The translations under genes and the position numbers were made by a program. Shown here piece after piece: positions 1-64,000 of a DNA stretch of 64,000 nt; the stretch's first letter is position 1, and each line of letters begins with the position of its first letter. The DNA lies in contig JAJRYF010000055.1 of the NCBI GenBank assembly GCA_024275935.1, positions 1 through 64,000 of the forward strand. Direction: 5' to 3'. The notes under the pieces were generated by a model. It was given only the letters and a program-made list of their open reading frames with translations. It did not search any database and had not been told where the DNA came from. This DNA comes from Gammaproteobacteria bacterium (GTDB lineage Bacteria > Pseudomonadota > Gammaproteobacteria > Xanthomonadales > SZUA-36).

Positions 1-132
1 ACACCCTTGCCGTTCAGCTAATCGTTCCCCTTGTCGGGCCGATAGCGGACTTTCACCGCCAAGTCATCCAACCACCACCACAGTGATCGGAACAGCGCCC
101 GTCAAGGCGCTACGCGCCATGCCTGGCGCACC
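1..132. other. intergenic stretch downstream of atpC, no gene seen
   Basis: No convincing coding frame. It holds GC-rich short inverted repeats, for example GGCGC-TAC-GCGCC at 106-118, with further copies of GCGCC close by, so alternative hairpins are possible. In many gammaproteobacteria glmU follows atpC. If so here, it lies beyond the left edge. Confidence 0.5.
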
Positions 133-164
133 AAAAAAAAAGCCCCGGCGAAGTCGCCGAGGCT
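133..164 (-). terminator. Rho-independent terminator of the atp operon
   Basis: On the minus strand an 11-bp stem (AGCCtCGGCGA against TCGCCGgGGCT, one G-T pair) is followed by a run of nine T. It lies about 30 bases past the atpC stop, so it is the natural end of the ATP synthase transcript. Confidence 0.9.
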
Positions 165-191
165 GGTTTAGTAATCTACACAACACCGCTA

Positions 192-617
192 CTAATGCTT
201 CATTTTCTTCTTCCACTGCTGCAACGCTGCAATCTGGGCCACAGCTTCGGCAAGTTTAGACTGCGCTTCGGCTATATCTATTTCTCCCTGCTTATCAGCC
301 AGGGCGCGTTCGGCTTCTTCTTTGGCGCTTATCGCCGCAGCTTCATCCAGACCATCTGCTCGAATAGCGGTATCTGCTAATACAGTTACCACATGCGGTT
401 GAATCTCGATTATTCCGCCGGAGACATAGAAAAAATCTTCCCCGCCTTCTACCAACTTAACTCGCACTTGGCCGGGCTTTAGTCTGGTCAGTAGCGGGGT
501 ATGTCGGGGGGCAATACCTAGCTCGCCCATTTCGCCGGTCGCAAACACCATAGCTACTGTGCCAGAGAAAATCTGGCCTTCAGCGCTAACTATGTCGCAA
601 TGGATTGTATTTGTCAT
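192..617 (-). CDS. atpC: ATP synthase F1 epsilon subunit
   Basis: The 141-residue epsilon subunit is part of the central stalk of F1. It couples rotation of the c-ring to gamma and can inhibit ATP hydrolysis. The N-terminal beta-sandwich is recognisable (IVSAEGQIFSG, GELGIAPRHTPLL near residues 10-45). The C-terminal helical hairpin is rich in Ala, Glu and Lys (about 90-141). Length is normal for the family. It is the last gene of the operon, 20 bases after atpD, and is followed by a strong terminator. Confidence 0.97.
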   Translation of the reverse strand: MTNTIHCDIVSAEGQIFSGTVAMVFATGEMGELGIAPRHTPLLTRLKPGQVRVKLVEGGEDFFYVSGGIIEIQPHVVTVLADTAIRADGLDEAAAISAKEEAERALADKQGEIDIAEAQSKLAEAVAQIAALQQWKKKMKH

Positions 618-637
618 GGCTTATCTCCGCACTCAGA

Positions 638-2029
<1,392 letters not shown>

Positions 2030-2064
2030 TTAACTCTCCTAATTACTAAGCTTTTAAATAGAGG

Positions 2065-2931
2065 CTACTCAACCGCTGCCGCGCCGCTCACAATTTCTGA
2101 CAATTCCTGGGTAATAGATGCCTGCCTGGCTTTATTGAAAATCAGGCGCAATTCATCGATTAAATCTCCGGCATTATCGGTAGCCGCTTTCATTGCTACC
2201 ATTCTGGCAGCATGTTCTGAGGCCAGGTTTTCCAATACCGCCTGATACACTAATGACTCCAGGTAGCGAGATAAAACCGTATCCAACAAATCCCGGGCTT
2301 CAGGCTCATAAATATAATCCCATAGATCAGTGATTTGCTCGTCATCACCCTTGGGCAATGGCAACAATGTATCCAGGGCTGGGTCCTGGGTCATAGTATT
2401 TACAAAATCGTTATATGCCAGCACTACCCGATCTAATGAACCATCGCGATAACCATCAGTAAGCACCTTAATTGGGCCGATTAAATCAGCAATTTGGGGT
2501 TTTTCACCCAAATCAATCGCGCTGGCTACCAAGTTAACTTTTAAATTTTTGAAAAACTGGGTAGATTTCTTACCGAAAGTAACCACATCAATTTCAACCC
2601 CTGCGTTTTGCAGGCTGGCGATTTCCTTCAAGAGCTTGCGGAACAGGTTGTTATTCAAGCCACCGCAAAGCCCACGATCACTGGAAATAACTACAAACCC
2701 TACTCGTTTAATTTCCTCGCGCTCAACCGTAAACGGATGCTTGTACTCAGGCTGGGCCTTCGACAAATGCGATATAACCTGGCGGACCATGCGCGCATAA
2801 GGACGCGAAAGCTGCATAAGATCCTGCGATTTGCGGATTTTGGCAGCCGATACCATTTGCAGTGCATTAGTCACCTTACGGGTGTTTTGCACACTGTTAA
2901 TTTTAGTTGTGATTTCTCTAGAGCTGGACAT
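2065..2931 (-). CDS. atpG: ATP synthase F1 gamma subunit
   Basis: Rotor shaft subunit of F1, 288 residues. The N-terminal helix ([20 protein letters not shown], residues 5-24) and the conserved [11 protein letters not shown] motif near residues 83-93 identify it. The C-terminal helix contains the family pattern [12 protein letters not shown]. Length fits. It sits between atpA (34-base gap) and atpD (35-base gap) in standard order. Confidence 0.98.
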
Positions 2932-2965
2932 ACTCTTGCCTCATATACTCAATAGTTATCAACGC

Positions 2966-4513
2966 CTACCAGCTACCGGTAGCTTTGAAGTCTTCCAACG
3001 CAGCTTTAAATTGCGCAATCAAATCATCATTCCAAGCGCCTTTCTCGTTGATAGAATCAACTAGCGGCTGGTATTTATTTTCCATAAAGCTATGCAAAGC
3101 AGACTCACAATCACTAATTTTGGCAATCTCGACATCATCCAAGAAGCCTTCATTAGCGGCATACAGGGAAAATGCCATCTCGGCTATGCTTAACGGGCTA
3201 TATTGGGCCTGCTTCATCAGTTCGGTTACCCGCTGACCACGCTCTAACTGAGCTCTGGTAGCATCATCGAGATCCGAGGCAAACTGGGCAAATGCCGCCA
3301 ACTCACGATATTGGGCCAAGGCCAGACGCACACCACCACCAAGCTTCTTAATAGCCTTAGTCTGGGCAGCGCCACCTACGCGCGATACTGAAAGACCAGC
3401 GTTAATCGCTGGACGAATACCGGCATTAAACAAATCTGTTTCCAGGAATATCTGACCATCGGTAATGGAAATTACATTGGTAGGTACAAACGCGGAAACA
3501 TCACCCGCCTGGGTTTCAATGATTGGTAACGCAGTCAAAGAACCAGTTTTACCTTTCACTTCACCGTTGGTGAACTTCTCAACATAATTAGAGTTCACCC
3601 GCGAGGCACGCTCTAACAAGCGTGAATGCAGATAGAAAACATCACCCGGATAGGCTTCACGACCCGGTGGGCGACGCAATAATAGAGAAACCTGGCGGTA
3701 AGCCCAAGCCTGCTTGGTCAGATCGTCAAATACAATCAAGGCATCTTCGCCGCGATCGCGGAAATACTCACCCATTGCGCAACCGGCATACGGGGCCATA
3801 TATTGCATTGCCGCAGAATCGGAAGCACCCGCTGCAACTACGATGGTATGTGCCATCGCGCCATGCTCTTCAAGCTTGCGTACAACGCCGGCGATAGTGG
3901 ACTGCTTTTGTCCAATCGCAACATAAATACAAACAACCCCGGTGCCTTTCTGGTTGATGATGGTATCGATAGCAACTGCTGATTTACCAGTTTGACGGTC
4001 ACCAATAATTAGCTCACGCTGGCCACGGCCAATTGGCACCATAGCATCAATAGCCTTAAGGCCAGTTTGCATCGGCTCATCTACTGATTGACGCTCAATT
4101 ACACCAGGAGCTACACGCTCTACTGGTGAGAAACCGTCATTTTCGATAGGCCCTTGTCCGTCAATTGGGTTACCCAGGGTATCAACCACCCGCCCTAGTA
4201 AACCCCGGCCAACTGGCACTTCCAAAATACGCCCGGTACATTTAACCGTATCGCCTTCGGAGATATGCTCATATTCGCCCAAAATCACTACACCAACAGA
4301 GTCGCGCTCCAGGTTCAGCGCCAGACCATAAGTCTGGTTGGGGAATTCAATCATCTCACCCTGCATGGCATCTTCAAGACCATGGATTCTAACGATACCA
4401 TCGGAGACACTTACTACAGTACCTTCGTTACGAGCTTCGGAGACTACTTCAAACTGCTCTACGCGTTCTTTGATCAGTTCCGAAATTTCTGCTGGATTCA
4501 GTTGGGTTTGCAT
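2966..4513 (-). CDS. atpA: ATP synthase F1 alpha subunit
   Basis: Non-catalytic nucleotide-binding subunit of F1, 515 residues. The P-loop GDRQTGKS is at residues 171-178. The family signature [14 protein letters not shown] lies in the C-terminal half. The N-terminal delta-binding helix ([16 protein letters not shown]) is intact. Standard position between atpH (54-base gap) and atpG. Confidence 0.98.
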
Positions 4514-4567
4514 CTTCTTGCCTTTCCTGTTTATTTATGTCTGCCCGTTAATTGGCAGAGCTATGGA

Positions 4568-5107
4568 TTATCCGTCTGCCAGTTTTACTGCCAGCTTGTT
4601 TAGTTCGCCCTGCAAGGAGCCGTCAATTACGGTGTCACCTGCGTGAATAACAGCGCCGCCGATCAAATCAGGGTCTACTGTTGTTTGTAGTTTAATTTCA
4701 CGCTCAAACCGCCGCGTCAACGCTGTACTCATGCGTGTTTGCTGATCTGCTGAAAGTTTAACCGCTGATATTACCTGTACATCCAGCTGCTTTTCTTCAG
4801 CCTGACGCAAGCTTCTGTACATAGCCGCTATTTCCGGCATCAGCAAAAGCCGCTTGTTTTCAGCCAACAGGCGAATAAAGTTGACAAATTTAGGGGTGAA
4901 GTTATCGCCACCAGTAACCACTAGCATCTTCGCCACTCTGGCCTGCGAAACATTAGGGTTATTAATTAACTCACTAACATTATTATTGGCAACCATTATC
5001 GTTGTCGCCTCCAGCATTTGCGCCCACTGGGACAGTGCTGAACCTTCGCGCGCCAGATCAAAGGCCGCTTTGGCATAGGGTCTGGCTAGTTTGGTTAAAT
5101 CGCTCAT
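4568..5107 (-). CDS. atpH: ATP synthase F1 delta subunit
   Basis: Peripheral stalk subunit that joins F1 alpha to the b dimer, 179 residues. The N-terminal pattern ARPYAKAAFDLA (8-19) and the C-terminal DPDLIGGAVIHAGDTVIDGS segment (about 145-164) are diagnostic for the OSCP/delta family. It starts 12 bases after the atpF stop, as usual for a co-translated pair. Confidence 0.97.
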   Translation of the reverse strand: MSDLTKLARPYAKAAFDLAREGSALSQWAQMLEATTIMVANNNVSELINNPNVSQARVAKMLVVTGGDNFTPKFVNFIRLLAENKRLLLMPEIAAMYRSLRQAEEKQLDVQVISAVKLSADQQTRMSTALTRRFEREIKLQTTVDPDLIGGAVIHAGDTVIDGSLQGELNKLAVKLADG

Positions 5108-5119
5108 CGTATATTTGCT

Positions 5120-5590
5120 CTAGATCTCAGCGATCAGTTTTTCCAACAACTGCTCATGGGTTTTCGGGTCAATCTCTTTGGAGATCAATTTTTCCGCACC
5201 CATTACAGCCAGTGTCGCTACCGATGTGCGTAAGGCTTCGCGTGCATGGTTAGCACTTTGCTGAATTTCAGCTTCTGCCGCCGATACCTGGCGCTCTCGT
5301 TCGGCAATTGCTTCTTCTTTAGCTTCGCTAAGAATTTGGCTGCCACGCTGATTGCCTTGCTCGATAATTTCCGTAGCCTGGGAGCGGGCAGCAGTAGTAA
5401 TACCCTGAGCTTCCAAATTAGCCGCATCTAATGCCTTAGCCGCTTCGTCAGAAGCTGCCAGGCCTTCAGCAATCTTAGCTCGCCGTTCATCCAGCGCCGT
5501 AATAATTGGCGGCCAAATATACTTCCAGCAAAACCAGACAAATACGCACATTGCGATGATTTGCCCGAAAAGTGTCGCATTTAAATTCAT
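5120..5590 (-). CDS. atpF: ATP synthase Fo b subunit
   Basis: Membrane-anchored peripheral stalk subunit, 156 residues. One N-terminal transmembrane helix (about residues 5-25, ending in CWKYIWPPI) is followed by a long charged, alanine-rich coiled-coil helix, as expected for the b dimer. The phrase ALDERRAKIAEGL (32-44) is typical. Only one b-type gene is present, so a homodimer is expected. Confidence 0.97.
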   Translation of the reverse strand: MNLNATLFGQIIAMCVFVWFCWKYIWPPIITALDERRAKIAEGLAASDEAAKALDAANLEAQGITTAARSQATEIIEQGNQRGSQILSEAKEEAIAERERQVSAAEAEIQQSANHAREALRTSVATLAVMGAEKLISKEIDPKTHEQLLEKLIAEI

Positions 5591-5630
5591 GCCATTACCT
5601 CGCTTTAGCCATTACCAAACCAGAGCCTGA

Positions 5631-5918
<288 letters not shown>

Positions 5919-5967
5919 CTACATCCGTTACGGATTATTGCTAATTACAATTAAAAATAAATTAAAT

Positions 5968-6822
<855 letters not shown>

Positions 6823-6840
6823 TTACCCAATCGCCAATTA

Positions 6841-7266
6841 TTAATCGGCTTTTTCGATGTTTTTAGTTACTTCTGTCGGTACCTTATCACTCTGGTCCCG
6901 ACCTATAAATTTCAAGCCCACTAGATTTACCAGCAGACATATAATATATCCCGCAAAAACCGCAATCGCATTCAGCGGTCTTAGCTGTGAGAACACCAAT
7001 GCAAATAGTGCTCCGGTCATTATTAATTTAATCGCCTCGCCTTTATACGCAGCGCTTACAAAACGCCCAGCATCTTGTTCCGGGTCGCCACTGCTCTGGC
7101 GCGACTGCAAATACAAACTGCTCGCAAACCAGGTATTTGGCAGAACGCATACCAAGCCACCCGCCAGCAACGAGTACGCGGTAACCGGACTTGCGAATAA
7201 CCCAAACACCGCCGCTACTAAAGTGGCGATAAACTGGGCCAACACTAGTGGCAATGCCGTTTTCAT
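6841..7266 (-). CDS. atpI: ATP synthase protein I
   Basis: A four-helix membrane protein of 141 residues encoded first in the operon. AtpI-type proteins assist c-ring assembly or Mg2+ uptake but are not part of the final enzyme. The hydrophobic segments are at roughly 5-25, 28-48, 75-95 and 98-118. The start chosen is ATG at 7266. A GGTGGG ribosome-binding site lies eight bases upstream, whereas a TTG two codons earlier would be too close to it. Confidence 0.88.
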   Translation of the reverse strand: MKTALPLVLAQFIATLVAAVFGLFASPVTAYSLLAGGLVCVLPNTWFASSLYLQSRQSSGDPEQDAGRFVSAAYKGEAIKLIMTGALFALVFSQLRPLNAIAVFAGYIICLLVNLVGLKFIGRDQSDKVPTEVTKNIEKAD

Positions 7267-7605
7267 GCGCAATACCCACCAATTTTCAAGATACCCAGAT
7301 AGCCATTAATAATTAAGTATTTAGCTATCACCGACGCTACAGTTTATGCAATTCTTAAAATAAGAGGCTCGCCAACATCAAATGTTATTCGATGAAAACC
7401 AAGCCCGCGACCTTATCCGGCTAATTATAGCAGTTAGACCTATTTCGGGGCAATGCAGATGGCATAAATATTTCTATAGGCAAGCCCGATGACAACGGCC
7501 AAAATTATGCCATTGTGGAAAATGTGGTGAGCTGCCGCCTATACTTACAATAGAACTTCTGTTTTGTAGCTTCTTTAAGCCTACAAACAAGAAAAAGGGC
7601 GGATA
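7267..7605. other. atp operon leader and downstream region of the SDR gene
   Basis: About 340 bases with no gene. It contains the candidate atp promoter described separately and AT-rich leader sequence. I see no clear riboswitch or terminator fold. Confidence 0.5.
7424..7453 (-). promoter_or_regulatory. candidate sigma-70 promoter of the atp operon
   Basis: On the minus strand TTGCCC (-35, 7448-7453) is separated by 18 bases from a perfect TATAAT (-10, 7424-7429). This would give a leader of about 150 nt before the atpI start. It is the best -10 box in the gap upstream of the operon. The -35 is only a partial match. Confidence 0.55.
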
Positions 7606-8268
7606 CTACCAAGGCAACTCGGTTCCATCTGTATGCCAAAAACCGCCAGTGTTCTGCATATTCAGCTCATCAATTCTCTGAATCAGACCCCGTGCTGATT
7701 CATCAGCGTTGATCAGACCATTACCGCCGGTCATTTCGGTTCTGACATACCCCGGATGTAACAAGGCCACTGCAATTTCTTGTTGTTTTAAATCTTCTGC
7801 CAAACAACGCCCAACCATATTGACAGCCGCCTTGCTCATTCGATACCCGTATTGACCGCCTGAGGTATTATCCTGCATCGAACCCATTCGGCTGGTGATG
7901 ATGGCAATCTTTGAGCCACTGTCTAAATTGGGCAGAAAACTTTGGCATACTCGTAGAGGCCCCAGGGTATTTACCTCGTATTGGCGACGCATCGAGTCAA
8001 AATCCAGGTCATCCAAACCCATGCTGTCTAATATGCCGGCATTATTTATCAGAATATCAATTTTTTGCTGCTTGAGTTTTTCGGCCAATTTCCTGACAGA
8101 ATCTGCATCACCTACATCGAAATGCGTTTCAACCTGAATATTTAATTCGTCTAATTCTGGACTGGATTTCCTGCAGGCAGCTATAACCTGCAGGCCTTGT
8201 TGCCTGAACTGTTTTGCCATTTCCAAGCCAATGCCGCGATTGGCCCCGGTAATTAATACTGTTTTCAT
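7606..8268 (-). CDS. short-chain dehydrogenase/reductase family protein
   Basis: A 220-residue classical SDR, probably a soluble NAD(P)-dependent oxidoreductase of unknown substrate. It shows the cofactor motif TGANRGIG (residues 7-14), the NNAG motif in ILINNAGILD, a catalytic Ser in ITSRMGS, and the YGYRMSKAA motif with the Tyr-x-x-x-Lys pair. The C-terminus has HPGYVRTEMTG, as in C-factor-like or sniffer-type SDRs. The start is ATG 8268, preceded by GGGAAGAAGC. It is divergent from the next gene with only 27 bases between the start codons. Confidence 0.88.
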   Translation of the reverse strand: MKTVLITGANRGIGLEMAKQFRQQGLQVIAACRKSSPELDELNIQVETHFDVGDADSVRKLAEKLKQQKIDILINNAGILDSMGLDDLDFDSMRRQYEVNTLGPLRVCQSFLPNLDSGSKIAIITSRMGSMQDNTSGGQYGYRMSKAAVNMVGRCLAEDLKQQEIAVALLHPGYVRTEMTGGNGLINADESARGLIQRIDELNMQNTGGFWHTDGTELPW

Positions 8269-8295
8269 GCTTCTTCCCACTCCTAAAATCCTATA

Positions 8296-9066
8296 ATGTA
8301 TCTTATGGTTAAAAGAATTTTACTTTACCTTGTCATCTTTTATGTTGGTTTTGGCTTGCTTTTGTATTTTAAGCAGGACAGTTTGCTGTTTTACCCTACC
8401 GAAGAGCTGAATGTTGCTGATGTCAGGGTTCAGAACTTTACCAACCAAAGCCAAACCATCAAAGCATTTGTTTTAAACCCTGGTTTAGACGATGCCATTA
8501 TTTATTTTGCGGGTAATGCTGAAAGCGTGGGCAAACTGACTGATTATTACCGCCACATTTTTCCACATGAAACCGTCTACCTGATTAATTATCGTGGTTA
8601 TGGAGGAAGCACTGGCGAGCCCTCAGAACCGGCTTTTTTCTCAGATGCACTACATATTTATGACCAGATTAAATCGCAACATCAAACGATATCCATCATC
8701 GGCAAAAGTCTTGGCTCTGGAGTTGCAACCTACCTGGCCTCGCAAAGAGAGATATTTAAACTGGTATTGATCACACCATTTGACAGCATTACATCGCTTG
8801 CCCAACAGAAATTTCCTTTCTTCCCTGTAAGCTGGGTGGTCACAAATGAATTTGACTCGATGCAATACGCAAAGCAAATCAAGGCTGAGGTGCTGGTGTT
8901 TATTGCTGAAAACGATCAAATTATACCGCCTGAACACAGCAACAAACTTTTGCAGATTTTGCCAAATACACAAAGCCATTATTTAAAAAACACCAACCAT
9001 AACAGCCTCACCAATTCAGCTGAGTATTCGCAGCTACTTGTGCGGTTTTTTAACAAAAAACCCTAG
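8296..9066 (+). CDS. alpha/beta hydrolase, membrane-anchored
   Basis: A 256-residue serine hydrolase of the BEM46/YfhR-like type. An N-terminal hydrophobic helix (about 7-25) anchors it or acts as a signal. The nucleophile elbow is GKSLGSG (GxSxG) near residues 136-142. The acid is probably Asp in AENDQIIPPEH, and the base His in NTNHNSLTNS near the C-terminus. The substrate is unknown. A second ATG nine bases downstream is an alternative start. No ribosome-binding site is obvious for either. Confidence 0.85.
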   Translation: MYLMVKRILLYLVIFYVGFGLLLYFKQDSLLFYPTEELNVADVRVQNFTNQSQTIKAFVLNPGLDDAIIYFAGNAESVGKLTDYYRHIFPHETVYLINYRGYGGSTGEPSEPAFFSDALHIYDQIKSQHQTISIIGKSLGSGVATYLASQREIFKLVLITPFDSITSLAQQKFPFFPVSWVVTNEFDSMQYAKQIKAEVLVFIAENDQIIPPEHSNKLLQILPNTQSHYLKNTNHNSLTNSAEYSQLLVRFFNKKP

Positions 9067-9205
9067 ATTATTAACCTTTTAGGGTGGAGATTCATATCCT
9101 AATTAAGCACTGCAAGTTTCTTACTCGAGAAGCACACCCTAGCTAATTACTAACCCTTGAAACCCTTGTGAAATCCTTGGACAGGCACCCCCTTGATGGG
9201 AATTC

Positions 9206-11779
9206 TCAGTCAGTTGCTTTTGGTAACAATTTTTGACGTGGGATGTTTAACTTATTTCCAATTTTTTGTTTATCTCGAAAATTAACATCATGCACTAAAC
9301 AGTGATTTACAATCATATGGTTCAATATTTTCTTGGCGGTTTCTGAGAAATTATCGTTGTCAATAACTTCAACAATATTATTTATTTGAAGGTTTTTGTT
9401 ATACCACATGAAGATACCATGTTTAACCAAGAAAGTAGCCGGTGTATTTTCTTTGTCACAAACTCTCACGATAACATTAGTTAACATATCAGAACCCAGT
9501 GAGTGCACAATTTTGTTTATCAGACCGTACATGATTAAGAAATTCATATTCCAGAATATAGTTTTTGACAGTTTTTTTAAGTCTTGAGAGCTTGGTTTAG
9601 AGATTTTTTGTTTGTTCTTTTTTCGTTTTTCGGTTTTTGTTTCAATAATGCTTTTCACCCTTGATGAAATATAGTCAACATATTTCTCTTGATCTTTTTC
9701 TATCATCTCAATAAATGAGTTCAGAATCCTTAAATGAACGTTCATTGCTTCTTCAAAAATTAATTCGAGACGTTCTTTTTTCAATGAGCCTGCTCGATTC
9801 TTAATAATTCTGCCCATGACCTCAACAGTTTTGATGGCTCTTCGGAGTTCAATAGTTAGTGCGTCATCATCGTCACCATCATTTATCTCATTCTCATTAT
9901 TGTTTCGTTCTAATTGATCTTCCTTATCCTGAGTAATTAAAATTTTATCACGCTCATTTTCCGGTGTTGAATTTCCAAGAGGTAAGGCTGCATTGATGAT
10001 TGTATCAATATGTTTGTCGAGGAAATCTATTTCGTCTTTTTTTAATGTTGCATGTGTCTGCTTATTGAACAATGCACTAGCATTTAATGTAATCTTATCT
10101 AGTATGTCTTCATTTTTTGAGTGGTGTGAAATAAAAATAGCGATATATGCATTTTCATCTGTCTGTAAATTTGTGATTATTTCTTTAATTATTTCGCTAT
10201 TATTCTCGATATGTTCAGAGATATATTTTGCTACAAAAAAATAATACAAATATTGATAGCAAAATGAGTAATTGCCGCAACTATCTTCAGCAATAATGCT
10301 TGTCTTATGTAGCTTGTTGAGTAGCGTTTCTTCTTTGATCGGTAAATTGAATTTACCTAAATATTGTTTCATAAATATATCGAATTCATAAGGTGATAAT
10401 TCTTGTTTTTTATTTGAATAAAAAAAGAAAGAAAGTTCAGTGAGGTAGTTTATATATGTATCAATTACTTCATTCTCTACGCCCGCCTTAACCAAATATA
10501 GGTATATTAATGCTTGGTAACAATGTCCCTGCGAAGTTATTTCCTGATCAAGTGGCTTTCCTAATGCTTCACTAGTACTAATAACTGATAGTATAAAGAA
10601 TGGGTAAGCTGGCATGATGCCGCTGCCAATGACTTTGCCTAAGGTAGCATTAACTAATTCGGTGGTTTTATCGTGAGAGTGATATCGTTTATCTGCTTCG
10701 TTAACAGCCAAGCTTGTCCACTTTTTAATCAACTCACTTCTTAAGGATGGCTTTAGCTCACTAATCTTGTAATGTGAGAATGATTCAATAATGCTCTCAT
10801 CTTTCATGTTTAAACTAAATATATCATCAACAACTATAATCTGATATTTATATTTGGCTAGAGCTTTTATATTCTTTTCTTTATGCTTAGCATTATGGAA
10901 GTCGTCAATGATTGGAATTATTTTATCTTTTTCAACCTGATCTAAATCTATATTTTCATACTGTTGTGAAAAAGCATTGGATATTTTGTTATCTAGTTTT
11001 CCCAAAAAACTCTTATTTTTATCTGCCACATATACTGGAAAATAGTTCTTATTTCTCAATTCCAAAAATATTTTTTTGCAAAGCGTTGTTTTCCCCGATT
11101 GTTTTTCGCCTGCAATAAGGATTTTCGAATAATTAACAATATTATGAATTACTTTTTCAGAGCTTTCACTGTTTCTATACTCTCTTAAGTCATCATATTT
11201 TTTTAAAGTTGGATAAACAAACACATCATTTAGGCATACTTTCTCTTTGTGTTTATGTGCATTCGTCAGCATTCCGGTGTTTTCTAAAAATGAAAGAAAT
11301 GTCTCAGTTATTTTGGCATTTTTCAAAGTTAATTCAAGATCTACTGATTTTTTTAAACCCTCGTAGACAACATTCCATCCATCGCTTAAGTTTTTATAAC
11401 TATTGATGGGATTACCATCTGTGGGTAACACCAATAGTCTAGATGTTCCTGATATGTCTTTCCAGCCACAGGCTTCTAAAATTATTGAAATTACAACAAC
11501 TCCTTTTTCTTTTCGCAACTCGTGAGCCCTTATCATTTCTTTGTTACAGGCATCTGAAGAAAGGTAGTTCGCTGAGATAAACAAACAGATTATGTCAGCG
11601 CCTTCAATTGACTCATCTATTTTATCTTGATAATCTTGCCCTGCAATTACCTGACGATCAGAGACAATGTTTACTGATCCAGAAGCTCTAGTCGTTAGGG
11701 GTGCCATGTGCTTGTTGAAAGTATCCACACTATCTTCATCGAGGTGCGAGTAACTAATAAATAGGTTTAGATTAATCAT
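9206..11779 (-). CDS. TIR domain - P-loop NTPase protein, putative antiphage effector
   Basis: 857 residues. Residues 1-145 form a TIR domain: FISYSHLDEDS at the start, then the ISANYLSSDACNKE segment, whose Glu81 matches the catalytic glutamate of NAD-cleaving TIRs. Residues about 183-300 form a STAND-like NTPase with Walker A GEKQSGKTT (224-232) and Walker B IIPIIDDFH (287-294). The remaining ~550 residues are helical, with an acidic linker (GDDDD) and a lysine-rich stretch, and resemble a sensor/oligomerisation region. By family knowledge such proteins deplete NAD+ on phage infection; here that is inference. The gene is markedly AT-rich compared with its neighbours, and it follows the restriction enzyme gene by 58 bases on the same strand. 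Confidence 0.8.
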   Translation of the reverse strand: MINLNLFISYSHLDEDSVDTFNKHMAPLTTRASGSVNIVSDRQVIAGQDYQDKIDESIEGADIICLFISANYLSSDACNKEMIRAHELRKEKGVVVISIILEACGWKDISGTSRLLVLPTDGNPINSYKNLSDGWNVVYEGLKKSVDLELTLKNAKITETFLSFLENTGMLTNAHKHKEKVCLNDVFVYPTLKKYDDLREYRNSESSEKVIHNIVNYSKILIAGEKQSGKTTLCKKIFLELRNKNYFPVYVADKNKSFLGKLDNKISNAFSQQYENIDLDQVEKDKIIPIIDDFHNAKHKEKNIKALAKYKYQIIVVDDIFSLNMKDESIIESFSHYKISELKPSLRSELIKKWTSLAVNEADKRYHSHDKTTELVNATLGKVIGSGIMPAYPFFILSVISTSEALGKPLDQEITSQGHCYQALIYLYLVKAGVENEVIDTYINYLTELSFFFYSNKKQELSPYEFDIFMKQYLGKFNLPIKEETLLNKLHKTSIIAEDSCGNYSFCYQYLYYFFVAKYISEHIENNSEIIKEIITNLQTDENAYIAIFISHHSKNEDILDKITLNASALFNKQTHATLKKDEIDFLDKHIDTIINAALPLGNSTPENERDKILITQDKEDQLERNNNENEINDGDDDDALTIELRRAIKTVEVMGRIIKNRAGSLKKERLELIFEEAMNVHLRILNSFIEMIEKDQEKYVDYISSRVKSIIETKTEKRKKNKQKISKPSSQDLKKLSKTIFWNMNFLIMYGLINKIVHSLGSDMLTNVIVRVCDKENTPATFLVKHGIFMWYNKNLQINNIVEVIDNDNFSETAKKILNHMIVNHCLVHDVNFRDKQKIGNKLNIPRQKLLPKATD

Positions 11780-11837
11780 TTTTTATATCTTCAAGTGGTG
11801 TATCCATTATATAGTTAGGTAAAATCATTCAATATAA

Positions 11838-14800
11838 TTAACATTTTATATTATTGGATAGGTCAATGAGAGAGATTTCTTCAAGGGTGAGCTCAAAGAG
11901 CTTATAAATATTTATGTCAAGTTGTGTTTCCAGTCTGTTGATTTGTTGGTTTAGCTGAGCTATTTTTTCTTTTTCGGTCTCGAAGTAGTCTTGCCAGTCG
12001 TTGCGTTCGGCTATGGGGATGGTGGTTTTGAAACTGGTTTTAATGGCTTTTTGCAGCTCGTTGAAATCAAGTAACCACCAGTTTTTTAGTTTGGTGTTGA
12101 GTTTTGCCTCAGTTTCTGGCGGGCAGAGGTCTGGTAGGCGGCGGCGGAAGTTGTTTTCTATTTTGTAGCGTTGTTCGGTGATGGCTTGGCATTTCTCGGC
12201 TATGCTGCCTATAACTGATATATGTTCTTTTGACGCGGGTGGTATTGGGAGTGTTTCAATATACTGTGCACGCAATTCATAGTACCCACCACGCACAAAT
12301 GGACATAATGCCTTGATAAGAAACCAGTATGTTTTGCTATTAAGTAGGCCTAAAATAAACCAATCATCAGTTGGGAGTATATAGCTCTTATCATTTGAGT
12401 ATGAGCAGCTCGTATTGCAGTGGAAAAGTGGTGCAGGGCAAAAATGTGCATACTGAATTTTAGGTTTTTCAAAGGAACTATAATACGCACAAGCTCGCAG
12501 CTCCCACCAAAACTCGCCTTTATCAGAGCGTTTACGGGCTTTCTCCGCAAAAGGTTCCAGCCACTCGGAAATAGCTCCATAGTTTCGTTGTAGCCACGGC
12601 CATGCTTCATCTTCAGTAAGGATATCTTCTGTGCCTTTGCCCATCATCTTGCGAGTGCTATGTTTTGGTATAGCGATAATCCATAAGCCCCGTGGTTGTG
12701 AATGCCATTTTTTTAAGTCTTTACCCTCTAAAAACGGCTTTAGCAAAGTGCTTGAGTGTGGATCAGCAGTAATAATCTTCTTGTATGTTTCACCATCAAT
12801 AACAAAGGCAGCATTAAGCCCCGTTTTAATACCATAAAGGGGTGAACCATAAGCCTCCTTGAGGCTTGGGTAACCCTGGCTTAGTTTTTCTCGTAACCGG
12901 GAGAGCTTTTCATCTTCAACTTGCCAACTCATTCCACTTAGCCTGGTTTGCTGCATCAGGCCATGCTGTTGGGAGAAATACTGTGATAAATTTAGCGGCA
13001 ATTGATCTTTTAATTGCAGGATTTCAATTAAACCCTCTGCTTTTTTGGGGCTGTTTTTCAGCACCACGATAGCCGGATAAGTGGTGACCCCTTCAAAAAT
13101 CTGCAGATCACCAAAATCAACAATTTTTTCTATACTGGTTTTTTCTGCTAAAAATCGGCGCAAAGCCTCACCTGACCCGGTTTTGAAGAAGGTGGAAGAG
13201 GATATATAACTCATCCGGCCTGCGGGTTTTAGTATTCTGTAACCCAGCTCAAAGAAATAGGCGTATAGATCGGCTACGCCGTGGTAAACCGCATAGTTTG
13301 CTTCTAGCCAGGGTTTAATCTCGCTGAATAGTTCCTGCCTTACATAAGGCGGGTTACCCAGCACGACATCAAACCCACCCTGTTTGAAAATATCCGGAAA
13401 TGCAGCTTTCCAGCAAAAGCTTTCTCCCGGCGCGGGTTGATCCAGCCCCAGGCTGTTGCCAGCAATCAGGTTGTGATCGAGGCTGGTTAGTGATTTTCCT
13501 CTTTCTGCGGTTTTTAGCCAGAGCGAGAGTTTGCTGATCTCGATGGATTCAGAATTAATATCCACGCCATACAGATTGTTGCTGAGAATTTCTTTATTGA
13601 GATCCAACATGGAATGCTGACCGGTGAGTTCTGCCAGCTTATCATTAGCACGCTGGTATTCAGCCTGTAGGTAGTCGAAGGCGGCCACCAAAAATGCGCC
13701 TGAGCCGCAAGCGGGATCGACTACTTTTATATTTTGCAGGGTTTTCTGCCAGGCATACCAGAAGCGAAGTTCGGTTTTAGAACCCTTTTTCCATTGAATA
13801 CTTTGGTCTTTTTTGAACTTGCCGTAGTCTACAAGAAGCTGCTCAAAGCGCTCATTAATATGGCTGCCTAGTGTGTGTTCTACGATAAAGGCAGTTATGT
13901 GGTCGGGGGTATATACAATGCCTTGGCGCTTGCGTTTACCGCTAACTGCGCGGGATTTTTGTACTGGCTCTGGCAGCTTACCTTGTTCAATTTGGCTGCT
14001 CAGGATTTCAAGGTCAGAAATACTTTGCTCAAAAATATGCCCAAGCACGGTAACAGAAACCTCAGAGTCGAAATCATACTTGGCAAGCTCGTTTACTGCA
14101 TGGCAAACATCATCGGCAACAGTTAAGTTATCAAGTAAGCTATCGGTTGCAAACAGGCCGCCGTTATAGGCAGGGATAGACAATGAGCTGTTGCCTTGGT
14201 CGATGGCACGAAACAGACCTTTGAAGTTCTTGTATATGGGCTGCGGGTTGTAAGGGTCGGCGTGTTCAAAAGCTTGTTGAATACTGAACTCTGGAATCAG
14301 TCCTTTATCTTCGGCGAAGGCGACAAAGAGGAAGCGATCCAATAGTTTTTGTGCGGGGGCAATCAGTTCGGTAGCACTGGTATTTGGGTTATCCCTTATA
14401 AGATGGGTTATGAGGTGTTCACGCAGATTTTTATAATCAGCATAAAGCTGTGTGGTTATTTCTTTATCTGCCAACAAACTTTGATTAAGCAATTGTTCGG
14501 TTTTACCACTGAGCAAATTGTCTGCGTGCAGTAATAGAATAAAACGGGCATATTTTTGTGGGTTGGTAAGCTCTGCGAGTTTAAAGGTTTCGTATACCAA
14601 GGAAGTTTCACTAACGGCATATAAACGCAGTTCAACATAATTTGAAACCAGCACCCATTTTGCGCCTTTAATATCGCGGGCGTATTCCCAAGCCTGCTGT
14701 ACCGGAGTTTTGTGCCTGCCGGGCATAATTGCATCAAGGTCTTTGGTTTTTGCACCTTTTAACTCAAATGGAGCAAGCAGTGTATCGCTAGCTTTATCAT

Positions 14801-15080
14801 CAGTGAAGTGCCCAAGTGCTAGATCAACCGCGCCTCTGGCAACGGGATATTCCCGTGAGATTGTCCATTTTTCAGAACTGCCAAAAGGAGTGTAGCCAAG
14901 CACCTGCGCCATAATGTGCTGAGTGAAGGGCGCGTGTATTGCAACTTCGCTTTGGTTTTGCAAGCTACCGCTTTCAATTTTCTCTTTCCAGCTCTGTAGT
15001 ATTGGAAGATGCTCGGCTGGTATATTTTGCGAGTGGGCATTCAGCGCTTTTATTATTACTTTTTCATGGAAGAGTGGCAT
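11838..15080 (-). CDS. type IIG restriction-modification enzyme (Eco57I-like)
   Basis: One 1080-residue protein carrying nuclease, methyltransferase and specificity regions. A PD-(D/E)xK-like nuclease site is seen as Asp86 in GAVDLALG and E106-L-K108 in FELKGAK. The adenine-methyltransferase motifs are VVDPACGSGAF (453-463) and GNPPYV (575-580). The C-terminal third looks like a TaqI-type target-recognition domain (ETLPIPPAS, then a coiled-coil tail). An AGGGGA ribosome-binding site precedes the ATG. No separate methylase or specificity gene is nearby, which fits a self-contained IIG enzyme. PglX-like BREX methylases are a less likely reading because no other BREX genes are present. Confidence 0.88.
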   Translation of the reverse strand: MPLFHEKVIIKALNAHSQNIPAEHLPILQSWKEKIESGSLQNQSEVAIHAPFTQHIMAQVLGYTPFGSSEKWTISREYPVARGAVDLALGHFTDDKASDTLLAPFELKGAKTKDLDAIMPGRHKTPVQQAWEYARDIKGAKWVLVSNYVELRLYAVSETSLVYETFKLAELTNPQKYARFILLLHADNLLSGKTEQLLNQSLLADKEITTQLYADYKNLREHLITHLIRDNPNTSATELIAPAQKLLDRFLFVAFAEDKGLIPEFSIQQAFEHADPYNPQPIYKNFKGLFRAIDQGNSSLSIPAYNGGLFATDSLLDNLTVADDVCHAVNELAKYDFDSEVSVTVLGHIFEQSISDLEILSSQIEQGKLPEPVQKSRAVSGKRKRQGIVYTPDHITAFIVEHTLGSHINERFEQLLVDYGKFKKDQSIQWKKGSKTELRFWYAWQKTLQNIKVVDPACGSGAFLVAAFDYLQAEYQRANDKLAELTGQHSMLDLNKEILSNNLYGVDINSESIEISKLSLWLKTAERGKSLTSLDHNLIAGNSLGLDQPAPGESFCWKAAFPDIFKQGGFDVVLGNPPYVRQELFSEIKPWLEANYAVYHGVADLYAYFFELGYRILKPAGRMSYISSSTFFKTGSGEALRRFLAEKTSIEKIVDFGDLQIFEGVTTYPAIVVLKNSPKKAEGLIEILQLKDQLPLNLSQYFSQQHGLMQQTRLSGMSWQVEDEKLSRLREKLSQGYPSLKEAYGSPLYGIKTGLNAAFVIDGETYKKIITADPHSSTLLKPFLEGKDLKKWHSQPRGLWIIAIPKHSTRKMMGKGTEDILTEDEAWPWLQRNYGAISEWLEPFAEKARKRSDKGEFWWELRACAYYSSFEKPKIQYAHFCPAPLFHCNTSCSYSNDKSYILPTDDWFILGLLNSKTYWFLIKALCPFVRGGYYELRAQYIETLPIPPASKEHISVIGSIAEKCQAITEQRYKIENNFRRRLPDLCPPETEAKLNTKLKNWWLLDFNELQKAIKTSFKTTIPIAERNDWQDYFETEKEKIAQLNQQINRLETQLDINIYKLFELTLEEISLIDLSNNIKC

Positions 15081-15143
15081 TGAGTCCCCTTTGGTAATCT
15101 ATTTTGGAATAGATAATTGCATATTACAAGATTTTTTGCTCAT

Positions 15144-15707
15144 TTAGATTAGGTTTATGAACTCCTTTAACCTATCTGCAGTAATTACCAGACCTTGTGC
15201 AGCTAGGGTTTCTAGGTATTCGTCTGCAGATTTAGCGGGGTTAGCTAATGCAGCTCTATGTTGTTTGGCTGCAGTAATAACATAACCCTGGTGTAAATCT
15301 AACTGGTGTTCGATAAATACATCCGGGTGCATGGGTTCCATACCAAACGTAGCTAATGTTTCACTTGGAAAATCTTTTAAATTAAAAGTGACTATTATTT
15401 GTGCGTGGCTGCGTATGGCTGCCGCAAGCACATGCCTATCATTGGGATCGGGAAGGCTTAGGCTATTTATGAGGTTTTCGTGACCTGTGATTAATGAATC
15501 TGGGATTGCTTCATTCATCAGCCTGCGAGTACGGATGAGCTGCTCTTCTAGTTCCGGTCGTTTTACTAACAAGTTTCGTGTCCATTCATCATGGATTTGA
15601 TTAGACCACTTCGCCGCGAACAGACCGGTTGTGGCGAGGCGCATGAGAAAGTCCCTAAGCGGTGCCGGGTAGAGGACACAAGCATCGAAGAGAACAATAA
15701 AACGCAT
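15144..15707 (-). CDS. PIN-domain toxin (VapC-like)
   Basis: A 187-residue putative ribonuclease toxin. The PIN fold is suggested by the N-terminal acidic motif VLFDACVL (Asp8), a central LPDPNDRHVLAAA motif and IIVTFNLKDFP, which together supply the acidic metal-binding residues. Its ATG overlaps the stop of the antitoxin gene (TAATG), a tight toxin-antitoxin arrangement. It is longer than classic VapC (about 130 residues), with an extra C-terminal helical region. The RNA target is unknown. Confidence 0.85.
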   Translation of the reverse strand: MRFIVLFDACVLYPAPLRDFLMRLATTGLFAAKWSNQIHDEWTRNLLVKRPELEEQLIRTRRLMNEAIPDSLITGHENLINSLSLPDPNDRHVLAAAIRSHAQIIVTFNLKDFPSETLATFGMEPMHPDVFIEHQLDLHQGYVITAAKQHRAALANPAKSADEYLETLAAQGLVITADRLKEFINLI

Positions 15708-16159
15708 TAATAGCCCATATTATGCTCTTGAGCTTGTGCTGTCAGTTCGTCGAGCTTGTTATGGCTTTCCTGGTCGCGCGTTTGTTTATAGTCAATGATT
15801 TCTTGATAGCGCACCCGCCTATGAGTGCCGATTTTAGTAAATGGTATTTCGCCATCTTCCAGCAGCTTAACCAGGTGAGGACGAGATACATTCAGTATGT
15901 TGGCTGCTTGCTGAGTCGTTAGCTCTGCCTGTGTTGGCACAATGGTAACGGCGTTACCCTTAGCCATTTCAGCAAGCAAATCTCTCAATAAGTAAATGGC
16001 CTGTCTTGGCAGTATAAGATCCATGTCATCCAGGTGTATTCTGGCGCGCTGAGAGTCAGGCGAATTTGCGAGCAAACGGCTAAGTTCAGTAGCACTTGCG
16101 TGTGCCAGGAGTGCATCTTCCGTATCAGGTAATTTAGGCGGCTGGTTTGCGACATTCAT
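15707..16159 (-). CDS. HTH (excisionase-type) antitoxin partner of PIN toxin
   Basis: 150 residues. The C-terminal half has a MerR/excisionase-like helix-turn-helix: TTQQAANILNVSRPHLVKLL followed by a wing with THRRVRY. It probably binds DNA and neutralises the downstream PIN toxin. The start is ATG 16159, eight bases after a GGAG ribosome-binding site. A GTG three codons upstream overlaps that site and is less likely. A 15-bp palindrome about 40 bases upstream could be its operator. Confidence 0.82.
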   Translation of the reverse strand: MNVANQPPKLPDTEDALLAHASATELSRLLANSPDSQRARIHLDDMDLILPRQAIYLLRDLLAEMAKGNAVTIVPTQAELTTQQAANILNVSRPHLVKLLEDGEIPFTKIGTHRRVRYQEIIDYKQTRDQESHNKLDELTAQAQEHNMGY

Positions 16160-16197
16160 AGTGGCCACTCCATTGGATGGTTTGTTTCAGGTTCTAT

Positions 16198-16212
16198 TTT
16201 ATTCGAAATAAA
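16198..16212. promoter_or_regulatory. palindromic candidate operator of the HTH/PIN pair
   Basis: TTTATT-CGA-AATAAA is a perfect inverted repeat with a 3-base centre. It sits 39-53 bases upstream of the antitoxin start, in the region where the promoter should be. Autoregulation by the HTH antitoxin is the usual mechanism. Binding here is inferred. Confidence 0.4.
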
Positions 16213-16321
16213 CGAAAACCACAATAGATGCGTTGTTTAGTGTTAGTAGCAGATAACTTGCCGCAAATACAGAGTGGAGCAGAGCAAAGCGGCGTATTTA
16301 CGGTCAATGTTGATACGATTG

Positions 16322-16546
16322 TTAGGGCTTTTGATGCCATGAAATATCAACTTTACGATGCTGTGAGATACAGTCGCGTAAGTATAAATTTATCAGGCTT
16401 TGATATGGGACTCCGGAATCTTCAGCCATGTCTTTAAAATAATTGATTACATCCTCTCCAAGCCGCATTGTTACAGGCTTTTTGAGCTTTGAGGCATAGG
16501 GGTTCTTGCGTGATCTCATTTTAGATAAATCATATTCTTTTTCCAT
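16322..16546 (-). CDS. brnA: BrnA antitoxin
   Basis: 74 residues, a ribbon-helix-helix DNA-binding antitoxin that binds BrnT and represses the operon. The RHH region is KKPVTMRLGEDVINYFKDMA (about residues 22-41), followed by GVPYQSLINLYLRD. Its ATG overlaps the brnT stop as TAATG. Size and gene order (toxin first) match the BrnTA family. Confidence 0.88.
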   Translation of the reverse strand: MEKEYDLSKMRSRKNPYASKLKKPVTMRLGEDVINYFKDMAEDSGVPYQSLINLYLRDCISQHRKVDISWHQKP

Positions 16547-16830
16547 TATGTTTCACCTTTATAGAGCTTGCGCTCTTTTGCTGTTGCTTTACGTGCTGAT
16601 ATGATTCTAATGAGATTGCCAGCTTGTTTTTCACAGTGGCTAATAAGCAAAATTTTTGATTGATTACTCAGGCCTAAAATAAGAAATCTATCTTCTTGTT
16701 CTGAATTTTCATCATCAAAAAATTGGATGGCAAAGTCATCGTAAAATACAGACTGTGCTTCTTCGAAGGATATGCCGTGCTTCCTTTTGTTTGATGTTGC
16801 TTTTGCTGGGTCCCATTCGAACTCAATCAT
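16546..16830 (-). CDS. brnT: BrnT ribonuclease toxin
   Basis: 94 residues of the BrnT (DUF497) family, a RelE-fold ribonuclease toxin that inhibits translation. The family pattern FEWDPAKATSNKRKHGISF starts at residue 4. It continues with EDRFLILGLS and the C-terminal RIISARKATAKERKLY, which carries the conserved Arg. The start ATG follows the -10 box by only six bases, so the mRNA may be leaderless. Confidence 0.9.
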   Translation of the reverse strand: MIEFEWDPAKATSNKRKHGISFEEAQSVFYDDFAIQFFDDENSEQEDRFLILGLSNQSKILLISHCEKQAGNLIRIISARKATAKERKLYKGET

Positions 16831-16864
16831 AAATACATTGTATTTACATTCGAAGGAATGTCAA
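16831..16864 (-). promoter_or_regulatory. brnTA promoter with two palindromic operators
   Basis: On the minus strand TTGACA (16859-16864) and TACAAT (16837-16842) are separated by 16 bases. Two perfect inverted repeats overlay it: ACATTC-N4-GAATGT (16846-16861), between and overlapping the -35, and AAATACA-N-TGTATTT (16831-16845), covering the -10 up to the start codon. Such sites fit repression by BrnA, a ribbon-helix-helix protein known to autoregulate its operon. Confidence 0.7.
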
Positions 16865-16934
16865 GTTTCTTTTCTAGAGTTGTTTAGCATGTGTGAGAGA
16901 TAACTTTTTATATGGTTGAGGCTCGCTGGATAGC

Positions 16935-17810
16935 TTATTTAATATGTTCTAAAATTCCTTCAAACTCATCACTGGAATTATATTGAATAATTAATTTACC
17001 ACGACCATTAGCCTGGTGCTGAATTTGCACTCTGGCACCGAGTTGCTCGGTGAGCTTGTCTTGTAAGCGCTGGATATCCGCACTAACTCTACGGGCAGGT
17101 GGCTTTGCCGGCGTACCAGTTAGCAGGCGCCTTACCAATTGCTCGGTTTGGCGGACATTTAAGCCTTTGTTGATAACTGTCTTGGCAGCGGCCAATTGTT
17201 GATTCAGCGGCAGTGCCAGCATAGCTCGAGCGTGACCCATATCCAGCTGCTTCTTATCAACTAACTGTTTAACTTCAGCCACCAAATCCAACAAACGCAG
17301 TAAGTTACTAACTGCAGGGCGGGTCCTGCCAACTGCATCTGCTGCCTGCTGGTGGGTGAGGCCAAACTCATCCAGCAGTCGTCGTAGGGCTGTAGCCTCT
17401 TCCAGTGGGTTCAGGTCTTCACGCTGAATATTCTCTATCAACGCCATGGCGATGGTGTCTTCATCGGCCACTTCACGAATTACTGCCGGAATGGTGTCAA
17501 TCTGCGCCAGCTGGCAGGCACGCCAGCGCCTTTCGCCTGCAATAATCTCATATTTGCCAGCACTAAGCGGGCGCACCACTATTGGTTGCACCACCCCTTG
17601 GGCGGTAATCGAATCAGCCAATTCCTGCAGTCGGTCCTGATCCATTATTGAGCGCGGCTGATAGCGGCCCGGTTGCAGCAAGTCTAAAGACAAGTCCTTG
17701 AGTTGGTCTTTGCTGCTGGTGCTGCTATTGGTCAGGCCTCCGCCAATCAGCGCATCCAGGCCTCGTCCCAGCGCCCGCTTGTGGGCTTTCTTGCTAGCTT
17801 TCTTAGACAT
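16935..17810 (-). CDS. parB: chromosome partitioning protein ParB
   Basis: 291-residue CTP-dependent DNA clamp that binds parS and spreads along DNA. It starts with a basic region and GRGLDALIGG, then the ParB/Srx domain with GERRWRACQLA (the conserved GERRxRA box). A helix-turn-helix follows (THQQAADAVGRTRPAVSNLL). The C-terminal dimerisation domain ends with GRGKLIIQY. It follows parA by 12 bases with an AAGGA ribosome-binding site. No full parS site was seen in the window. Confidence 0.96.
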   Translation of the reverse strand: MSKKASKKAHKRALGRGLDALIGGGLTNSSTSSKDQLKDLSLDLLQPGRYQPRSIMDQDRLQELADSITAQGVVQPIVVRPLSAGKYEIIAGERRWRACQLAQIDTIPAVIREVADEDTIAMALIENIQREDLNPLEEATALRRLLDEFGLTHQQAADAVGRTRPAVSNLLRLLDLVAEVKQLVDKKQLDMGHARAMLALPLNQQLAAAKTVINKGLNVRQTEQLVRRLLTGTPAKPPARRVSADIQRLQDKLTEQLGARVQIQHQANGRGKLIIQYNSSDEFEGILEHIK

Positions 17811-17822
17811 ATATATTCCTTA

Positions 17823-18593
17823 TTACCGTTTTCCGGCACGGCGAATCATCTCGCCTGCCAGACCAAGATACGCAATTGCGCCTTGCGACTTAGGGTCATA
17901 TTTAACCACCGACAGACCATGGCTTGGGGCCTCGGCAACGCGCACATTGCGCGGCACTATGGTACGGTAAACCCGCTCACCAAAATGCTCAATCAATTGC
18001 CTGGATACCTCGTTAGATAAGTTATTTCTGCCATCAAACATAGTTCGCAACAGGCCTTCAATCTGCAAGTTAGGGTTAATTCTCCCCCGCACCTGTTCAA
18101 TAGTCTTGATTAAAGCGGCCAAACCCTCAAGCGCGTAATATTCGCACTGCATAGGAATCAACACCCCGTCAGCTGCGGTTAACGCATTCAGAGTGAGTAA
18201 ATTCAAAGACGGCGGGCAGTCTATAATAATATATGCATACTCGCCGCTAACTGCGCTTAAAGCCACGCTCAGAACCATCTCCCGATCAGCAACCTCCATT
18301 AAACCGACTTCTGCGGCTACCAGATCATTAGTTGTTGGCAGTAGGCTGTAACCTGTCTTTTCCAGGGTTATAATTGCGGCATCAATACGGCACTCTTGCA
18401 GCAGCACCTCCAGCGAAGTCCACTCCAACTCCTGAGGATTGATACCACTACCGACAGTAGCATTGCCCTGTGGATCCAAATCCACCAACAAAACTCGCTT
18501 CTTCATTTCTCCCAAAGCTGCCGCCAGATTAACCGCCGTGGTAGTTTTACCTACCCCGCCTTTCTGATTAGCTACTGCGATTATTCTTGCCAT
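17823..18593 (-). CDS. parA: chromosome partitioning ATPase ParA (Soj)
   Basis: 256-residue deviant-Walker ATPase that drives segregation of ParB-bound origins on the nucleoid. The deviant Walker A KGGVGKTT is at residues 11-18. LLVDLDPQGNA and IIDCPPSL are the further nucleotide-binding motifs. The conserved VPRNVRVAEAPSHG segment near the C-terminus is present. It begins 17 bases after rsmG, in the ancestral rsmG-parA-parB order. Confidence 0.96.
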   Translation of the reverse strand: MARIIAVANQKGGVGKTTTAVNLAAALGEMKKRVLLVDLDPQGNATVGSGINPQELEWTSLEVLLQECRIDAAIITLEKTGYSLLPTTNDLVAAEVGLMEVADREMVLSVALSAVSGEYAYIIIDCPPSLNLLTLNALTAADGVLIPMQCEYYALEGLAALIKTIEQVRGRINPNLQIEGLLRTMFDGRNNLSNEVSRQLIEHFGERVYRTIVPRNVRVAEAPSHGLSVVKYDPKSQGAIAYLGLAGEMIRRAGKR

Positions 18594-18610
18594 GATGGAC
18601 CCTTACAAAT

Positions 18611-19231
18611 TTATTTTCTGGTGATAACCAGCAGGTGTCGCTCTGCTGCTACCCCGGGAATATTTAACTTCACGCTCTCTTGCAGCTTAAAAGCCTCTGG
18701 TATCTCAGCTAACTCGGCCTCAGGCCAGCGTCCTTTTGCCGCCAGCATACGCGTATCAGCTGCAAACAGGTGGCCGGTTTGCTCCAGCAGTAGTGGCAAT
18801 GCTGCCACCGCGCGAGCGGTAATCATCGCTGGCCGTGACTCGCTTTGCCAGTCTTCAGCACGAGCCTCAACTACCTTGATATTTTCCAGACCAAGCTCGC
18901 GCCGTACCTGGCGTAAAAACCGGCACCGTTTGCCTAAAGAATCCAACAGCGTAACCTGTAACTCCGGTCTGGCAATAGCCAATGGCACCCCTGGAAGGCC
19001 GGCACCACTACCAACATCCAGTAGCGACTCCCCAGCCAGCCAGGGCAATAATGCCAAAGAATCCAGCAAATGCCGACTTATCATTTGGTCGGGCTCACGC
19101 ACCGCGGTTAAATTATAGGTTTTATTCCAGCGAGCCATTAACTCAACATAAACCAGCAGTTTATCAATAGCAGCTGGCTCCAGGCTTATATCCAGCGCCT
19201 GAAGGCCCTTTGTCAGCTTGGTTCTGAGCAT
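18611..19231 (-). CDS. rsmG: 16S rRNA (guanine-527-N7) methyltransferase
   Basis: 206-residue SAM-dependent methyltransferase (GidB) that modifies G527 of 16S rRNA. It shows the family N-terminal YNLTAVREPDQMISRHLLDS segment and the SAM-binding DVGSGAGLPGVPLAI. ITARAVAALP follows. Length matches homologues. It is one base downstream of the previous stop, so it is probably translationally coupled. mnmG, its common neighbour, is not adjacent here. Confidence 0.95.
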   Translation of the reverse strand: MLRTKLTKGLQALDISLEPAAIDKLLVYVELMARWNKTYNLTAVREPDQMISRHLLDSLALLPWLAGESLLDVGSGAGLPGVPLAIARPELQVTLLDSLGKRCRFLRQVRRELGLENIKVVEARAEDWQSESRPAMITARAVAALPLLLEQTGHLFAADTRMLAAKGRWPEAELAEIPEAFKLQESVKLNIPGVAAERHLLVITRK

Positions 19232-19232
19232 G

Positions 19233-19865
19233 TTACTTGATTTGTATTAAACCCGTATGTTTGAGCTTCTTGGTCAGCAAGTCAATAAATTCCTTGTTGG
19301 TATTGCGGTACTCAGGATCAGTGGTTTCGGTGAACATTAACCAAACCGGCTTACGCAAGGAAAAATCAACCAACCGGGTCTCCAGGTAAAATTGCTGCTG
19401 GGTAGCGGTGTAGTCATAAGCCCCGCTACTGATGGTGTAGACATCCGCATACGGGTGTATCCAGTTGCTACTAACATCCAGCCCCCATGCAGGCCGCACA
19501 TATTTTTGCATTTCTTTGCCACCACCAACGGAAGTTACATATATTGTGAGTACGGCATCTATGCCTTCATTACCAAACGCTGTTATTACCTTTTCCAGAT
19601 CAAGCTTTCTGCCAGATAAATTCGGCAGAATATAGCTGGGGAAGGTATTTAGCCCCTGGGTCCGCAGATGCCTGGCTATTGCAGTTTCAAACCCCTGGCG
19701 GCGCATGGAAACCGAGGCAGCAACATAAACTGCGATTTTGTCGAATTTCTTCAGCCCATCAATATCCGGATCAATCCATTCCTCTTTCAACTTGACCTTA
19801 GCAAAGGCAACTCCGGTGATCAGCAACAAGCTCAAAACTATGCTGGCAGTGCGTAATATTTTCAT
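19233..19865 (-). CDS. secreted hypothetical protein
   Basis: 210 residues. An N-terminal signal peptide (MKILRTASIVLSLLLITGVAFA, residues 1-22) ends at a plausible AxA site. The mature part is of mixed alpha/beta character, without a motif I recognise. It mentions no lipobox or transmembrane helix. The start is ATG 19865, with GGAG eight bases upstream. It is the first gene of a probable operon with rsmG, parA and parB, one base before rsmG. I cannot assign a function. Confidence 0.7.
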   Translation of the reverse strand: MKILRTASIVLSLLLITGVAFAKVKLKEEWIDPDIDGLKKFDKIAVYVAASVSMRRQGFETAIARHLRTQGLNTFPSYILPNLSGRKLDLEKVITAFGNEGIDAVLTIYVTSVGGGKEMQKYVRPAWGLDVSSNWIHPYADVYTISSGAYDYTATQQQFYLETRLVDFSLRKPVWLMFTETTDPEYRNTNKEFIDLLTKKLKHTGLIQIK

Positions 19866-20039
19866 TCTTTCTCCAAAATCCAGCATCCAGGCTGGCGTAG
19901 ATATAGTCAATGTTACTATTTTAGCCTGAATTGATTGTCTACATAGCCTCTATCTGGGAATTAGGGCTGAAGGGGTAGTCGGTACAATATCGCCCTAAGT
20001 GTTAGCTCGGCAAAAACCCCTACCTGCCCACCATCCTGA

Positions 20040-20549
20040 CTAAATTAAACGGGGTTGTTCTAAGCGCAGCAATTTACTTTTGGTTGGCAGCCCGCCTGCG
20101 TAGCCAACCAGTTTGCCATTACTGCCAATGATGCGATGGCAAGGAATCATAATGCCGATGGCATTCGCACCATTGGCACTGGCTACGGCGCGAACAGCGC
20201 TGGGGTTGCCTATGGATTCGGCCAATTCAAGATAGCTGGCGGTTTCACCGTAAGGAATTTCTAGCAGAGCTTGCCAGACTGACTTTTGAAACTCTGAGCC
20301 TATCGTTAGCAGTGGAATAGAAAAAGTTTTGCGCTCGCCACTGAAATACTCTTCCAGCTGGTTGCGAGTAGCTGCTAAAACTTCATTATCTTGCTCGATA
20401 TATTTAGCCTTCAGGCCTGCCTGCAGGCGTTTATCTATAGCGGTTCGCATTTTTCTATAGCGAAAATCGAGTAGGCACAATTGTTGGTCAAAAGAGCCAA
20501 GAATAAACTCACCAAATTTGGTTTTGAAAGTCTGTGTTTGTATATGCAT
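20040..20549 (-). CDS. ogt: methylated-DNA--protein-cysteine methyltransferase
   Basis: 169-residue suicide repair protein that removes alkyl groups from O6-guanine in DNA. The acceptor cysteine lies in IPCHRIIGSNGKLVGYAGG (PCHR near residue 137). The DNA-binding helix segment FQKSVWQALLEIPYGET precedes it. Length is that of the short Ogt/YbaZ-plus-N-domain form without an Ada regulatory part. It stands alone on the minus strand. Confidence 0.95.
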   Translation of the reverse strand: MHIQTQTFKTKFGEFILGSFDQQLCLLDFRYRKMRTAIDKRLQAGLKAKYIEQDNEVLAATRNQLEEYFSGERKTFSIPLLTIGSEFQKSVWQALLEIPYGETASYLELAESIGNPSAVRAVASANGANAIGIMIPCHRIIGSNGKLVGYAGGLPTKSKLLRLEQPRLI

Positions 20550-20644
20550 TTTTACGAAAATGATGTTTTTAGAATGACTCTAACTATACCATGATGGTAT
20601 TTCAGGTAATGTAGCGCGATAAAAAACTCGGTTGTAAAGCCACA

Positions 20645-21343
20645 TTAGTAAAGTAACTCCGGTAACAATACAAAACGATATCCCTTTGCGCGGAGTTTCT
20701 TGATTATTTGCGGCAGCGATTGCCTGGAAATATTATTTTTTGAGCCTAATACATGCAGCAAAATAATTGACCCTGACGAAACCTTGCTTACCACATGCTC
20801 TACCATCAAATCTGCGTTTGCGCTTATTTTTGAATATGATTCTGGCTCCACATCCCAGGTTACTGTGGTTATCCCTTGTTGCTGCAAGTAGTAAGGCAAC
20901 ACAAATAATTTCTTACCATACGGTGGACGGAAAAAGATCTCTCCTTGAAACCCTGCAGATCGGATTTGTTCATTAGTGCGCTCAACTTCGCGCTTTATTT
21001 CTGAGTATGTTTTGAATATAAGTCGGTCGTGTGAATATGCATGATTTCCTAGCGCATGGCCAGCCAATACCAGCTTTCTTGTGTCACCCGGAAGTGCTTC
21101 AATCCCCCGACCATTCAAAAAGAAAGTGGCTTTCACATTGAGCCCTTTCAGGATGGAGATAACTTCATTGGTATGCTTGCTATTCCAGGGGCCATCATCA
21201 AAGGTAAGCGCGACTATTTTTTCTTCAGCCTCAACTCTGTTAACAATCTCGCCAAAAAACTGGAAGCTTCGGGCTTTACTGACCTTCCAGAGCAAGCCTG
21301 CTAATAACGATAGAACAAGTACAGCAATTAGAGTTTTCTTCAT
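20645..21343 (-). CDS. polysaccharide deacetylase family protein
   Basis: 232 residues with an N-terminal membrane anchor or signal (residues 3-20), then a NodB-homology domain. The metal and catalytic motifs are visible: TFDDGPW (TFDD), HAYSH (HxxxH, zinc ligands), RPPYG, and a late LLHVLG segment with His. Such enzymes deacetylate N-acetyl sugars of peptidoglycan, chitin-like or exopolysaccharides at the cell envelope; the substrate is unknown. The start is ATG 21343, after a GGTGGG ribosome-binding site. Confidence 0.9.
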   Translation of the reverse strand: MKKTLIAVLVLSLLAGLLWKVSKARSFQFFGEIVNRVEAEEKIVALTFDDGPWNSKHTNEVISILKGLNVKATFFLNGRGIEALPGDTRKLVLAGHALGNHAYSHDRLIFKTYSEIKREVERTNEQIRSAGFQGEIFFRPPYGKKLFVLPYYLQQQGITTVTWDVEPESYSKISANADLMVEHVVSKVSSGSIILLHVLGSKNNISRQSLPQIIKKLRAKGYRFVLLPELLY

Positions 21344-21650
21344 CGCGCCCACCAATTATCGAACCCAAACCCGGAATTTTTACCCGAAAACATCAAGCAC
21401 CACCCGGCGTTACCATTGACAACAACTTCTCGACAGTGCGGTAGTTTCTCACAGTGGTCGCAACTCCTAAATACTTTTCTGCGTTCGCGCCCAGTTTAGA
21501 GTGGGCCCTTCCAATTCCACCACTTTAACAACTCCTGATTATGAGCAGCGTTACTGTTACTCATAATAAGTCCGGAGCCTAATAACTTTAATGATGCCGC
21601 AATGCTCTCAAGCGTACGGTGGTAAGCCCTTACCACACAGTTATCGAAAA
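21344..21650. other. intergenic stretch with two inverted repeats, no gene
   Basis: About 300 bases without a credible gene. ATTATGAG (21538-21545) and CTCATAAT (21560-21567) form a perfect 8-bp inverted repeat with a 14-base loop. GTGGTAAG-CC-CTTACCAC at 21619-21636 is a tight palindrome just past the oppF stop. It may mark the 3' end of the opp transcript, though no T-run follows. Confidence 0.45.
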
Positions 21651-22679
21651 TTATTTCTGGCTATGAATCTGTAAATCCAGTTCTTCAGCAAAATGACAAG
21701 CAACTTGAGCCTGCCCATCCAGTCGCCGCAAGGCTGGAACATCTGCCGCGCAGCGTTCACGCGCCCACTTGCAGCGAGTCCGAAAAACACAGCCAGATGG
21801 TGGGCCTAATGGTGAAGGGGTATCGCCATAACTACTAAGATCCATTTTGCTACGCTCAATCTTCGGATTCGGTACTGGTACCGCCCGCATTAAGTCAGAG
21901 GTATACGGGTGCCGGGGCTGGGTATAAATTTCTTCCCGTGGCCCTAGCTCCATAACTTTGCCCAAATACATCACCATAACCCGTTCTGAAATCGACTTGA
22001 CCACACTCAGGTCATGAGCAATAAAAATTAACGATAAACTGAGTTTTTTCTGCAAATCTTTTAGCAGATTAACAATTTGTGCCTGAATAGAAACATCCAG
22101 AGAAGATACCGGTTCATCGCAAACCACCAAGCGCGGGTTTAGGATTAAAGCTCGGGCAATACCAACCCGTTGACACTGGCCCCCCGAAAACTCATGTGGA
22201 AAACGATTTAGCTGGCTTGGTAACAAACCGACCAATTGCATCATCCCTTTAACCCGCTCTTCAATTTGAACTGCTGCCATCCGTGGATAAAAGTTGCGTA
22301 AAGGCTCGGCAATAATTTCACCAATATTCATCCTTGGGTTCAGAGAGGCCACTGGGTCTTGAAAAATAATTTGCAGCTCTTTGCGTTTCTCGCGCAAATA
22401 AGCAGGCTCCATTTCGTTCAAGACCTCGCCACGCCACAGCACTCTACCCCGGGTAGGTGACTGGAGCCCAAGAATTGCCCGCGCCAAGGTAGATTTACCG
22501 CAACCGGATTCTCCCACAATGCCCAGGGACTCACCTGGCGCCACCTCAAAACTAACCCCATCCAGAGCTTTTAGTGCGGTAGTTTGAGGGTGTAACCAGT
22601 CCCCCGTATTAATCGGATAATGCACATGCAGATCCTGCACCTTTAATAGTGGCTGCACAGACTTACTCAACTGATTCAC
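21651..22679 (-). CDS. oppF: oligopeptide ABC transporter ATP-binding protein OppF
   Basis: 342-residue ATPase subunit. Walker A is GESGCGKST, the ABC signature FSGGQ, and Walker B LVVCDEPVSSLD. The C-terminal oligopeptide/dipeptide domain has the cysteine cluster GCVFRTRC. It energises uptake together with OppD. GTG is the likely start, overlapping the end of oppD by 17 bases. Last gene of the opp operon. Confidence 0.94.
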   Translation of the reverse strand: MNQLSKSVQPLLKVQDLHVHYPINTGDWLHPQTTALKALDGVSFEVAPGESLGIVGESGCGKSTLARAILGLQSPTRGRVLWRGEVLNEMEPAYLREKRKELQIIFQDPVASLNPRMNIGEIIAEPLRNFYPRMAAVQIEERVKGMMQLVGLLPSQLNRFPHEFSGGQCQRVGIARALILNPRLVVCDEPVSSLDVSIQAQIVNLLKDLQKKLSLSLIFIAHDLSVVKSISERVMVMYLGKVMELGPREEIYTQPRHPYTSDLMRAVPVPNPKIERSKMDLSSYGDTPSPLGPPSGCVFRTRCKWARERCAADVPALRRLDGQAQVACHFAEELDLQIHSQK

Positions 22680-23637
22680 CTAAATGGCAGCGTAACTGAT
22701 GCCCTTCACCCACCTCGGTAACCTCGGGCATTTGTATACAGGCATCATATGCTTGTGAACAGCGACCTCGAAACGGACAACCAGCAGGTAGGTTTGACAA
22801 GTTAGGCGGGTTGCCCGGTATCGGGTGCAAATCATAGTCACCTGGCTGATCTAGTCTGGGTACAGCTTTAAGCAAAGCTTGAGTATATGGGTGGCGCGGC
22901 CGATAAAAGATTTCATCTACCGGTGCATATTCCATCATCCGGCCTGCGTACATCACCATTACCTTATCTGCTAACCCGGCTACTACCCCTAAGTCATGGG
23001 TGATTAACAGGATTGAAGTGTTGGATTTTTCTTTGAGCTCCCGCATTAATCTTTTTATCTGATCCTGAACGGTAACATCCAGCGCCGTGGTGGGCTCATC
23101 GGCGATTAATAAATCCGGCTGGCACAGCAGGCCCATTGCAATCAGAACTCGCTGCTGCATTCCCCCTGAGTATTCATGTGGATACTGCCGCAGTCGCCTT
23201 TCCGGATCGGGGATATCCACCAGCGATAACATTTCTAGCACTCGTTCTTTGGCTTCTTTGCGAGACATCTTCCGGTGGCGCTCCAGCACCTCCAGCATTT
23301 GCTTCTCTATTGTCATATATGGATTAAGCGAAGATGTCGGGTCTTGGAAAATCATGGCGATATGCTCACCACGAATCTCGTTAATCTCTGTGGCGGTCAT
23401 TTCCAGCAGGTTTTTACTACCAAAGCGCACCATGCCTTTGGCTTCGCCATTTTTTGCCAGGAGTTGCATTATTGCCAGAGCAGTTTGTGATTTACCAGAA
23501 CCCGATTCGCCAACTATTGCCAGCGTCTCACCTGCCGCGATACTGAAATCGAGACTGTTGACAGCCTGCACAATACCATCGCGGGTTTTGAATATAACCT
23601 CTAACTGTTCAACCTCAAGAATATTCTGCTTACTCAT
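22663..23637 (-). CDS. oppD: oligopeptide ABC transporter ATP-binding protein OppD
   Basis: 324-residue ATPase subunit. Walker A is GESGSGKSQ, the signature YSGGMQQRV, Walker B LLIADEPTTALD, and the H-loop LLITHDLG. The C-terminal peptide-transporter domain contains GCPFRGRC. The start is ATG 23637, overlapping the oppC stop as TGATG. Pairs with OppF. Confidence 0.95.
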   Translation of the reverse strand: MSKQNILEVEQLEVIFKTRDGIVQAVNSLDFSIAAGETLAIVGESGSGKSQTALAIMQLLAKNGEAKGMVRFGSKNLLEMTATEINEIRGEHIAMIFQDPTSSLNPYMTIEKQMLEVLERHRKMSRKEAKERVLEMLSLVDIPDPERRLRQYPHEYSGGMQQRVLIAMGLLCQPDLLIADEPTTALDVTVQDQIKRLMRELKEKSNTSILLITHDLGVVAGLADKVMVMYAGRMMEYAPVDEIFYRPRHPYTQALLKAVPRLDQPGDYDLHPIPGNPPNLSNLPAGCPFRGRCSQAYDACIQMPEVTEVGEGHQLRCHLGESVE

Positions 23638-24563
23638 CAACCTTGGTCCCGAGGATCGATAGCATCACGCAAACCATCACCAATGTAATTAAGGCAGTAC
23701 AGTGTCAACGAGAGAAAAATTGCCGGGAAAACTAATATCCAGGCAGCACTTTCCATATCTTGAGCGCCATCATTTACCAGCGCCCCCCAGGAAGTCATTG
23801 GTTCTTGCACGCCCAACCCCAGGAAACTTAAAAAAGACTCCACTAAAATTACCTGGGGAATAGTCAGAGTAATGTAAACCATCACCACCCCCATTAAATT
23901 GGGAAGGATATGCCGGCGAATAACATTAAATGGGGTCGCGCCGCAAGTTACCGCCGCTTCAATAAACTCAGTGCGCTTTAGACTTAAAGTCTGGCCACGG
24001 ACAATACGCGCCATATCCAGCCAGTTAATAGCCCCGATTGCCACAAACACCAAAATTATATTACGCCCAAAAACCACCATCAGCAAAATTACAAAGAACA
24101 TAAATGGCAGGGCGTAAAAAATATCCACAATGCGCATCATCACCTGGTCTATACGGCCACCAAAATAACCCGCAATAGTGCCATAAGCCACACCAATAAC
24201 CAGGCTTACCAAAGTAGCTACCAACCCAACCAGCAAAGAAATGCGACCACCTTCCATGGTACGCACCAACAAGTCACGACCAACAGCATCGGTGCCAAAG
24301 TAGTGGCCATTGCTTAAAGATGGCGGCGAATAAATATTATCCCAGTCGGTAAAGTCAGCATCCCATGGAACCAACCATGGCCCGACAATAACCGTGATAA
24401 CTATAATCCCCAGGGTTACTAAAGATACTACCGCTGCCCGATTCTTGAATAAGCGATGGCGGGCATCATCCCAAAGCGAGCGGCCTTTAACCGCATCAAA
24501 CTCCAGTGCTTGTGCAAAGGCGTCATCAGTTCTGGCATCTACCGGTTGCTGCTGTTTGCTCAC
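23637..24563 (-). CDS. oppC: oligopeptide ABC transporter permease OppC
   Basis: 308-residue inner-membrane permease with an N-terminal cytoplasmic stretch, a first transmembrane helix near 45-65, and a periplasmic segment containing HYFGTDAVGRDLL. The BPD_transp_1 domain follows, with the EAA-like loop IEAAVTCGATPFNVIRRHIL. It starts with GTG that overlaps the oppB stop (TAGTG). Confidence 0.95.
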   Translation of the reverse strand: MSKQQQPVDARTDDAFAQALEFDAVKGRSLWDDARHRLFKNRAAVVSLVTLGIIVITVIVGPWLVPWDADFTDWDNIYSPPSLSNGHYFGTDAVGRDLLVRTMEGGRISLLVGLVATLVSLVIGVAYGTIAGYFGGRIDQVMMRIVDIFYALPFMFFVILLMVVFGRNIILVFVAIGAINWLDMARIVRGQTLSLKRTEFIEAAVTCGATPFNVIRRHILPNLMGVVMVYITLTIPQVILVESFLSFLGLGVQEPMTSWGALVNDGAQDMESAAWILVFPAIFLSLTLYCLNYIGDGLRDAIDPRDQG

Positions 24564-25480
24564 TAATACTGAATCCTTGGGTTAAGCCAGGCATAGATCA
24601 AATCAACAATAAAGTTAAAAGCTATTATCAGCACCCCGTAAAAAATCACTACACCCATCACCAGTGTGTAATCACGATTCATCGCTCCCTGCACAAAGTA
24701 ACTGCCAATCCCGGGGATTGCGAATATTCTTTCAATCACCACCGACCCTGTAATCAACCCGGCAGCCGCAGGCCCCATATACGAAATTACCGGTAATAAG
24801 GCCGGTTTCATAGCGTGCCGCCGGATTACCGTTATTTCCGACAGGCCTTTGGCTCTGGCGGTACGAATAAAATCACTGTTTAACACATCGATCATTGAGC
24901 CACGCATAAGCCTGGCGATGTATGCGGTTACCGGCAACGCCAGGGTAATTACCGGCAATACCATATTTCGCCAGTTCCACTCCCAGCCACCGGACGGAAG
25001 CCAGCCAAGATTAATAGCTACCGCCAATATCAATAATGGCGCAATTACAAAATTGGGGATCGAAATTCCAAGCATCGCCACCCCCATTAAGCCGTGATCC
25101 AGACCCGTGTTTTGGCGTAGTGCCGCCATCGTCCCTATGCCTATACCCAGCACAAAAGATAACAGCATTGCCAATGCGCCGATACTGAGTGATACCGGGA
25201 AGCCATCGGCAATTAGCTGGTTAACTGTCCAGTCTCGATATTGAAAAGAAGGGCCAAAATCAAACCGCAATACCTGCCCTAAATAACGGAAATACTGTTG
25301 AATTACTGGTTCATCCAGGTGATATTTGGCTTTTATGTTCTGCTCGATTTCGGGCGGCAGGCTTTTTTCACTATCAAAGGGCCCGCCAGGTGCCACCCGG
25401 ATCATAAAAAATGCCACCGTAATCAGTAATAATAGTGTCGGGATAGCCCAGGCAAGGCGGTTTAGTGCGTATTTCAGCAT
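24563..25480 (-). CDS. oppB: oligopeptide ABC transporter permease OppB
   Basis: 305-residue inner-membrane permease. The N-terminal helix RLAWAIPTLLLLITVAFFMI and the motif RVAPGGPFDSE are typical of OppB. The EAA loop is IRTARAKGLSEITVIRRHA. It begins immediately after the oppA stop (TAGATG, no gap), so translation is surely coupled. Confidence 0.95.
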   Translation of the reverse strand: MLKYALNRLAWAIPTLLLLITVAFFMIRVAPGGPFDSEKSLPPEIEQNIKAKYHLDEPVIQQYFRYLGQVLRFDFGPSFQYRDWTVNQLIADGFPVSLSIGALAMLLSFVLGIGIGTMAALRQNTGLDHGLMGVAMLGISIPNFVIAPLLILAVAINLGWLPSGGWEWNWRNMVLPVITLALPVTAYIARLMRGSMIDVLNSDFIRTARAKGLSEITVIRRHAMKPALLPVISYMGPAAAGLITGSVVIERIFAIPGIGSYFVQGAMNRDYTLVMGVVIFYGVLIIAFNFIVDLIYAWLNPRIQY

Positions 25481-27139
25481 CTATAGTTTCTCATTGGCTA
25501 CTGGCTGCTGGGTTTCTGGTATATCGCTAAAATACATATGGCGGCTGTAATGGTGGTCCATGATGTTATTGCGCCAGCCCCGCAGGCGTTTACTGACCAG
25601 GCGCTTGGTTACATAATTAAACAGCGGCACTATGGGTTGGTCAGCAATCATAATAGCTTCAGCCGCCTGCAATAAGCGCCGGCGACGGGTCGGTATGCGC
25701 TCGCGAGTAGCCTCCGATAACAAATTGTCATAGTGGCTGTTGTTATATACATAATCATTATTACCGCCACCGCTGGCTAATAAATCCAAAAAACTGGAGG
25801 GATCATTATAGTCCCCAATCCAACCTGCTCGAAACACCTGGGTTATAGCTTTCTGCTTGCGATTTTGTAAAAACACCTTCCATTCTTCATTGTGTAACTG
25901 AGTTTGCACGCCTAATTTTTGCCGCCACATAGAGGTCACCGCCAAGGCTATTTTTTTATGATTCTCGCTGCTGTTATAGCGAAACTCAAGCCTTAGCGGC
26001 TTGTCTTTACTATACCCTGCCCGGGCATAGTACTCGCTGGCGGCAAGATCTCTCTCAGCCTGAGTCCAACTAGCCCACTCCGGTGCTTGTGGTGTATAGT
26101 TGGGCAAGCCTTGCGGCACCAGAGTATACGCTGGTTGTTCACCGAAACGGGTTACTTTTTCGGTCAACAGATCTCGGTCTATTGCCAGCGCCAGGGCAAT
26201 CCGCAAAGATTTATTGTTGCGGAAAGGCTCGCGTGAGAGGTTAAAACCGAGAAAGTAAGAACCCATCCAGGGGCTCGTCACCAATTGGTCGGCCATATTC
26301 TCCTGAAGCCATTGATACATCCCAATTGGTACATCATTGGTCCAATCCAGAATCCCGGAGCGAAACAACTGGGTTTCTGTAGATTGATCTGCCAGCGCAT
26401 AAAAGCGCACTGTTTCAATCTGTACCAGCTCCGCTTCACGATAATCCGGGTTGCGTTTAAGCTCTACGAAAGAACGAACTTTCCAGTCGTTTAACTGGTA
26501 AGCACCATTCGACACCATTACTCCGGGACGGGAAAAACTTCCTTCGGCAGCTTCTAGTGAAGCCCGGTGAACCGGATAGGTGGCTGAGTGGTTCAAGATG
26601 CCAAGAAAGTAGGCGGTTGGCGAGTGTAGTTGGATTTGCACGGTGCTGGTATCTAGTGCCACTACCCCCAGTTTGACGGGTAATAGCTCACCATTCAGAA
26701 TCTTACTGGCGTTCTTGATTGGCGTCAACATGCTGGCATAAGCCGATGCTGTTTGCGGGTCAATACTACGACGCAAGCTATACACAAAGTCAGTGGCAGT
26801 AACGGGTTCGCCGTTTGACCAGCGGCCATCTGGATCTAAGTAAAAGGTATAGGTCAGGCCATCAGCCGAGATGTTCCAGCGCCTGGCAGCACCTGGAATA
26901 ATTTCACCAGCCATTGACTCTGTGGTTAAACCTTCAAATAAATCCCGCAATATATGTGCCGCAGGCACTCCAGTAGCCAGGTGCGGATCCAGAGTTTGGG
27001 GCTCCTCGCCATTGCCGCGCCGCAGAATATCAGTGCTCATATCCCCATCCTTAGCGGCGGGTAACTGCTCTGATTCTGAAGCCGGCTTGCAGGCAATAAC
27101 CAGCACGAGTACAAGCAGCAAGGATAGCACCCGGATCAT
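25481..27139 (-). CDS. oppA: peptide-binding lipoprotein (OppA-like, first copy)
   Basis: 552-residue solute-binding protein of family 5. The lipobox LVIAC with Cys17 predicts attachment to the membrane by lipid. The family motif near TLDPHLATG and YVYSLRRSIDP-like segments are present. It is closely related to the gene upstream: both share LRLE(F/L)R(Y/I)NSS, EEWKVF and GGWIGDY/AGWIGDYNDP phrases. Its ATG overlaps the stop of that gene (ATGA). Binds oligopeptides for the OppBCDF channel. Confidence 0.93.
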   Translation of the reverse strand: MIRVLSLLLVLVLVIACKPASESEQLPAAKDGDMSTDILRRGNGEEPQTLDPHLATGVPAAHILRDLFEGLTTESMAGEIIPGAARRWNISADGLTYTFYLDPDGRWSNGEPVTATDFVYSLRRSIDPQTASAYASMLTPIKNASKILNGELLPVKLGVVALDTSTVQIQLHSPTAYFLGILNHSATYPVHRASLEAAEGSFSRPGVMVSNGAYQLNDWKVRSFVELKRNPDYREAELVQIETVRFYALADQSTETQLFRSGILDWTNDVPIGMYQWLQENMADQLVTSPWMGSYFLGFNLSREPFRNNKSLRIALALAIDRDLLTEKVTRFGEQPAYTLVPQGLPNYTPQAPEWASWTQAERDLAASEYYARAGYSKDKPLRLEFRYNSSENHKKIALAVTSMWRQKLGVQTQLHNEEWKVFLQNRKQKAITQVFRAGWIGDYNDPSSFLDLLASGGGNNDYVYNNSHYDNLLSEATRERIPTRRRRLLQAAEAIMIADQPIVPLFNYVTKRLVSKRLRGWRNNIMDHHYSRHMYFSDIPETQQPVANEKL

Positions 27140-28695
27140 GGTGCCGCTTCCAAGCTTAGGTAGCGAGATAAATGAATATCAAGTGTGTTTCCCATATAGC
27201 CACTCACGCGCTGATTTACAAGGTGCCTGGATACATAGTAATACAACGGGATCATTGGCATATCTTTTAGTAACTGTGACTCTGCCCGCTGGAGTATCTG
27301 CTGACGCAGCTCCGGATCCATCTCAGCACCCGCAAGATCTAGGAGATTGTCATAGCGTGAAGATTTATACGCTGACCAATTTTGTACATTATCACTGGAA
27401 AATAATGCCAGAAAAGTAGTTGGATCAGGGTAATCACCAATCCAGCCGCCACGAAAAACCTCCGTAACCACCCCCTGCCGACGATTATTAACAAAAACCT
27501 TCCACTCCTCGTTTACGATTTGGGTAATCACCCCAAGAGTTTGTTTCCACATTGCAGCCACTGCCAGCGCCGTGCGCCTGTGGGTTGCTGATGAATTAAT
27601 TCGTAGCTCCAGCCTCAAAGGTTTAGCCTTGCTGTAGCCGGCTGACTGATAGAGTTCCAGCGCTTGCTGTTCACGCTCAAGCTGGCTATCCAGTTCGATA
27701 TCGAAAGTGGCCGCCGAGTACCCGCTAATTCCTGGCGGTACCAGTGAATTGGCAGGCTGCTCGCCAGCGGCCAACACCAGTCGGGTTAGCTTGTCGCGAT
27801 CAATAGCTAAAGATAGTGCCTGGCGCAGACCAGGGTTATCGGCAAGTGGCGGACGGCGTAAATTCAAGCCCAGAAAGAAAGTTCCCAGGTAAGGTTGTAC
27901 CTGCAGCTCCTGCGGGTAATTTTCCAACAACCAGTTGTAACGCGCCGGTGGAATGGTCTCGGTAATATGTAAGTTGCCTGCCCGAAACAGGTTGAGTTCG
28001 GTATTTGGGTTGGGCACCGGCAGGTAATCAACTCGTTCAATGGCTACACTTTGGTGGCTATGAAAATATGGGTTGCGCTGTAATACCAACCTATCGTTAG
28101 GCACCCAAGACTGTAATTTATAAGCTCCGTTAAACGGCCCTAATCGCTGTTTTTGCTGACCCTCTGCCAAGGGGTATGTGAGCGGGTGAGCCAATAGCCA
28201 CTTCAGCCAGGGTAGCGGTCTGGTCAGACGAACTTCCAGAGTTTGCGTATCCAGCGCCCGGATACCCAAAGTTTCCACAGCCGCTTCACCAAAGCGAATA
28301 TCGCGAGCATTTTCCACTACATCTAACAGTTGAGCCGTACTGGCAGCGGTGGCCGGAGTTACCGCTCGTTGCCAGCCACGAACAAAATCTGAGGCCTCTA
28401 AACTAGTACCATCAGACCAGCGTAGGTCTTGCCGGAGAGTAAAAATTACCCGCAAACCTCCAGCCTCAACCAGCATCGACTCGGCTGCCCCAAGAGTCGG
28501 CATACCATCCACGCTCAGAGTCATTAAGCCCTCACGCAAATCCCGCAGCACATTTAAAGCCGCCACGCCTTGAGCCAAGTGAATATCCAGAGAATCCGGC
28601 TCCGGCCCAAGACCACGCAGCAGTTTTTCTCCAGCATTTACGCCCAGAGAACTGAGTAGCAACAAACCAACTAAGATAACTCGTAATGCGCCCAA
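27136..28695 (-). CDS. peptide-binding protein (OppA-like, second copy)
   Basis: 519-residue solute-binding protein with a cleavable signal peptide (VILVGLLLLSSLGVNAGE) rather than a lipobox. The mature protein begins with LLRGLGPEPDSLDIHLAQG, as in family 5. It is a diverged paralogue of the downstream lipoprotein and the first gene of the opp operon. The likely start is TTG at 28695, because no ATG or GTG precedes the signal peptide. It may widen the range of peptides taken up. Confidence 0.88.
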   Translation of the reverse strand: MGALRVILVGLLLLSSLGVNAGEKLLRGLGPEPDSLDIHLAQGVAALNVLRDLREGLMTLSVDGMPTLGAAESMLVEAGGLRVIFTLRQDLRWSDGTSLEASDFVRGWQRAVTPATAASTAQLLDVVENARDIRFGEAAVETLGIRALDTQTLEVRLTRPLPWLKWLLAHPLTYPLAEGQQKQRLGPFNGAYKLQSWVPNDRLVLQRNPYFHSHQSVAIERVDYLPVPNPNTELNLFRAGNLHITETIPPARYNWLLENYPQELQVQPYLGTFFLGLNLRRPPLADNPGLRQALSLAIDRDKLTRLVLAAGEQPANSLVPPGISGYSAATFDIELDSQLEREQQALELYQSAGYSKAKPLRLELRINSSATHRRTALAVAAMWKQTLGVITQIVNEEWKVFVNNRRQGVVTEVFRGGWIGDYPDPTTFLALFSSDNVQNWSAYKSSRYDNLLDLAGAEMDPELRQQILQRAESQLLKDMPMIPLYYYVSRHLVNQRVSGYMGNTLDIHLSRYLSLEAAP

Positions 28696-29008
28696 AACTT
28701 AATTCCAGTATGCAGTTGCTATATTCTAGTCTACTAAGGGCACAGGGGTACTCTTCCCGAGAAATAATTCAGGTTAAAAGTCCTTATTTAGTCTTTTTTG
28801 AGTTGATTGTTGCAGCCAATAGTAAAATCACTTTTTGGCCGATAGCGGTAAGCAGGGACACCCCCTTATGATATCAAAGGACAGGCTCATCACACCCGCA
28901 ACAAACCCAACAAAGATACCATCAAATCCAAAATTGTCGTATGCTTGACGATAGTCACTATGGTGTCTGTGCCACACAACACCACCGGATGGATAATGTC
29001 GAAGTTTT
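28696..29008. other. divergent intergenic region, no gene
   Basis: 313 bases between the opp operon (minus) and the serine hydrolase (plus). No coding frame or tRNA is seen. A TAGAAT -10-like box occurs on the minus strand near 28725 but lacks a good -35. The hydrolase start is preceded by no strong ribosome-binding site. Confidence 0.45.
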
Positions 29009-31003
29009 ATGAGGCGAAAAACAATATCCCTGGTATTGCTGCTCTTATTGCTGATGTTTTTCAGCCGGAACGCTCCGGCTGGGTATCAGCTTGCAAATCA
29101 GCACACCCCCGAAATCAACACAGTAAATGAGCCAACAGCTGTGTTACCAAGGCTGCCAGACAGCCAGCTTCAGGCTGTTTTCCCTCCCTGCCTGCTGGGC
29201 ACAAAGACGAGTAATTGCCGTTGCACGCCGCAGTTAACCACTAACACTACTATCAATGGCGCTACAGACACGGGCCAAAAGGCGCTACCGTGTCGCACGC
29301 GCGTTATCGCTATAGCCACTTCTCCGAACATTTTTTTTAACCCTTTAAGCGGCAATGGAAACACCAAAAGAACCCGCCTGAATTCAACCACCTTAGAGGG
29401 AAATACCCTCAAGCGTATGAACTTTAAACACTATGCGTTACCGCCAAATGCTGCCGAACCCAGCAACCGCTTCGAAGGCCGGCTAATTTTTAATCAGGGC
29501 GCTAAAACCCAACTAAATTTTTCTGAAATTGGCACTCAGTATATCGATACTGTGGTAGATGAGGATCAGTTGCCCATTTTTGATTTTACCTTTTTGCAGT
29601 TTGGCTCACACCTAATTCCGCAACAACGCGGTTTGATCAACGCTCCCGAGTCTTCCAGTTGGGAGTGGTTACTGCAACCCGGCAGAGTTTGGGATGAGCA
29701 GGATGATAACGGTTTTAGCCGTGCGTCAATTCCCTTTGCCCTACAGGAAAGTGGTGCCAACTGCACCCACAACGGTGTGCTAAGTTTTCTGTTTAAATCC
29801 GATGGTGAAATTTCCAATGTTGCAGTACAGATCGGCGGCGAGACTTGCCTGTATTTTCGCTACGATATGTGGGGCATGGTTAGCGCAGAATATATATCTG
29901 AGAGTGTATCCGAAGCCAATATGCTGATTAGCAATTATATGGCTGAAGTAGTGCGCCGCATGCCAGTTAAGCCCATTGCCCAATTAAGTAGCGACTACGC
30001 CGAGTTCGGGGTAGACCACAGCAAATTTGGGCTTGAGCAGGGGCCTGACATGGTCACCTTCGGGGTGGCAATTGATGGCACCCATTATTCCAGCGGTTGC
30101 AACACCCGCTATGGCTATTATCCCTATTGTGAGCTGATGGATTTACCCTCCTACTCTACAGCAAAAACTTTCTTTGCCAGCTTTGCCCTGGCCTTAATAT
30201 CACAGCAACAAGGCAGCAACATCCGTGATCAGCTCGTGGCAGATTATATCCCTGAATGTAATGGCGAGCAGTGGGCTGATGTCACATTCGAGAACCTCAC
30301 CGATATGGCTACGGGCAATTACACGCTGGAAGGTTATGAGTCTGATGAAAGCAGTCTAACTACCGATAGAGACTTTTTCCAGGTATTCACCCATTCTGAA
30401 AAAATTCAACATGGCTGCGCTTACCAGCGCAAATCAACCCCCGGCACAAAAATGACCTACCATTCTTCAGACACTTATATTCTAGGCAGTGCCCTGGATA
30501 CCTATGTTGGTACTGAAGATATATTCGACAAAGTGGTCAGGCAGATTTTTATGCCCCTGGGCCTTAGCCCAAGCACCTACAAAGCCGTGCGAACATTTGA
30601 CCCACGCACTCAAATGTATGCCAGTCACGGCATGACCTTAAATAAGGATGACTTTATAAAGCTAGCCGAGTTTTTAACTAAAAACCAAGGAAAAATCAAT
30701 AATCAGCAAGTCATTGATGCCGATATAGTAGATGCCATGCTGCTCAACACCGCTGATATTGGTCTGGCTACTTTTAATTCTTTGAACCGTTATCTTAATG
30801 GTGTATGGACTTATGATCTTGGCAGCAACAATAACTACAACTGTCCGGACGGCAGTTGGGTCTCATATATGTCCGGCTTCGGGGGTATCGGTGTAGTTAT
30901 GCTGCCCAATGATATGGTTTATTACTTTGTTAGTGATAGTGGTCGTTTTTCCTTTAATGACGCGGCTCTGGAGTTGCATAAAATCCGCAGTCTCTGCCCC
31001 TGA
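29009..31003 (+). CDS. exported serine hydrolase, beta-lactamase/PBP4-like domain
   Basis: 664 residues. A signal peptide spans about residues 3-25. The first ~300 residues are a domain I do not recognise, with several Cys and an Arg-rich stretch. The C-terminal part is a class C beta-lactamase-like serine hydrolase. The nucleophile motif is S383-T-A-K386 (SxxK), with a Tyr-containing YHSSDTYILG motif as the second element and SGFGGIGV late in the chain. The substrate is unknown; it need not act on antibiotics. The gene stands alone. Confidence 0.82.
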   Translation: MRRKTISLVLLLLLLMFFSRNAPAGYQLANQHTPEINTVNEPTAVLPRLPDSQLQAVFPPCLLGTKTSNCRCTPQLTTNTTINGATDTGQKALPCRTRVIAIATSPNIFFNPLSGNGNTKRTRLNSTTLEGNTLKRMNFKHYALPPNAAEPSNRFEGRLIFNQGAKTQLNFSEIGTQYIDTVVDEDQLPIFDFTFLQFGSHLIPQQRGLINAPESSSWEWLLQPGRVWDEQDDNGFSRASIPFALQESGANCTHNGVLSFLFKSDGEISNVAVQIGGETCLYFRYDMWGMVSAEYISESVSEANMLISNYMAEVVRRMPVKPIAQLSSDYAEFGVDHSKFGLEQGPDMVTFGVAIDGTHYSSGCNTRYGYYPYCELMDLPSYSTAKTFFASFALALISQQQGSNIRDQLVADYIPECNGEQWADVTFENLTDMATGNYTLEGYESDESSLTTDRDFFQVFTHSEKIQHGCAYQRKSTPGTKMTYHSSDTYILGSALDTYVGTEDIFDKVVRQIFMPLGLSPSTYKAVRTFDPRTQMYASHGMTLNKDDFIKLAEFLTKNQGKINNQQVIDADIVDAMLLNTADIGLATFNSLNRYLNGVWTYDLGSNNNYNCPDGSWVSYMSGFGGIGVVMLPNDMVYYFVSDSGRFSFNDAALELHKIRSLCP

Positions 31004-31326
31004 TTGCCCTGGAGTTTTATGTCATGAAGAACCATTGGGCAGTAAGCTCAATAGATTCTCGATGGGTCATACTACATAATTGTGGAGACTGTCCTCTCAT
31101 CGACTGAGCTTGGGTAACAGGCTCAAGCTTTACCAATACTGACGAATACGCTAGCATCCCAGCATGCAAAATAAATTCGTAAATCAAATCATTGGCAAAT
31201 CATTGGGCGGGCACATCACCATCATCCCAGCAGTAACTGCCGAGCGCCTATCTGCAAGCTATGTTGTGTGGCCTCAGTTAGTCGTCTAAAATCAGTAAAT
31301 TACTAGAAATATTCAAATATAACCCC
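31004..31326. other. intergenic region with a repeat of the mutT upstream sequence
   Basis: 323 bases. Positions 31126-31175 match the 50 bases around the mutT-thiE start (36465-36514) at 44 of 50 positions. The copy has an ATG at the same place that opens a 41-codon frame (31164-31289), which looks unlike MutT after four codons. Whether it is translated is unknown. The rest has no clear structure. Confidence 0.5.
31126..31175 (+). repeat. 50-bp promoter-like repeat, copy 1
   Basis: 44 of 50 bases match the copy upstream of the mutT-thiE gene. Contains TTTACC, 17 bases, TAGCAT, then an ATG seven bases on. It may be a promoter that was duplicated, or a decayed gene start. The copies lie 5.3 kb apart in the same orientation. 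Confidence 0.6.
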
Positions 31327-32829
31327 TTGGCCTATTCAAACTTACAAAAACTTGTCTACCTACAGCGCCAGATGTCGCGTGACGATGGGCTAGAGTTTTC
31401 TGAATTACATCCGCGTGATCGTGCCATTGCTCTAAGCCGAGCTGACCCTGAAGGCCTGGGTACCGAAGAGCAGCTAAGTTACTGGCTGTCAAAACTGGTA
31501 ACGCCTGATGACCAACGCATAGCAACTGAAATTGCCTCCGGGCATCGTTTGATTGGAATTGGTCTTGGCTTGTTAGGAGTACTGTTGGGCTGGCTAACGA
31601 TTATGGGACTGTTTCAATACGACGGCCAGGGTCGGGTTAACTTAGTCTATCTGGTAGTTGTTCTGGTGGGTTTGCAATTAAGCCTTACCGGCTTGACCAT
31701 AATCGCGATGCTGCCGCAGTCAATGACTCGCTGGTTGCCGGGTTTCAAAAGCTTTCAACAACTATTGCGCTGGTTTAGCCCCGGACGACTACAAAAGTTA
31801 TTCTCCCGGTTTATGCCCGTAACTGAGAGAGATGGTATTTCTCAGCTACTCGGACGGCATCAGAAAATATATACCAGGATTGGAAAGTGGCAGATTTTCA
31901 GCTGGTCGCAGTTGTTTGGTGTGGCTTTTAATATTGCCGCACTACTGAGCGTGTTTGTATTGATTGCAACCCGGGATGTGGCTTTTGGCTGGAGTTCAAC
32001 TTTAGATATTGATCCTACATCTATTTTATCTGTCACAAATTTTCTTTCGTGGCCATGGCATGCGTGGCTGCCAGCTGCTGTTCCTGACTTGCCGTTAATC
32101 GAAGCCAGTCACTACTTTCGTTTACAAAATGGTGCTGCCAACGGGGTTAGCCCGAAGGTTCTCGGGCATTGGTGGCCTTTTGTGATGTTATGCCTGGCTT
32201 TTTACGGGCTGTTACCACGGTTGTTGTTACTGTTGTTTTGCAAGGCCCGACTCAGTTCAGCCTATGTACAAACCTTGCAACATTTCCCGGGTCGTAAGGA
32301 ACTACTTACTCGCTTAAATTCTGCACTTATTGAAACCCGGGCAAGCGAACATGAAAGCAATGTCGATGAGGGTATTCCTGCAATCAACAAATCACAGCAT
32401 CAGCGCATCAGTGAGGCACTTATTCTGATTAACTGGGCGGGTCTTAAAGTTGAAAACACCCGCTTACTAGATGAAATTCTGGCAGCCGGGCAGTTAACTA
32501 TGAAAGCTATGTTTAAGGCCGGGACTAACTGTAGTCTGGAAGATGACGAGCAGGTTATTGCCGAGGTTGGCAAGTTAGCTGCGGATACACCTATCGGGAT
32601 TATCCTCAAAGCCTGGGAGCCGCCACTGGGTGAGTTAGCAGATTTCATTGCTGATTTGCGCAAAACAGGTTCACCACAGCGACTGATTTACCTATTGCCT
32701 CTGGCGCTAAAATCAAAAGCTTTGGTTCAGGTTGAAAACAACGATTTGCAAGAATGGCAGCGTTTTAGCCGCCAGTTGGCAGACCCGTGGATTACGGTAC
32801 ATCAGTTAGTTCCTGGAGCCAGGATATGA
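31327..32829 (+). CDS. DUF2868 family membrane protein
   Basis: About 500 residues with hydrophobic segments near residues 78-98, 105-130, 195-220 and 290-315, and a soluble C-terminal half that could act in the cytoplasm. DUF2868 proteins are typically encoded just before a DUF3482 GTPase, as here; the pair's role is unknown. The start is uncertain: TTG 31327 is the longest option that preserves the N-terminus, ATG 31372 a shorter one. Neither has a strong ribosome-binding site. Its TGA overlaps the next ATG. Confidence 0.78.
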   Translation: MAYSNLQKLVYLQRQMSRDDGLEFSELHPRDRAIALSRADPEGLGTEEQLSYWLSKLVTPDDQRIATEIASGHRLIGIGLGLLGVLLGWLTIMGLFQYDGQGRVNLVYLVVVLVGLQLSLTGLTIIAMLPQSMTRWLPGFKSFQQLLRWFSPGRLQKLFSRFMPVTERDGISQLLGRHQKIYTRIGKWQIFSWSQLFGVAFNIAALLSVFVLIATRDVAFGWSSTLDIDPTSILSVTNFLSWPWHAWLPAAVPDLPLIEASHYFRLQNGAANGVSPKVLGHWWPFVMLCLAFYGLLPRLLLLLFCKARLSSAYVQTLQHFPGRKELLTRLNSALIETRASEHESNVDEGIPAINKSQHQRISEALILINWAGLKVENTRLLDEILAAGQLTMKAMFKAGTNCSLEDDEQVIAEVGKLAADTPIGIILKAWEPPLGELADFIADLRKTGSPQRLIYLLPLALKSKALVQVENNDLQEWQRFSRQLADPWITVHQLVPGARI

Positions 32830-34220
32830 GCCTTATTCCTCGGTTTGCGGTGGTTGGCCACCCGAACAAAGGCAAATCAAGCATTGTCGCTACCCTGGCG
32901 CTGGATGATTCGGTTGCCGTTGCCAGATCCTCTGGAACTACTCGCCACAGCCAGTCATTCCCGATGAAAGTCGATGGCCAGATACTGTATGAACTTATTG
33001 ATACTCCGGGCTTTCAACGAGCGCGCAAAGCCTTAGCCTGGCTACAAAATGAAGAAAAAAAGATTCACGACCGGCCCGAAGTAGTCCGACGCTTCGTCGA
33101 TCACTGGCAGGGCAAGGATGCATTTGTTGATGAGTGCGAGTTGTTGCGCCCGATTATCAATGGTGCCGGAATTATCTATGTAGTTGATGGTTCGAGACCC
33201 TATGGCGCAGAGTATCAAGCAGAAATGGAAATATTACGCTGGACCGGGCAACCGAGCATGGCGCTAATTAACCCCATCGGCAGTGATGAGTATGTCGAAG
33301 ATTGGCGTACAGTGTTGAATCAATATTTCAAAATCACCCGCGTATTTAACGCCATGACAGTTGATTTTTATAAGCGCACTGAAATCCTCAACGCCTTTGG
33401 TCAGTTGCAGGAGAGTTGGCGGCAGCCACTGCAACAGGCAGTCGGAAGTTTAACCGAAATGCGCAAAAACCAGCACCAACTGGCCGCGGCTGAAATAGCC
33501 AAAATGGTCGTTAAGATGTGTGCATTTAAACTGGAAAAGAAAATTTCCAGCACAGCTGAACCAATGAAATACCAATCAGCATTGGCAACGAAATTTTTTA
33601 ATACGCTACGCAAACTGGAGAAAAAGTGCCGGCGACAGGTGCAGAGTATTTACCAGCACACCCATTTACACAGCCAGGAGGACGCTATTGAATTGCTTGA
33701 TAGCGATTTGTTTAGGTTAAAAGACTGGTACCTGTGGGGGCTGAATAAAATACAATTATCAGCGGTCAGTGCGGCGGCTGGGGCAACCGCAGGTCTGGCC
33801 GTTGATGCAGCCGTTGGCGGTGCATCCCTGATGCTCGGCGCAGTATCAGGCGGGATTATTGGTGGTGCCGGCAGCTGGTTCATGGCAGATAAAATTGCCC
33901 GACAAAAGATCTCCGGGATTCTTCCGCTGGGCGGGAAGGTTCTTACTTACGGGCCGGTAACAAATCGTAATTTTCCTTATGTGCTGCTGGGGCGGGCACT
34001 ATATCACCGGAGTTTAATTGCCGATCGGCCCCATGCGCAACGGGATCAGCTAATACTGCAACAGACCGACCAGATAGCCTGGCTGAGCCGGTTAAATCCA
34101 CAACGCCGTAAGCAGTTAGATAAGCTATGTAACCACCTCAGTCAGGCAGAAAGCCCGGTTGAAACCAGAAAAAGTCTGGTAGTATGGCTGGAGCAAACTA
34201 TCCGCCATGCAGAAAAATAA
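32826..34220 (+). CDS. DUF3482 family GTPase
   Basis: 464 residues. The N-terminal TrmE/Era-like G domain has G1 GHPNKGKSS (11-19), a switch region SSGTTRHSQ and G3 DTPG. The expected G4 (N/T)KxD is not seen; the equivalent strand reads LINPIG. The C-terminal half carries a glycine/alanine-rich hydrophobic hairpin (about 320-365) that could contact membrane. The chosen ATG overlaps the upstream stop (ATGA) and follows GGAGCCAGGA; an earlier ATG lies inside the previous gene. Function of the DUF2868/DUF3482 pair is not established. Confidence 0.85.
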   Translation: MSLIPRFAVVGHPNKGKSSIVATLALDDSVAVARSSGTTRHSQSFPMKVDGQILYELIDTPGFQRARKALAWLQNEEKKIHDRPEVVRRFVDHWQGKDAFVDECELLRPIINGAGIIYVVDGSRPYGAEYQAEMEILRWTGQPSMALINPIGSDEYVEDWRTVLNQYFKITRVFNAMTVDFYKRTEILNAFGQLQESWRQPLQQAVGSLTEMRKNQHQLAAAEIAKMVVKMCAFKLEKKISSTAEPMKYQSALATKFFNTLRKLEKKCRRQVQSIYQHTHLHSQEDAIELLDSDLFRLKDWYLWGLNKIQLSAVSAAAGATAGLAVDAAVGGASLMLGAVSGGIIGGAGSWFMADKIARQKISGILPLGGKVLTYGPVTNRNFPYVLLGRALYHRSLIADRPHAQRDQLILQQTDQIAWLSRLNPQRRKQLDKLCNHLSQAESPVETRKSLVVWLEQTIRHAEK

Positions 34221-34282
34221 AATACTTGAGGTGTAAGTGAAAATATCTAATTATGTTTTATAGCTAACTAACGAGGGAGTGT

Positions 34283-35236
34283 ATGAAGTTATTAAAAGGT
34301 CGTATCAGCATAGTAATTTTAGCCGTGGCAGCCGCCATAACACTGGTGGCTGTATTCAGTCTGAACTATAAAGATGTGGTGACAGTCGATCAGGCTGGCC
34401 AGAGTTCGGTGATTAGCGCGGCGGAAAAAACCCTTCAAATAACACCTGCCAACCAGAAAGTAACTGAAAAACCCACAGCTAAAGTATTTTTTGAGTCGAT
34501 TACTAAAACCAAACCTAAATCTCCAGCAGCGGTTGATGAAGAGGTTGGTCATGAGTATGCCGTGAACCTTAAAGCAGCACTCGCTGGTGATCTGGCAAAG
34601 GCAGTAAAAATATCAAGGTTGCAGGCTAAATGCAACGCTCTAAATATTCGCAAACAATTTCTGAACAATACTTATATCAGAAATTCTGGAGGTATGTCAG
34701 AGGGGGAAATTGAGCAAGAAATCGATAATCAGAGGAATAAAAAACATCGGAAATTTGAGCAGGATAAAAAACAGTGCATGGATGCCTTTAGCAGTGATTA
34801 CGAGTCTGAATTAAGCCAGCTGACCCGCCATGACGCACTCTATCAACAAGCTCTTGCTGGCAATGCTATGGCAAAATACATTTACGCAACGCAAGCACAC
34901 TCTGAACCATATTTAACCCTGTTGTTTATGCAAGGCACTGACTTTGTAACTGTAGCGCTGGAGTTCACGAATGATAATTTAATTGAGCGCCCAGATCTAG
35001 GTTTGCTCGCTTATGGCCAGTCTTACACAAGCGGCGGTCAATTCACTCCTATTAGACTATCTATAGGCATGGCCTATATTATTGCCGCTGGTCTTTGTGG
35101 TGCCAACCCCGATGTTATAAATGAGATCCCAATGTTCCAGGTTTTTTTAATGGATGGCCCGAACTCGTTTTTTGCATCGAAGGAAAGCATCATGACACTT
35201 GCAGATACGCTAAGTCAGCAGCACTGCCCATTGTAG
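34283..35236 (+). CDS. hypothetical protein with N-terminal anchor
   Basis: 317 residues. An uncleaved signal or membrane anchor lies at about 8-27 (ISIVILAVAAAITLVAVFSL). The rest is predicted periplasmic, with a charged helical middle (EIEQEIDNQRNKKHRKFEQDK is part of it) and a C-terminal region with SIGMAYIIAAGLCG. No family was recognised. An AACGAGGGAG ribosome-binding site supports the start. A hairpin follows the stop. Confidence 0.7.
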   Translation: MKLLKGRISIVILAVAAAITLVAVFSLNYKDVVTVDQAGQSSVISAAEKTLQITPANQKVTEKPTAKVFFESITKTKPKSPAAVDEEVGHEYAVNLKAALAGDLAKAVKISRLQAKCNALNIRKQFLNNTYIRNSGGMSEGEIEQEIDNQRNKKHRKFEQDKKQCMDAFSSDYESELSQLTRHDALYQQALAGNAMAKYIYATQAHSEPYLTLLFMQGTDFVTVALEFTNDNLIERPDLGLLAYGQSYTSGGQFTPIRLSIGMAYIIAAGLCGANPDVINEIPMFQVFLMDGPNSFFASKESIMTLADTLSQQHCPL

Positions 35237-35261
35237 CGCAGAGTAAACTACCTAAATGTAG

Positions 35262-35300
35262 GGGCGGGTTCCATATCCGCCCTTCTAAAGGTCGGATATG
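35262..35300. other. alternative hairpins after the hypothetical gene
   Basis: GGGCGG (35262-35267) can pair with CCGCCC (35277-35282). Alternatively CATATCCG (35272-35279) can pair with CGGATATG (35293-35300). The two are mutually exclusive. It probably separates two convergent genes; no long T-run makes it a classic terminator. Confidence 0.4.
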
Positions 35301-35318
35301 AAAAGTTTAAATTGCAAA

Positions 35319-36248
35319 TCAAGCTGATTTTTGGAAAATATATCCATCACCAGCAGGCTTGTCTTGAAAGGAAACTCGGCGCTCATCTTTTAATTTCACA
35401 CCACCAACTGCAAAAGCTTGAAACCATTTTGGGTCTTTTGATAGTTTATTATGAACTGCAAGCAAGTCCATAAACCGAGCTCTGCCCCACAAAATGCTGT
35501 TGAAATATGAGAGCAGTTGGGTTTTGTTTTTAACAAACTCTTCATCGCTCGCTGTCATAACAAAATTACAGCTGTCGAATAACGGTTTTATTGTTGGTGA
35601 TACTTGACTCAATTTGCTTCGGCTGAGTACCTGGCCAAGCATCATTATGTAGCCTTGTAGTTCTTTTTGTTCGGCGTTTTTGTCTACCAGCTCTTTTATG
35701 CGTTTCGAAAAATTTACTGACTCTAAGAGGTCATAGTCGTTTTGGCTTAACTCTAAAATACGCGTATCTGTTGCATGGCTCAAAAAAACCATTGATCCGC
35801 TTGGCTTTAACCAACTAGCCAATTTATTGCTGACTTTAGACCAATCACAATACTCAATACCGTATTGGCTGGAGATAAAATCAAAAGACTCTTTATTGGC
35901 GCTAAACTCTTCTAAGGCGACCTGATCTTTAAAGTTTATTTTTTGAACCAATTCTTGCTTTTCAGGAAACCGCTTAAGCAATGTTTCCATATTCACTTGA
36001 GCTGCATCGGTTGCAGTAACGGAAAAGGACTTGTTATTTTCAGTGCTATATTCAGCGGCCAATAAAGCTATTGCACCGTTCCCAGTGCAAACATCAAGTA
36101 TTTGCGCATTAACTGATAGTTTCTCAAAGTGCTCATACCAAAACCGTTTAATTTCACTATCGTAATTACCTTCAAAGTCGGTTGGAAGTGAAGTCATCAT
36201 TCCTTGCGCCCAATAACCAGTCCAGTGCTCTGAGTTAGCTTCCGACAT
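35319..36248 (-). CDS. SAM-dependent methyltransferase
   Basis: 309 residues, class I methyltransferase. Motif I is LDVCTGNGAIALLAA (about residues 51-65), followed by an acidic VTATDAAQ loop and FDFISSQYGIEYCDW at the position of motif IV. The C-terminal 120 residues are variable and probably bind substrate, which cannot be named. A GAGG ribosome-binding site supports the ATG. It is a single gene on the minus strand. Confidence 0.8.
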   Translation of the reverse strand: MSEANSEHWTGYWAQGMMTSLPTDFEGNYDSEIKRFWYEHFEKLSVNAQILDVCTGNGAIALLAAEYSTENNKSFSVTATDAAQVNMETLLKRFPEKQELVQKINFKDQVALEEFSANKESFDFISSQYGIEYCDWSKVSNKLASWLKPSGSMVFLSHATDTRILELSQNDYDLLESVNFSKRIKELVDKNAEQKELQGYIMMLGQVLSRSKLSQVSPTIKPLFDSCNFVMTASDEEFVKNKTQLLSYFNSILWGRARFMDLLAVHNKLSKDPKWFQAFAVGGVKLKDERRVSFQDKPAGDGYIFQKSA

Positions 36249-36464
36249 TAGTACCTCTTTGTTACAAATTCGTTCAATAGACTGCCTATTTTACAAAATT
36301 TAATTATCGCTGTCCCGTAAACTTTGTGCCCTACTGGCTGCCTGTCAGCAGGGCACCCGCTTTGATCTATGCCCCGGGTATTAATTACCCCCGAATACAA
36401 CCTGGCACTCTGACCGAAGTCGTCCGCGCTTACAATTATTCGATACTACCCTCAACTGCCAGAG
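36249..36464. other. divergent intergenic region with a stable hairpin
   Basis: GTGCCCT (36326-36332) and AGGGCAC (36350-36356) form a perfect stem, with an inner GCTG/CAGC pairing. Further on there is a near-palindromic GGGTATTAATTACCC. No gene is seen. Their role is unknown; they lie between the divergent methyltransferase and mutT genes. Confidence 0.45.
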
Positions 36465-36514
36465 AGCTTTACCAATACTGATGAATGCGCTAGCATTCCT
36501 GCATGCAGGATAAA
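36465..36514 (+). repeat. 50-bp promoter-like repeat, copy 2 (mutT start)
   Basis: TTTACC (36468-36473), 17 bases, TAGCAT (36491-36496), then the mutT ATG at 36503. The predicted transcription start coincides with the A of the ATG, so the mRNA may be leaderless. No ribosome-binding site is seen upstream, which agrees. Copy 1 lies at 31126-31175. Confidence 0.55.
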
Positions 36515-37456
36515 GTAATAAAGGTTGTCGCCGGAGTCATCCAAAGGGATGAAAATCAGGTGCTTTTAAGTCAGCGCTTACCCGGAACCCATCTTGAGGG
36601 GCTGTGGGAGTTTCCGGGTGGGAAAATAGAGCAAGGTGAAACTCCAAAGCAGGCCTTAAGCCGTGAGTTAAACGAGGAGCTGGGTATAGATATTGTCACC
36701 TCCGTTCCCTTGATGATAGTTCGTCACCAATATCCGGATAAAAATATCGAGTTGCATATTCGCGAGGTTATGGGCTGGGAAAACGAAATTGCCGCCCGAG
36801 AAAAGCAGCCTTTGCAATGGATTGGGATTGATAAACTTCACGAAATTAAAATGCCCGCAGCCGACAAACCAGCTATTACCGCACTGAAGTTGCCTCGTGT
36901 TTATCAAATCACTCCCGAGTGTAAAGATGTTGCAGCTTACCTTGAATTTATCCGCAAGGCGCTTAAAAATCGGTCCAAATTTATTCAGATACGAGCAAAA
37001 AACCTCAGCAGCAAAAGCCTTCAAGACTTAATTTCCAAGGTCAATACATTAAAGCACCGCAATAGGGCTATTATTAGCGTAAATAGTGGTAATGAAGGCC
37101 GTGATATTTCAACAGCAGGGGCGTTAGACGGCTTACATCTTAGCTCCAGCCACCTGACGGCATTAACAACACGGCCTGCGGAGCTCAATGGGTTTTTGTT
37201 TGCCTCCTGTCATAATTCCGAAGAAATCCGGCAGGCCGAAGAAATAGCGGTGGACATGATTTGCTTATCACCATTGTATGCTACAGACTCGCACCCAGGC
37301 TCAAAACTACTGGGTGAGGATGCGTTTGCTAAACTGGTCGCTAGCACTAACTTACCGGTGTACGCTCTGGGCGGAATACAGCCGGAACATATGGCTAAGC
37401 TGCGGGAACTGGGTGCTGCAGGGATTGCCGGGATTAATGCCTTCGAGCGTTGGTAA
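36503..37456 (+). CDS. mutT: MutT-type NUDIX hydrolase fused to ThiE-like domain
   Basis: 317 residues. Residues 1-130 are a MutT NUDIX hydrolase (8-oxo-dGTP cleanup): WEFPGGKIEQGE and RELNEELGI form the Nudix box. Residues about 150-317 resemble thiamine-phosphate synthase/TenI: GLHLSSSHL, CLSPLYATDSHPG, YALGGIQPEHM and GAAGIAGINAF. This fusion is known in many gammaproteobacteria; the C-terminal part may not be a true ThiE. The gene stands alone here, next to gshA. Confidence 0.93.
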   Translation: MQDKVIKVVAGVIQRDENQVLLSQRLPGTHLEGLWEFPGGKIEQGETPKQALSRELNEELGIDIVTSVPLMIVRHQYPDKNIELHIREVMGWENEIAAREKQPLQWIGIDKLHEIKMPAADKPAITALKLPRVYQITPECKDVAAYLEFIRKALKNRSKFIQIRAKNLSSKSLQDLISKVNTLKHRNRAIISVNSGNEGRDISTAGALDGLHLSSSHLTALTTRPAELNGFLFASCHNSEEIRQAEEIAVDMICLSPLYATDSHPGSKLLGEDAFAKLVASTNLPVYALGGIQPEHMAKLRELGAAGIAGINAFERW

Positions 37457-37507
37457 TTATGGCCTGTCAAGATTCTAGCCTTGTGATTAGGTAGAAATAA
37501 ATTTATA

Positions 37508-38875
37508 GTGACTGACAATATGAGCGATAAAAACCAGCCAATTGAAGACATAAGCGTCCTCACCGCCTACCTAGAGTCCGGTAATAAACCCAAAGCCGAC
37601 TGGCGCATGGGTACCGAGCACGAAAAATTCGGCTTTACCAGAGACGACCTCAAGCCGTTACAATATGCCGGCTCACGGGGGATTGAAGCTGTTCTTAAAG
37701 GGCTCTCAGGGATGGGCTGGAATCCGGTAATTGAAGATGGCAAAATTATCGCCCTGCTGATGGATGATGGCTGCTCAATTACGCTGGAACCGGGTGGACA
37801 ACTCGAGCTATCCGGGGCTTTGCGGGACGATGTTCACGCTACCTGTAAAGAAGTATCGGCCCATCTTAGGCATGTGCGAGGTGTTTGTGACCCTCTGGAT
37901 ATTGGTTTTATTGGGGTTGGTTTTCAACCAAAGTGGAAGCGCGAAGATATCCCCTGGATGCCCAAAGGCCGCTATCAAATAATGCGCGATTATATGCCCA
38001 AGCGGGGCAGTTTAGGCATCGATATGATGAAGCGTACCTGCACAGTGCAGGTAAACCTGGATTACTCATCAGAGGCGGATATGGTGAAGAAATACCGCAC
38101 ATCTTTGGCCCTGCAACCAATCGCAACAGCATTATTCGCTAACTCCCCGTTTCTTGAAGGCGGCGACTCCGGTTATCAAAGTTACCGCGCACATATCTGG
38201 ACAGATACCGATCCTGATCGCACCGGAACCCTACCTTTTGTGTTTGAATCGGGCATGGGCTTTGAGCGTTATGTCGACTATATGCTCGATGTGCCCATGT
38301 ATTTTGTTCATCGGGATGGTAAGTATATTGATGCTGCCGGGCTTTCTTTCCGGGACTTCCTCAAAGGACAGCTATCAGTTCTGCCCGGAGAACTACCAAC
38401 AATTAAAGACTGGGAAGATCATATGACCACAGCTTTCCCAGAAGTGCGCCTGAAAAAATTCCTGGAAATGCGCGGTGCTGATGGCGGTCCATGGCGGCGC
38501 CTGTGTGCCTTACCAGCTTTCTGGGTTGGTTTGTTATATGACCAAACTTGCCTTGATGCAGCCTGGGACATCTGTCGTGACTGGAGCGCAGAGGAACATG
38601 TACAGATGCGCCTGGATGTAGCCAAGTTCGGTCTCCAGGCAACTTTTAGAAATACCAGGGTCGTTGATATAGCCAAGCAAGTTCTGGCAGTAGCCAATCA
38701 AGGGCTGGTATCCCGCAACCGGTTAAATGACAACGGCGATAATGAAAGTGGTTTTCTGGAGCCACTACAACTAATTGCCAACAGCGGCATTAGCCCTGCA
38801 GAACGCAAGCTGCGGTTATTTTATTCAGACTGGGGCGAATCAGTTGACCCGGTGTTTCGTGAGTGCGCTTATTAG
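37508..38875 (+). CDS. gshA: glutamate--cysteine ligase, plant/alphaproteobacterial type
   Basis: 455 residues. It makes gamma-glutamylcysteine, the first step of glutathione synthesis. Signatures are MGTEHEKFGF (Glu/Mg binding), ITLEPGGQLELSG and a LPAFWVGLLYDQ stretch, which match the group found in plants and alphaproteobacteria and differ from E. coli GshA. The C-terminus ends VDPVFRECAY, as in that group. GTG 37508 or ATG 37520 may be the start; no clear ribosome-binding site decides. gshB is not nearby. Confidence 0.93.
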   Translation: MTDNMSDKNQPIEDISVLTAYLESGNKPKADWRMGTEHEKFGFTRDDLKPLQYAGSRGIEAVLKGLSGMGWNPVIEDGKIIALLMDDGCSITLEPGGQLELSGALRDDVHATCKEVSAHLRHVRGVCDPLDIGFIGVGFQPKWKREDIPWMPKGRYQIMRDYMPKRGSLGIDMMKRTCTVQVNLDYSSEADMVKKYRTSLALQPIATALFANSPFLEGGDSGYQSYRAHIWTDTDPDRTGTLPFVFESGMGFERYVDYMLDVPMYFVHRDGKYIDAAGLSFRDFLKGQLSVLPGELPTIKDWEDHMTTAFPEVRLKKFLEMRGADGGPWRRLCALPAFWVGLLYDQTCLDAAWDICRDWSAEEHVQMRLDVAKFGLQATFRNTRVVDIAKQVLAVANQGLVSRNRLNDNGDNESGFLEPLQLIANSGISPAERKLRLFYSDWGESVDPVFRECAY

Positions 38876-38929
38876 CTCAGACTATGACCTGCGTTGGCAG
38901 GCCATAGCACAAGCTAGGCATAAACTCTT

Positions 38930-39319
38930 TTACTCTACTTTCCAGACTTCCAATTTCCAGTCTCTGCGGTTATTGGCGCTGGCGTTATAGCCGATAAAGT
39001 AAGACTTGCCCGCCTCAACTTCAATTTCCAATGGCGGTATAGACACGGTTCTCGCATTCGATATTGCCGGCATACACAAATTCAAATCTGCTGTGGCGCT
39101 AGCCTTGATGGTGTACTTGCCAGGCTCAATATTAAATGCCAACGGCGTCTTTACAACGCGCCTACCATCAATGCTGTACACATTAACTGAGAACACACAG
39201 TCAACCGGTCTATTTACCGATGTGACTATTCTGGCCTTCTCGCTACCCGCTAGCGCAGGCAATGCCGGCCACACACTCAAGCAAATCACTGCTATTACTA
39301 TCGCTTTTCTAAATATCAT
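38930..39319 (-). CDS. secreted hypothetical protein, paralogue 1
   Basis: 129 residues. A signal peptide (IFRKAIVIAVICLSVWPALPALA, cleaved at ALA) precedes a small beta-rich domain with the phrase PLAFNIEPGKYTIKASA and two cysteines. The C-terminus RRDWKLEVWKVE is nearly the same as in the gene upstream. The start is ATG 39319: GGAG lies six bases before it. Function is unknown; a PEGA-like or surface beta-sandwich is possible. Confidence 0.75.
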   Translation of the reverse strand: MIFRKAIVIAVICLSVWPALPALAGSEKARIVTSVNRPVDCVFSVNVYSIDGRRVVKTPLAFNIEPGKYTIKASATADLNLCMPAISNARTVSIPPLEIEVEAGKSYFIGYNASANNRRDWKLEVWKVE

Positions 39320-39411
39320 TTTTTTCTCCAAACTAATTCTATATAAACCCAGGCCACCAAATATCTGTCTCTAGGTTATACCTACCATGCTGAACGGTCG
39401 CTGAACTATAG

Positions 39412-39804
39412 TTACTCTACTTTCCAGACTTCCAATTTCCATTCTCTGCGATTATTAGCCTTGGCATTAAAGCCGATGAAATACGACTTGCCTGCTTCAA
39501 CTTCAATTTCCAGTGGATCTATAGGAAGGTCTCTTGTAATTGAAGTTAGTGCCGGCATACAAAGCCTTGTGTCCACCACTGACCGCGCCTTAATAGTGTA
39601 CTTACCCGGGTCGATATCAAATGCCAACGGGGTTTCTGTAACCAACTTGCCGTTGATCTCATACACATCAACCGAAAACATACAATCAAGCGGTTTGTTT
39701 ACCGAGGTAACTATTCTCGCCTTATCACCACCAGCAAGGGCCGGTAATATGCTTAACACGCTCAAACAAACTAGTGCCGTTATTATTACTTTTCGCAATA
39801 TCAC
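39412..39804 (-). CDS. secreted hypothetical protein, paralogue 2
   Basis: 130 residues, the tandem paralogue of the gene just downstream. Signal peptide (ILRKVIITALVCLSVLSILPALA), then KARIVTSVNKPLDC, PLAFDIDPGKYTIKARS and the shared C-terminus WKLEVWKVE. The start is GTG 39804, with GGAG at the same distance as in the paralogue. The two genes are 92 bases apart. Confidence 0.75.
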   Translation of the reverse strand: MILRKVIITALVCLSVLSILPALAGGDKARIVTSVNKPLDCMFSVDVYEINGKLVTETPLAFDIDPGKYTIKARSVVDTRLCMPALTSITRDLPIDPLEIEVEAGKSYFIGFNAKANNRREWKLEVWKVE

Positions 39805-39909
39805 ATTTCTCTCCAAACCCACTAAATTTACCCTTTACTTCGACGCATAGCCGCCACTAATGGTTTATATATTACTAGAGCATGCTGAATCGCAGATGAA
39901 CCAAGCCCT

Positions 39910-40461
39910 CTAATCAAGCTGGGGCTTTAGTATGAACTCACCGGGCAGCAAGCCACCCAAACCGTAACCCCCAACGGCGGTTCTTATTAAGCGTAAAGTT
40001 GGCAAGCCAACGGCTGCCGTCATCCGCCTGACTTGTCGATTTTTGCCCTCTCGAATACTCAACTCCAGCCAGCTAACCGGTATTTTCCGGCGTTGGCGTA
40101 CCGCTGGTGTCCGCGGCCACACCCAGGCTGGCTTGCGGCCGAGCATCCGTACTTTGGCAGGCTTGGTCAGGCCATCTTTTAGATTTACACCAGCAGCTAG
40201 TCTTTTCAGTGCTCCGGCGCTAGGCACGCCCTCTACCTGCACTAAATAAGTTTTCTGTTTTTTATAGCGTGGATTGCTGAGGCGCTGCTGCAAAACCCCG
40301 TCATCGGTCAGCACCAATAAACCCTCGCTATCCATATCCAGGCGTCCGGCAAGGTAGAAACCCGGCCGCTCTATCCAGTCGGCTAAAACTGGGCGCTCTT
40401 GGGCATCGGTAAACTGACTCAAAACCCCATAGGGCTTGTTAAATAATAGTACTTCTGACAT
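39910..40461 (-). CDS. rluE: 23S rRNA pseudouridine synthase (RluE type)
   Basis: 183 residues. The catalytic Asp is in GRLDMDSEGLLVLT. The N-terminus LLFNKPYGVLSQF and the motif REGKNRQVRRM are typical for the RsuA/RluE group, and the lack of an N-terminal S4 domain supports RluE (modifies U2457). Downstream of algC on the same strand by 32 bases. Confidence 0.9.
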   Translation of the reverse strand: MSEVLLFNKPYGVLSQFTDAQERPVLADWIERPGFYLAGRLDMDSEGLLVLTDDGVLQQRLSNPRYKKQKTYLVQVEGVPSAGALKRLAAGVNLKDGLTKPAKVRMLGRKPAWVWPRTPAVRQRRKIPVSWLELSIREGKNRQVRRMTAAVGLPTLRLIRTAVGGYGLGGLLPGEFILKPQLD

Positions 40462-40493
40462 CAGGGTAGCTTTTCAGGATGTGCAGTAGTTAT

Positions 40494-42968
40494 TCAAAAT
40501 GGTAGCGCCAAATCAGAGCGCAATGAAAGCAACAGATCCCGGAAACAACTTTGCACCCGCTGCAGAGCTTCTTCAGTGTCGGCCTCAAAGCGCAATACCA
40601 GCACCGGGGTTGTATTAGAAGCCCTAACCAGCCCCCAGCCATCTTCAAAATCCACCCGTAGGCCATCAATGGTGTTGACCTCTGCGTTATCAAAGTGTGC
40701 GTGGTCTCGAAGAGCATCTATGAAGTCGTGGTTTTCACCTTCTTGCATTTCAATTTTTAACTCAGGGGTGCTAACGCCCTTTGGCAGAGCCTCAAGAATA
40801 TCTCCCGGCGACTCCGACTTCCAAGCCAAGATCTCAAGCAACCGGCAGGCCGCATAAATTCCATCATCAACACCATACCAACGCTCTTTAAAGAAGAAGT
40901 GGCCTGACATCTCGCCAGCAAAAGGTGATTTCATTTCCGGCATTTTGTTTTTAATTAACGAGTGCCCAGTCTTCCACATAAGGGGAACCCCGCCAGCCTC
41001 ACGAATGGCCGCAGGCAGATGGCGGGAACATTTCACATCATAAATAATAGTTGCGCCAGGGTGGCGGGAAAGAATATCTCGAACAAATAAGATCATCAAC
41101 CGGTCAGCATAAATAATCTCCCCTGAAGGGGTCACAACACCCAAGCGGTCGGCATCACCATCAAACGCTACCCCTATATCAGCCTTAGTATGCTTCACCG
41201 CCTGAATTAAATCTTGTAAGTTCTCAGGCTCACTTGGGTCAGGGTGATGATTGGGGAACGACCCATCTACATCGTCGTATAAAGCCGCCACATCAGCGCC
41301 AATAGACTGTAATACAGAAACTGCATTTACGCCACCTACACCATTACCACAATCGGCTACTACTTTTAGCGGGCGTGAAAGCTGAATGTCGCTGGAAATG
41401 CGTTCCTGATAACGCGACAAGACACCTTCGGTACGGGTTACTCCAACCCCTTCTTCAAAGTCACCTGCCTGAATCATTTTATAGAGTCCCTGAATCTCTT
41501 CATTCGACAAGGTAAGCCCGCCTACAACCATTTTCAAGCCGTTGTACTCCGGCGGATTGTGACTGCCAGTCACCATAACCCCAGAGCCGGAGCCAAACTC
41601 GGCAGCAGCATAGTACAGCACCCCGGTCGGCACCATACCGATTTCAATAACATCACAGCCAGTACTCAACAAACCCTTTTTCAGTGCCTTGATTAAAGAA
41701 GGTCCGGAAATCCTACCATCCCGTGCAATCACAACCGGGTCTGCATCACGCCTTACTGCCAGAGTGCCGACTGCCCGCCCGATATACCAGGCCCCATCTG
41801 CAGTTAAGGTTTTATTGATAATGCCACGAATATCATAGGCTTTGAAAATACTGGCCGGGGGCTTGATTTTATCAACAGCTTCAGCGGCTTCCGGAAGCAG
41901 TTCCGGCAACGGCTCAGATGCCGGACTTGGTTCTGGTTCCGTCCCAGGCTGGGGCGTTTCGAGGTGTAGTTGCCGGGCGTTAAATTCTGCCATTTCATCC
42001 GCCTGGCGCCGCTTCTCATCGCCATCCAGGGAATCCATATCTAGCTCCTGAGTATCTGCTATCAATACTGGCTCTGGCTCAAAACCAGCGCTAACAGACG
42101 GCCTACGCAACCAGCCAATCACAAATATTAACAAGCCCAGACCAATTAATAAAAAGCCGTTTTTTGAACTAAGCATCCCGCCTAAAGGTGACTGCGACCA
42201 GCTTACATAAAACAATGAATCTCTAATTTGCTCCCGCTTCGCACCCGCCCAACCCTCTGGAGTTGAACCATACGACTTCAAGGTAGAAAAGTGTGCTGCC
42301 CCGGCGGCCTGTTGCAAGCTTAAGAAGCCCACTTGCTCACCTGCACTAGTTAAGGTATCTAGAAATTGGTCGGCTTTCCAGCTCACCAATAAATACCCAT
42401 AACTTCCCTGGTCATCCCGCAACCTGCTCACACCAACCAGTAAATCACGGCCATCATCGGTCATTAACTGCAGTGCTGAAGCGCCTTTCTGCTGGGCCAC
42501 AAGCAGCATATCGTAAAGCACATAGCGTTGTGAATAAATCGAGCCACCCAAAGTACCCAGGTTAACTTTTAATAAATCTTGAGGATAAGTTCTGGCATCC
42601 ACAATTTGTTCATCAATACGCTTTAACTCAGCTAGCAACTCGCCATAGATAATTTTGTTTTGGGCATGTTTTTTCCCAGCCTCAAGAGCCTCTGGCGACC
42701 GCAGCACCGCCTCCAGGCCATGGATAACCATCTCCGCATTATCCTGCACAGCTTTAGCTGAACGCTCCAGACCAGTATAGGCAGACTGTACCTGGCTATG
42801 CTTGCTTAAAACCAGCACGCCCATGCCAAAAACAACCAAACCTGCCAGCAAAACAAAGTTTAACAACCAGCGCGGAACAGTTCTCTTCGTGGCCTCTGGC
42901 CTGTCAGCCTGAGTTACTGCTGACCCTTCCCCTGATCGGTTAAAAATTGACTTAAAATCAATACTCAT
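40494..42968 (-). CDS. algC: phosphomannomutase/phosphoglucomutase, long membrane-anchored form
   Basis: 824 residues, versus about 460 for classic AlgC. Residues 34-54 and about 269-286 are transmembrane helices that flank a ~200-residue segment, likely periplasmic and sensor-like. A Pro-rich linker follows, and the enzyme domain starts near residue 370. The catalytic serine is Ser469 in TGSHNP. The metal loop is DGDADRLG, the sugar loop GEMSGH and the phosphate site RASNTTP. It converts mannose-6-P/glucose-6-P to the 1-phosphates for LPS and exopolysaccharide. The start is ATG 42968, 14 bases after dut; long forms also occur in pseudomonads. Confidence 0.92.
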   Translation of the reverse strand: MSIDFKSIFNRSGEGSAVTQADRPEATKRTVPRWLLNFVLLAGLVVFGMGVLVLSKHSQVQSAYTGLERSAKAVQDNAEMVIHGLEAVLRSPEALEAGKKHAQNKIIYGELLAELKRIDEQIVDARTYPQDLLKVNLGTLGGSIYSQRYVLYDMLLVAQQKGASALQLMTDDGRDLLVGVSRLRDDQGSYGYLLVSWKADQFLDTLTSAGEQVGFLSLQQAAGAAHFSTLKSYGSTPEGWAGAKREQIRDSLFYVSWSQSPLGGMLSSKNGFLLIGLGLLIFVIGWLRRPSVSAGFEPEPVLIADTQELDMDSLDGDEKRRQADEMAEFNARQLHLETPQPGTEPEPSPASEPLPELLPEAAEAVDKIKPPASIFKAYDIRGIINKTLTADGAWYIGRAVGTLAVRRDADPVVIARDGRISGPSLIKALKKGLLSTGCDVIEIGMVPTGVLYYAAAEFGSGSGVMVTGSHNPPEYNGLKMVVGGLTLSNEEIQGLYKMIQAGDFEEGVGVTRTEGVLSRYQERISSDIQLSRPLKVVADCGNGVGGVNAVSVLQSIGADVAALYDDVDGSFPNHHPDPSEPENLQDLIQAVKHTKADIGVAFDGDADRLGVVTPSGEIIYADRLMILFVRDILSRHPGATIIYDVKCSRHLPAAIREAGGVPLMWKTGHSLIKNKMPEMKSPFAGEMSGHFFFKERWYGVDDGIYAACRLLEILAWKSESPGDILEALPKGVSTPELKIEMQEGENHDFIDALRDHAHFDNAEVNTIDGLRVDFEDGWGLVRASNTTPVLVLRFEADTEEALQRVQSCFRDLLLSLRSDLALPF

Positions 42969-42982
42969 TACACTTACCACCC

Positions 42983-43438
42983 TCAATCACTACCTGTATG
43001 CCCGAAACCGCCTGCACCGCGCTTGCTGGTAGCAAACTCATCCACCAGCTCCCAGCTGGCCTGTACCACTGGCACAAAAACTAGTTGTGCAATTCGGGCA
43101 CCTACTTCAATCATAAACGGCACAGCGCTTCTATTCCAGCAAGAAACAAATAACTGCCCTTGATAATCACTATCGATCAAGCCCACCAGGTTGCCCAAAA
43201 CAATGCCATGTTTATGCCCAAGACCTGAGCGTGGCAGAATAACTGCGGCCAATTCTGGATCGACAATATGCATGGCCATGCCCGTTGGGATCAACTTTGT
43301 TTACCCAGGGGCGAGCTCCAGATTTTGCTCCAGGCAGGCGCGTAAATCCATCCCGGCAGAACCACCAGTGGCGTAGTTGGGGAGTGGAAACTCCTCTCCC
43401 AAGCGTGGATCAAGAACTTTTAATTGTATTTGTTTCAT
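42983..43438 (-). pseudogene. dut: dUTPase gene with in-frame stop codon 46
   Basis: The reading frame encodes a dUTP pyrophosphatase over its normal length (152 codons including the final stop) but carries TAA at 43301-43303. Before it are 45 residues ending ELAPG, with active-site motif 1 (GMDLRA). After it come [31 protein letters not shown] and GAGGFGHTG. In homologues one ordinary residue stands where the stop is; CAA to TAA would explain it. A restart at TTG 43294 would lack motif 1. dUTPase is essential in E. coli, so a sequencing error, polymorphism, readthrough or another dUTPase must be considered. Confidence 0.8.
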
Positions 43439-43469
43439 CAAATCATCAAGAAGCATACCTGTATGTAAG

Positions 43470-43475
43470 ATTATA
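43470..43475 (-). promoter_or_regulatory. -10 box of the dut-algC promoter
   Basis: A perfect TATAAT on the minus strand about 32 bases before the dut ATG. The -35 region is poor, so an activator or another start may be used. The plus strand of the same gap must drive radC. Confidence 0.4.
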
Positions 43476-43558
43476 GACTACAGCCTTACGCGCTGATTGT
43501 CCCTTATAAATTTATCCTTAATGTGAGAAATTAGCCGTATGCAGAACCCTAAACACCC

Positions 43559-44233
43559 ATGAGCATCAAAAACTGGCCGTGCCAGCAACAGCCTAGAGAG
43601 AAATTACACGCCTCTGGGGCCGTCACCTTAACCGACCCAGAGCTGCTTGCGATTTTATTACGCACTGGCATCCAGGGCCGCAACGCGGTCGCGCTGGCGA
43701 GTGATATCCTGAATCAATGCGGGAGCCTTCGAGCATTGTTTTTTAGCAGCCCCAAGCAATTACATAAACTGCCAGGCGTTGGCCCGGCAAAGTCGGCCCA
43801 GTTACTAGCCATTACTGAACTAAGCCGCCGCTATTTACGAGAACAGCTGGTTAGCGGCAATGCCCTTACCGATCCAACCAGCACTCGTGATTACCTGATT
43901 AGTCTACTCAGGGAACGCAAACGCGAGGTTTTTATGGCGCTATATCTAGATAACCGCCACCGGGTTATTGCTGATGAGGTGTTGTTTCAAGGAACTATCG
44001 ATGGCGCCGCCGTATACCCACGGGTAGTAGCGCAGCAAGCACTCAGTCATAATGCCGCAGCCGTCATTATCGCCCACAACCACCCTTCCGGAATATCTGA
44101 ACCAAGCCGTGCGGATGAAGCCATTACCCGCAGATTACGCGATGCCCTGGCATTACTCGATATCCGTTTGCTGGATCATTTCATTATTGGTGAAGGCCGG
44201 CCAATTTCTTTAGCAGAACGAGGGGTGCTTTAA
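43559..44233 (+). CDS. radC: RadC family JAMM/MPN domain protein
   Basis: 224 residues. The N-terminal half has a helix-hairpin-helix-like LPGVGPAKSAQLLA. The C-terminal JAMM metal site is HNHPSGISEPSRADE, with the upstream Glu in FQGTIDGA context. The old link to DNA repair is doubtful and its function is not settled. Divergent from dut. The coaBC gene usually found here is missing. Confidence 0.94.
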   Translation: MSIKNWPCQQQPREKLHASGAVTLTDPELLAILLRTGIQGRNAVALASDILNQCGSLRALFFSSPKQLHKLPGVGPAKSAQLLAITELSRRYLREQLVSGNALTDPTSTRDYLISLLRERKREVFMALYLDNRHRVIADEVLFQGTIDGAAVYPRVVAQQALSHNAAAVIIAHNHPSGISEPSRADEAITRRLRDALALLDIRLLDHFIIGEGRPISLAERGVL

Positions 44234-44303
44234 ACACTATTTCATGGGCGCTCTTCAGGCTGCGGTCAAAAGTTGTAAAAACAGGCGTTTTTTGGCAATT
44301 TGC

Positions 44304-44332
44304 TTGCTTTAATCTGTGGTTTAAGGTATAAA
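44304..44332 (+). promoter_or_regulatory. sigma-70 promoter of rpmB-rpmG
   Basis: TTGCTT (44304-44309), 17 bases, TATAAA (44327-44332). The spacing is optimal and the leader to rpmB is about 38 nt. Strong promoters are expected for ribosomal proteins. Confidence 0.7.
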
Positions 44333-44376
44333 GTGCGGCTCGTTTTTACTTTTTTAATAAATTACAGGATAGCCCG

Positions 44377-44613
44377 ATGGCCAGAGTCTGCCAGGTAACA
44401 GGAAAACGCCCCACCACAGGCAATAATGTGTCCCACGCCAACAATAAAACCCGGCGTAGGTTTCTTCCCAATCTACATAATCACCGCTTTTGGGTGGAGT
44501 CTGAGAACCGCTGGATAAAACTCCGCGTTTCTACTAAAGGCTTGCGCATAATCGACAAGAAAGGCATTGATGTCGTACTTGTTGATTTACGCTCCCGTGG
44601 CGAGAAAGTTTAA
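44377..44613 (+). CDS. rpmB: 50S ribosomal protein L28
   Basis: 78 residues. [23 protein letters not shown] and the RRFLPNLH segment identify L28. Length equals that of E. coli. AGGA lies ten bases upstream of the ATG. It is cotranscribed with rpmG, 26 bases on. Confidence 0.97.
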
Positions 44614-44639
44614 TCAGGGTTTAACCGGAGAAATTCATC

Positions 44640-44795
44640 ATGCGTGATAAAATCAAATTAGTTTCAAGCGCCGGTACTGGTCATTACTACACTACCGACA
44701 AAAACAAGAAAAACACCCCTGAGAAAATGGAGTACAAAAAGTACGACCCTCGGGTGCGTAAACATGTGATCTACAAAGAAGCTAAAATCAAGTAA
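44640..44795 (+). CDS. rpmG: 50S ribosomal protein L33
   Basis: 51 residues, too short for many gene finders. The protein reads [20 protein letters not shown], then [17 protein letters not shown] and [13 protein letters not shown]. It lacks the zinc-binding cysteines of C+ L33. An ACCGGAG ribosome-binding site precedes the ATG. A terminator follows within 30 bases. Confidence 0.97.
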
Positions 44796-44820
44796 GTTTT
44801 TGGCTTTCACCATAGATCCG

Positions 44821-44848
44821 AAAAACCCGCCTACTGGTGGGTTTTTTT
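44821..44848 (+). terminator. terminator of rpmB-rpmG
   Basis: AAACCCGCC-tact-GGTGGGTTT forms a 9-bp stem with one G-T pair and ends in a run of seven T. Clear Rho-independent terminator just past rpmG and before mutM. Confidence 0.9.
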
Positions 44849-44888
44849 ATGCCAAAATAAAGCCTACACAATTTAGTACCATAAACTT

Positions 44889-45698
44889 ATGCCTGAGCTC
44901 CCGGAAGTTGAAACTACCTGTCGTGGAATCCGTCCACGGTTGGTGGGCCAAGTTATTAACAGCATTGTAGTACGGCAACCGCAGTTGCGATGGCCGATCC
45001 CTAGAGAGATTCAAACAGCTGTTGGCCAAACCATAAGCTCGGTAGAGCGCCGGGGCAAGTATTTATTAATTGCTACCACTGGCGGTACTATCCTGATGCA
45101 TCTTGGAATGTCCGGCAGCCTGAGGCTAGCAAGCCCCGAACAAGAGCCTGGCAAGCATGACCATGTTGATATTGGGCTGGAGGGCTGCCTACTACGCCTG
45201 AATGACCCCAGACGCTTTGGCGCAGTACTGTGGCATACCGGCCCAATTGAAGATCACCCGCTATTACTCAAGCTTGGCCCAGAGCCTCTAGAAGAAGCAT
45301 TCGATGAGCAACACTTATGGCGGCTGTCCAAGGGCCGCAGGCAAGCGGTCAAGGCATTTATAATGAATGGGCATATAGTGGTTGGGGTGGGTAATATATA
45401 CGCCTCTGAGGCGCTGTTCCGCGCGGGGATACTGCCCCACCGCCAAGCCGGTCGAATCTCTAAAAACCGCTACCAACGCTTGAGTCAAACTATCCGTGAA
45501 GTCCTGCAAGAGGCGATAGCCCAGGGCGGCACAACCTTGCAAGACTTCACTAATAGTGACGGCCAGCCAGGGTATTTTGCTCAGGAGCTGCTAGTCTATG
45601 GGCGCGAGAACCAAGCCTGCGTTAGCTGTACCAAGGCAATTAAGATGAAGGTTATCGGCCAGCGTGCCAGCTACTACTGTAGCAATTGCCAGAGCTAG
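44889..45698 (+). CDS. mutM: formamidopyrimidine-DNA glycosylase
   Basis: 269-residue base-excision repair enzyme (Fpg) that removes 8-oxoguanine and formamidopyrimidines. The catalytic N-terminus PELPEVETTCRG has Pro2 and Glu3. The helix-two-turn-helix region includes GVGNIYASEALF. The C-terminal zinc finger is CVSC...CSNC. With mutT nearby, two parts of the oxidised-guanine defence are present. Confidence 0.97.
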   Translation: MPELPEVETTCRGIRPRLVGQVINSIVVRQPQLRWPIPREIQTAVGQTISSVERRGKYLLIATTGGTILMHLGMSGSLRLASPEQEPGKHDHVDIGLEGCLLRLNDPRRFGAVLWHTGPIEDHPLLLKLGPEPLEEAFDEQHLWRLSKGRRQAVKAFIMNGHIVVGVGNIYASEALFRAGILPHRQAGRISKNRYQRLSQTIREVLQEAIAQGGTTLQDFTNSDGQPGYFAQELLVYGRENQACVSCTKAIKMKVIGQRASYYCSNCQS

Positions 45699-45740
45699 GG
45701 TAAGATTATGACTGTTCACCCAAATATAAAGGTTTCTTAA

Positions 45741-46565
45741 ATGAAAGCCATCCACTTAGCCTTACTCGGAAACCCGGTTGAACACAGTCTGTCACCTTTG
45801 ATTCAGCAAAGCTTTGCCGAACAATTTGGTTTCTCAATTAACTATGAGTTGCAACAATGTACGGCGGAACAATTCCCAGCCGCCGTGCACAAACTGCAAC
45901 AAGCCGGCGCTGCTGGTTGCAATATAACTTTACCGCTAAAAACCCTTGCTTGTGAGCTGGCGGACTCAGTTTCTAGAGCAGCGCAGGTCAGTGGCGCTGC
46001 TAATACTCTGGTTTTTACTAAGCAGGGCATCTACGCTGAAAATACCGATGGCAAGGGCTGGTTAGCTGACCTTAACCAGAGAGAAAATAAAATCAGCGGA
46101 AAATCAGTATGCCTGCTTGGTGCTGGTGGCGCTGCCGCAGGAATCCTACCTGAAATTCTAAATTTAGCGCCTGGCTCCCTGATGATCGCTAATCGCGATA
46201 CCGCAAAAGCTGAAGGTATATTACGAAATAATACTCGGGCAAACTGGCGGGTAATCAGCCTCGATATGCTCGCCGCAGATACCGTCAATACCTATGATCT
46301 GGTGATAAATACAACCTCACTAGGTCATCAAGGTCGCCTGCCAGCGATGCCCGCTGAAATGTTCAACCCCGAGGCATTGTTCTACGACCTCAACTACGGT
46401 CAGGCAGCACAACCAGCCCAGGAGTGGTGCCGGCGGCAGGGGATTAACTATCAGGATGGCACCGGCATGTTGGTTGAGCAAGCGGCACTAGGCTTCACTT
46501 TATGGACCGGGAAAACACCCAGCACCGCCACCATACTAAAACAGCTCAGAGCCGCCCCGGAGTAA
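45741..46565 (+). CDS. aroE: shikimate 5-dehydrogenase
   Basis: 274-residue NADPH-dependent enzyme of aromatic amino acid synthesis, reducing 3-dehydroshikimate. Shikimate-binding NPVEHSLSP, the catalytic Lys in NITLPLKTLA, Asp in AENTDGKGW, and the cofactor loop LLGAGGAAAG are all visible. The C-terminal DGTGMLVEQAALGF is typical. Confidence 0.97.
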   Translation: MKAIHLALLGNPVEHSLSPLIQQSFAEQFGFSINYELQQCTAEQFPAAVHKLQQAGAAGCNITLPLKTLACELADSVSRAAQVSGAANTLVFTKQGIYAENTDGKGWLADLNQRENKISGKSVCLLGAGGAAAGILPEILNLAPGSLMIANRDTAKAEGILRNNTRANWRVISLDMLAADTVNTYDLVINTTSLGHQGRLPAMPAEMFNPEALFYDLNYGQAAQPAQEWCRRQGINYQDGTGMLVEQAALGFTLWTGKTPSTATILKQLRAAPE

Positions 46566-46616
46566 GCTTTCCAGCTCTTGATCAAGCCCTGAGATCGCTC
46601 CAGCAGGCACTGGCTA

Positions 46617-46973
46617 CTACCACTCAAACAACTTCCACATAACTGGAGCTACTGGGTTGAGACCGTTCTCACCTGGCTGTAGCTCCAACTCACCATCCCC
46701 ATCAAGGTCCATATAGTAATAGGAAATGCCTTCTCTAGGGGTGACTTTAACCATATAAACACGCCCATTTTGTCGGTATTCTTCTATGGTTTTATCTTCT
46801 TCAGTACGAATACTTACTACCGGCGGCTCTTCTTCAGAACGCACCTTTGGTGGCAATGGAGGGGGCTCTAACCCGGTTTGCGGCTGCTCGCTTTCTTGTG
46901 CCACAGCGGATACTGCCAGCAACAACAATATGCCAACCGCTAGCAACTGATATTTTTTTGAATTTAAACACAT
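46617..46973 (-). CDS. DUF2782 family protein
   Basis: 118 residues, with a signal peptide (LLAVGILLLLAVSAVAQE) and a proline-rich segment, then a compact domain (TIEEYRQNGRVYMVKVTP, YYYMDLDGDGELE). DUF2782 genes occur next to polA in many gammaproteobacteria; the function is unknown. It is divergent from polA by about 80 bases. Confidence 0.8.
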   Translation of the reverse strand: MCLNSKKYQLLAVGILLLLAVSAVAQESEQPQTGLEPPPLPPKVRSEEEPPVVSIRTEEDKTIEEYRQNGRVYMVKVTPREGISYYYMDLDGDGELELQPGENGLNPVAPVMWKLFEW

Positions 46974-47051
46974 AGCCTGCGCCTCGTCGGGTAAGAAGCA
47001 TTAGAATAACAAATATAGCCCGAAAAATTCACCTAGGCAGTAATTTATCCC

Positions 47052-49766
47052 ATGACCAAGCCAGACCATGACCCGAATACCACTCTGTTCCTCGTAGATG
47101 GATCCTCTTATTTGTACCGGGCCTTCCACGCCCTTCCGGCCCTCAACAATAGCGAGGGTGAAGCAACTGGGGCTATCTACGGGGTAGCAAATATGCTGCG
47201 CCGCCTGCTAAAAGAGTTCGACCCAACCCGGGCCGCGGTTATATTTGATGCCAAAGGGAAAACCTTTCGGCACGAAAAATACCCTCTGTACAAAGCCAAT
47301 CGCCCGCCAATGCCAACGGAATTGCGTGAGCAGTTGGAAGGCATAAAAGCCCTGGTTAAAGCCATGGGGTTTCCAGTACTTGAAATTACCGGGGTTGAAG
47401 CTGATGATGTAATCGGCACGCTTTGCCAGCAAGCAGTTAGCCAGGGCCTTCAATGCGTAGTTTCAACCGGTGACAAAGACTTGGCCCAACTGGTTAACTC
47501 ATCGGTGACGCTAATTGATACTATGAAAAACTCCGTTTTGACACCAAGCTCAGTTAAGGAAAAATTCGGTGTCGCGCCACAGCATATTGTCGATTACTTA
47601 GCCCTGATCGGGGATAGCTCGGATAATATTCCCGGGGTCCCTAAAGTGGGGCCAAAAACTGCAGTGAAATGGCTACAAAAATATACCTCAGTAGATGAAA
47701 TCATAAAACACGCCGGGGAAATAACGGGCAAGGTTGGTGAAAATTTAAGAGAATTCCTACCTCAACTGCCACTTTCACGAGAGTTAGCAACCATTAAGCT
47801 GGATGTGCCACTTGAAGCCGGTATAAATGATTTGCAAATGCAGGCCTTAGATAAAGAGCCCTTGGCAGAGCTGCTAAAACGCTATGAATTCCATAGTTGG
47901 TTGCGAGAACTAGGCAGCCCCACCGGCTCCGACCCATCTGCCGACAAACCGACCAAAATCGACTACACCACAATTCTGGATCAGGAGAGTTTAGATTTAT
48001 GGCTGGACAAGCTTGAGTCTGCCGAGCTGTTTGCCTTTGACACCGAGACCACTAGCCTGAACTATATGCAGGCTGAAATTGTTGGTTTGAGCTTCGCTGT
48101 AACTCCTGGTCAAGCCGCCTACCTACCCTTGGCGCACAGCTACCCCGGCTGCCCGCCGCAACTGGACCGGGATACAGTTCTAAAACGCTTCCAGCCATTA
48201 CTGGAAAACCCAAACAAAACCAAGCTTGGGCAACATCTGAAATATGACCGCAATGTGCTGCTTAACTACGGTATTGAGCTAAACGGAATTGCCCACGACA
48301 GCATGTTGGAAAGCTATGTGCTTGATAGTACTGCCGGGCGCCACGATATGGATTCTCTAGCCAACCGGTACCTGGGAGAGGAGACCATTAAGTTTACTGA
48401 TATAGCTGGCAAAGCAGGTAAAAAGCAACTTACATTTGACCAGGTAGAAATTGATAAAGCCAGCCCTTACGCCGCCGAAGATGCGGATATAACCCTCAGA
48501 TTACACCAACATATCTGGCCCAAGCTGGCTGCCCTGCCAGCACTAAAAAAACTCTATCAAGAAGTAGAAATTCCGCTTCTTTCTGTGCTTTCAAAAATGG
48601 AAACCAATGGGGTCTTAATTGATGGCAAGCTCCTCCGCGCTCAAAGTACCGAGCTGGCAAAAAAAATCATGCTCATGGAGCAAACCGCCTATGAGCTCGC
48701 CGGGCACAGCTTTAATTTAGGCTCACCAAAGCAACTACAACACATATTATTTGAAGAGTTAGAACTGCCGATTATTCGCAAAACTCCTAAAGGCCAACCA
48801 TCAACAGCAGAGGATGTACTAACTGAGCTAGGCCACGATTATGCGCTGCCGAAGTTGATCCTTGAATACCGTAGTTTATCCAAGCTGAAGTCTACCTATA
48901 CCGACAAGCTGCCAGGGCGGATAGACCCCAACACGGGCAGGGTGCATACCAGCTACCACCAAGCGGTTGCTGCTACTGGCAGATTATCATCGGCCGACCC
49001 TAACCTGCAAAACATTCCAATCAGAACAGCCGAAGGCAGACGCATTCGTGAAGCCTTTATTGCCCCCCCGGGAAAACTGATTATAGCCTGTGACTACTCC
49101 CAAATTGAGCTACGAATTATGGCGCACTTATCTGCGGATAAAAGCTTGCTCCAAGCCTTTCATAACGATCTGGATATTCATAGTGCCACCGCTGCAGAGG
49201 TTTTTGCGGTGCCAGTTGATGCCGTCAGCTCAAATCAACGGCGCGCAGCCAAGGCCATTAATTTTGGCTTGATGTACGGAATGTCAGCTTTTGGCCTAGC
49301 CAAGCAATTGGAGATTAAGCGCGGCGAGGCGCAGGAATATATTGATACCTACTTTTCCCGTTACCCTGGCGTGTTTGAATACATGGAGCGAACCCGTGAA
49401 CTGGCTCGCGAACAGCAGTATGTTGAAACCCTGTTTGGGCGCCGTCTGTGGCTGCGTGAAATCAACGCCAGCAACCCCATGCGTCGTCAGGCAGCTGAGC
49501 GCGCTGCTATCAACGCCCCAATGCAAGGGACTGCCGCCGATATCATCAAGCGGGCAATGTTAAGCGTAGATCAGTGGATGCAGACGGAAAAACCCGATGC
49601 CCTGATGATAATGCAAGTCCACGACGAACTAGTATTTGAAGTCGCCGAGGAGCAAAGAGATCAATTCACCAAAGAAATAGTCAAGCAAATGGAGTCAGCC
49701 GCAAAGTTAGCCGTGCCACTACTGGTTGATGCCGATTACGGGGCTAACTGGGAAGCCGCCCACTAG
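47052..49766 (+). CDS. polA: DNA polymerase I
   Basis: 904 residues with all three domains: 5'-3' exonuclease (FLVDGSSYLYRAFHAL, GVEADDVIGTL), 3'-5' exonuclease with active FDTETTSLN, and family A polymerase (DYSQIELRIMAHLS, RRAAKAINFGLMYGMS, QVHDELVFEV). The catalytic acids of the proofreading site are retained, unlike some family members. Fills gaps after Okazaki fragment and excision repair. Confidence 0.98.
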   Translation: MTKPDHDPNTTLFLVDGSSYLYRAFHALPALNNSEGEATGAIYGVANMLRRLLKEFDPTRAAVIFDAKGKTFRHEKYPLYKANRPPMPTELREQLEGIKALVKAMGFPVLEITGVEADDVIGTLCQQAVSQGLQCVVSTGDKDLAQLVNSSVTLIDTMKNSVLTPSSVKEKFGVAPQHIVDYLALIGDSSDNIPGVPKVGPKTAVKWLQKYTSVDEIIKHAGEITGKVGENLREFLPQLPLSRELATIKLDVPLEAGINDLQMQALDKEPLAELLKRYEFHSWLRELGSPTGSDPSADKPTKIDYTTILDQESLDLWLDKLESAELFAFDTETTSLNYMQAEIVGLSFAVTPGQAAYLPLAHSYPGCPPQLDRDTVLKRFQPLLENPNKTKLGQHLKYDRNVLLNYGIELNGIAHDSMLESYVLDSTAGRHDMDSLANRYLGEETIKFTDIAGKAGKKQLTFDQVEIDKASPYAAEDADITLRLHQHIWPKLAALPALKKLYQEVEIPLLSVLSKMETNGVLIDGKLLRAQSTELAKKIMLMEQTAYELAGHSFNLGSPKQLQHILFEELELPIIRKTPKGQPSTAEDVLTELGHDYALPKLILEYRSLSKLKSTYTDKLPGRIDPNTGRVHTSYHQAVAATGRLSSADPNLQNIPIRTAEGRRIREAFIAPPGKLIIACDYSQIELRIMAHLSADKSLLQAFHNDLDIHSATAAEVFAVPVDAVSSNQRRAAKAINFGLMYGMSAFGLAKQLEIKRGEAQEYIDTYFSRYPGVFEYMERTRELAREQQYVETLFGRRLWLREINASNPMRRQAAERAAINAPMQGTAADIIKRAMLSVDQWMQTEKPDALMIMQVHDELVFEVAEEQRDQFTKEIVKQMESAAKLAVPLLVDADYGANWEAAH

Positions 49767-49794
49767 CTCGTATCGCTCACCAAACTAGCGAGCC

Positions 49795-49810
49795 CTCGCC
49801 ACCCGGCGAG
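49795..49810. other. hairpin after polA
   Basis: CTCGCC-ACCC-GGCGAG is a perfect 6-bp stem 29 bases past the polA stop, preceded by a second small repeat (TCGCT/AGCGA). No T-run follows, so it may aid rather than be a terminator between convergent genes. Confidence 0.45.
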
Positions 49811-49838
49811 AAATGCTGGCTGGATCAAATAAAAACCT

Positions 49839-50189
49839 TTACTTAATCAGGCGTAGCGCGAAGGGCACTCTAAATGGCTTGCCGTTTGAAGCGGCAATCG
49901 CGCCCATAATACAAAACACCAGATGAATGATAGCTATAGCCATTATAACCACAACCCCAATCACCACAATTATTAACAGCAGTCCGGCAAAATATACGAT
50001 AATCGCCGTAATCGACCAGTTAAGGGCTTCTTTTGCCTGATCTTTAATATAGGCGTCATCTTGCTTTAATAAATACAGGATAAGCCCTGGAATAAAGCCA
50101 AAAAATATCGTCCCAATCCATACCAACAGAGCCATATTCTTTGAATCCTGGCTGGTTTCCTGAACTTCGTTATTCGCCTCTTCGCTCAT
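49839..50189 (-). CDS. DUF4870 family membrane protein
   Basis: 116 residues. Short acidic N-terminus, then three hydrophobic segments (about 20-38, 57-77, 78-98) with the KEALNWSITAIIVYF phrase typical of DUF4870. An inner-membrane protein of unknown role. The start is ATG 50189, with AAAGAG upstream; an upstream GTG-type extension carries no ribosome-binding site. Confidence 0.82.
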   Translation of the reverse strand: MSEEANNEVQETSQDSKNMALLVWIGTIFFGFIPGLILYLLKQDDAYIKDQAKEALNWSITAIIVYFAGLLLIIVVIGVVVIMAIAIIHLVFCIMGAIAASNGKPFRVPFALRLIK

Positions 50190-50400
50190 AATTGTTCTCT
50201 TTATTAAAAGCCTAGTTAAAATATCAAACAGGAGACAGCAGTATAGCAGAGCCGGTGAATTAAACCTCACCGCATCCGCAGGACATGGGGTAATTTCCGA
50301 GCTCACACAAATCCAAAGCTTACGATGCTTCCGCTGCGCTTGACAGCACCCTGCGAAACCTTGGCTCCTTGGGCAGAGTGGGTTGGGTTCGAGGGCATGG
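50190..50400. other. intergenic region upstream of the DUF4870 gene, start of repeat mosaic
   Basis: No gene is visible. A 13-base phrase GGTTGGGTTCGAG occurs at 50381-50393 and again at 50525-50537, so the duplicated unit begins here. A promoter for the DUF4870 gene must lie within, but I see no convincing boxes. Confidence 0.45.
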
Positions 50401-50401
50401 C

Positions 50402-50460
50402 GCTGGACTGAGGCTCATAGCAACGCTATGGGCCGAAGGAAGCTCAAGCCCAGAGGCTCC
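50402..50460. repeat. 59-bp direct repeat, copy 1
   Basis: 58 of 59 bases match 50572-50630, exactly 170 bases downstream. Each copy contains the imperfect palindrome GGCTCATAGC-AAC-GCTATGGGCC. It is not coding in a way I can support. Confidence 0.85.
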
Positions 50461-50510
50461 AAACCACGCCAATCTCTAACCCGCTCGACACCAATAGAAT
50501 TGCAAACCCT

Positions 50511-50671
50511 GGTTTGTCTTTTGGGGTTGGGTTCGAGAAGCTGGCGCCGGGCTGGAGCTTCTGGGCGCCGGGCTGGACTGAGGCTCATAGCAACGCTATG
50601 GGCCGAAGGAAGCCCAAGCCCAGAGGCTCCAGAACCAGCCAGATTCCGGAACCAGCCCCAAAAGACAAACC
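50511..50671. repeat. inverted repeat arms spanning the second copy
   Basis: GGTTTGTCTTTTGGGG (50511-50526) is the exact reverse complement of 50656-50671. Inside, GGAGCTTCTGGGC (50554-50566) is a 12/13 inverted match to 50619-50631. Such nested arms resemble REP/BIME or MITE-like elements. Confidence 0.7.
50572..50630. repeat. 59-bp direct repeat, copy 2
   Basis: Second copy of the unit at 50402-50460 with one C/T difference. It lies between the inverted arms described separately. Confidence 0.85.
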
Positions 50672-50679
50672 TAAAAACC

Positions 50680-50708
50680 AAAAAAAGCCCCGAACAAATG
50701 TCCGGGGC
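50680..50708 (-). terminator. terminator of the candidate small RNA
   Basis: GCCCCG and CGGGGC form the base of a stem that extends through GACA/TGTT, followed by seven T on the minus strand. It lies about 195 bases past the tsaC stop, with the candidate RNA in between. Confidence 0.85.
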
Positions 50709-50833
50709 CAATCTGCAGTTTGGTCGTTGGGGTACAGACCAAACCCGTATTCGATCCGTTGAGGGAGGATAACGGATCTATCGTCACTAGGAGTGACAGT
50801 AATTAAGACTATGGACGGTTTAATTAGTTCAAA
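50680..50833 (-). ncRNA. candidate structured small RNA, about 154 nt
   Basis: On the minus strand there are four successive inverted repeats before a strong terminator: TAATTAA (50820-50826 with 50800-50806), GTCACT-N3-AGTGAC (50783-50797), GATCCGTT-N10-AACGGATC (50753-50778) and GTTTGGTC-N11-GACCAAAC (50718-50744). The loops are C-rich on this strand (ATCCTCCCTC, TGTACCCCAAC), so they could pair with ribosome-binding sites. A promoter-like pair sits just upstream. The gene order (near polA) recalls Spot 42 and ErsA, but I see no sequence match to them. On the plus strand the loops would carry GGA, as in CsrB-type RNAs, but no terminator is seen that way. Confidence 0.6.
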
Positions 50834-50839
50834 GAAATA

Positions 50840-50869
50840 TATATATTTTCTTATAAAGTCCGCACTCAA
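50840..50869 (-). promoter_or_regulatory. candidate promoter of the small RNA
   Basis: TTGAGT (50864-50869), an 18-base spacer, then TATATA (50840-50845) within an AT-rich palindrome. The predicted start near 50833 lies just upstream of the first hairpin. Confidence 0.5.
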
Positions 50870-50904
50870 CAGGGTGTATCTTTTGAAATCAATCTGTTAC
50901 AAGT

Positions 50905-51471
50905 TTAGCGAATTACAGTATCGCTGCGTAGATCCCTAATTGTACTGACAGACTGCTGGCCGCCAAGCTCCCCTGACAGATAACCCGCCAACTCTGGGCT
51001 GGAAAAATAACTGACTAATTGTTGCTGATTTAGTGCTGGTGATTGCCCGGAAGGGTTGGCGCTAGTTGATACCAGCGGCTGGTTAAATGCTCTGCATAAT
51101 CGCCGGGTAAGTGGGTTATCGCTCACTCTTACCGCCAGAGTATCGTGCTTGCCGGTCAACCATCCCGGGGTGCCTTTTGCGGCCGGAAATAACCAGGTTA
51201 CAGGTCCTGGCCAGCTTGCTAGGGCACGGCCCATTTCACACACACTGACCGGCGCCAACAAACCCTGAAACTGTTCAAAATCCGCAGCCACCAAAATCAG
51301 GCCCTGTTCAACCGAGCGCTGCTTGATCTTGAGTAGTTTGTTAACTGCGGCCTGGTTGTTGGGGTCACATCCCAGGCCCCATACTGCCTCTGTAGGCCAG
51401 GCAATAACTTCCCCTGCAAGTAATGCCGCTACCGCGGCATCGGTACTTAGCTCTGGCAGCCGGGCATTCAT
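50905..51471 (-). CDS. tsaC: threonylcarbamoyl-AMP synthase
   Basis: 188 residues of the YrdC/Sua5 family; makes the TC-AMP used for the t6A37 modification of tRNA. Motifs are IAWPTEAVWGLGCDP, KQRSVEQGLIL and SANPSGQSPA. It lacks the Sua5 C-terminal domain, so TsaC is the fitting name. ATG follows the topA stop by one base (TGAAATG), so translation is coupled. Confidence 0.95.
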   Translation of the reverse strand: MNARLPELSTDAAVAALLAGEVIAWPTEAVWGLGCDPNNQAAVNKLLKIKQRSVEQGLILVAADFEQFQGLLAPVSVCEMGRALASWPGPVTWLFPAAKGTPGWLTGKHDTLAVRVSDNPLTRRLCRAFNQPLVSTSANPSGQSPALNQQQLVSYFSSPELAGYLSGELGGQQSVSTIRDLRSDTVIR

Positions 51472-51472
51472 T

Positions 51473-53884
51473 TCAACTGCTGGTTTTAGCTGCTACTTTT
51501 TTCTTGCTGGCCTTCTTCTTACTACGTTTTTTCTTGCTAGCCTTTTTCTTGCTGCGTTTTTTCTTCGCCGCTTTTTTCTTGCCGGTCTTTTTCTTTTTGC
51601 CTTTTTTGTCAGGCGCCGCTTCCAGTAACTTCAACATATCTTCCAGCGACAAGGATTCCCACTCAACATCTTTGGCAATTCTGGCATTCTTGTTCCCGTC
51701 GGTAACAAAGGGCCCCCAGCGGCCTTTAATAATCTGAATTTCTCCCATTGGAGTATCCGGAATAGTTTTAAGAATCTTGGCCAAATCAGCAGCTTTTTTA
51801 GCCGCAATCAGCTCCAGAGCACGGGGTAATTCTACCGTGTAAGGGTCGTCTTCTTTAAGCGATACAAATTTGCTGGCATAGCGAATATATGGCCCAAAAC
51901 GGCCAATGCTGGTAGAGACTTTTTCGCCATCCTCGGTTTCACCCAACTGCCGTGGTAACTTAAATAGCTCTAGAGCCTCATCAAAACTAATCGAGCTAAG
52001 CCGCTGCCCCGGGCGCAAACCTGCAAATTTAGGCTTACCTTCATCCTCAGCTGTACCAATTTGTGCGTATGGCCCATAACGCCCCAAGCGCACAGACAAC
52101 TCCAGGCCAGTTGCTGGGTCTTTACCCAAAACTCGCTTATGGCGAGCTTCATCGCGAGATACGGTTTCTTCCTTATCCTTGACCCTGGCAATGAACGGTT
52201 CCCAGAAGCTGCGCAACAGGGGAACCCAGTCTTTCTCTCCCCGCGAGACTGCATCCAGATTATCTTCCAGACGGGCCGTAAATTCATAATCCACATAACG
52301 CTCAAAGTGCTTGGAAAGAAAGTTGGCAACCACAATTCCGGTATCGGTAGGATGGAAGCGTTTGCGATCCAACATTACATAGTCACGATTTACCAGCGTG
52401 GAAATAATATTAGCGTAAGTGGAAGGCCTGCCAATCCCGTACTCTTCCAGCACTTTAACCAGGCTGGCTTCAGAATAGCGTGGCGGTGGGTCGGTAAAAT
52501 GTTGCTCAGCGCGAATTTCTTGCAGCGGCACCAATTCACCCTCCACCAATTCCGGCAGGCGTTTTTCGGCCTTTTTATCAGTGCCCGGACGGCTTTCTTC
52601 GTAGACCGCTAAAAACCCAGGACGCGCAACAGTAGAACCGGTGGCGCGAAACGTTGCCCCATCAAGATCAAACTCAGCTGCAACCAGATGCATAAGCGCC
52701 GGAATCATCTGACAAGCCATGGTCCGTTGCCAGATTAATGTATATAGCTTGTGTTGCTCTTCATTCAAATAAGGCTTCACACGGTCAGGGGTTAGCGCCG
52801 CCGAGGTCACACGGATCGCCTCATGCGCTTCCTGAGCGTTTTTAGACTTGGTTTTATAAGTGTTTGGCACCTCGGGGATTTGATCTGCCCCAAACTGCTG
52901 ACTAATCTGTTGCCGAATATCCACCAGGGCATCTGCCGACAAGGCTACTGAGTCGGTACGCATATAGGTAATCAACCCCTGTGTTTCTCCGCTAATTGCA
53001 ATACCTTCGTACAACTTTTGAGCAGTGCGCATGGTTCTTTGGGCGGTAAAGCCAATTTTTCTGGCAGCATCTTGCTGCATGGTTGAGGTTATAAACGGTG
53101 CTGCCGGTCGCCGTTGGCGCTCTTTGCGGGTAATTCTGGCAACCTGCATTTTGTCACTGGCACTATTAGCTAGCCGCTCACGGATTGCCAGAGCCTGATC
53201 AGTATTGTTGATATCGAACTTTTTGACTTTATCGCCATCAAGAATATCTAAATTGGCGGTAAATGCGCTACCGTCTTTAACCAAATCAGCTTCCAGCGTC
53301 CAGAATTCTTGTGGATTAAAAGCATCTATCTCAGCTTCGCGCTCCACAATCAGGCGTAATGCTGGTGACTGTACCCGACCTGCAGATAGCCCAGGACTAA
53401 CCTTGCGCCACAGCAAGGGCGATAAACTAAACCCTACCAGACGATCCAGTGCCCGCCGTGCTTGCTGGGCATTTATCAGGTTCATTTCCAGATCACGCGG
53501 ATTAGCAACCGCCTCCTGAATGGCTTTTTTAGTAATCTCTGAAAACACCACCCGGTAAAGCTCGCGACCCTCAAGCAGACCTTTATCGCGTAATATTTCG
53601 GCAACATGCCAGGAAATAGCCTCTCCTTCGCGATCTAAATCCGTAGCCAGATAAATAGCCTCGGCCTTTTTGGCCTCGCGGACTATGGCATCTATGTTTT
53701 TCTTGCTACGGTCGATCAGGCGATAATGCATTTTAAAATCTGCATCGGTCTCAATCGCGCCCTCACCCTTGATGAGATCACGGACATGCCCAAAGGAGGC
53801 CAAAACTTTAAAGTCCTTGCCTAGGTATTTATTAATGGTAGAGGCCTTGGCAGGCGACTCTACAATCAGTAGATTTTTTGCCAT
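51473..53884 (-). CDS. topA: DNA topoisomerase I
   Basis: 803-residue type IA enzyme that relaxes negative supercoils. The N-terminal Toprim domain has LLIVESPAKA and DLDREGEAI. The catalytic Tyr is in GLITYMRTDS. The C-terminus has glycine-rich topoisomerase repeats (GRYGPYAQIG, GRFGPYIRYA, GRWGPFVTDG) and no zinc-finger Cys clusters, unlike E. coli. The last ~45 residues are a lysine-rich tail with a repeated KKKRSKKKAS unit. Confidence 0.96.
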   Translation of the reverse strand: MAKNLLIVESPAKASTINKYLGKDFKVLASFGHVRDLIKGEGAIETDADFKMHYRLIDRSKKNIDAIVREAKKAEAIYLATDLDREGEAISWHVAEILRDKGLLEGRELYRVVFSEITKKAIQEAVANPRDLEMNLINAQQARRALDRLVGFSLSPLLWRKVSPGLSAGRVQSPALRLIVEREAEIDAFNPQEFWTLEADLVKDGSAFTANLDILDGDKVKKFDINNTDQALAIRERLANSASDKMQVARITRKERQRRPAAPFITSTMQQDAARKIGFTAQRTMRTAQKLYEGIAISGETQGLITYMRTDSVALSADALVDIRQQISQQFGADQIPEVPNTYKTKSKNAQEAHEAIRVTSAALTPDRVKPYLNEEQHKLYTLIWQRTMACQMIPALMHLVAAEFDLDGATFRATGSTVARPGFLAVYEESRPGTDKKAEKRLPELVEGELVPLQEIRAEQHFTDPPPRYSEASLVKVLEEYGIGRPSTYANIISTLVNRDYVMLDRKRFHPTDTGIVVANFLSKHFERYVDYEFTARLEDNLDAVSRGEKDWVPLLRSFWEPFIARVKDKEETVSRDEARHKRVLGKDPATGLELSVRLGRYGPYAQIGTAEDEGKPKFAGLRPGQRLSSISFDEALELFKLPRQLGETEDGEKVSTSIGRFGPYIRYASKFVSLKEDDPYTVELPRALELIAAKKAADLAKILKTIPDTPMGEIQIIKGRWGPFVTDGNKNARIAKDVEWESLSLEDMLKLLEAAPDKKGKKKKTGKKKAAKKKRSKKKASKKKRSKKKASKKKVAAKTSS

Positions 53885-54047
53885 TCTTTTTTTACCAATT
53901 TATACCAATCAACAAATCAGCCACGACTCGTACAAGCAGTGGCTGATTTACATTACTTAATTCTGCGGTTAAAACCAGGCCATATGGCTTGGCTTGGTCC
54001 CAGTTTACTGACCAATTTCAGTACTGCGAAACAGAATCCCTTATTTA

Positions 54048-54524
54048 TTAATGCCTATATTCTATCTCGCTGTCAAACATCAATTCTTCCATCCAGGCAA
54101 AATTAGCCTCTTGCCCTGGCTGATTAAACAGCACCATCAGCACTACCCACTTAACATCATCCAGGCATATTTCATCGCTATCAAGGGCCATTAAACGATC
54201 TAGCACTAGCTCCCTACAGGTGGTATCCAAGACCGCAACATTTTCCAGATACAGCATAAAGCCTCGACAATCAGTATCCAGACGAGCCATTTCTATGGCG
54301 GAATATATCCGCATTGGTCGGTCGCAGGCGGATATAGGCGCAGGCGCCTCGCGCTGATCAGCCAGCGCATCCAGCCAGCTGAAGGCTTTATCTATTTCGG
54401 CATTACTAAAACCCGCTTGATGTAGGGAGTCCTCCATACTATGGCGGTCATCAGCCTCATCGGCCTGGTCGTAAATATAATTTTCAAACAGGTACATCAG
54501 TACCTCGAGCACATTTTCTTTCAT
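54048..54524 (-). CDS. smg: Smg family protein (DUF494)
   Basis: 158 residues, all-helical. [17 protein letters not shown] at the N-terminus and [21 protein letters not shown] near the C-terminus are characteristic. Encoded next to dprA in gammaproteobacteria; its function is unknown. ATG follows the dprA stop by 41 bases. Confidence 0.93.
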
Positions 54525-54565
54525 TCTTCGGTTAACCTGTTTTTATTTCTCAATCAATAACTGCT

Positions 54566-55720
54566 TCATTGTAAGCGGCTGAACGCCCCACCGGGATGAG
54601 TTTCAACCATTCCTTTCAGTTCTAACACCAATAGCATGGATGAGACTGCCTGTGGGGTCAATCCACTAAGGCGAATTATTTTCTCCACAGCCTGCGGATC
54701 GAAGCTCAAATTTGACCATAGTTTCTGGTATTCCGGATCATCCGGAAGCCCCAACCGTGCCTGATTTGCACTTTCTGGGACTTGCACCGACGTGGCCTCC
54801 AGCTCGGTTTTAAGACTAGGCTCCTGCAATCGCTGGTGTAACTCTTGGGCCAGCTCTGCGGCCACTGCGCCGAGCTCCTGAATCACATCAGCACCAGTTT
54901 CAACTAGCTTGGCGCCGTCACGAATCAAGCGATGACAACCTTTAGACATGGGGTTGTGGATTGATCCTGGAATCGCAAAAACTTCACGGCCTTGCTCTAC
55001 CGCCAGCCGGGTGGTAATCAATGTACCACTCTTAACCCCAGCCTCCACTACCAGCACACCCAGCGATAAACCGCTGATAATTCGATTTCTGGAAGGGAAG
55101 TGTGACGGTCTAGCCGTGGTTCCCAGCGGAAACTCTGAGACCAACAGACCAGCTGCTGCTATTTCAGCACTTAACTTGCGATTTGTTACCGGGTACACCA
55201 CATCTACACCAGTGCCTAACACCGCTATCGTACTGCTCACATTTAGCGCAGCCTTATGGGCAGCTGAGTCAACCCCGCTCGCCATGCCTGAGGTAATCAC
55301 AAAGCCTTCTTTGGCAAGATGACGGGCAAAAGCTGCGGCATTGTCCAAACCACCACGAGTGGGGTTTCTGGAACCAATTATGGCTATTTGGGGCTGCCAG
55401 AGTAAATCTACATCTCCCGCCAGCCAAAGGGCAACCGGGGGATCAGGGATGCGTTTTAATACGGCCGGGTAATCGGGGTTATCGAATGTCAGCAAGCAGT
55501 GGCGACCATCATCTAGCCACTCAGTATCAGCACGCAACAGCTCCATATCCGGATTGCGCAAATACGCCCGGCTTACAACAGGCAACTGAGATGAGCTGCT
55601 AAATAGTTCGGAAATACCCCCGGAAGCAAGCGCCTTTAATACTGCCGCACGCCCCAGTTTGGGAGCGCGCAAAGCAATCAACCAACTGCGTAAACTATCG
55701 CTAGCAGAGTTACGCTGCAA
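54566..55720 (-). CDS. dprA: DNA processing protein DprA
   Basis: 384 residues. The Rossmann-like core has AIIGSRNPTRGG, ITSGMASGVDSAAHKAAL and FPSRNRIISGLS. A winged-helix domain is at the C-terminus (about residues 320-384). Loads RecA on incoming single-stranded DNA during transformation. The start is probably TTG 55720, as no ATG or GTG fits the N-terminus. It is 11 bases after the LysM gene. Confidence 0.93.
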   Translation of the reverse strand: MQRNSASDSLRSWLIALRAPKLGRAAVLKALASGGISELFSSSSQLPVVSRAYLRNPDMELLRADTEWLDDGRHCLLTFDNPDYPAVLKRIPDPPVALWLAGDVDLLWQPQIAIIGSRNPTRGGLDNAAAFARHLAKEGFVITSGMASGVDSAAHKAALNVSSTIAVLGTGVDVVYPVTNRKLSAEIAAAGLLVSEFPLGTTARPSHFPSRNRIISGLSLGVLVVEAGVKSGTLITTRLAVEQGREVFAIPGSIHNPMSKGCHRLIRDGAKLVETGADVIQELGAVAAELAQELHQRLQEPSLKTELEATSVQVPESANQARLGLPDDPEYQKLWSNLSFDPQAVEKIIRLSGLTPQAVSSMLLVLELKGMVETHPGGAFSRLQ

Positions 55721-55731
55721 GCAGGTGCCAG

Positions 55732-56895
55732 TTAAAACCGAGTATCCGGATGTCGCAGTAAATCACCTTCAACTACTGTACGATGACCCTTAAGCAACAA
55801 CCCGTAACTCACATTCTCAAAACTGCGGAATACCAGTAGCATCCCAACTCGCTCATCAGGAAGTTGTACCGCACCCTTGCTCGAACCCCAACCAGAAGCG
55901 GCCGAGCCTTTGGGGAACTTAACATCATCATTAACAGTTTTTCCAGGACGGAACACTGAAAACACATGACCTGGCTCAACTCCTTCGCTGCTGCCTGAGC
56001 TTAATGCCACTACTCGGTAGTGCCCAGCTCGGTGCATGCTGTCGCTAAGCGTTAACACCTTTAGTTCTGGTGGAATATTATCCATAGCCTGAGGGTGGAA
56101 ATAACGCTCGTACGCATGAGACTCCACTGGGAGAAGGTAGTTGCCCGGCTTAACCGCGCGCTTACCACCGAGCACCTCTAAAATAGCCGTGTCGCCACTT
56201 TTAACTACTTTGGCCCGTGCCACTTCATACAGCTCATAGCCTAGTACCCGCATATTTTTACCTGCGCGCAAAAAACCTTTATCGCGTGCTGGAACATACT
56301 CATTCATCCGCGTGCCAGCCTTATGCTTAACTGTTTTAGTGCCGTGTTTCCCTATCTTTTCTTGATAAATATAGCTCAATTCAGCAATCACATATTCAGT
56401 TCCATACTCCCCGCTTATTCCGCGCGCGTAAGTATGATCTCCTCGAACCGCATTCATCCGCGTTTCGTTATTGGCGACTATATACGGCAGCCCTTCGAAC
56501 TCTGCCGCAGTAATTACCCGTGGTTTAACCAAGAAGTTATCGACCAGGTCAAACGGTATCGCATCTATCGGCTTGCCATCAAGTTCACGAATCTCAGGGG
56601 CCACCCGGTTAATCACCAGCCGTGGCTGGCCGTCAACATAAATTAGGGATATTTGGTCACCTGGATAAATCCAGTGTGGATCCTTTATTTGAGGGTTAGA
56701 CTGCCAGATAGACGGCCATTGCCATGGGTGCTCGAGAAAACGTCCCGAAATATCCCACAGAGTATCGCCTTTCACCACCACATATTCTTGTGGATGGTCG
56801 GCGCGTAATTGCACATCCTGTGCATGAACTGCTGAAAGCCAGGCCAGTGCAATTATCAACACTGTCAGTTTGAGTCCAGTTATATTCCTTTTCAC
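55732..56895 (-). CDS. LysM peptidoglycan-binding domain protein
   Basis: 387 residues. A signal peptide (residues 5-25, cleaved after VHA) is followed by a LysM domain (about 35-90: YVVVKGDTLWDISGRFL, IYPGDQISLI). The rest is a long beta-rich region without a recognised family. A periplasmic or outer-membrane cell-wall binder. Starts with GTG after AGGGG; first gene of the minus-strand set with dprA, smg. Confidence 0.88.
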   Translation of the reverse strand: MKRNITGLKLTVLIIALAWLSAVHAQDVQLRADHPQEYVVVKGDTLWDISGRFLEHPWQWPSIWQSNPQIKDPHWIYPGDQISLIYVDGQPRLVINRVAPEIRELDGKPIDAIPFDLVDNFLVKPRVITAAEFEGLPYIVANNETRMNAVRGDHTYARGISGEYGTEYVIAELSYIYQEKIGKHGTKTVKHKAGTRMNEYVPARDKGFLRAGKNMRVLGYELYEVARAKVVKSGDTAILEVLGGKRAVKPGNYLLPVESHAYERYFHPQAMDNIPPELKVLTLSDSMHRAGHYRVVALSSGSSEGVEPGHVFSVFRPGKTVNDDVKFPKGSAASGWGSSKGAVQLPDERVGMLLVFRSFENVSYGLLLKGHRTVVEGDLLRHPDTRF

Positions 56896-57068
56896 TTTAC
56901 AATCCCCTGGTAAGTTGGGTTTAAATTAATGTTATTCACTCGGTAAACATGAGGCGTTATACTGCTAGATAGCTGATGAATTAAGCCTATTTAATAGCAT
57001 ATAACCATAACTCTCATTTATTATCATAATTCGTAAGCTGAAAAACTTCACCTATTTATTGGAAATCT

Positions 57069-57596
57069 ATGGCAATACTTACAATTATTGAGTTTCCGGA
57101 CCCGCGTCTACGCACCCTGGCAAAGCCGGTAAAGCGTGTAGATACGGAGGTTCTACAGCTAGTTGAGGACATGCTTGAGACCATGTATCAAGCCAATGGC
57201 ATCGGCCTGGCTGCAACCCAGATAAATGTGCATAAACGGGTATTAGTGCTGGATGTTAGCGAAGAACGCGACCAACCCCTGGTTTTTATCAATCCGGAAA
57301 TATTGGCAAAAGATGGCCTCCAAACTTACGAGGAAGGCTGCTTATCGGTGCCGGGAATCTATGCTAAGGTCCAGCGGGCTGAAGAAATACGGATCCGGGC
57401 ACAAGACCGTAAAGGTGAGGTTTTTGAACTTGAAGCACACGATCTACTGGCTATCTGTCTGCAGCATGAAATTGATCACCTGGATGGTAAATTATTTGTA
57501 GACTACCTCTCACCCCTGAAGCGCCAGCGTTTAAAAAAGAAGCTGGAGAAACAAAAAAAGAGTGACCTGCTCGATGCGCCCCAGCGAATTATCTAA
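57069..57596 (+). CDS. def: peptide deformylase
   Basis: 175-residue metalloenzyme that removes the formyl group from new proteins. All three motifs are present: GIGLAATQI (46-54), EEGCLSVPG with the Cys ligand, and QHEIDHLDG with HExxH. Divergent from the LysM gene; starts the def-fmt-rsmB cluster. Confidence 0.98.
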
Positions 57597-57606
57597 ACCT
57601 AACGAC

Positions 57607-58542
57607 ATGCAGTTGTCCCCACCTTTAACCATAGGCTTCGCCGGCAGCCCTGAGTTTGCCACCAGCGCGTTGGCAGCGCTGGTGCAAAGCCGGCACCAGG
57701 TTAAGGTTGTGTACACCCAGCCAGATCGCCAAGCCGGGCGTGGCCAGAAAATTGCCACCAGCGCAGTTAAGCAACTGGCTCTGGCTGAGGAAATTAGCGT
57801 ATTACAGCCTCATAGCTTGAAAGCGCCAGCAGCCGTGGATGAATTCCAGGCACTGCAGCTAGACCTGCTGGTGGTGGTCGCCTATGGGCAAATTCTTCCC
57901 CCTTCTGTTCTCAATGTCCCGCAACTAGGCTGCTGGAATATCCATGCCTCATTGCTACCGAGGTGGCGCGGCGCGGCGCCCATCCAGAGGGCGATTCAGG
58001 CTGGTGATAAACAGTCCGGAGTTTGCATTATGCAAATGGACCAGGGTTTGGATACCGGCCCGATACTCCGGCAATGCGCTATTGACCTGGATACCGATGA
58101 GACCGGCGGCAGTTTGCACGACCGGTTGGCAACTCTTGGCTCGCAGGCATTGATGGAAACTCTATCCGTCTATGACCACGGAGAACTTAGTCCAGCAGTT
58201 GCCCAAGCAGAAGCCGGGGCTACTTACGCTAACAAGCTAACTAAAGCTGAGGCCCAAATTGACTGGCAACAATCAGCCGTAGATATCGAACGCAGTATTC
58301 GGGCGTTTAATCCCTGGCCGGTGTGCTGGGCGCAATTACAACAGCACCGTATCCGTATCTTCGCAGCCCAAGCACTAACCACAACAGCCGAGCAAGCGCC
58401 AGGAGAGATCCTAAGCATTGATGAAACCGGAATCCGCGTTGCCTGTGGCCAGGGGCAGCTAATAATCACCCACCTACAAAAGCCTGGCGGCAAACAAATA
58501 TCAGCCAGAGATTATTACAACTCTCTGAGCGGGCGGGTCTGA
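57607..58542 (+). CDS. fmt: methionyl-tRNA formyltransferase
   Basis: 311 residues. Formylates initiator Met-tRNA. It shows IGFAGSPEFATSAL at the N-terminus, the SLLPRWRGAAPIQRAI signature (folate/catalysis) and a C-terminal OB-like domain with AFNPWPVCWA. The start ATG 57607 is chosen by homology at the N-terminus; upstream in-frame ATGs overlap def and no clear ribosome-binding site decides. Confidence 0.95.
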   Translation: MQLSPPLTIGFAGSPEFATSALAALVQSRHQVKVVYTQPDRQAGRGQKIATSAVKQLALAEEISVLQPHSLKAPAAVDEFQALQLDLLVVVAYGQILPPSVLNVPQLGCWNIHASLLPRWRGAAPIQRAIQAGDKQSGVCIMQMDQGLDTGPILRQCAIDLDTDETGGSLHDRLATLGSQALMETLSVYDHGELSPAVAQAEAGATYANKLTKAEAQIDWQQSAVDIERSIRAFNPWPVCWAQLQQHRIRIFAAQALTTTAEQAPGEILSIDETGIRVACGQGQLIITHLQKPGGKQISARDYYNSLSGRV

Positions 58543-58544
58543 GG

Positions 58545-59876
58545 ATGAAAACTGCACGCGCCGTCAGCCTGAAAGTATTGCTGGCCACAAGCCCGGCCCC
58601 GGGCAGCCAAAGTCAGTCGCTAGATCGTGCTTTGGCGCGTTATCTGCCGCTGCTGAATGAGGCACGGGATCGCGGCCTGGCGCAGCACTTGTCCTATAGC
58701 ACTTTGCGCTGGCTGGGAGCCACCCAATTCATCTCCAGGCGGTTATTAAAGAAGCCTTTAAAAGCTAAAGATAGAGACATTCATCTACTAATTCAGATGG
58801 GTCTGGTCCAGCTTTGGCGTGAAGCGATTCCAGCGCATGCGGCAGTCCACGAAACCGCGGCCGTGGCCCGGGGCTTGAGAAAACCGTGGGCAGTACCGCT
58901 AATTAACGGGGTTTTACGAAACTTCCAGCGCCAACGCCAACAATTAGAGGCAGAATTGCAAGACTCACCAGCACGCTGGTCTTGCCCTGAGTGGTTGCTT
59001 CAGGAAGTTAAAGCTGCCTGGCCTGATAACTGGCAAGCAATTCTGAATGCTAATAACCAGGCAGCGCCAATGTGGCTACGAGTTAATTTACGCCAATACA
59101 GTCGGCAAAAATACTTGGCATTGCTGCATGAAAACAAACTAACTGCTGTAGCCGGAAAATGGAGTTCTGCAGCCATCTGCCTTGAGCAAGCAGTGCCCGT
59201 AAACCAATTGCCCGGGTTCGCCAATGGTGCCGTGTCAGTACAAGATTCAGCCGCCCAGCTAGCAGCTGAGATCCTGGCTCCACAGGCAGGCGATAGAATA
59301 TTGGATGCTTGTGCTGCTCCTGGTAGCAAAACCTGTCAGCTGATTGAATTACAGCCGGAAATAGCTCACCTGACTGCGCTTGATAATAGTGAAAAAAGAC
59401 TAAGAAAGCTAACTGAGAACCTGCAAAGGCTACAACTTGATTGCGAAATAATTTGTGCCGATGCGGCCGCTGCAAAGAACTGGTGGGATCAGAGAAAATT
59501 TGATCGAATATTATTAGATGCACCCTGCTCCTCAACCGGTGTAATTCGCCGTCACCCGGATATTCGGTGGCGCAGACAGGCTGAGGACATTGCTACCATC
59601 AGTAAACTTCAACAGCAAATTTTGAACCAGTGCTGGCAATTGTTAAAACCCGGGGGCCGCCTCCTATATGCAACCTGCTCGATACTACCTGCGGAAAACC
59701 AACTGGTAGTTACTAGCTGGTTGGAGTCTGTAAGCAATGCCAGAGTAGTGCCTTTGGAAACCGATTGGGGTTTAAGTGCCGGAGTTGGCAAGCAGCTATT
59801 GCCGGGCGTTAGCGATACCGGCGAAGACGGCGATGGGTTTTTTTACTGCCTGCTGGAAAAGCTTCCACATGAGTAA
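58545..59876 (+). CDS. rsmB: 16S rRNA (cytosine-967-C5) methyltransferase
   Basis: 443 residues. N-terminal NusB-like RNA-binding domain, then a class I methyltransferase with DACAAPGSKTCQLIEL. Cysteines of the catalytic pair are in DAPCSSTGVIRRHPDI and ATCSILPAENQ. It starts 2 bases after fmt, so coupled. Confidence 0.96.
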   Translation: MKTARAVSLKVLLATSPAPGSQSQSLDRALARYLPLLNEARDRGLAQHLSYSTLRWLGATQFISRRLLKKPLKAKDRDIHLLIQMGLVQLWREAIPAHAAVHETAAVARGLRKPWAVPLINGVLRNFQRQRQQLEAELQDSPARWSCPEWLLQEVKAAWPDNWQAILNANNQAAPMWLRVNLRQYSRQKYLALLHENKLTAVAGKWSSAAICLEQAVPVNQLPGFANGAVSVQDSAAQLAAEILAPQAGDRILDACAAPGSKTCQLIELQPEIAHLTALDNSEKRLRKLTENLQRLQLDCEIICADAAAAKNWWDQRKFDRILLDAPCSSTGVIRRHPDIRWRRQAEDIATISKLQQQILNQCWQLLKPGGRLLYATCSILPAENQLVVTSWLESVSNARVVPLETDWGLSAGVGKQLLPGVSDTGEDGDGFFYCLLEKLPHE

Positions 59877-60441
59877 GCCCGCACTAAAATTTGTCTTGCT
59901 AGGCGTGTGCTTGTTAATTGGCTCTTGTGACCGCCAAGAACCACCAAACTCAGCGTTCAAGGTGCTGCACATAGAAGCCGAGATTGAGAACCGAACCAGC
60001 CAGCAAGAGCTTCTGATAGTGGCCGACTTGAGTCTAAAGTTCACCCCGGAAGTCGAGGAAGCCTTGCGTAAAGGAGTTATTATCCTCCTCAGAGCGAACG
60101 CCCGTATTGTCCATGACCAGTTTATCCCCAGAGTGGTTGAAGATCGTAGCCGCCGCTGGCGAATTCAATATTTGCCCTTATCGCGGCATTACCGCTTAAC
60201 CGACACCCAGACTAAAGAACAAACCAACTGGCCCCGCTTGCGGCACGCATTAGCGGCTCTCCGGAGAATAGAAATTGAACTGCCCCCGGTGGCGTTAGAT
60301 GCAGGCAGTTATCGCCTGGAGGTGCGAATTTATCTTGATCGCCGCAAATTACCACCCCCCTTGCGTCTGCCAGCACTGGTATCATCGGCATGGAAACTTG
60401 AATCAGACTGGTATCAATGGCCATTTCACATAACAAAATAA
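59869..60441 (+). CDS. DUF4390 family protein, probable lipoprotein
   Basis: 190 residues. A signal peptide (FVLLGVCLLIGSCD) with a lipobox-like LIGSC precedes a beta-rich domain. DUF4390 genes lie between rsmB and ntrY in many gammaproteobacteria; role unknown. ATG 59869 overlaps the end of rsmB; its end overlaps ntrY by 25 bases. Confidence 0.85.
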   Translation: MSKPALKFVLLGVCLLIGSCDRQEPPNSAFKVLHIEAEIENRTSQQELLIVADLSLKFTPEVEEALRKGVIILLRANARIVHDQFIPRVVEDRSRRWRIQYLPLSRHYRLTDTQTKEQTNWPRLRHALAALRRIEIELPPVALDAGSYRLEVRIYLDRRKLPPPLRLPALVSSAWKLESDWYQWPFHITK

Positions 60442-62612
60442 GGCGTCTGTTATTTAAAACCCTACCGCTGTTAGCGGTATTGGTGTTGTTGCTGTCAGCT
60501 CTATTTTTAATTGCTGATGTCAAAGAAGGCTCTGACCGCTTTACTAGGCACTATGTTTTGGTGCTGGTGCTAACCATAATTGCTTTAGTGGTGATGTTAG
60601 CGTCCATTGGCGGGCGCCTGCTGAAACTTTATACCCAAGTACGCAAAGAAACACCCGGCGCTCGGCTTAGTGCCCGCATGGTCCGGACATTTCTGGTTCT
60701 GGCTATCCCTCCAGCGCTAATCGTTTACCTGTTTTCACTCCAGTTTCTTAATGAAACCATCGATGGCTGGTTTGATATCAAAGTTGAATCCGCACTATCC
60801 GACTCGATCGAGCTAGGCCAACGCTTTTTGGATATGCAAACCTTGCATGCCCGCAACCAGGTTCGCCGCCTGGCCGCTGATATCGACTTAACCCCGGGCA
60901 ACCAACTAGCTACCCAGCTATTACGCAGGGTGAGTGCGTCTGGTCCCACCGAGCTTTCGATAATGGATCAACAGGGACAGGTTTTGCGTACTGCAAATAT
61001 TGATGCGAACTTACTGGAGCATAACCGCCCTGGTGACTTTGCCCTGATGCAAGCCAACGAAACCGGCACCTATGCCGCCGCTGAGCCCACCGCTGACGGC
61101 CGCTTGCAGGTAATGGTGCTAACGCAGCTACCCAATTCTGACGGCGCCAACCCCCGCCTGTTACAGGCTATCTATCCAATGCCGGCCGACTTTGTTTCGC
61201 TGGCCGATAATATCCAGTCCGAATATGACCGCTTTCAGCGGGTTGATTACTTGCGTGACTCTCTCAAGCAAAGCTTTATTCTGATACTTTCACTGGTATT
61301 ACTGATTACAGTCTTGTTGGCTATTCTGGCTGGCTTTAATGCCGCCCGGCGAATGGTAAGGCCAATCTCAGCGCTGGCTGAGGCTACCGAGTCAGTAGCC
61401 GGTGGTGATCTGGACAGAGTAATCACGGCCCGCCAGCACGATGAGCTTGGGTTTTTAGTTCACTCATTTAATTTGATGACCGCCGAGTTAAAACGCGCAG
61501 GCCGCCAAAACGAAGAATCCAGGGCGCTGCTTCAGCGCCAACGCGAGTATCTACAAACTGTACTCAGCCGTCTATCCGCCGGGGTGATGTCATTTGACGG
61601 TAGCGGCCACCTAATAACCAGCAACGATAGTAGTGGTAATATTTTAGCGGTATCACTAGAGGATCTAGAGGGTTGCAGCTTAACTGAAATGGTTAATCAA
61701 CAGCCCTTAATAAAACCTCTGATTAAACGCATTGAAGTAGCTATTGAAAATTCTGAAATCAACTGGCGGGATGAGCTTAAGCTCAGTCGTGATGGCCGCC
61801 CGCTAGTATTGATGTGCCGGGGCTCACGGCTACCTGACTACGAGGGTCAGCCAGCCGGGTTAGTGGTGGTATTTGATGATGTCACCGTGCTGGATCAAGC
61901 ACAAAGAGAAGCCGCCTGGGCCGAGGCTGCCAGGAGAATGGCGCATGAAGTTAAAAACCCGCTGACCCCAATCCGCCTGTCGGCCGAGCGCCTGCAATAC
62001 AAACTGGCTAAAAAGCTTGATGAGAAAGACCGGGACTTTTTGCAGCGAGCTACCGATACCATAGTCAATCAAGTAGATGCTTTAAAAGAATTGGTCGATG
62101 ATTTTGGTGACTACGCTCAAGATACCGCAACCAATGTGGGCCTAGGCCAAGGTCATGGGAAGCTCGATTTAAGCGCCTTGATTATCGAGGTTGCCGGCAT
62201 GTATAACGACCCACAACGGCCGGATATGATGGATCTGAAACTATCAACTGATAACCCTCTTATCAGCTGTAATAGTGGCCAGTTACGGCAATTGCTGCAC
62301 AACCTGATCCGCAATGCTCTGGAAGCAATGGATTCACAAGCTGATGCACATTTGATAATTAGCAGCCAAACTGATACCTCAACCAATCCACCAGAGCTGC
62401 TGTTGAAAATTATAGACAATGGCGCGGGCCTGGCCAACGAGGTTCGCGACAGCTTATTCCAACCCGGAGTCAGCACCAAGGCCAACAGTAGCGGTCTTGG
62501 CTTAGTAATTTCACACCGCATTGTGAGTGGCCATAAAGGCAGTATCCAGCTAATTGAGAATGCCGCTGGCGGGGTCACTGTTGAGGTTCGCCTGCCACAA
62601 GGCGTCCTCTAA
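60417..62612 (+). CDS. ntrY: two-component sensor histidine kinase NtrY
   Basis: 731 residues. Three N-terminal transmembrane helices (about 14-34, 44-64, 88-108), a periplasmic loop, a further helix near 290-310, then HAMP, PAS and histidine kinase domains. The phospho-accepting His510 is in RRMAHEVKNPLTPI. The ATPase region has NLIRNALEAM and IIDNGAGL and SGLGLVIS. Signals to NtrX, encoded just downstream; in related bacteria the pair responds to nitrogen or redox state. Confidence 0.95.
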   Translation: MAISHNKIRRLLFKTLPLLAVLVLLLSALFLIADVKEGSDRFTRHYVLVLVLTIIALVVMLASIGGRLLKLYTQVRKETPGARLSARMVRTFLVLAIPPALIVYLFSLQFLNETIDGWFDIKVESALSDSIELGQRFLDMQTLHARNQVRRLAADIDLTPGNQLATQLLRRVSASGPTELSIMDQQGQVLRTANIDANLLEHNRPGDFALMQANETGTYAAAEPTADGRLQVMVLTQLPNSDGANPRLLQAIYPMPADFVSLADNIQSEYDRFQRVDYLRDSLKQSFILILSLVLLITVLLAILAGFNAARRMVRPISALAEATESVAGGDLDRVITARQHDELGFLVHSFNLMTAELKRAGRQNEESRALLQRQREYLQTVLSRLSAGVMSFDGSGHLITSNDSSGNILAVSLEDLEGCSLTEMVNQQPLIKPLIKRIEVAIENSEINWRDELKLSRDGRPLVLMCRGSRLPDYEGQPAGLVVVFDDVTVLDQAQREAAWAEAARRMAHEVKNPLTPIRLSAERLQYKLAKKLDEKDRDFLQRATDTIVNQVDALKELVDDFGDYAQDTATNVGLGQGHGKLDLSALIIEVAGMYNDPQRPDMMDLKLSTDNPLISCNSGQLRQLLHNLIRNALEAMDSQADAHLIISSQTDTSTNPPELLLKIIDNGAGLANEVRDSLFQPGVSTKANSSGLGLVISHRIVSGHKGSIQLIENAAGGVTVEVRLPQGVL

Positions 62613-62717
62613 TCAGACAACGGGGTACAATTTTGTTATTCTGTTGCACTAAAACAACAATACACTCACACCAGATGCACTCGGAAATACTCCCGAGCAA
62701 ACTTTAATTGAAGCGAA

Positions 62718-64000
62718 ATGACAGACCAAAGAATACTAGTTGTAGATGATGAGCCTGATATCCGTGAGTTGATCCGGGATATTCTTGAAGACGAAGGCTA
62801 CCAGGTAGATACTGCCGAGAACGGGGAGTCTGCCCGGGCTAAATTCAGTGCGCGCATGCCAGATCTGGTACTGCTGGATATCTGGATGCCAGATACCGAT
62901 GGCATCAGCCTGTTACGAGAATGGCAAAGCCAAACCGACCAGTGCTGCCCGATAGTGATGATTTCCGGGCATGGCACGGTTGAAACTGCGGTCGAGTCTA
63001 CCCGCGCCGGAGCTTTCGATTTTGTCGAGAAACCACTGTCTTTAGGAAAATTAATTCTAACCGTAGAACAAGCACTGGCTAGTGGCGCTAATCTTAAGAG
63101 CTTAGACTCCACTACTAGCAAAGAACAAGCAGGGCTGGAGCCTTTGGGCAATAGTGCAGCTATGGCCAAGCTCCGCGCTGCAGCGGAACAAATCGCCGAC
63201 CGAGATGAGGCGGTGTTAATTCAGGGCGAATCGGGCTCAGGCAAAGAAACTTTGGCGCGCTACATCCACAGGCAAAGTAAACGCCGTAACCAACCATTTG
63301 TAATTCTTGATTTTGCCAGCATAGCTGAAGATCAGTTACGGCAATTCTTGCTTGGCGACCAGGCAGAAAGCGGGTTGTTAGAGCAGGCAAATAATGGCAC
63401 CATTTATATCCGTGACCTTTCCAGAACACCAAAATTAGCTCAACAAGTCATTCATTCAGCGCTTGAAAATGAGCACCTCAAGCCCGGCAAGGAGCGCTTT
63501 AATGCCCGCATTATTGCCGCTTGCAGTACTGCTCCTGAAAACCTACTGGAGAAAGGCGAGTTTAGCAAAGAGTTGTTCTTTCGCCTGAGCGTATTACCAC
63601 TAACCGTTGCGCCATTGCGCGAGCGACCAGAAGACATCATTGAGCTGTTACGCTTTTATACCGAATACTTTCCTAACCGCGAAAACATGCCATACCGTCA
63701 CTTTTCGGTAGCCGCACAAAACAAACTGCGCAACTACGACTGGCCTGGCAATGTGCGTGAATTAAAAAACCTGATAAAACAGTTACTAATCATGGGTGAT
63801 GGCCAGGAGGTCAGCGCGCAGGAAGTCAGCAAGGTGATCTCCCACAGCGCTGCTGCCGCCAGTACCAACACCGGCCTTAGCCGCGTATTCAAGTTACCGC
63901 TAAGAGAGGCCAGAGAGCAATTTGAGCGCGAATATTTAACCCACCAGTTGCGCGAAGCAGGCGGCAGCGTAGGTAAATTAGCCTCCGCTGTGGGCATGGA
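62718..64000 (+). CDS. ntrX: response regulator NtrX, partial at window end
   Basis: About 427 residues are in the window; the gene runs off the right edge. The receiver domain is complete: Asp10/Asp11, phospho-acceptor Asp54, Ser83, Lys105. The AAA+ domain keeps Walker A GESGSGKET (170-178) and the FFRLSVLPL and LRERPEDI segments. The stretch where GAFTGA should stand is missing about 12 residues, and Walker B reads GTIYIRDL instead of GTLFLDEI. An HTH domain starts at the edge. It may not activate sigma-54 promoters. 105 bases after ntrY. Confidence 0.9.
   Translation, partial: MTDQRILVVDDEPDIRELIRDILEDEGYQVDTAENGESARAKFSARMPDLVLLDIWMPDTDGISLLREWQSQTDQCCPIVMISGHGTVETAVESTRAGAFDFVEKPLSLGKLILTVEQALASGANLKSLDSTTSKEQAGLEPLGNSAAMAKLRAAAEQIADRDEAVLIQGESGSGKETLARYIHRQSKRRNQPFVILDFASIAEDQLRQFLLGDQAESGLLEQANNGTIYIRDLSRTPKLAQQVIHSALENEHLKPGKERFNARIIAACSTAPENLLEKGEFSKELFFRLSVLPLTVAPLRERPEDIIELLRFYTEYFPNRENMPYRHFSVAAQNKLRNYDWPGNVRELKNLIKQLLIMGDGQEVSAQEVSKVISHSAAAASTNTGLSRVFKLPLREAREQFEREYLTHQLREAGGSVGKLASAVGM

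Follow-up and report, generated by a model that had tools for sequence, protein, structure and literature searches.

A predicted polA-linked small RNA with C-rich loops and a putative RpoE-type promoter, apparently related to sX13 and anti-hemB

Introduction

The small RNA (sRNA) sX13 has been reported as exclusive to the Xanthomonadaceae, always lying downstream of polA and displaying three C-rich loops (PMC3771888). It works without Hfq, its repression requires both the C-rich loops and G-rich motifs in the target, and hfq itself is among its targets; sX13 also accumulates to higher levels in the presence of salt and at 37 degrees (PMC3771888). In Alphaproteobacteria, the alpha-r7 sRNAs likewise belong to the polA locus and carry three stem-loops with C-rich motifs, and the authors of the sX13 study asked whether other polA loci encode similar sRNAs (PMC3771888).

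Spot 42 (spf) of E. coli is encoded just 3′ of polA. ErsA of Pseudomonas aeruginosa we take to be linked to polA as well. ErsA depends on sigma22/AlgU (PMC7565897), and Spot 42 is Hfq-dependent and acts in carbon metabolism (PMC3771888). Rfam holds separate families for sX13 (RF02232) and for the anti-hemB RNA of Burkholderia (RF02837). Our literature search found no paper naming sX13 and anti-hemB together and none connecting RpoE with sX13.

Here, we analysed a 64,000-nt stretch of a gammaproteobacterial genome (GCA_024275935.1, contig JAJRYF010000055.1, positions 1 to 64,000), hereafter the window, in which a first-pass annotation had proposed an sRNA at 50680-50869. We consider it likely that this locus is the gene of a trans-acting sRNA of ~119 nt with an RpoE-type promoter, seeds in C-rich loops, and a polA-fixed ancestry shared with sX13 and anti-hemB.

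Results

The minus strand of 50798-50680 is predicted to encode an RNA of ~119 nt, its start placed from the promoter and the homologues, which consists of three hairpins followed by a terminator hairpin with seven T. Its minimum free energy was -48.0, compared to -29.7 ± 3.4 for shuffled sequences (z -5.45), and none of 200 shuffles was equally stable. The four hairpins that the first-pass annotation had described were all present, on the minus strand, and folded beyond chance in the interval then given as well. The span of that interval needed correction, as it extended ~70 nt too far upstream: 50799-50869 is the promoter region before the predicted start and lies outside the RNA. Folding of both strands, which had been suggested as a check, favored the minus strand (z -4.21 versus -2.87 on the plus strand for 50680-50869).

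Stem-loop 1 (50782-50798, minus strand) pairs GTCAC with GTGAC in 7 bp including flanks, supported by the fold and by covariation, and has a loop CCU that differs among lineages. Stem-loop 2 (50753-50778, minus strand) folds as GATCCGTT-ATCCTCCCTC-AACGGATC and exposes the loop AUCCUCCCUC (50770-50761), whose core CCUCCCU is conserved in the alignments. Stem-loop 3 (50717-50745, minus strand) folds as GGTTTGGTC-TGTACCCCAAC-GACCAAACT, with the conserved core CCCC in its loop UGUACCCCAAC (50736-50726). The predicted RNA ends in an intrinsic terminator whose GC-rich stem of 10 bp is followed by T7 (50680-50709), and a terminator scan found a matching terminator on the minus strand only. Transcription of 50798-50680 is thereby predicted from the sequence, and the hairpins very probably mark a real sRNA gene.

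The terminator agreed with the proposal that the RNA has its own promoter and terminator, and the candidate promoter is probably of another kind than sigma-70. A sigma-70 scan gave no fitting promoter upstream of the RNA, its single match lying within tsaC. Instead, the window carries GAACTA-N16-TCTTA (50830-50804, minus strand), a near-match to a sigmaE-type promoter comprising a -35-like element GAACTA (50825-50830; consensus GAACTT), a spacer of 16, and a -10-like element TCTTA (50804-50808) whose position is conserved in homologues. Most homologues have GAACTT or a near variant upstream of the RNA, then 16-17 nt, then TC(T/A/C)NA. We read this motif as the sigmaE/AlgU-type consensus, which we take to be GAACTT-N16/17-TCNNA.

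A regular expression for this promoter type, composed after the order-level sequences had been read, matched 36 of 50 upstream regions, whereas 200 dinucleotide shuffles averaged 0.9 matches and reached 4 at most. In the class-level set, which came later, the unaltered expression matched 14 of 35 regions against 0.4 expected (maximum 3), and a looser expression matched 24 of 35 against 1.4 expected (maximum 6). With its one mismatch in the -35 element, the window's own motif is missed by the strict expression but matched by the looser form. The genome encodes Hfq and also RpoE (322 bits, above the NCBIfam cut-off), and, judging by the motif, the sRNA promoter is most likely RpoE-dependent.

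As for the surrounding genes, identified with Pfam, tsaC/sua5 (50905-51471, minus strand) lies upstream of the sRNA and DUF4870 (49839-50189, minus strand) separates it from polA, the gene for DNA polymerase I (47052-49766, plus strand); DUF2782 is also among the neighbors. The sRNA is therefore convergent with polA, lying ~0.9 kb beyond its 3′ end and behind DUF4870. In most homologous loci, polA is codirectional and immediately upstream.

We found copies by BLASTN with 76-79% identity in three sister species of the genus, located downstream of tsaC and hemF on the polA side. In the sister alignment, the loops CCCTCCCTC and GTCCCCCAAC were unchanged and the terminator stem was altered on both sides. 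DNA searches past the genus returned mainly terminator look-alikes, which were discarded, and more distant relatives were sought with covariance models. The first model (R1), built from five sequences, gave 16 strong matches (E ≤ 1.1e-4) in the 39 genomes of the family, all 16 of them beside polA and/or hemF; we discarded R1 matches with E > 1e-3, none of which lay near polA. Because covariance models carry no gene information, this linkage is independent of the models. At E ≤ 0.01, an RNA-only model trained on the window's family alone (R2) had matches in 85 of the 399 order-level genomes, and at most of these loci polA lay immediately upstream in the same direction. A third model (R3), built from 54 sequences, matched 106 of 369 genomes of the class at E ≤ 1e-3 and 21 of the 39 family genomes at E ≤ 3e-9. 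Outside the order, polA lay within the ~1.5 kb flank at 20 of the 28 best class-level loci. The window's own matches at 50680-50798 (minus strand; E 4.3e-38 with R1, 4.7e-20 with R2, and 3.8e-17 with R3) are to be read as those of a sequence that belonged to all three training sets.

Some matches departed from this arrangement. Weak order-level matches at three loci (L109, L114, and L115) were unlike the RNA, that at L109 overlapping a tRNA, and were rejected. Two clear homologues (L079 and L080) and one likely homologue (L113) came from loci without polA, and the RNA gene seems to have relocated in these lineages. L113 shows the RNA architecture away from polA; we kept it as a homologue, although its assignment is doubtful. 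Among family members without a clear match, polA could be located in 17 of 18. The 16 loci reaching the 3′ side of polA held no trace of the RNA, with a sole sub-threshold match of 9.1 bits, and the gap was either occupied by other open frames or had closed up against hemF. This pattern suggests that the RNA was lost or moved as a whole unit in such genomes and was not left as a decayed copy.

Covariation supported the predicted structure at each level. In the order-wide alignment of 50 distinct sequences, 91.4% of cells paired, 28 of 29 base pairs had changed on both sides, and the covariation score was 0.662, compared to 0.238 for shuffled alignments and at most 0.152 for slid partners. The class-wide set gave 93.4% paired cells, again 28 of 29 pairs, and a score of 0.735 versus 0.202 (shuffled) and at most 0.117 (slid), and the window's family alone had double changes in 19 pairs. 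Stem-loop 2 stood at 98.5% of cells paired in the order-wide alignment, with compensatory changes in 7 of 7 pairs. Since RNAalifold placed stems 1 and 3 wrongly on MAFFT alignments, we used alignments fitted to the model, which favors the structure; the gap to both the shuffled and the slid controls is too wide for the fitting to explain the covariation. The first-pass annotation had named covariance in relatives as a check and loss of the stems in homologous intergenic regions as evidence against an sRNA. Wherever the RNA was found, its stems were kept by compensatory change, which argues that the RNA structure is under selection.

Scanning the whole window with Rfam at the gathering cut-offs gave no match. 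The sX13 model had no match up to E 10 in 50600-50950, where its gathering threshold of 50 bits was not reached. The best sub-threshold match in the region was to anti-hemB, at 29.5 bits (E 3.9e-5; cut-off 49.5), so the Rfam scan that had also been recommended yielded a lead and no assignment. This model has 81 positions and begins at the CCUCCCU hairpin; it aligns that loop and the terminator of the window RNA, and stem 1 is not described by it. R2, which was not trained on sX13, matched two loci that Rfam confirms as sX13 (L105 and L106), in the same position and on the same strand, with E 7.6e-7 in G356 and 1.6e-6 in G328. Matches of R3 coincided with Rfam anti-hemB at two class-level loci with polA upstream, which score above the anti-hemB cut-off (L141, 57.9 bits; L138, 56.4 bits). 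The window RNA thus appears to be a diverged relative of sX13 and anti-hemB and no member of either as Rfam defines them, because it scores below both cut-offs.

The likeness to sX13 extends to length (115 versus ~119 nt), three stem-loops, the terminator, the 3′ side of polA, and covariance-model homology. It also includes C-rich loops, which in the window RNA are loops 2 and 3, with loop 1 only weakly so (CCU). In contrast to sX13, the window RNA occurs outside the Xanthomonadaceae, is unmatched by the Rfam model, lies convergent with polA behind DUF4870, and has no C runs in loop 1 or the terminator loop. The alpha-r7 sRNAs resemble it in locus, three stem-loops, and C-rich motifs, by description only (PMC3771888). 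We also considered PmaR of Agrobacterium, which has a C-rich loop, and rejected it as another family, since it is a single spoon-like hairpin limited to Agrobacterium and near relatives.

Discussion

We propose that envelope or general stress would activate RpoE, and that a sigmaE/RpoE-type sigma factor would transcribe the RNA from its own promoter to the intrinsic terminator, causing the RNA to accumulate. The rigid apical loops of stem-loops 2 and 3 would then present the seeds CCUCCCU and UCCCC/CCCCAA, which would pair with G-rich sequence at or near ribosome-binding sites and lower the translation of several mRNAs. Seed function and targets are carried over here from sX13 and from loop conservation, and we infer them on that basis. 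The earlier suggestion of an independent sRNA with loops suited to ribosome-binding regions gains support from covariation, the conserved C-rich loops, and homology to sX13, and these conserved loops could mask G-rich or Shine-Dalgarno sequences. Neither the relation to sX13 nor the sigmaE-type promoter had been recognized.

Only weak target leads came from searching for complements of loop 2, 8 and 7 nt long. No GAGGGAGG-N3-10-ATG site occurs in this genome, and AGGGAGG-N4-10-ATG occurs at 14 sites versus 1 for a reversed-pattern control. Ordinary GGAGG-type ribosome sites alone could yield those 14 sites. The leaders bearing AGGGAGG include those of products that we read by eye as MraY, a cytochrome oxidase subunit, and MoaD. 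The link between sX13 and hfq may not have carried over, because the hfq leader in this genome has no GGGG near its start codon.

How the RNA is transcribed is the point on which another account weighs most. A real sX13-type sRNA could be driven by sigma70 or by another extracytoplasmic function (ECF) sigma factor in place of RpoE. The window's -35 element has a mismatch, several homologues deviate from the motif, AAC-type -35 boxes are common to ECF sigma factors, and the RpoE model has three additional matches in the genome, all weaker. We nevertheless regard this as rather unlikely in view of the enrichment of the motif over shuffles, its conserved spacing, and the absence of a fitting site in the sigma70 scan. 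The hairpins might also be the 3′ untranslated region or terminator of tsaC, or a folded spacer with neither its own promoter nor a function in trans, given that they lie on the same strand 106 nt downstream of the tsaC stop and that the terminator could serve tsaC. This is very improbable, as relatives have hemF, polA, or another gene upstream and yet the RNA and promoter motif are constant, loop conservation exceeds what a terminator needs, and sX13 is an expressed sRNA (PMC3771888). Least plausible, to the point of being nearly negligible, is a functional plus strand, whose loops GAGGGAGGAU and GUUGGGGUACA could bind CsrA/RsmA through GGA. One of these loops does hold GGA, but loop 3 does not, the plus strand folds more weakly, the T-run of the terminator and the promoter motif belong to the minus strand only, and the Rfam homologues sX13 and anti-hemB are read in the minus-strand sense.

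The location recalls Spot 42 and ErsA, and the RNA might be a local form of one of them that acts through an Hfq-dependent single-stranded seed. It shares their side of polA, ErsA is likewise sigma22-dependent (PMC7565897), and, within the 3 kb of the E. coli polA-yihA region, R3 scores highest on Spot 42 itself (13 bits, E 0.005). However, 13 bits falls short of genome-wide significance, the Rfam scan gave no Spot 42 match at E ≤ 10, and the conserved features are hairpin loops rather than a single-stranded seed. For ErsA, the comparison was made at genome level: in G559, a Pseudomonas-like genome that bears PrrF, R3 had no match at E ≤ 1e-3. Such an identity is therefore improbable, in keeping with the first-pass view that the RNA differs from Spot 42/ErsA.

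Returning to the sX13-type sRNA with an RpoE-type promoter, we lean, with some reserve, towards viewing sX13, anti-hemB, and the window RNA as branches of one ancient polA-anchored sigmaE sRNA family across much of the Gammaproteobacteria (including Burkholderiales), with the RNA present in places as two to four copies in tandem. Spot 42 and ErsA may be distantly diverged cousins occupying this locus in other species. An ancestral sRNA would have become fixed beside polA in a forebear of much of the class, sX13 and anti-hemB being two of its branches. Our comparisons indicate a polA-linked RNA with C-rich loops, usually behind a promoter of the stress-sigma-factor type, in many gammaproteobacterial families. 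This would tie together two separately named Rfam families, add RpoE as a candidate regulator of sX13-type RNA, and answer the question about other polA loci (PMC3771888) in the affirmative for much of the class. If true, a stress-induced RNA with generic seeds against G-rich leaders would be the gammaproteobacterial counterpart to the C-rich-loop sRNAs of other phyla.

Several loci showed additional features. Clusters of two to four neighboring RNA copies occurred at L143 (G567:C33:13150-13901), G674:C8:6559-7491, L137, and L160; those at L137, L143, and L160 are near polA, with promoter-like motifs before the extra copies as well. At L152, where polA was not found, a 6S RNA (558-738) lies ~0.8 kb from an sRNA copy. 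The gene order at 47052-51471 of the window departs from that of its sisters. The sisters have hemF between tsaC and the sRNA, and this gene is absent from the window. DUF4870 lies between polA and the sRNA here but was not found there in sisters with loci extending to polA, and the RNA and polA converge in the window, in contrast to the codirectional arrangement in most of the order. Two 79-nt direct repeats, 89% identical and 170 nt apart, occupy 50380-50641 and share the exact core GAGGCTCATAGCAACGCTATGGGCCGAAGGAAG; they are perhaps a genus-specific mobile or REP-like repeat. A similar core adjoins the sRNA in the sister loci L039 and L038. The repeats, together with inverted arms of 25 nt (50511-50535 and 50647-50671), lie directly downstream of the sRNA. 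Finally, at 51473-51620 the TopA end carries a lysine-rich repeat tail, KKKRSKKKASKKKRSKKK.
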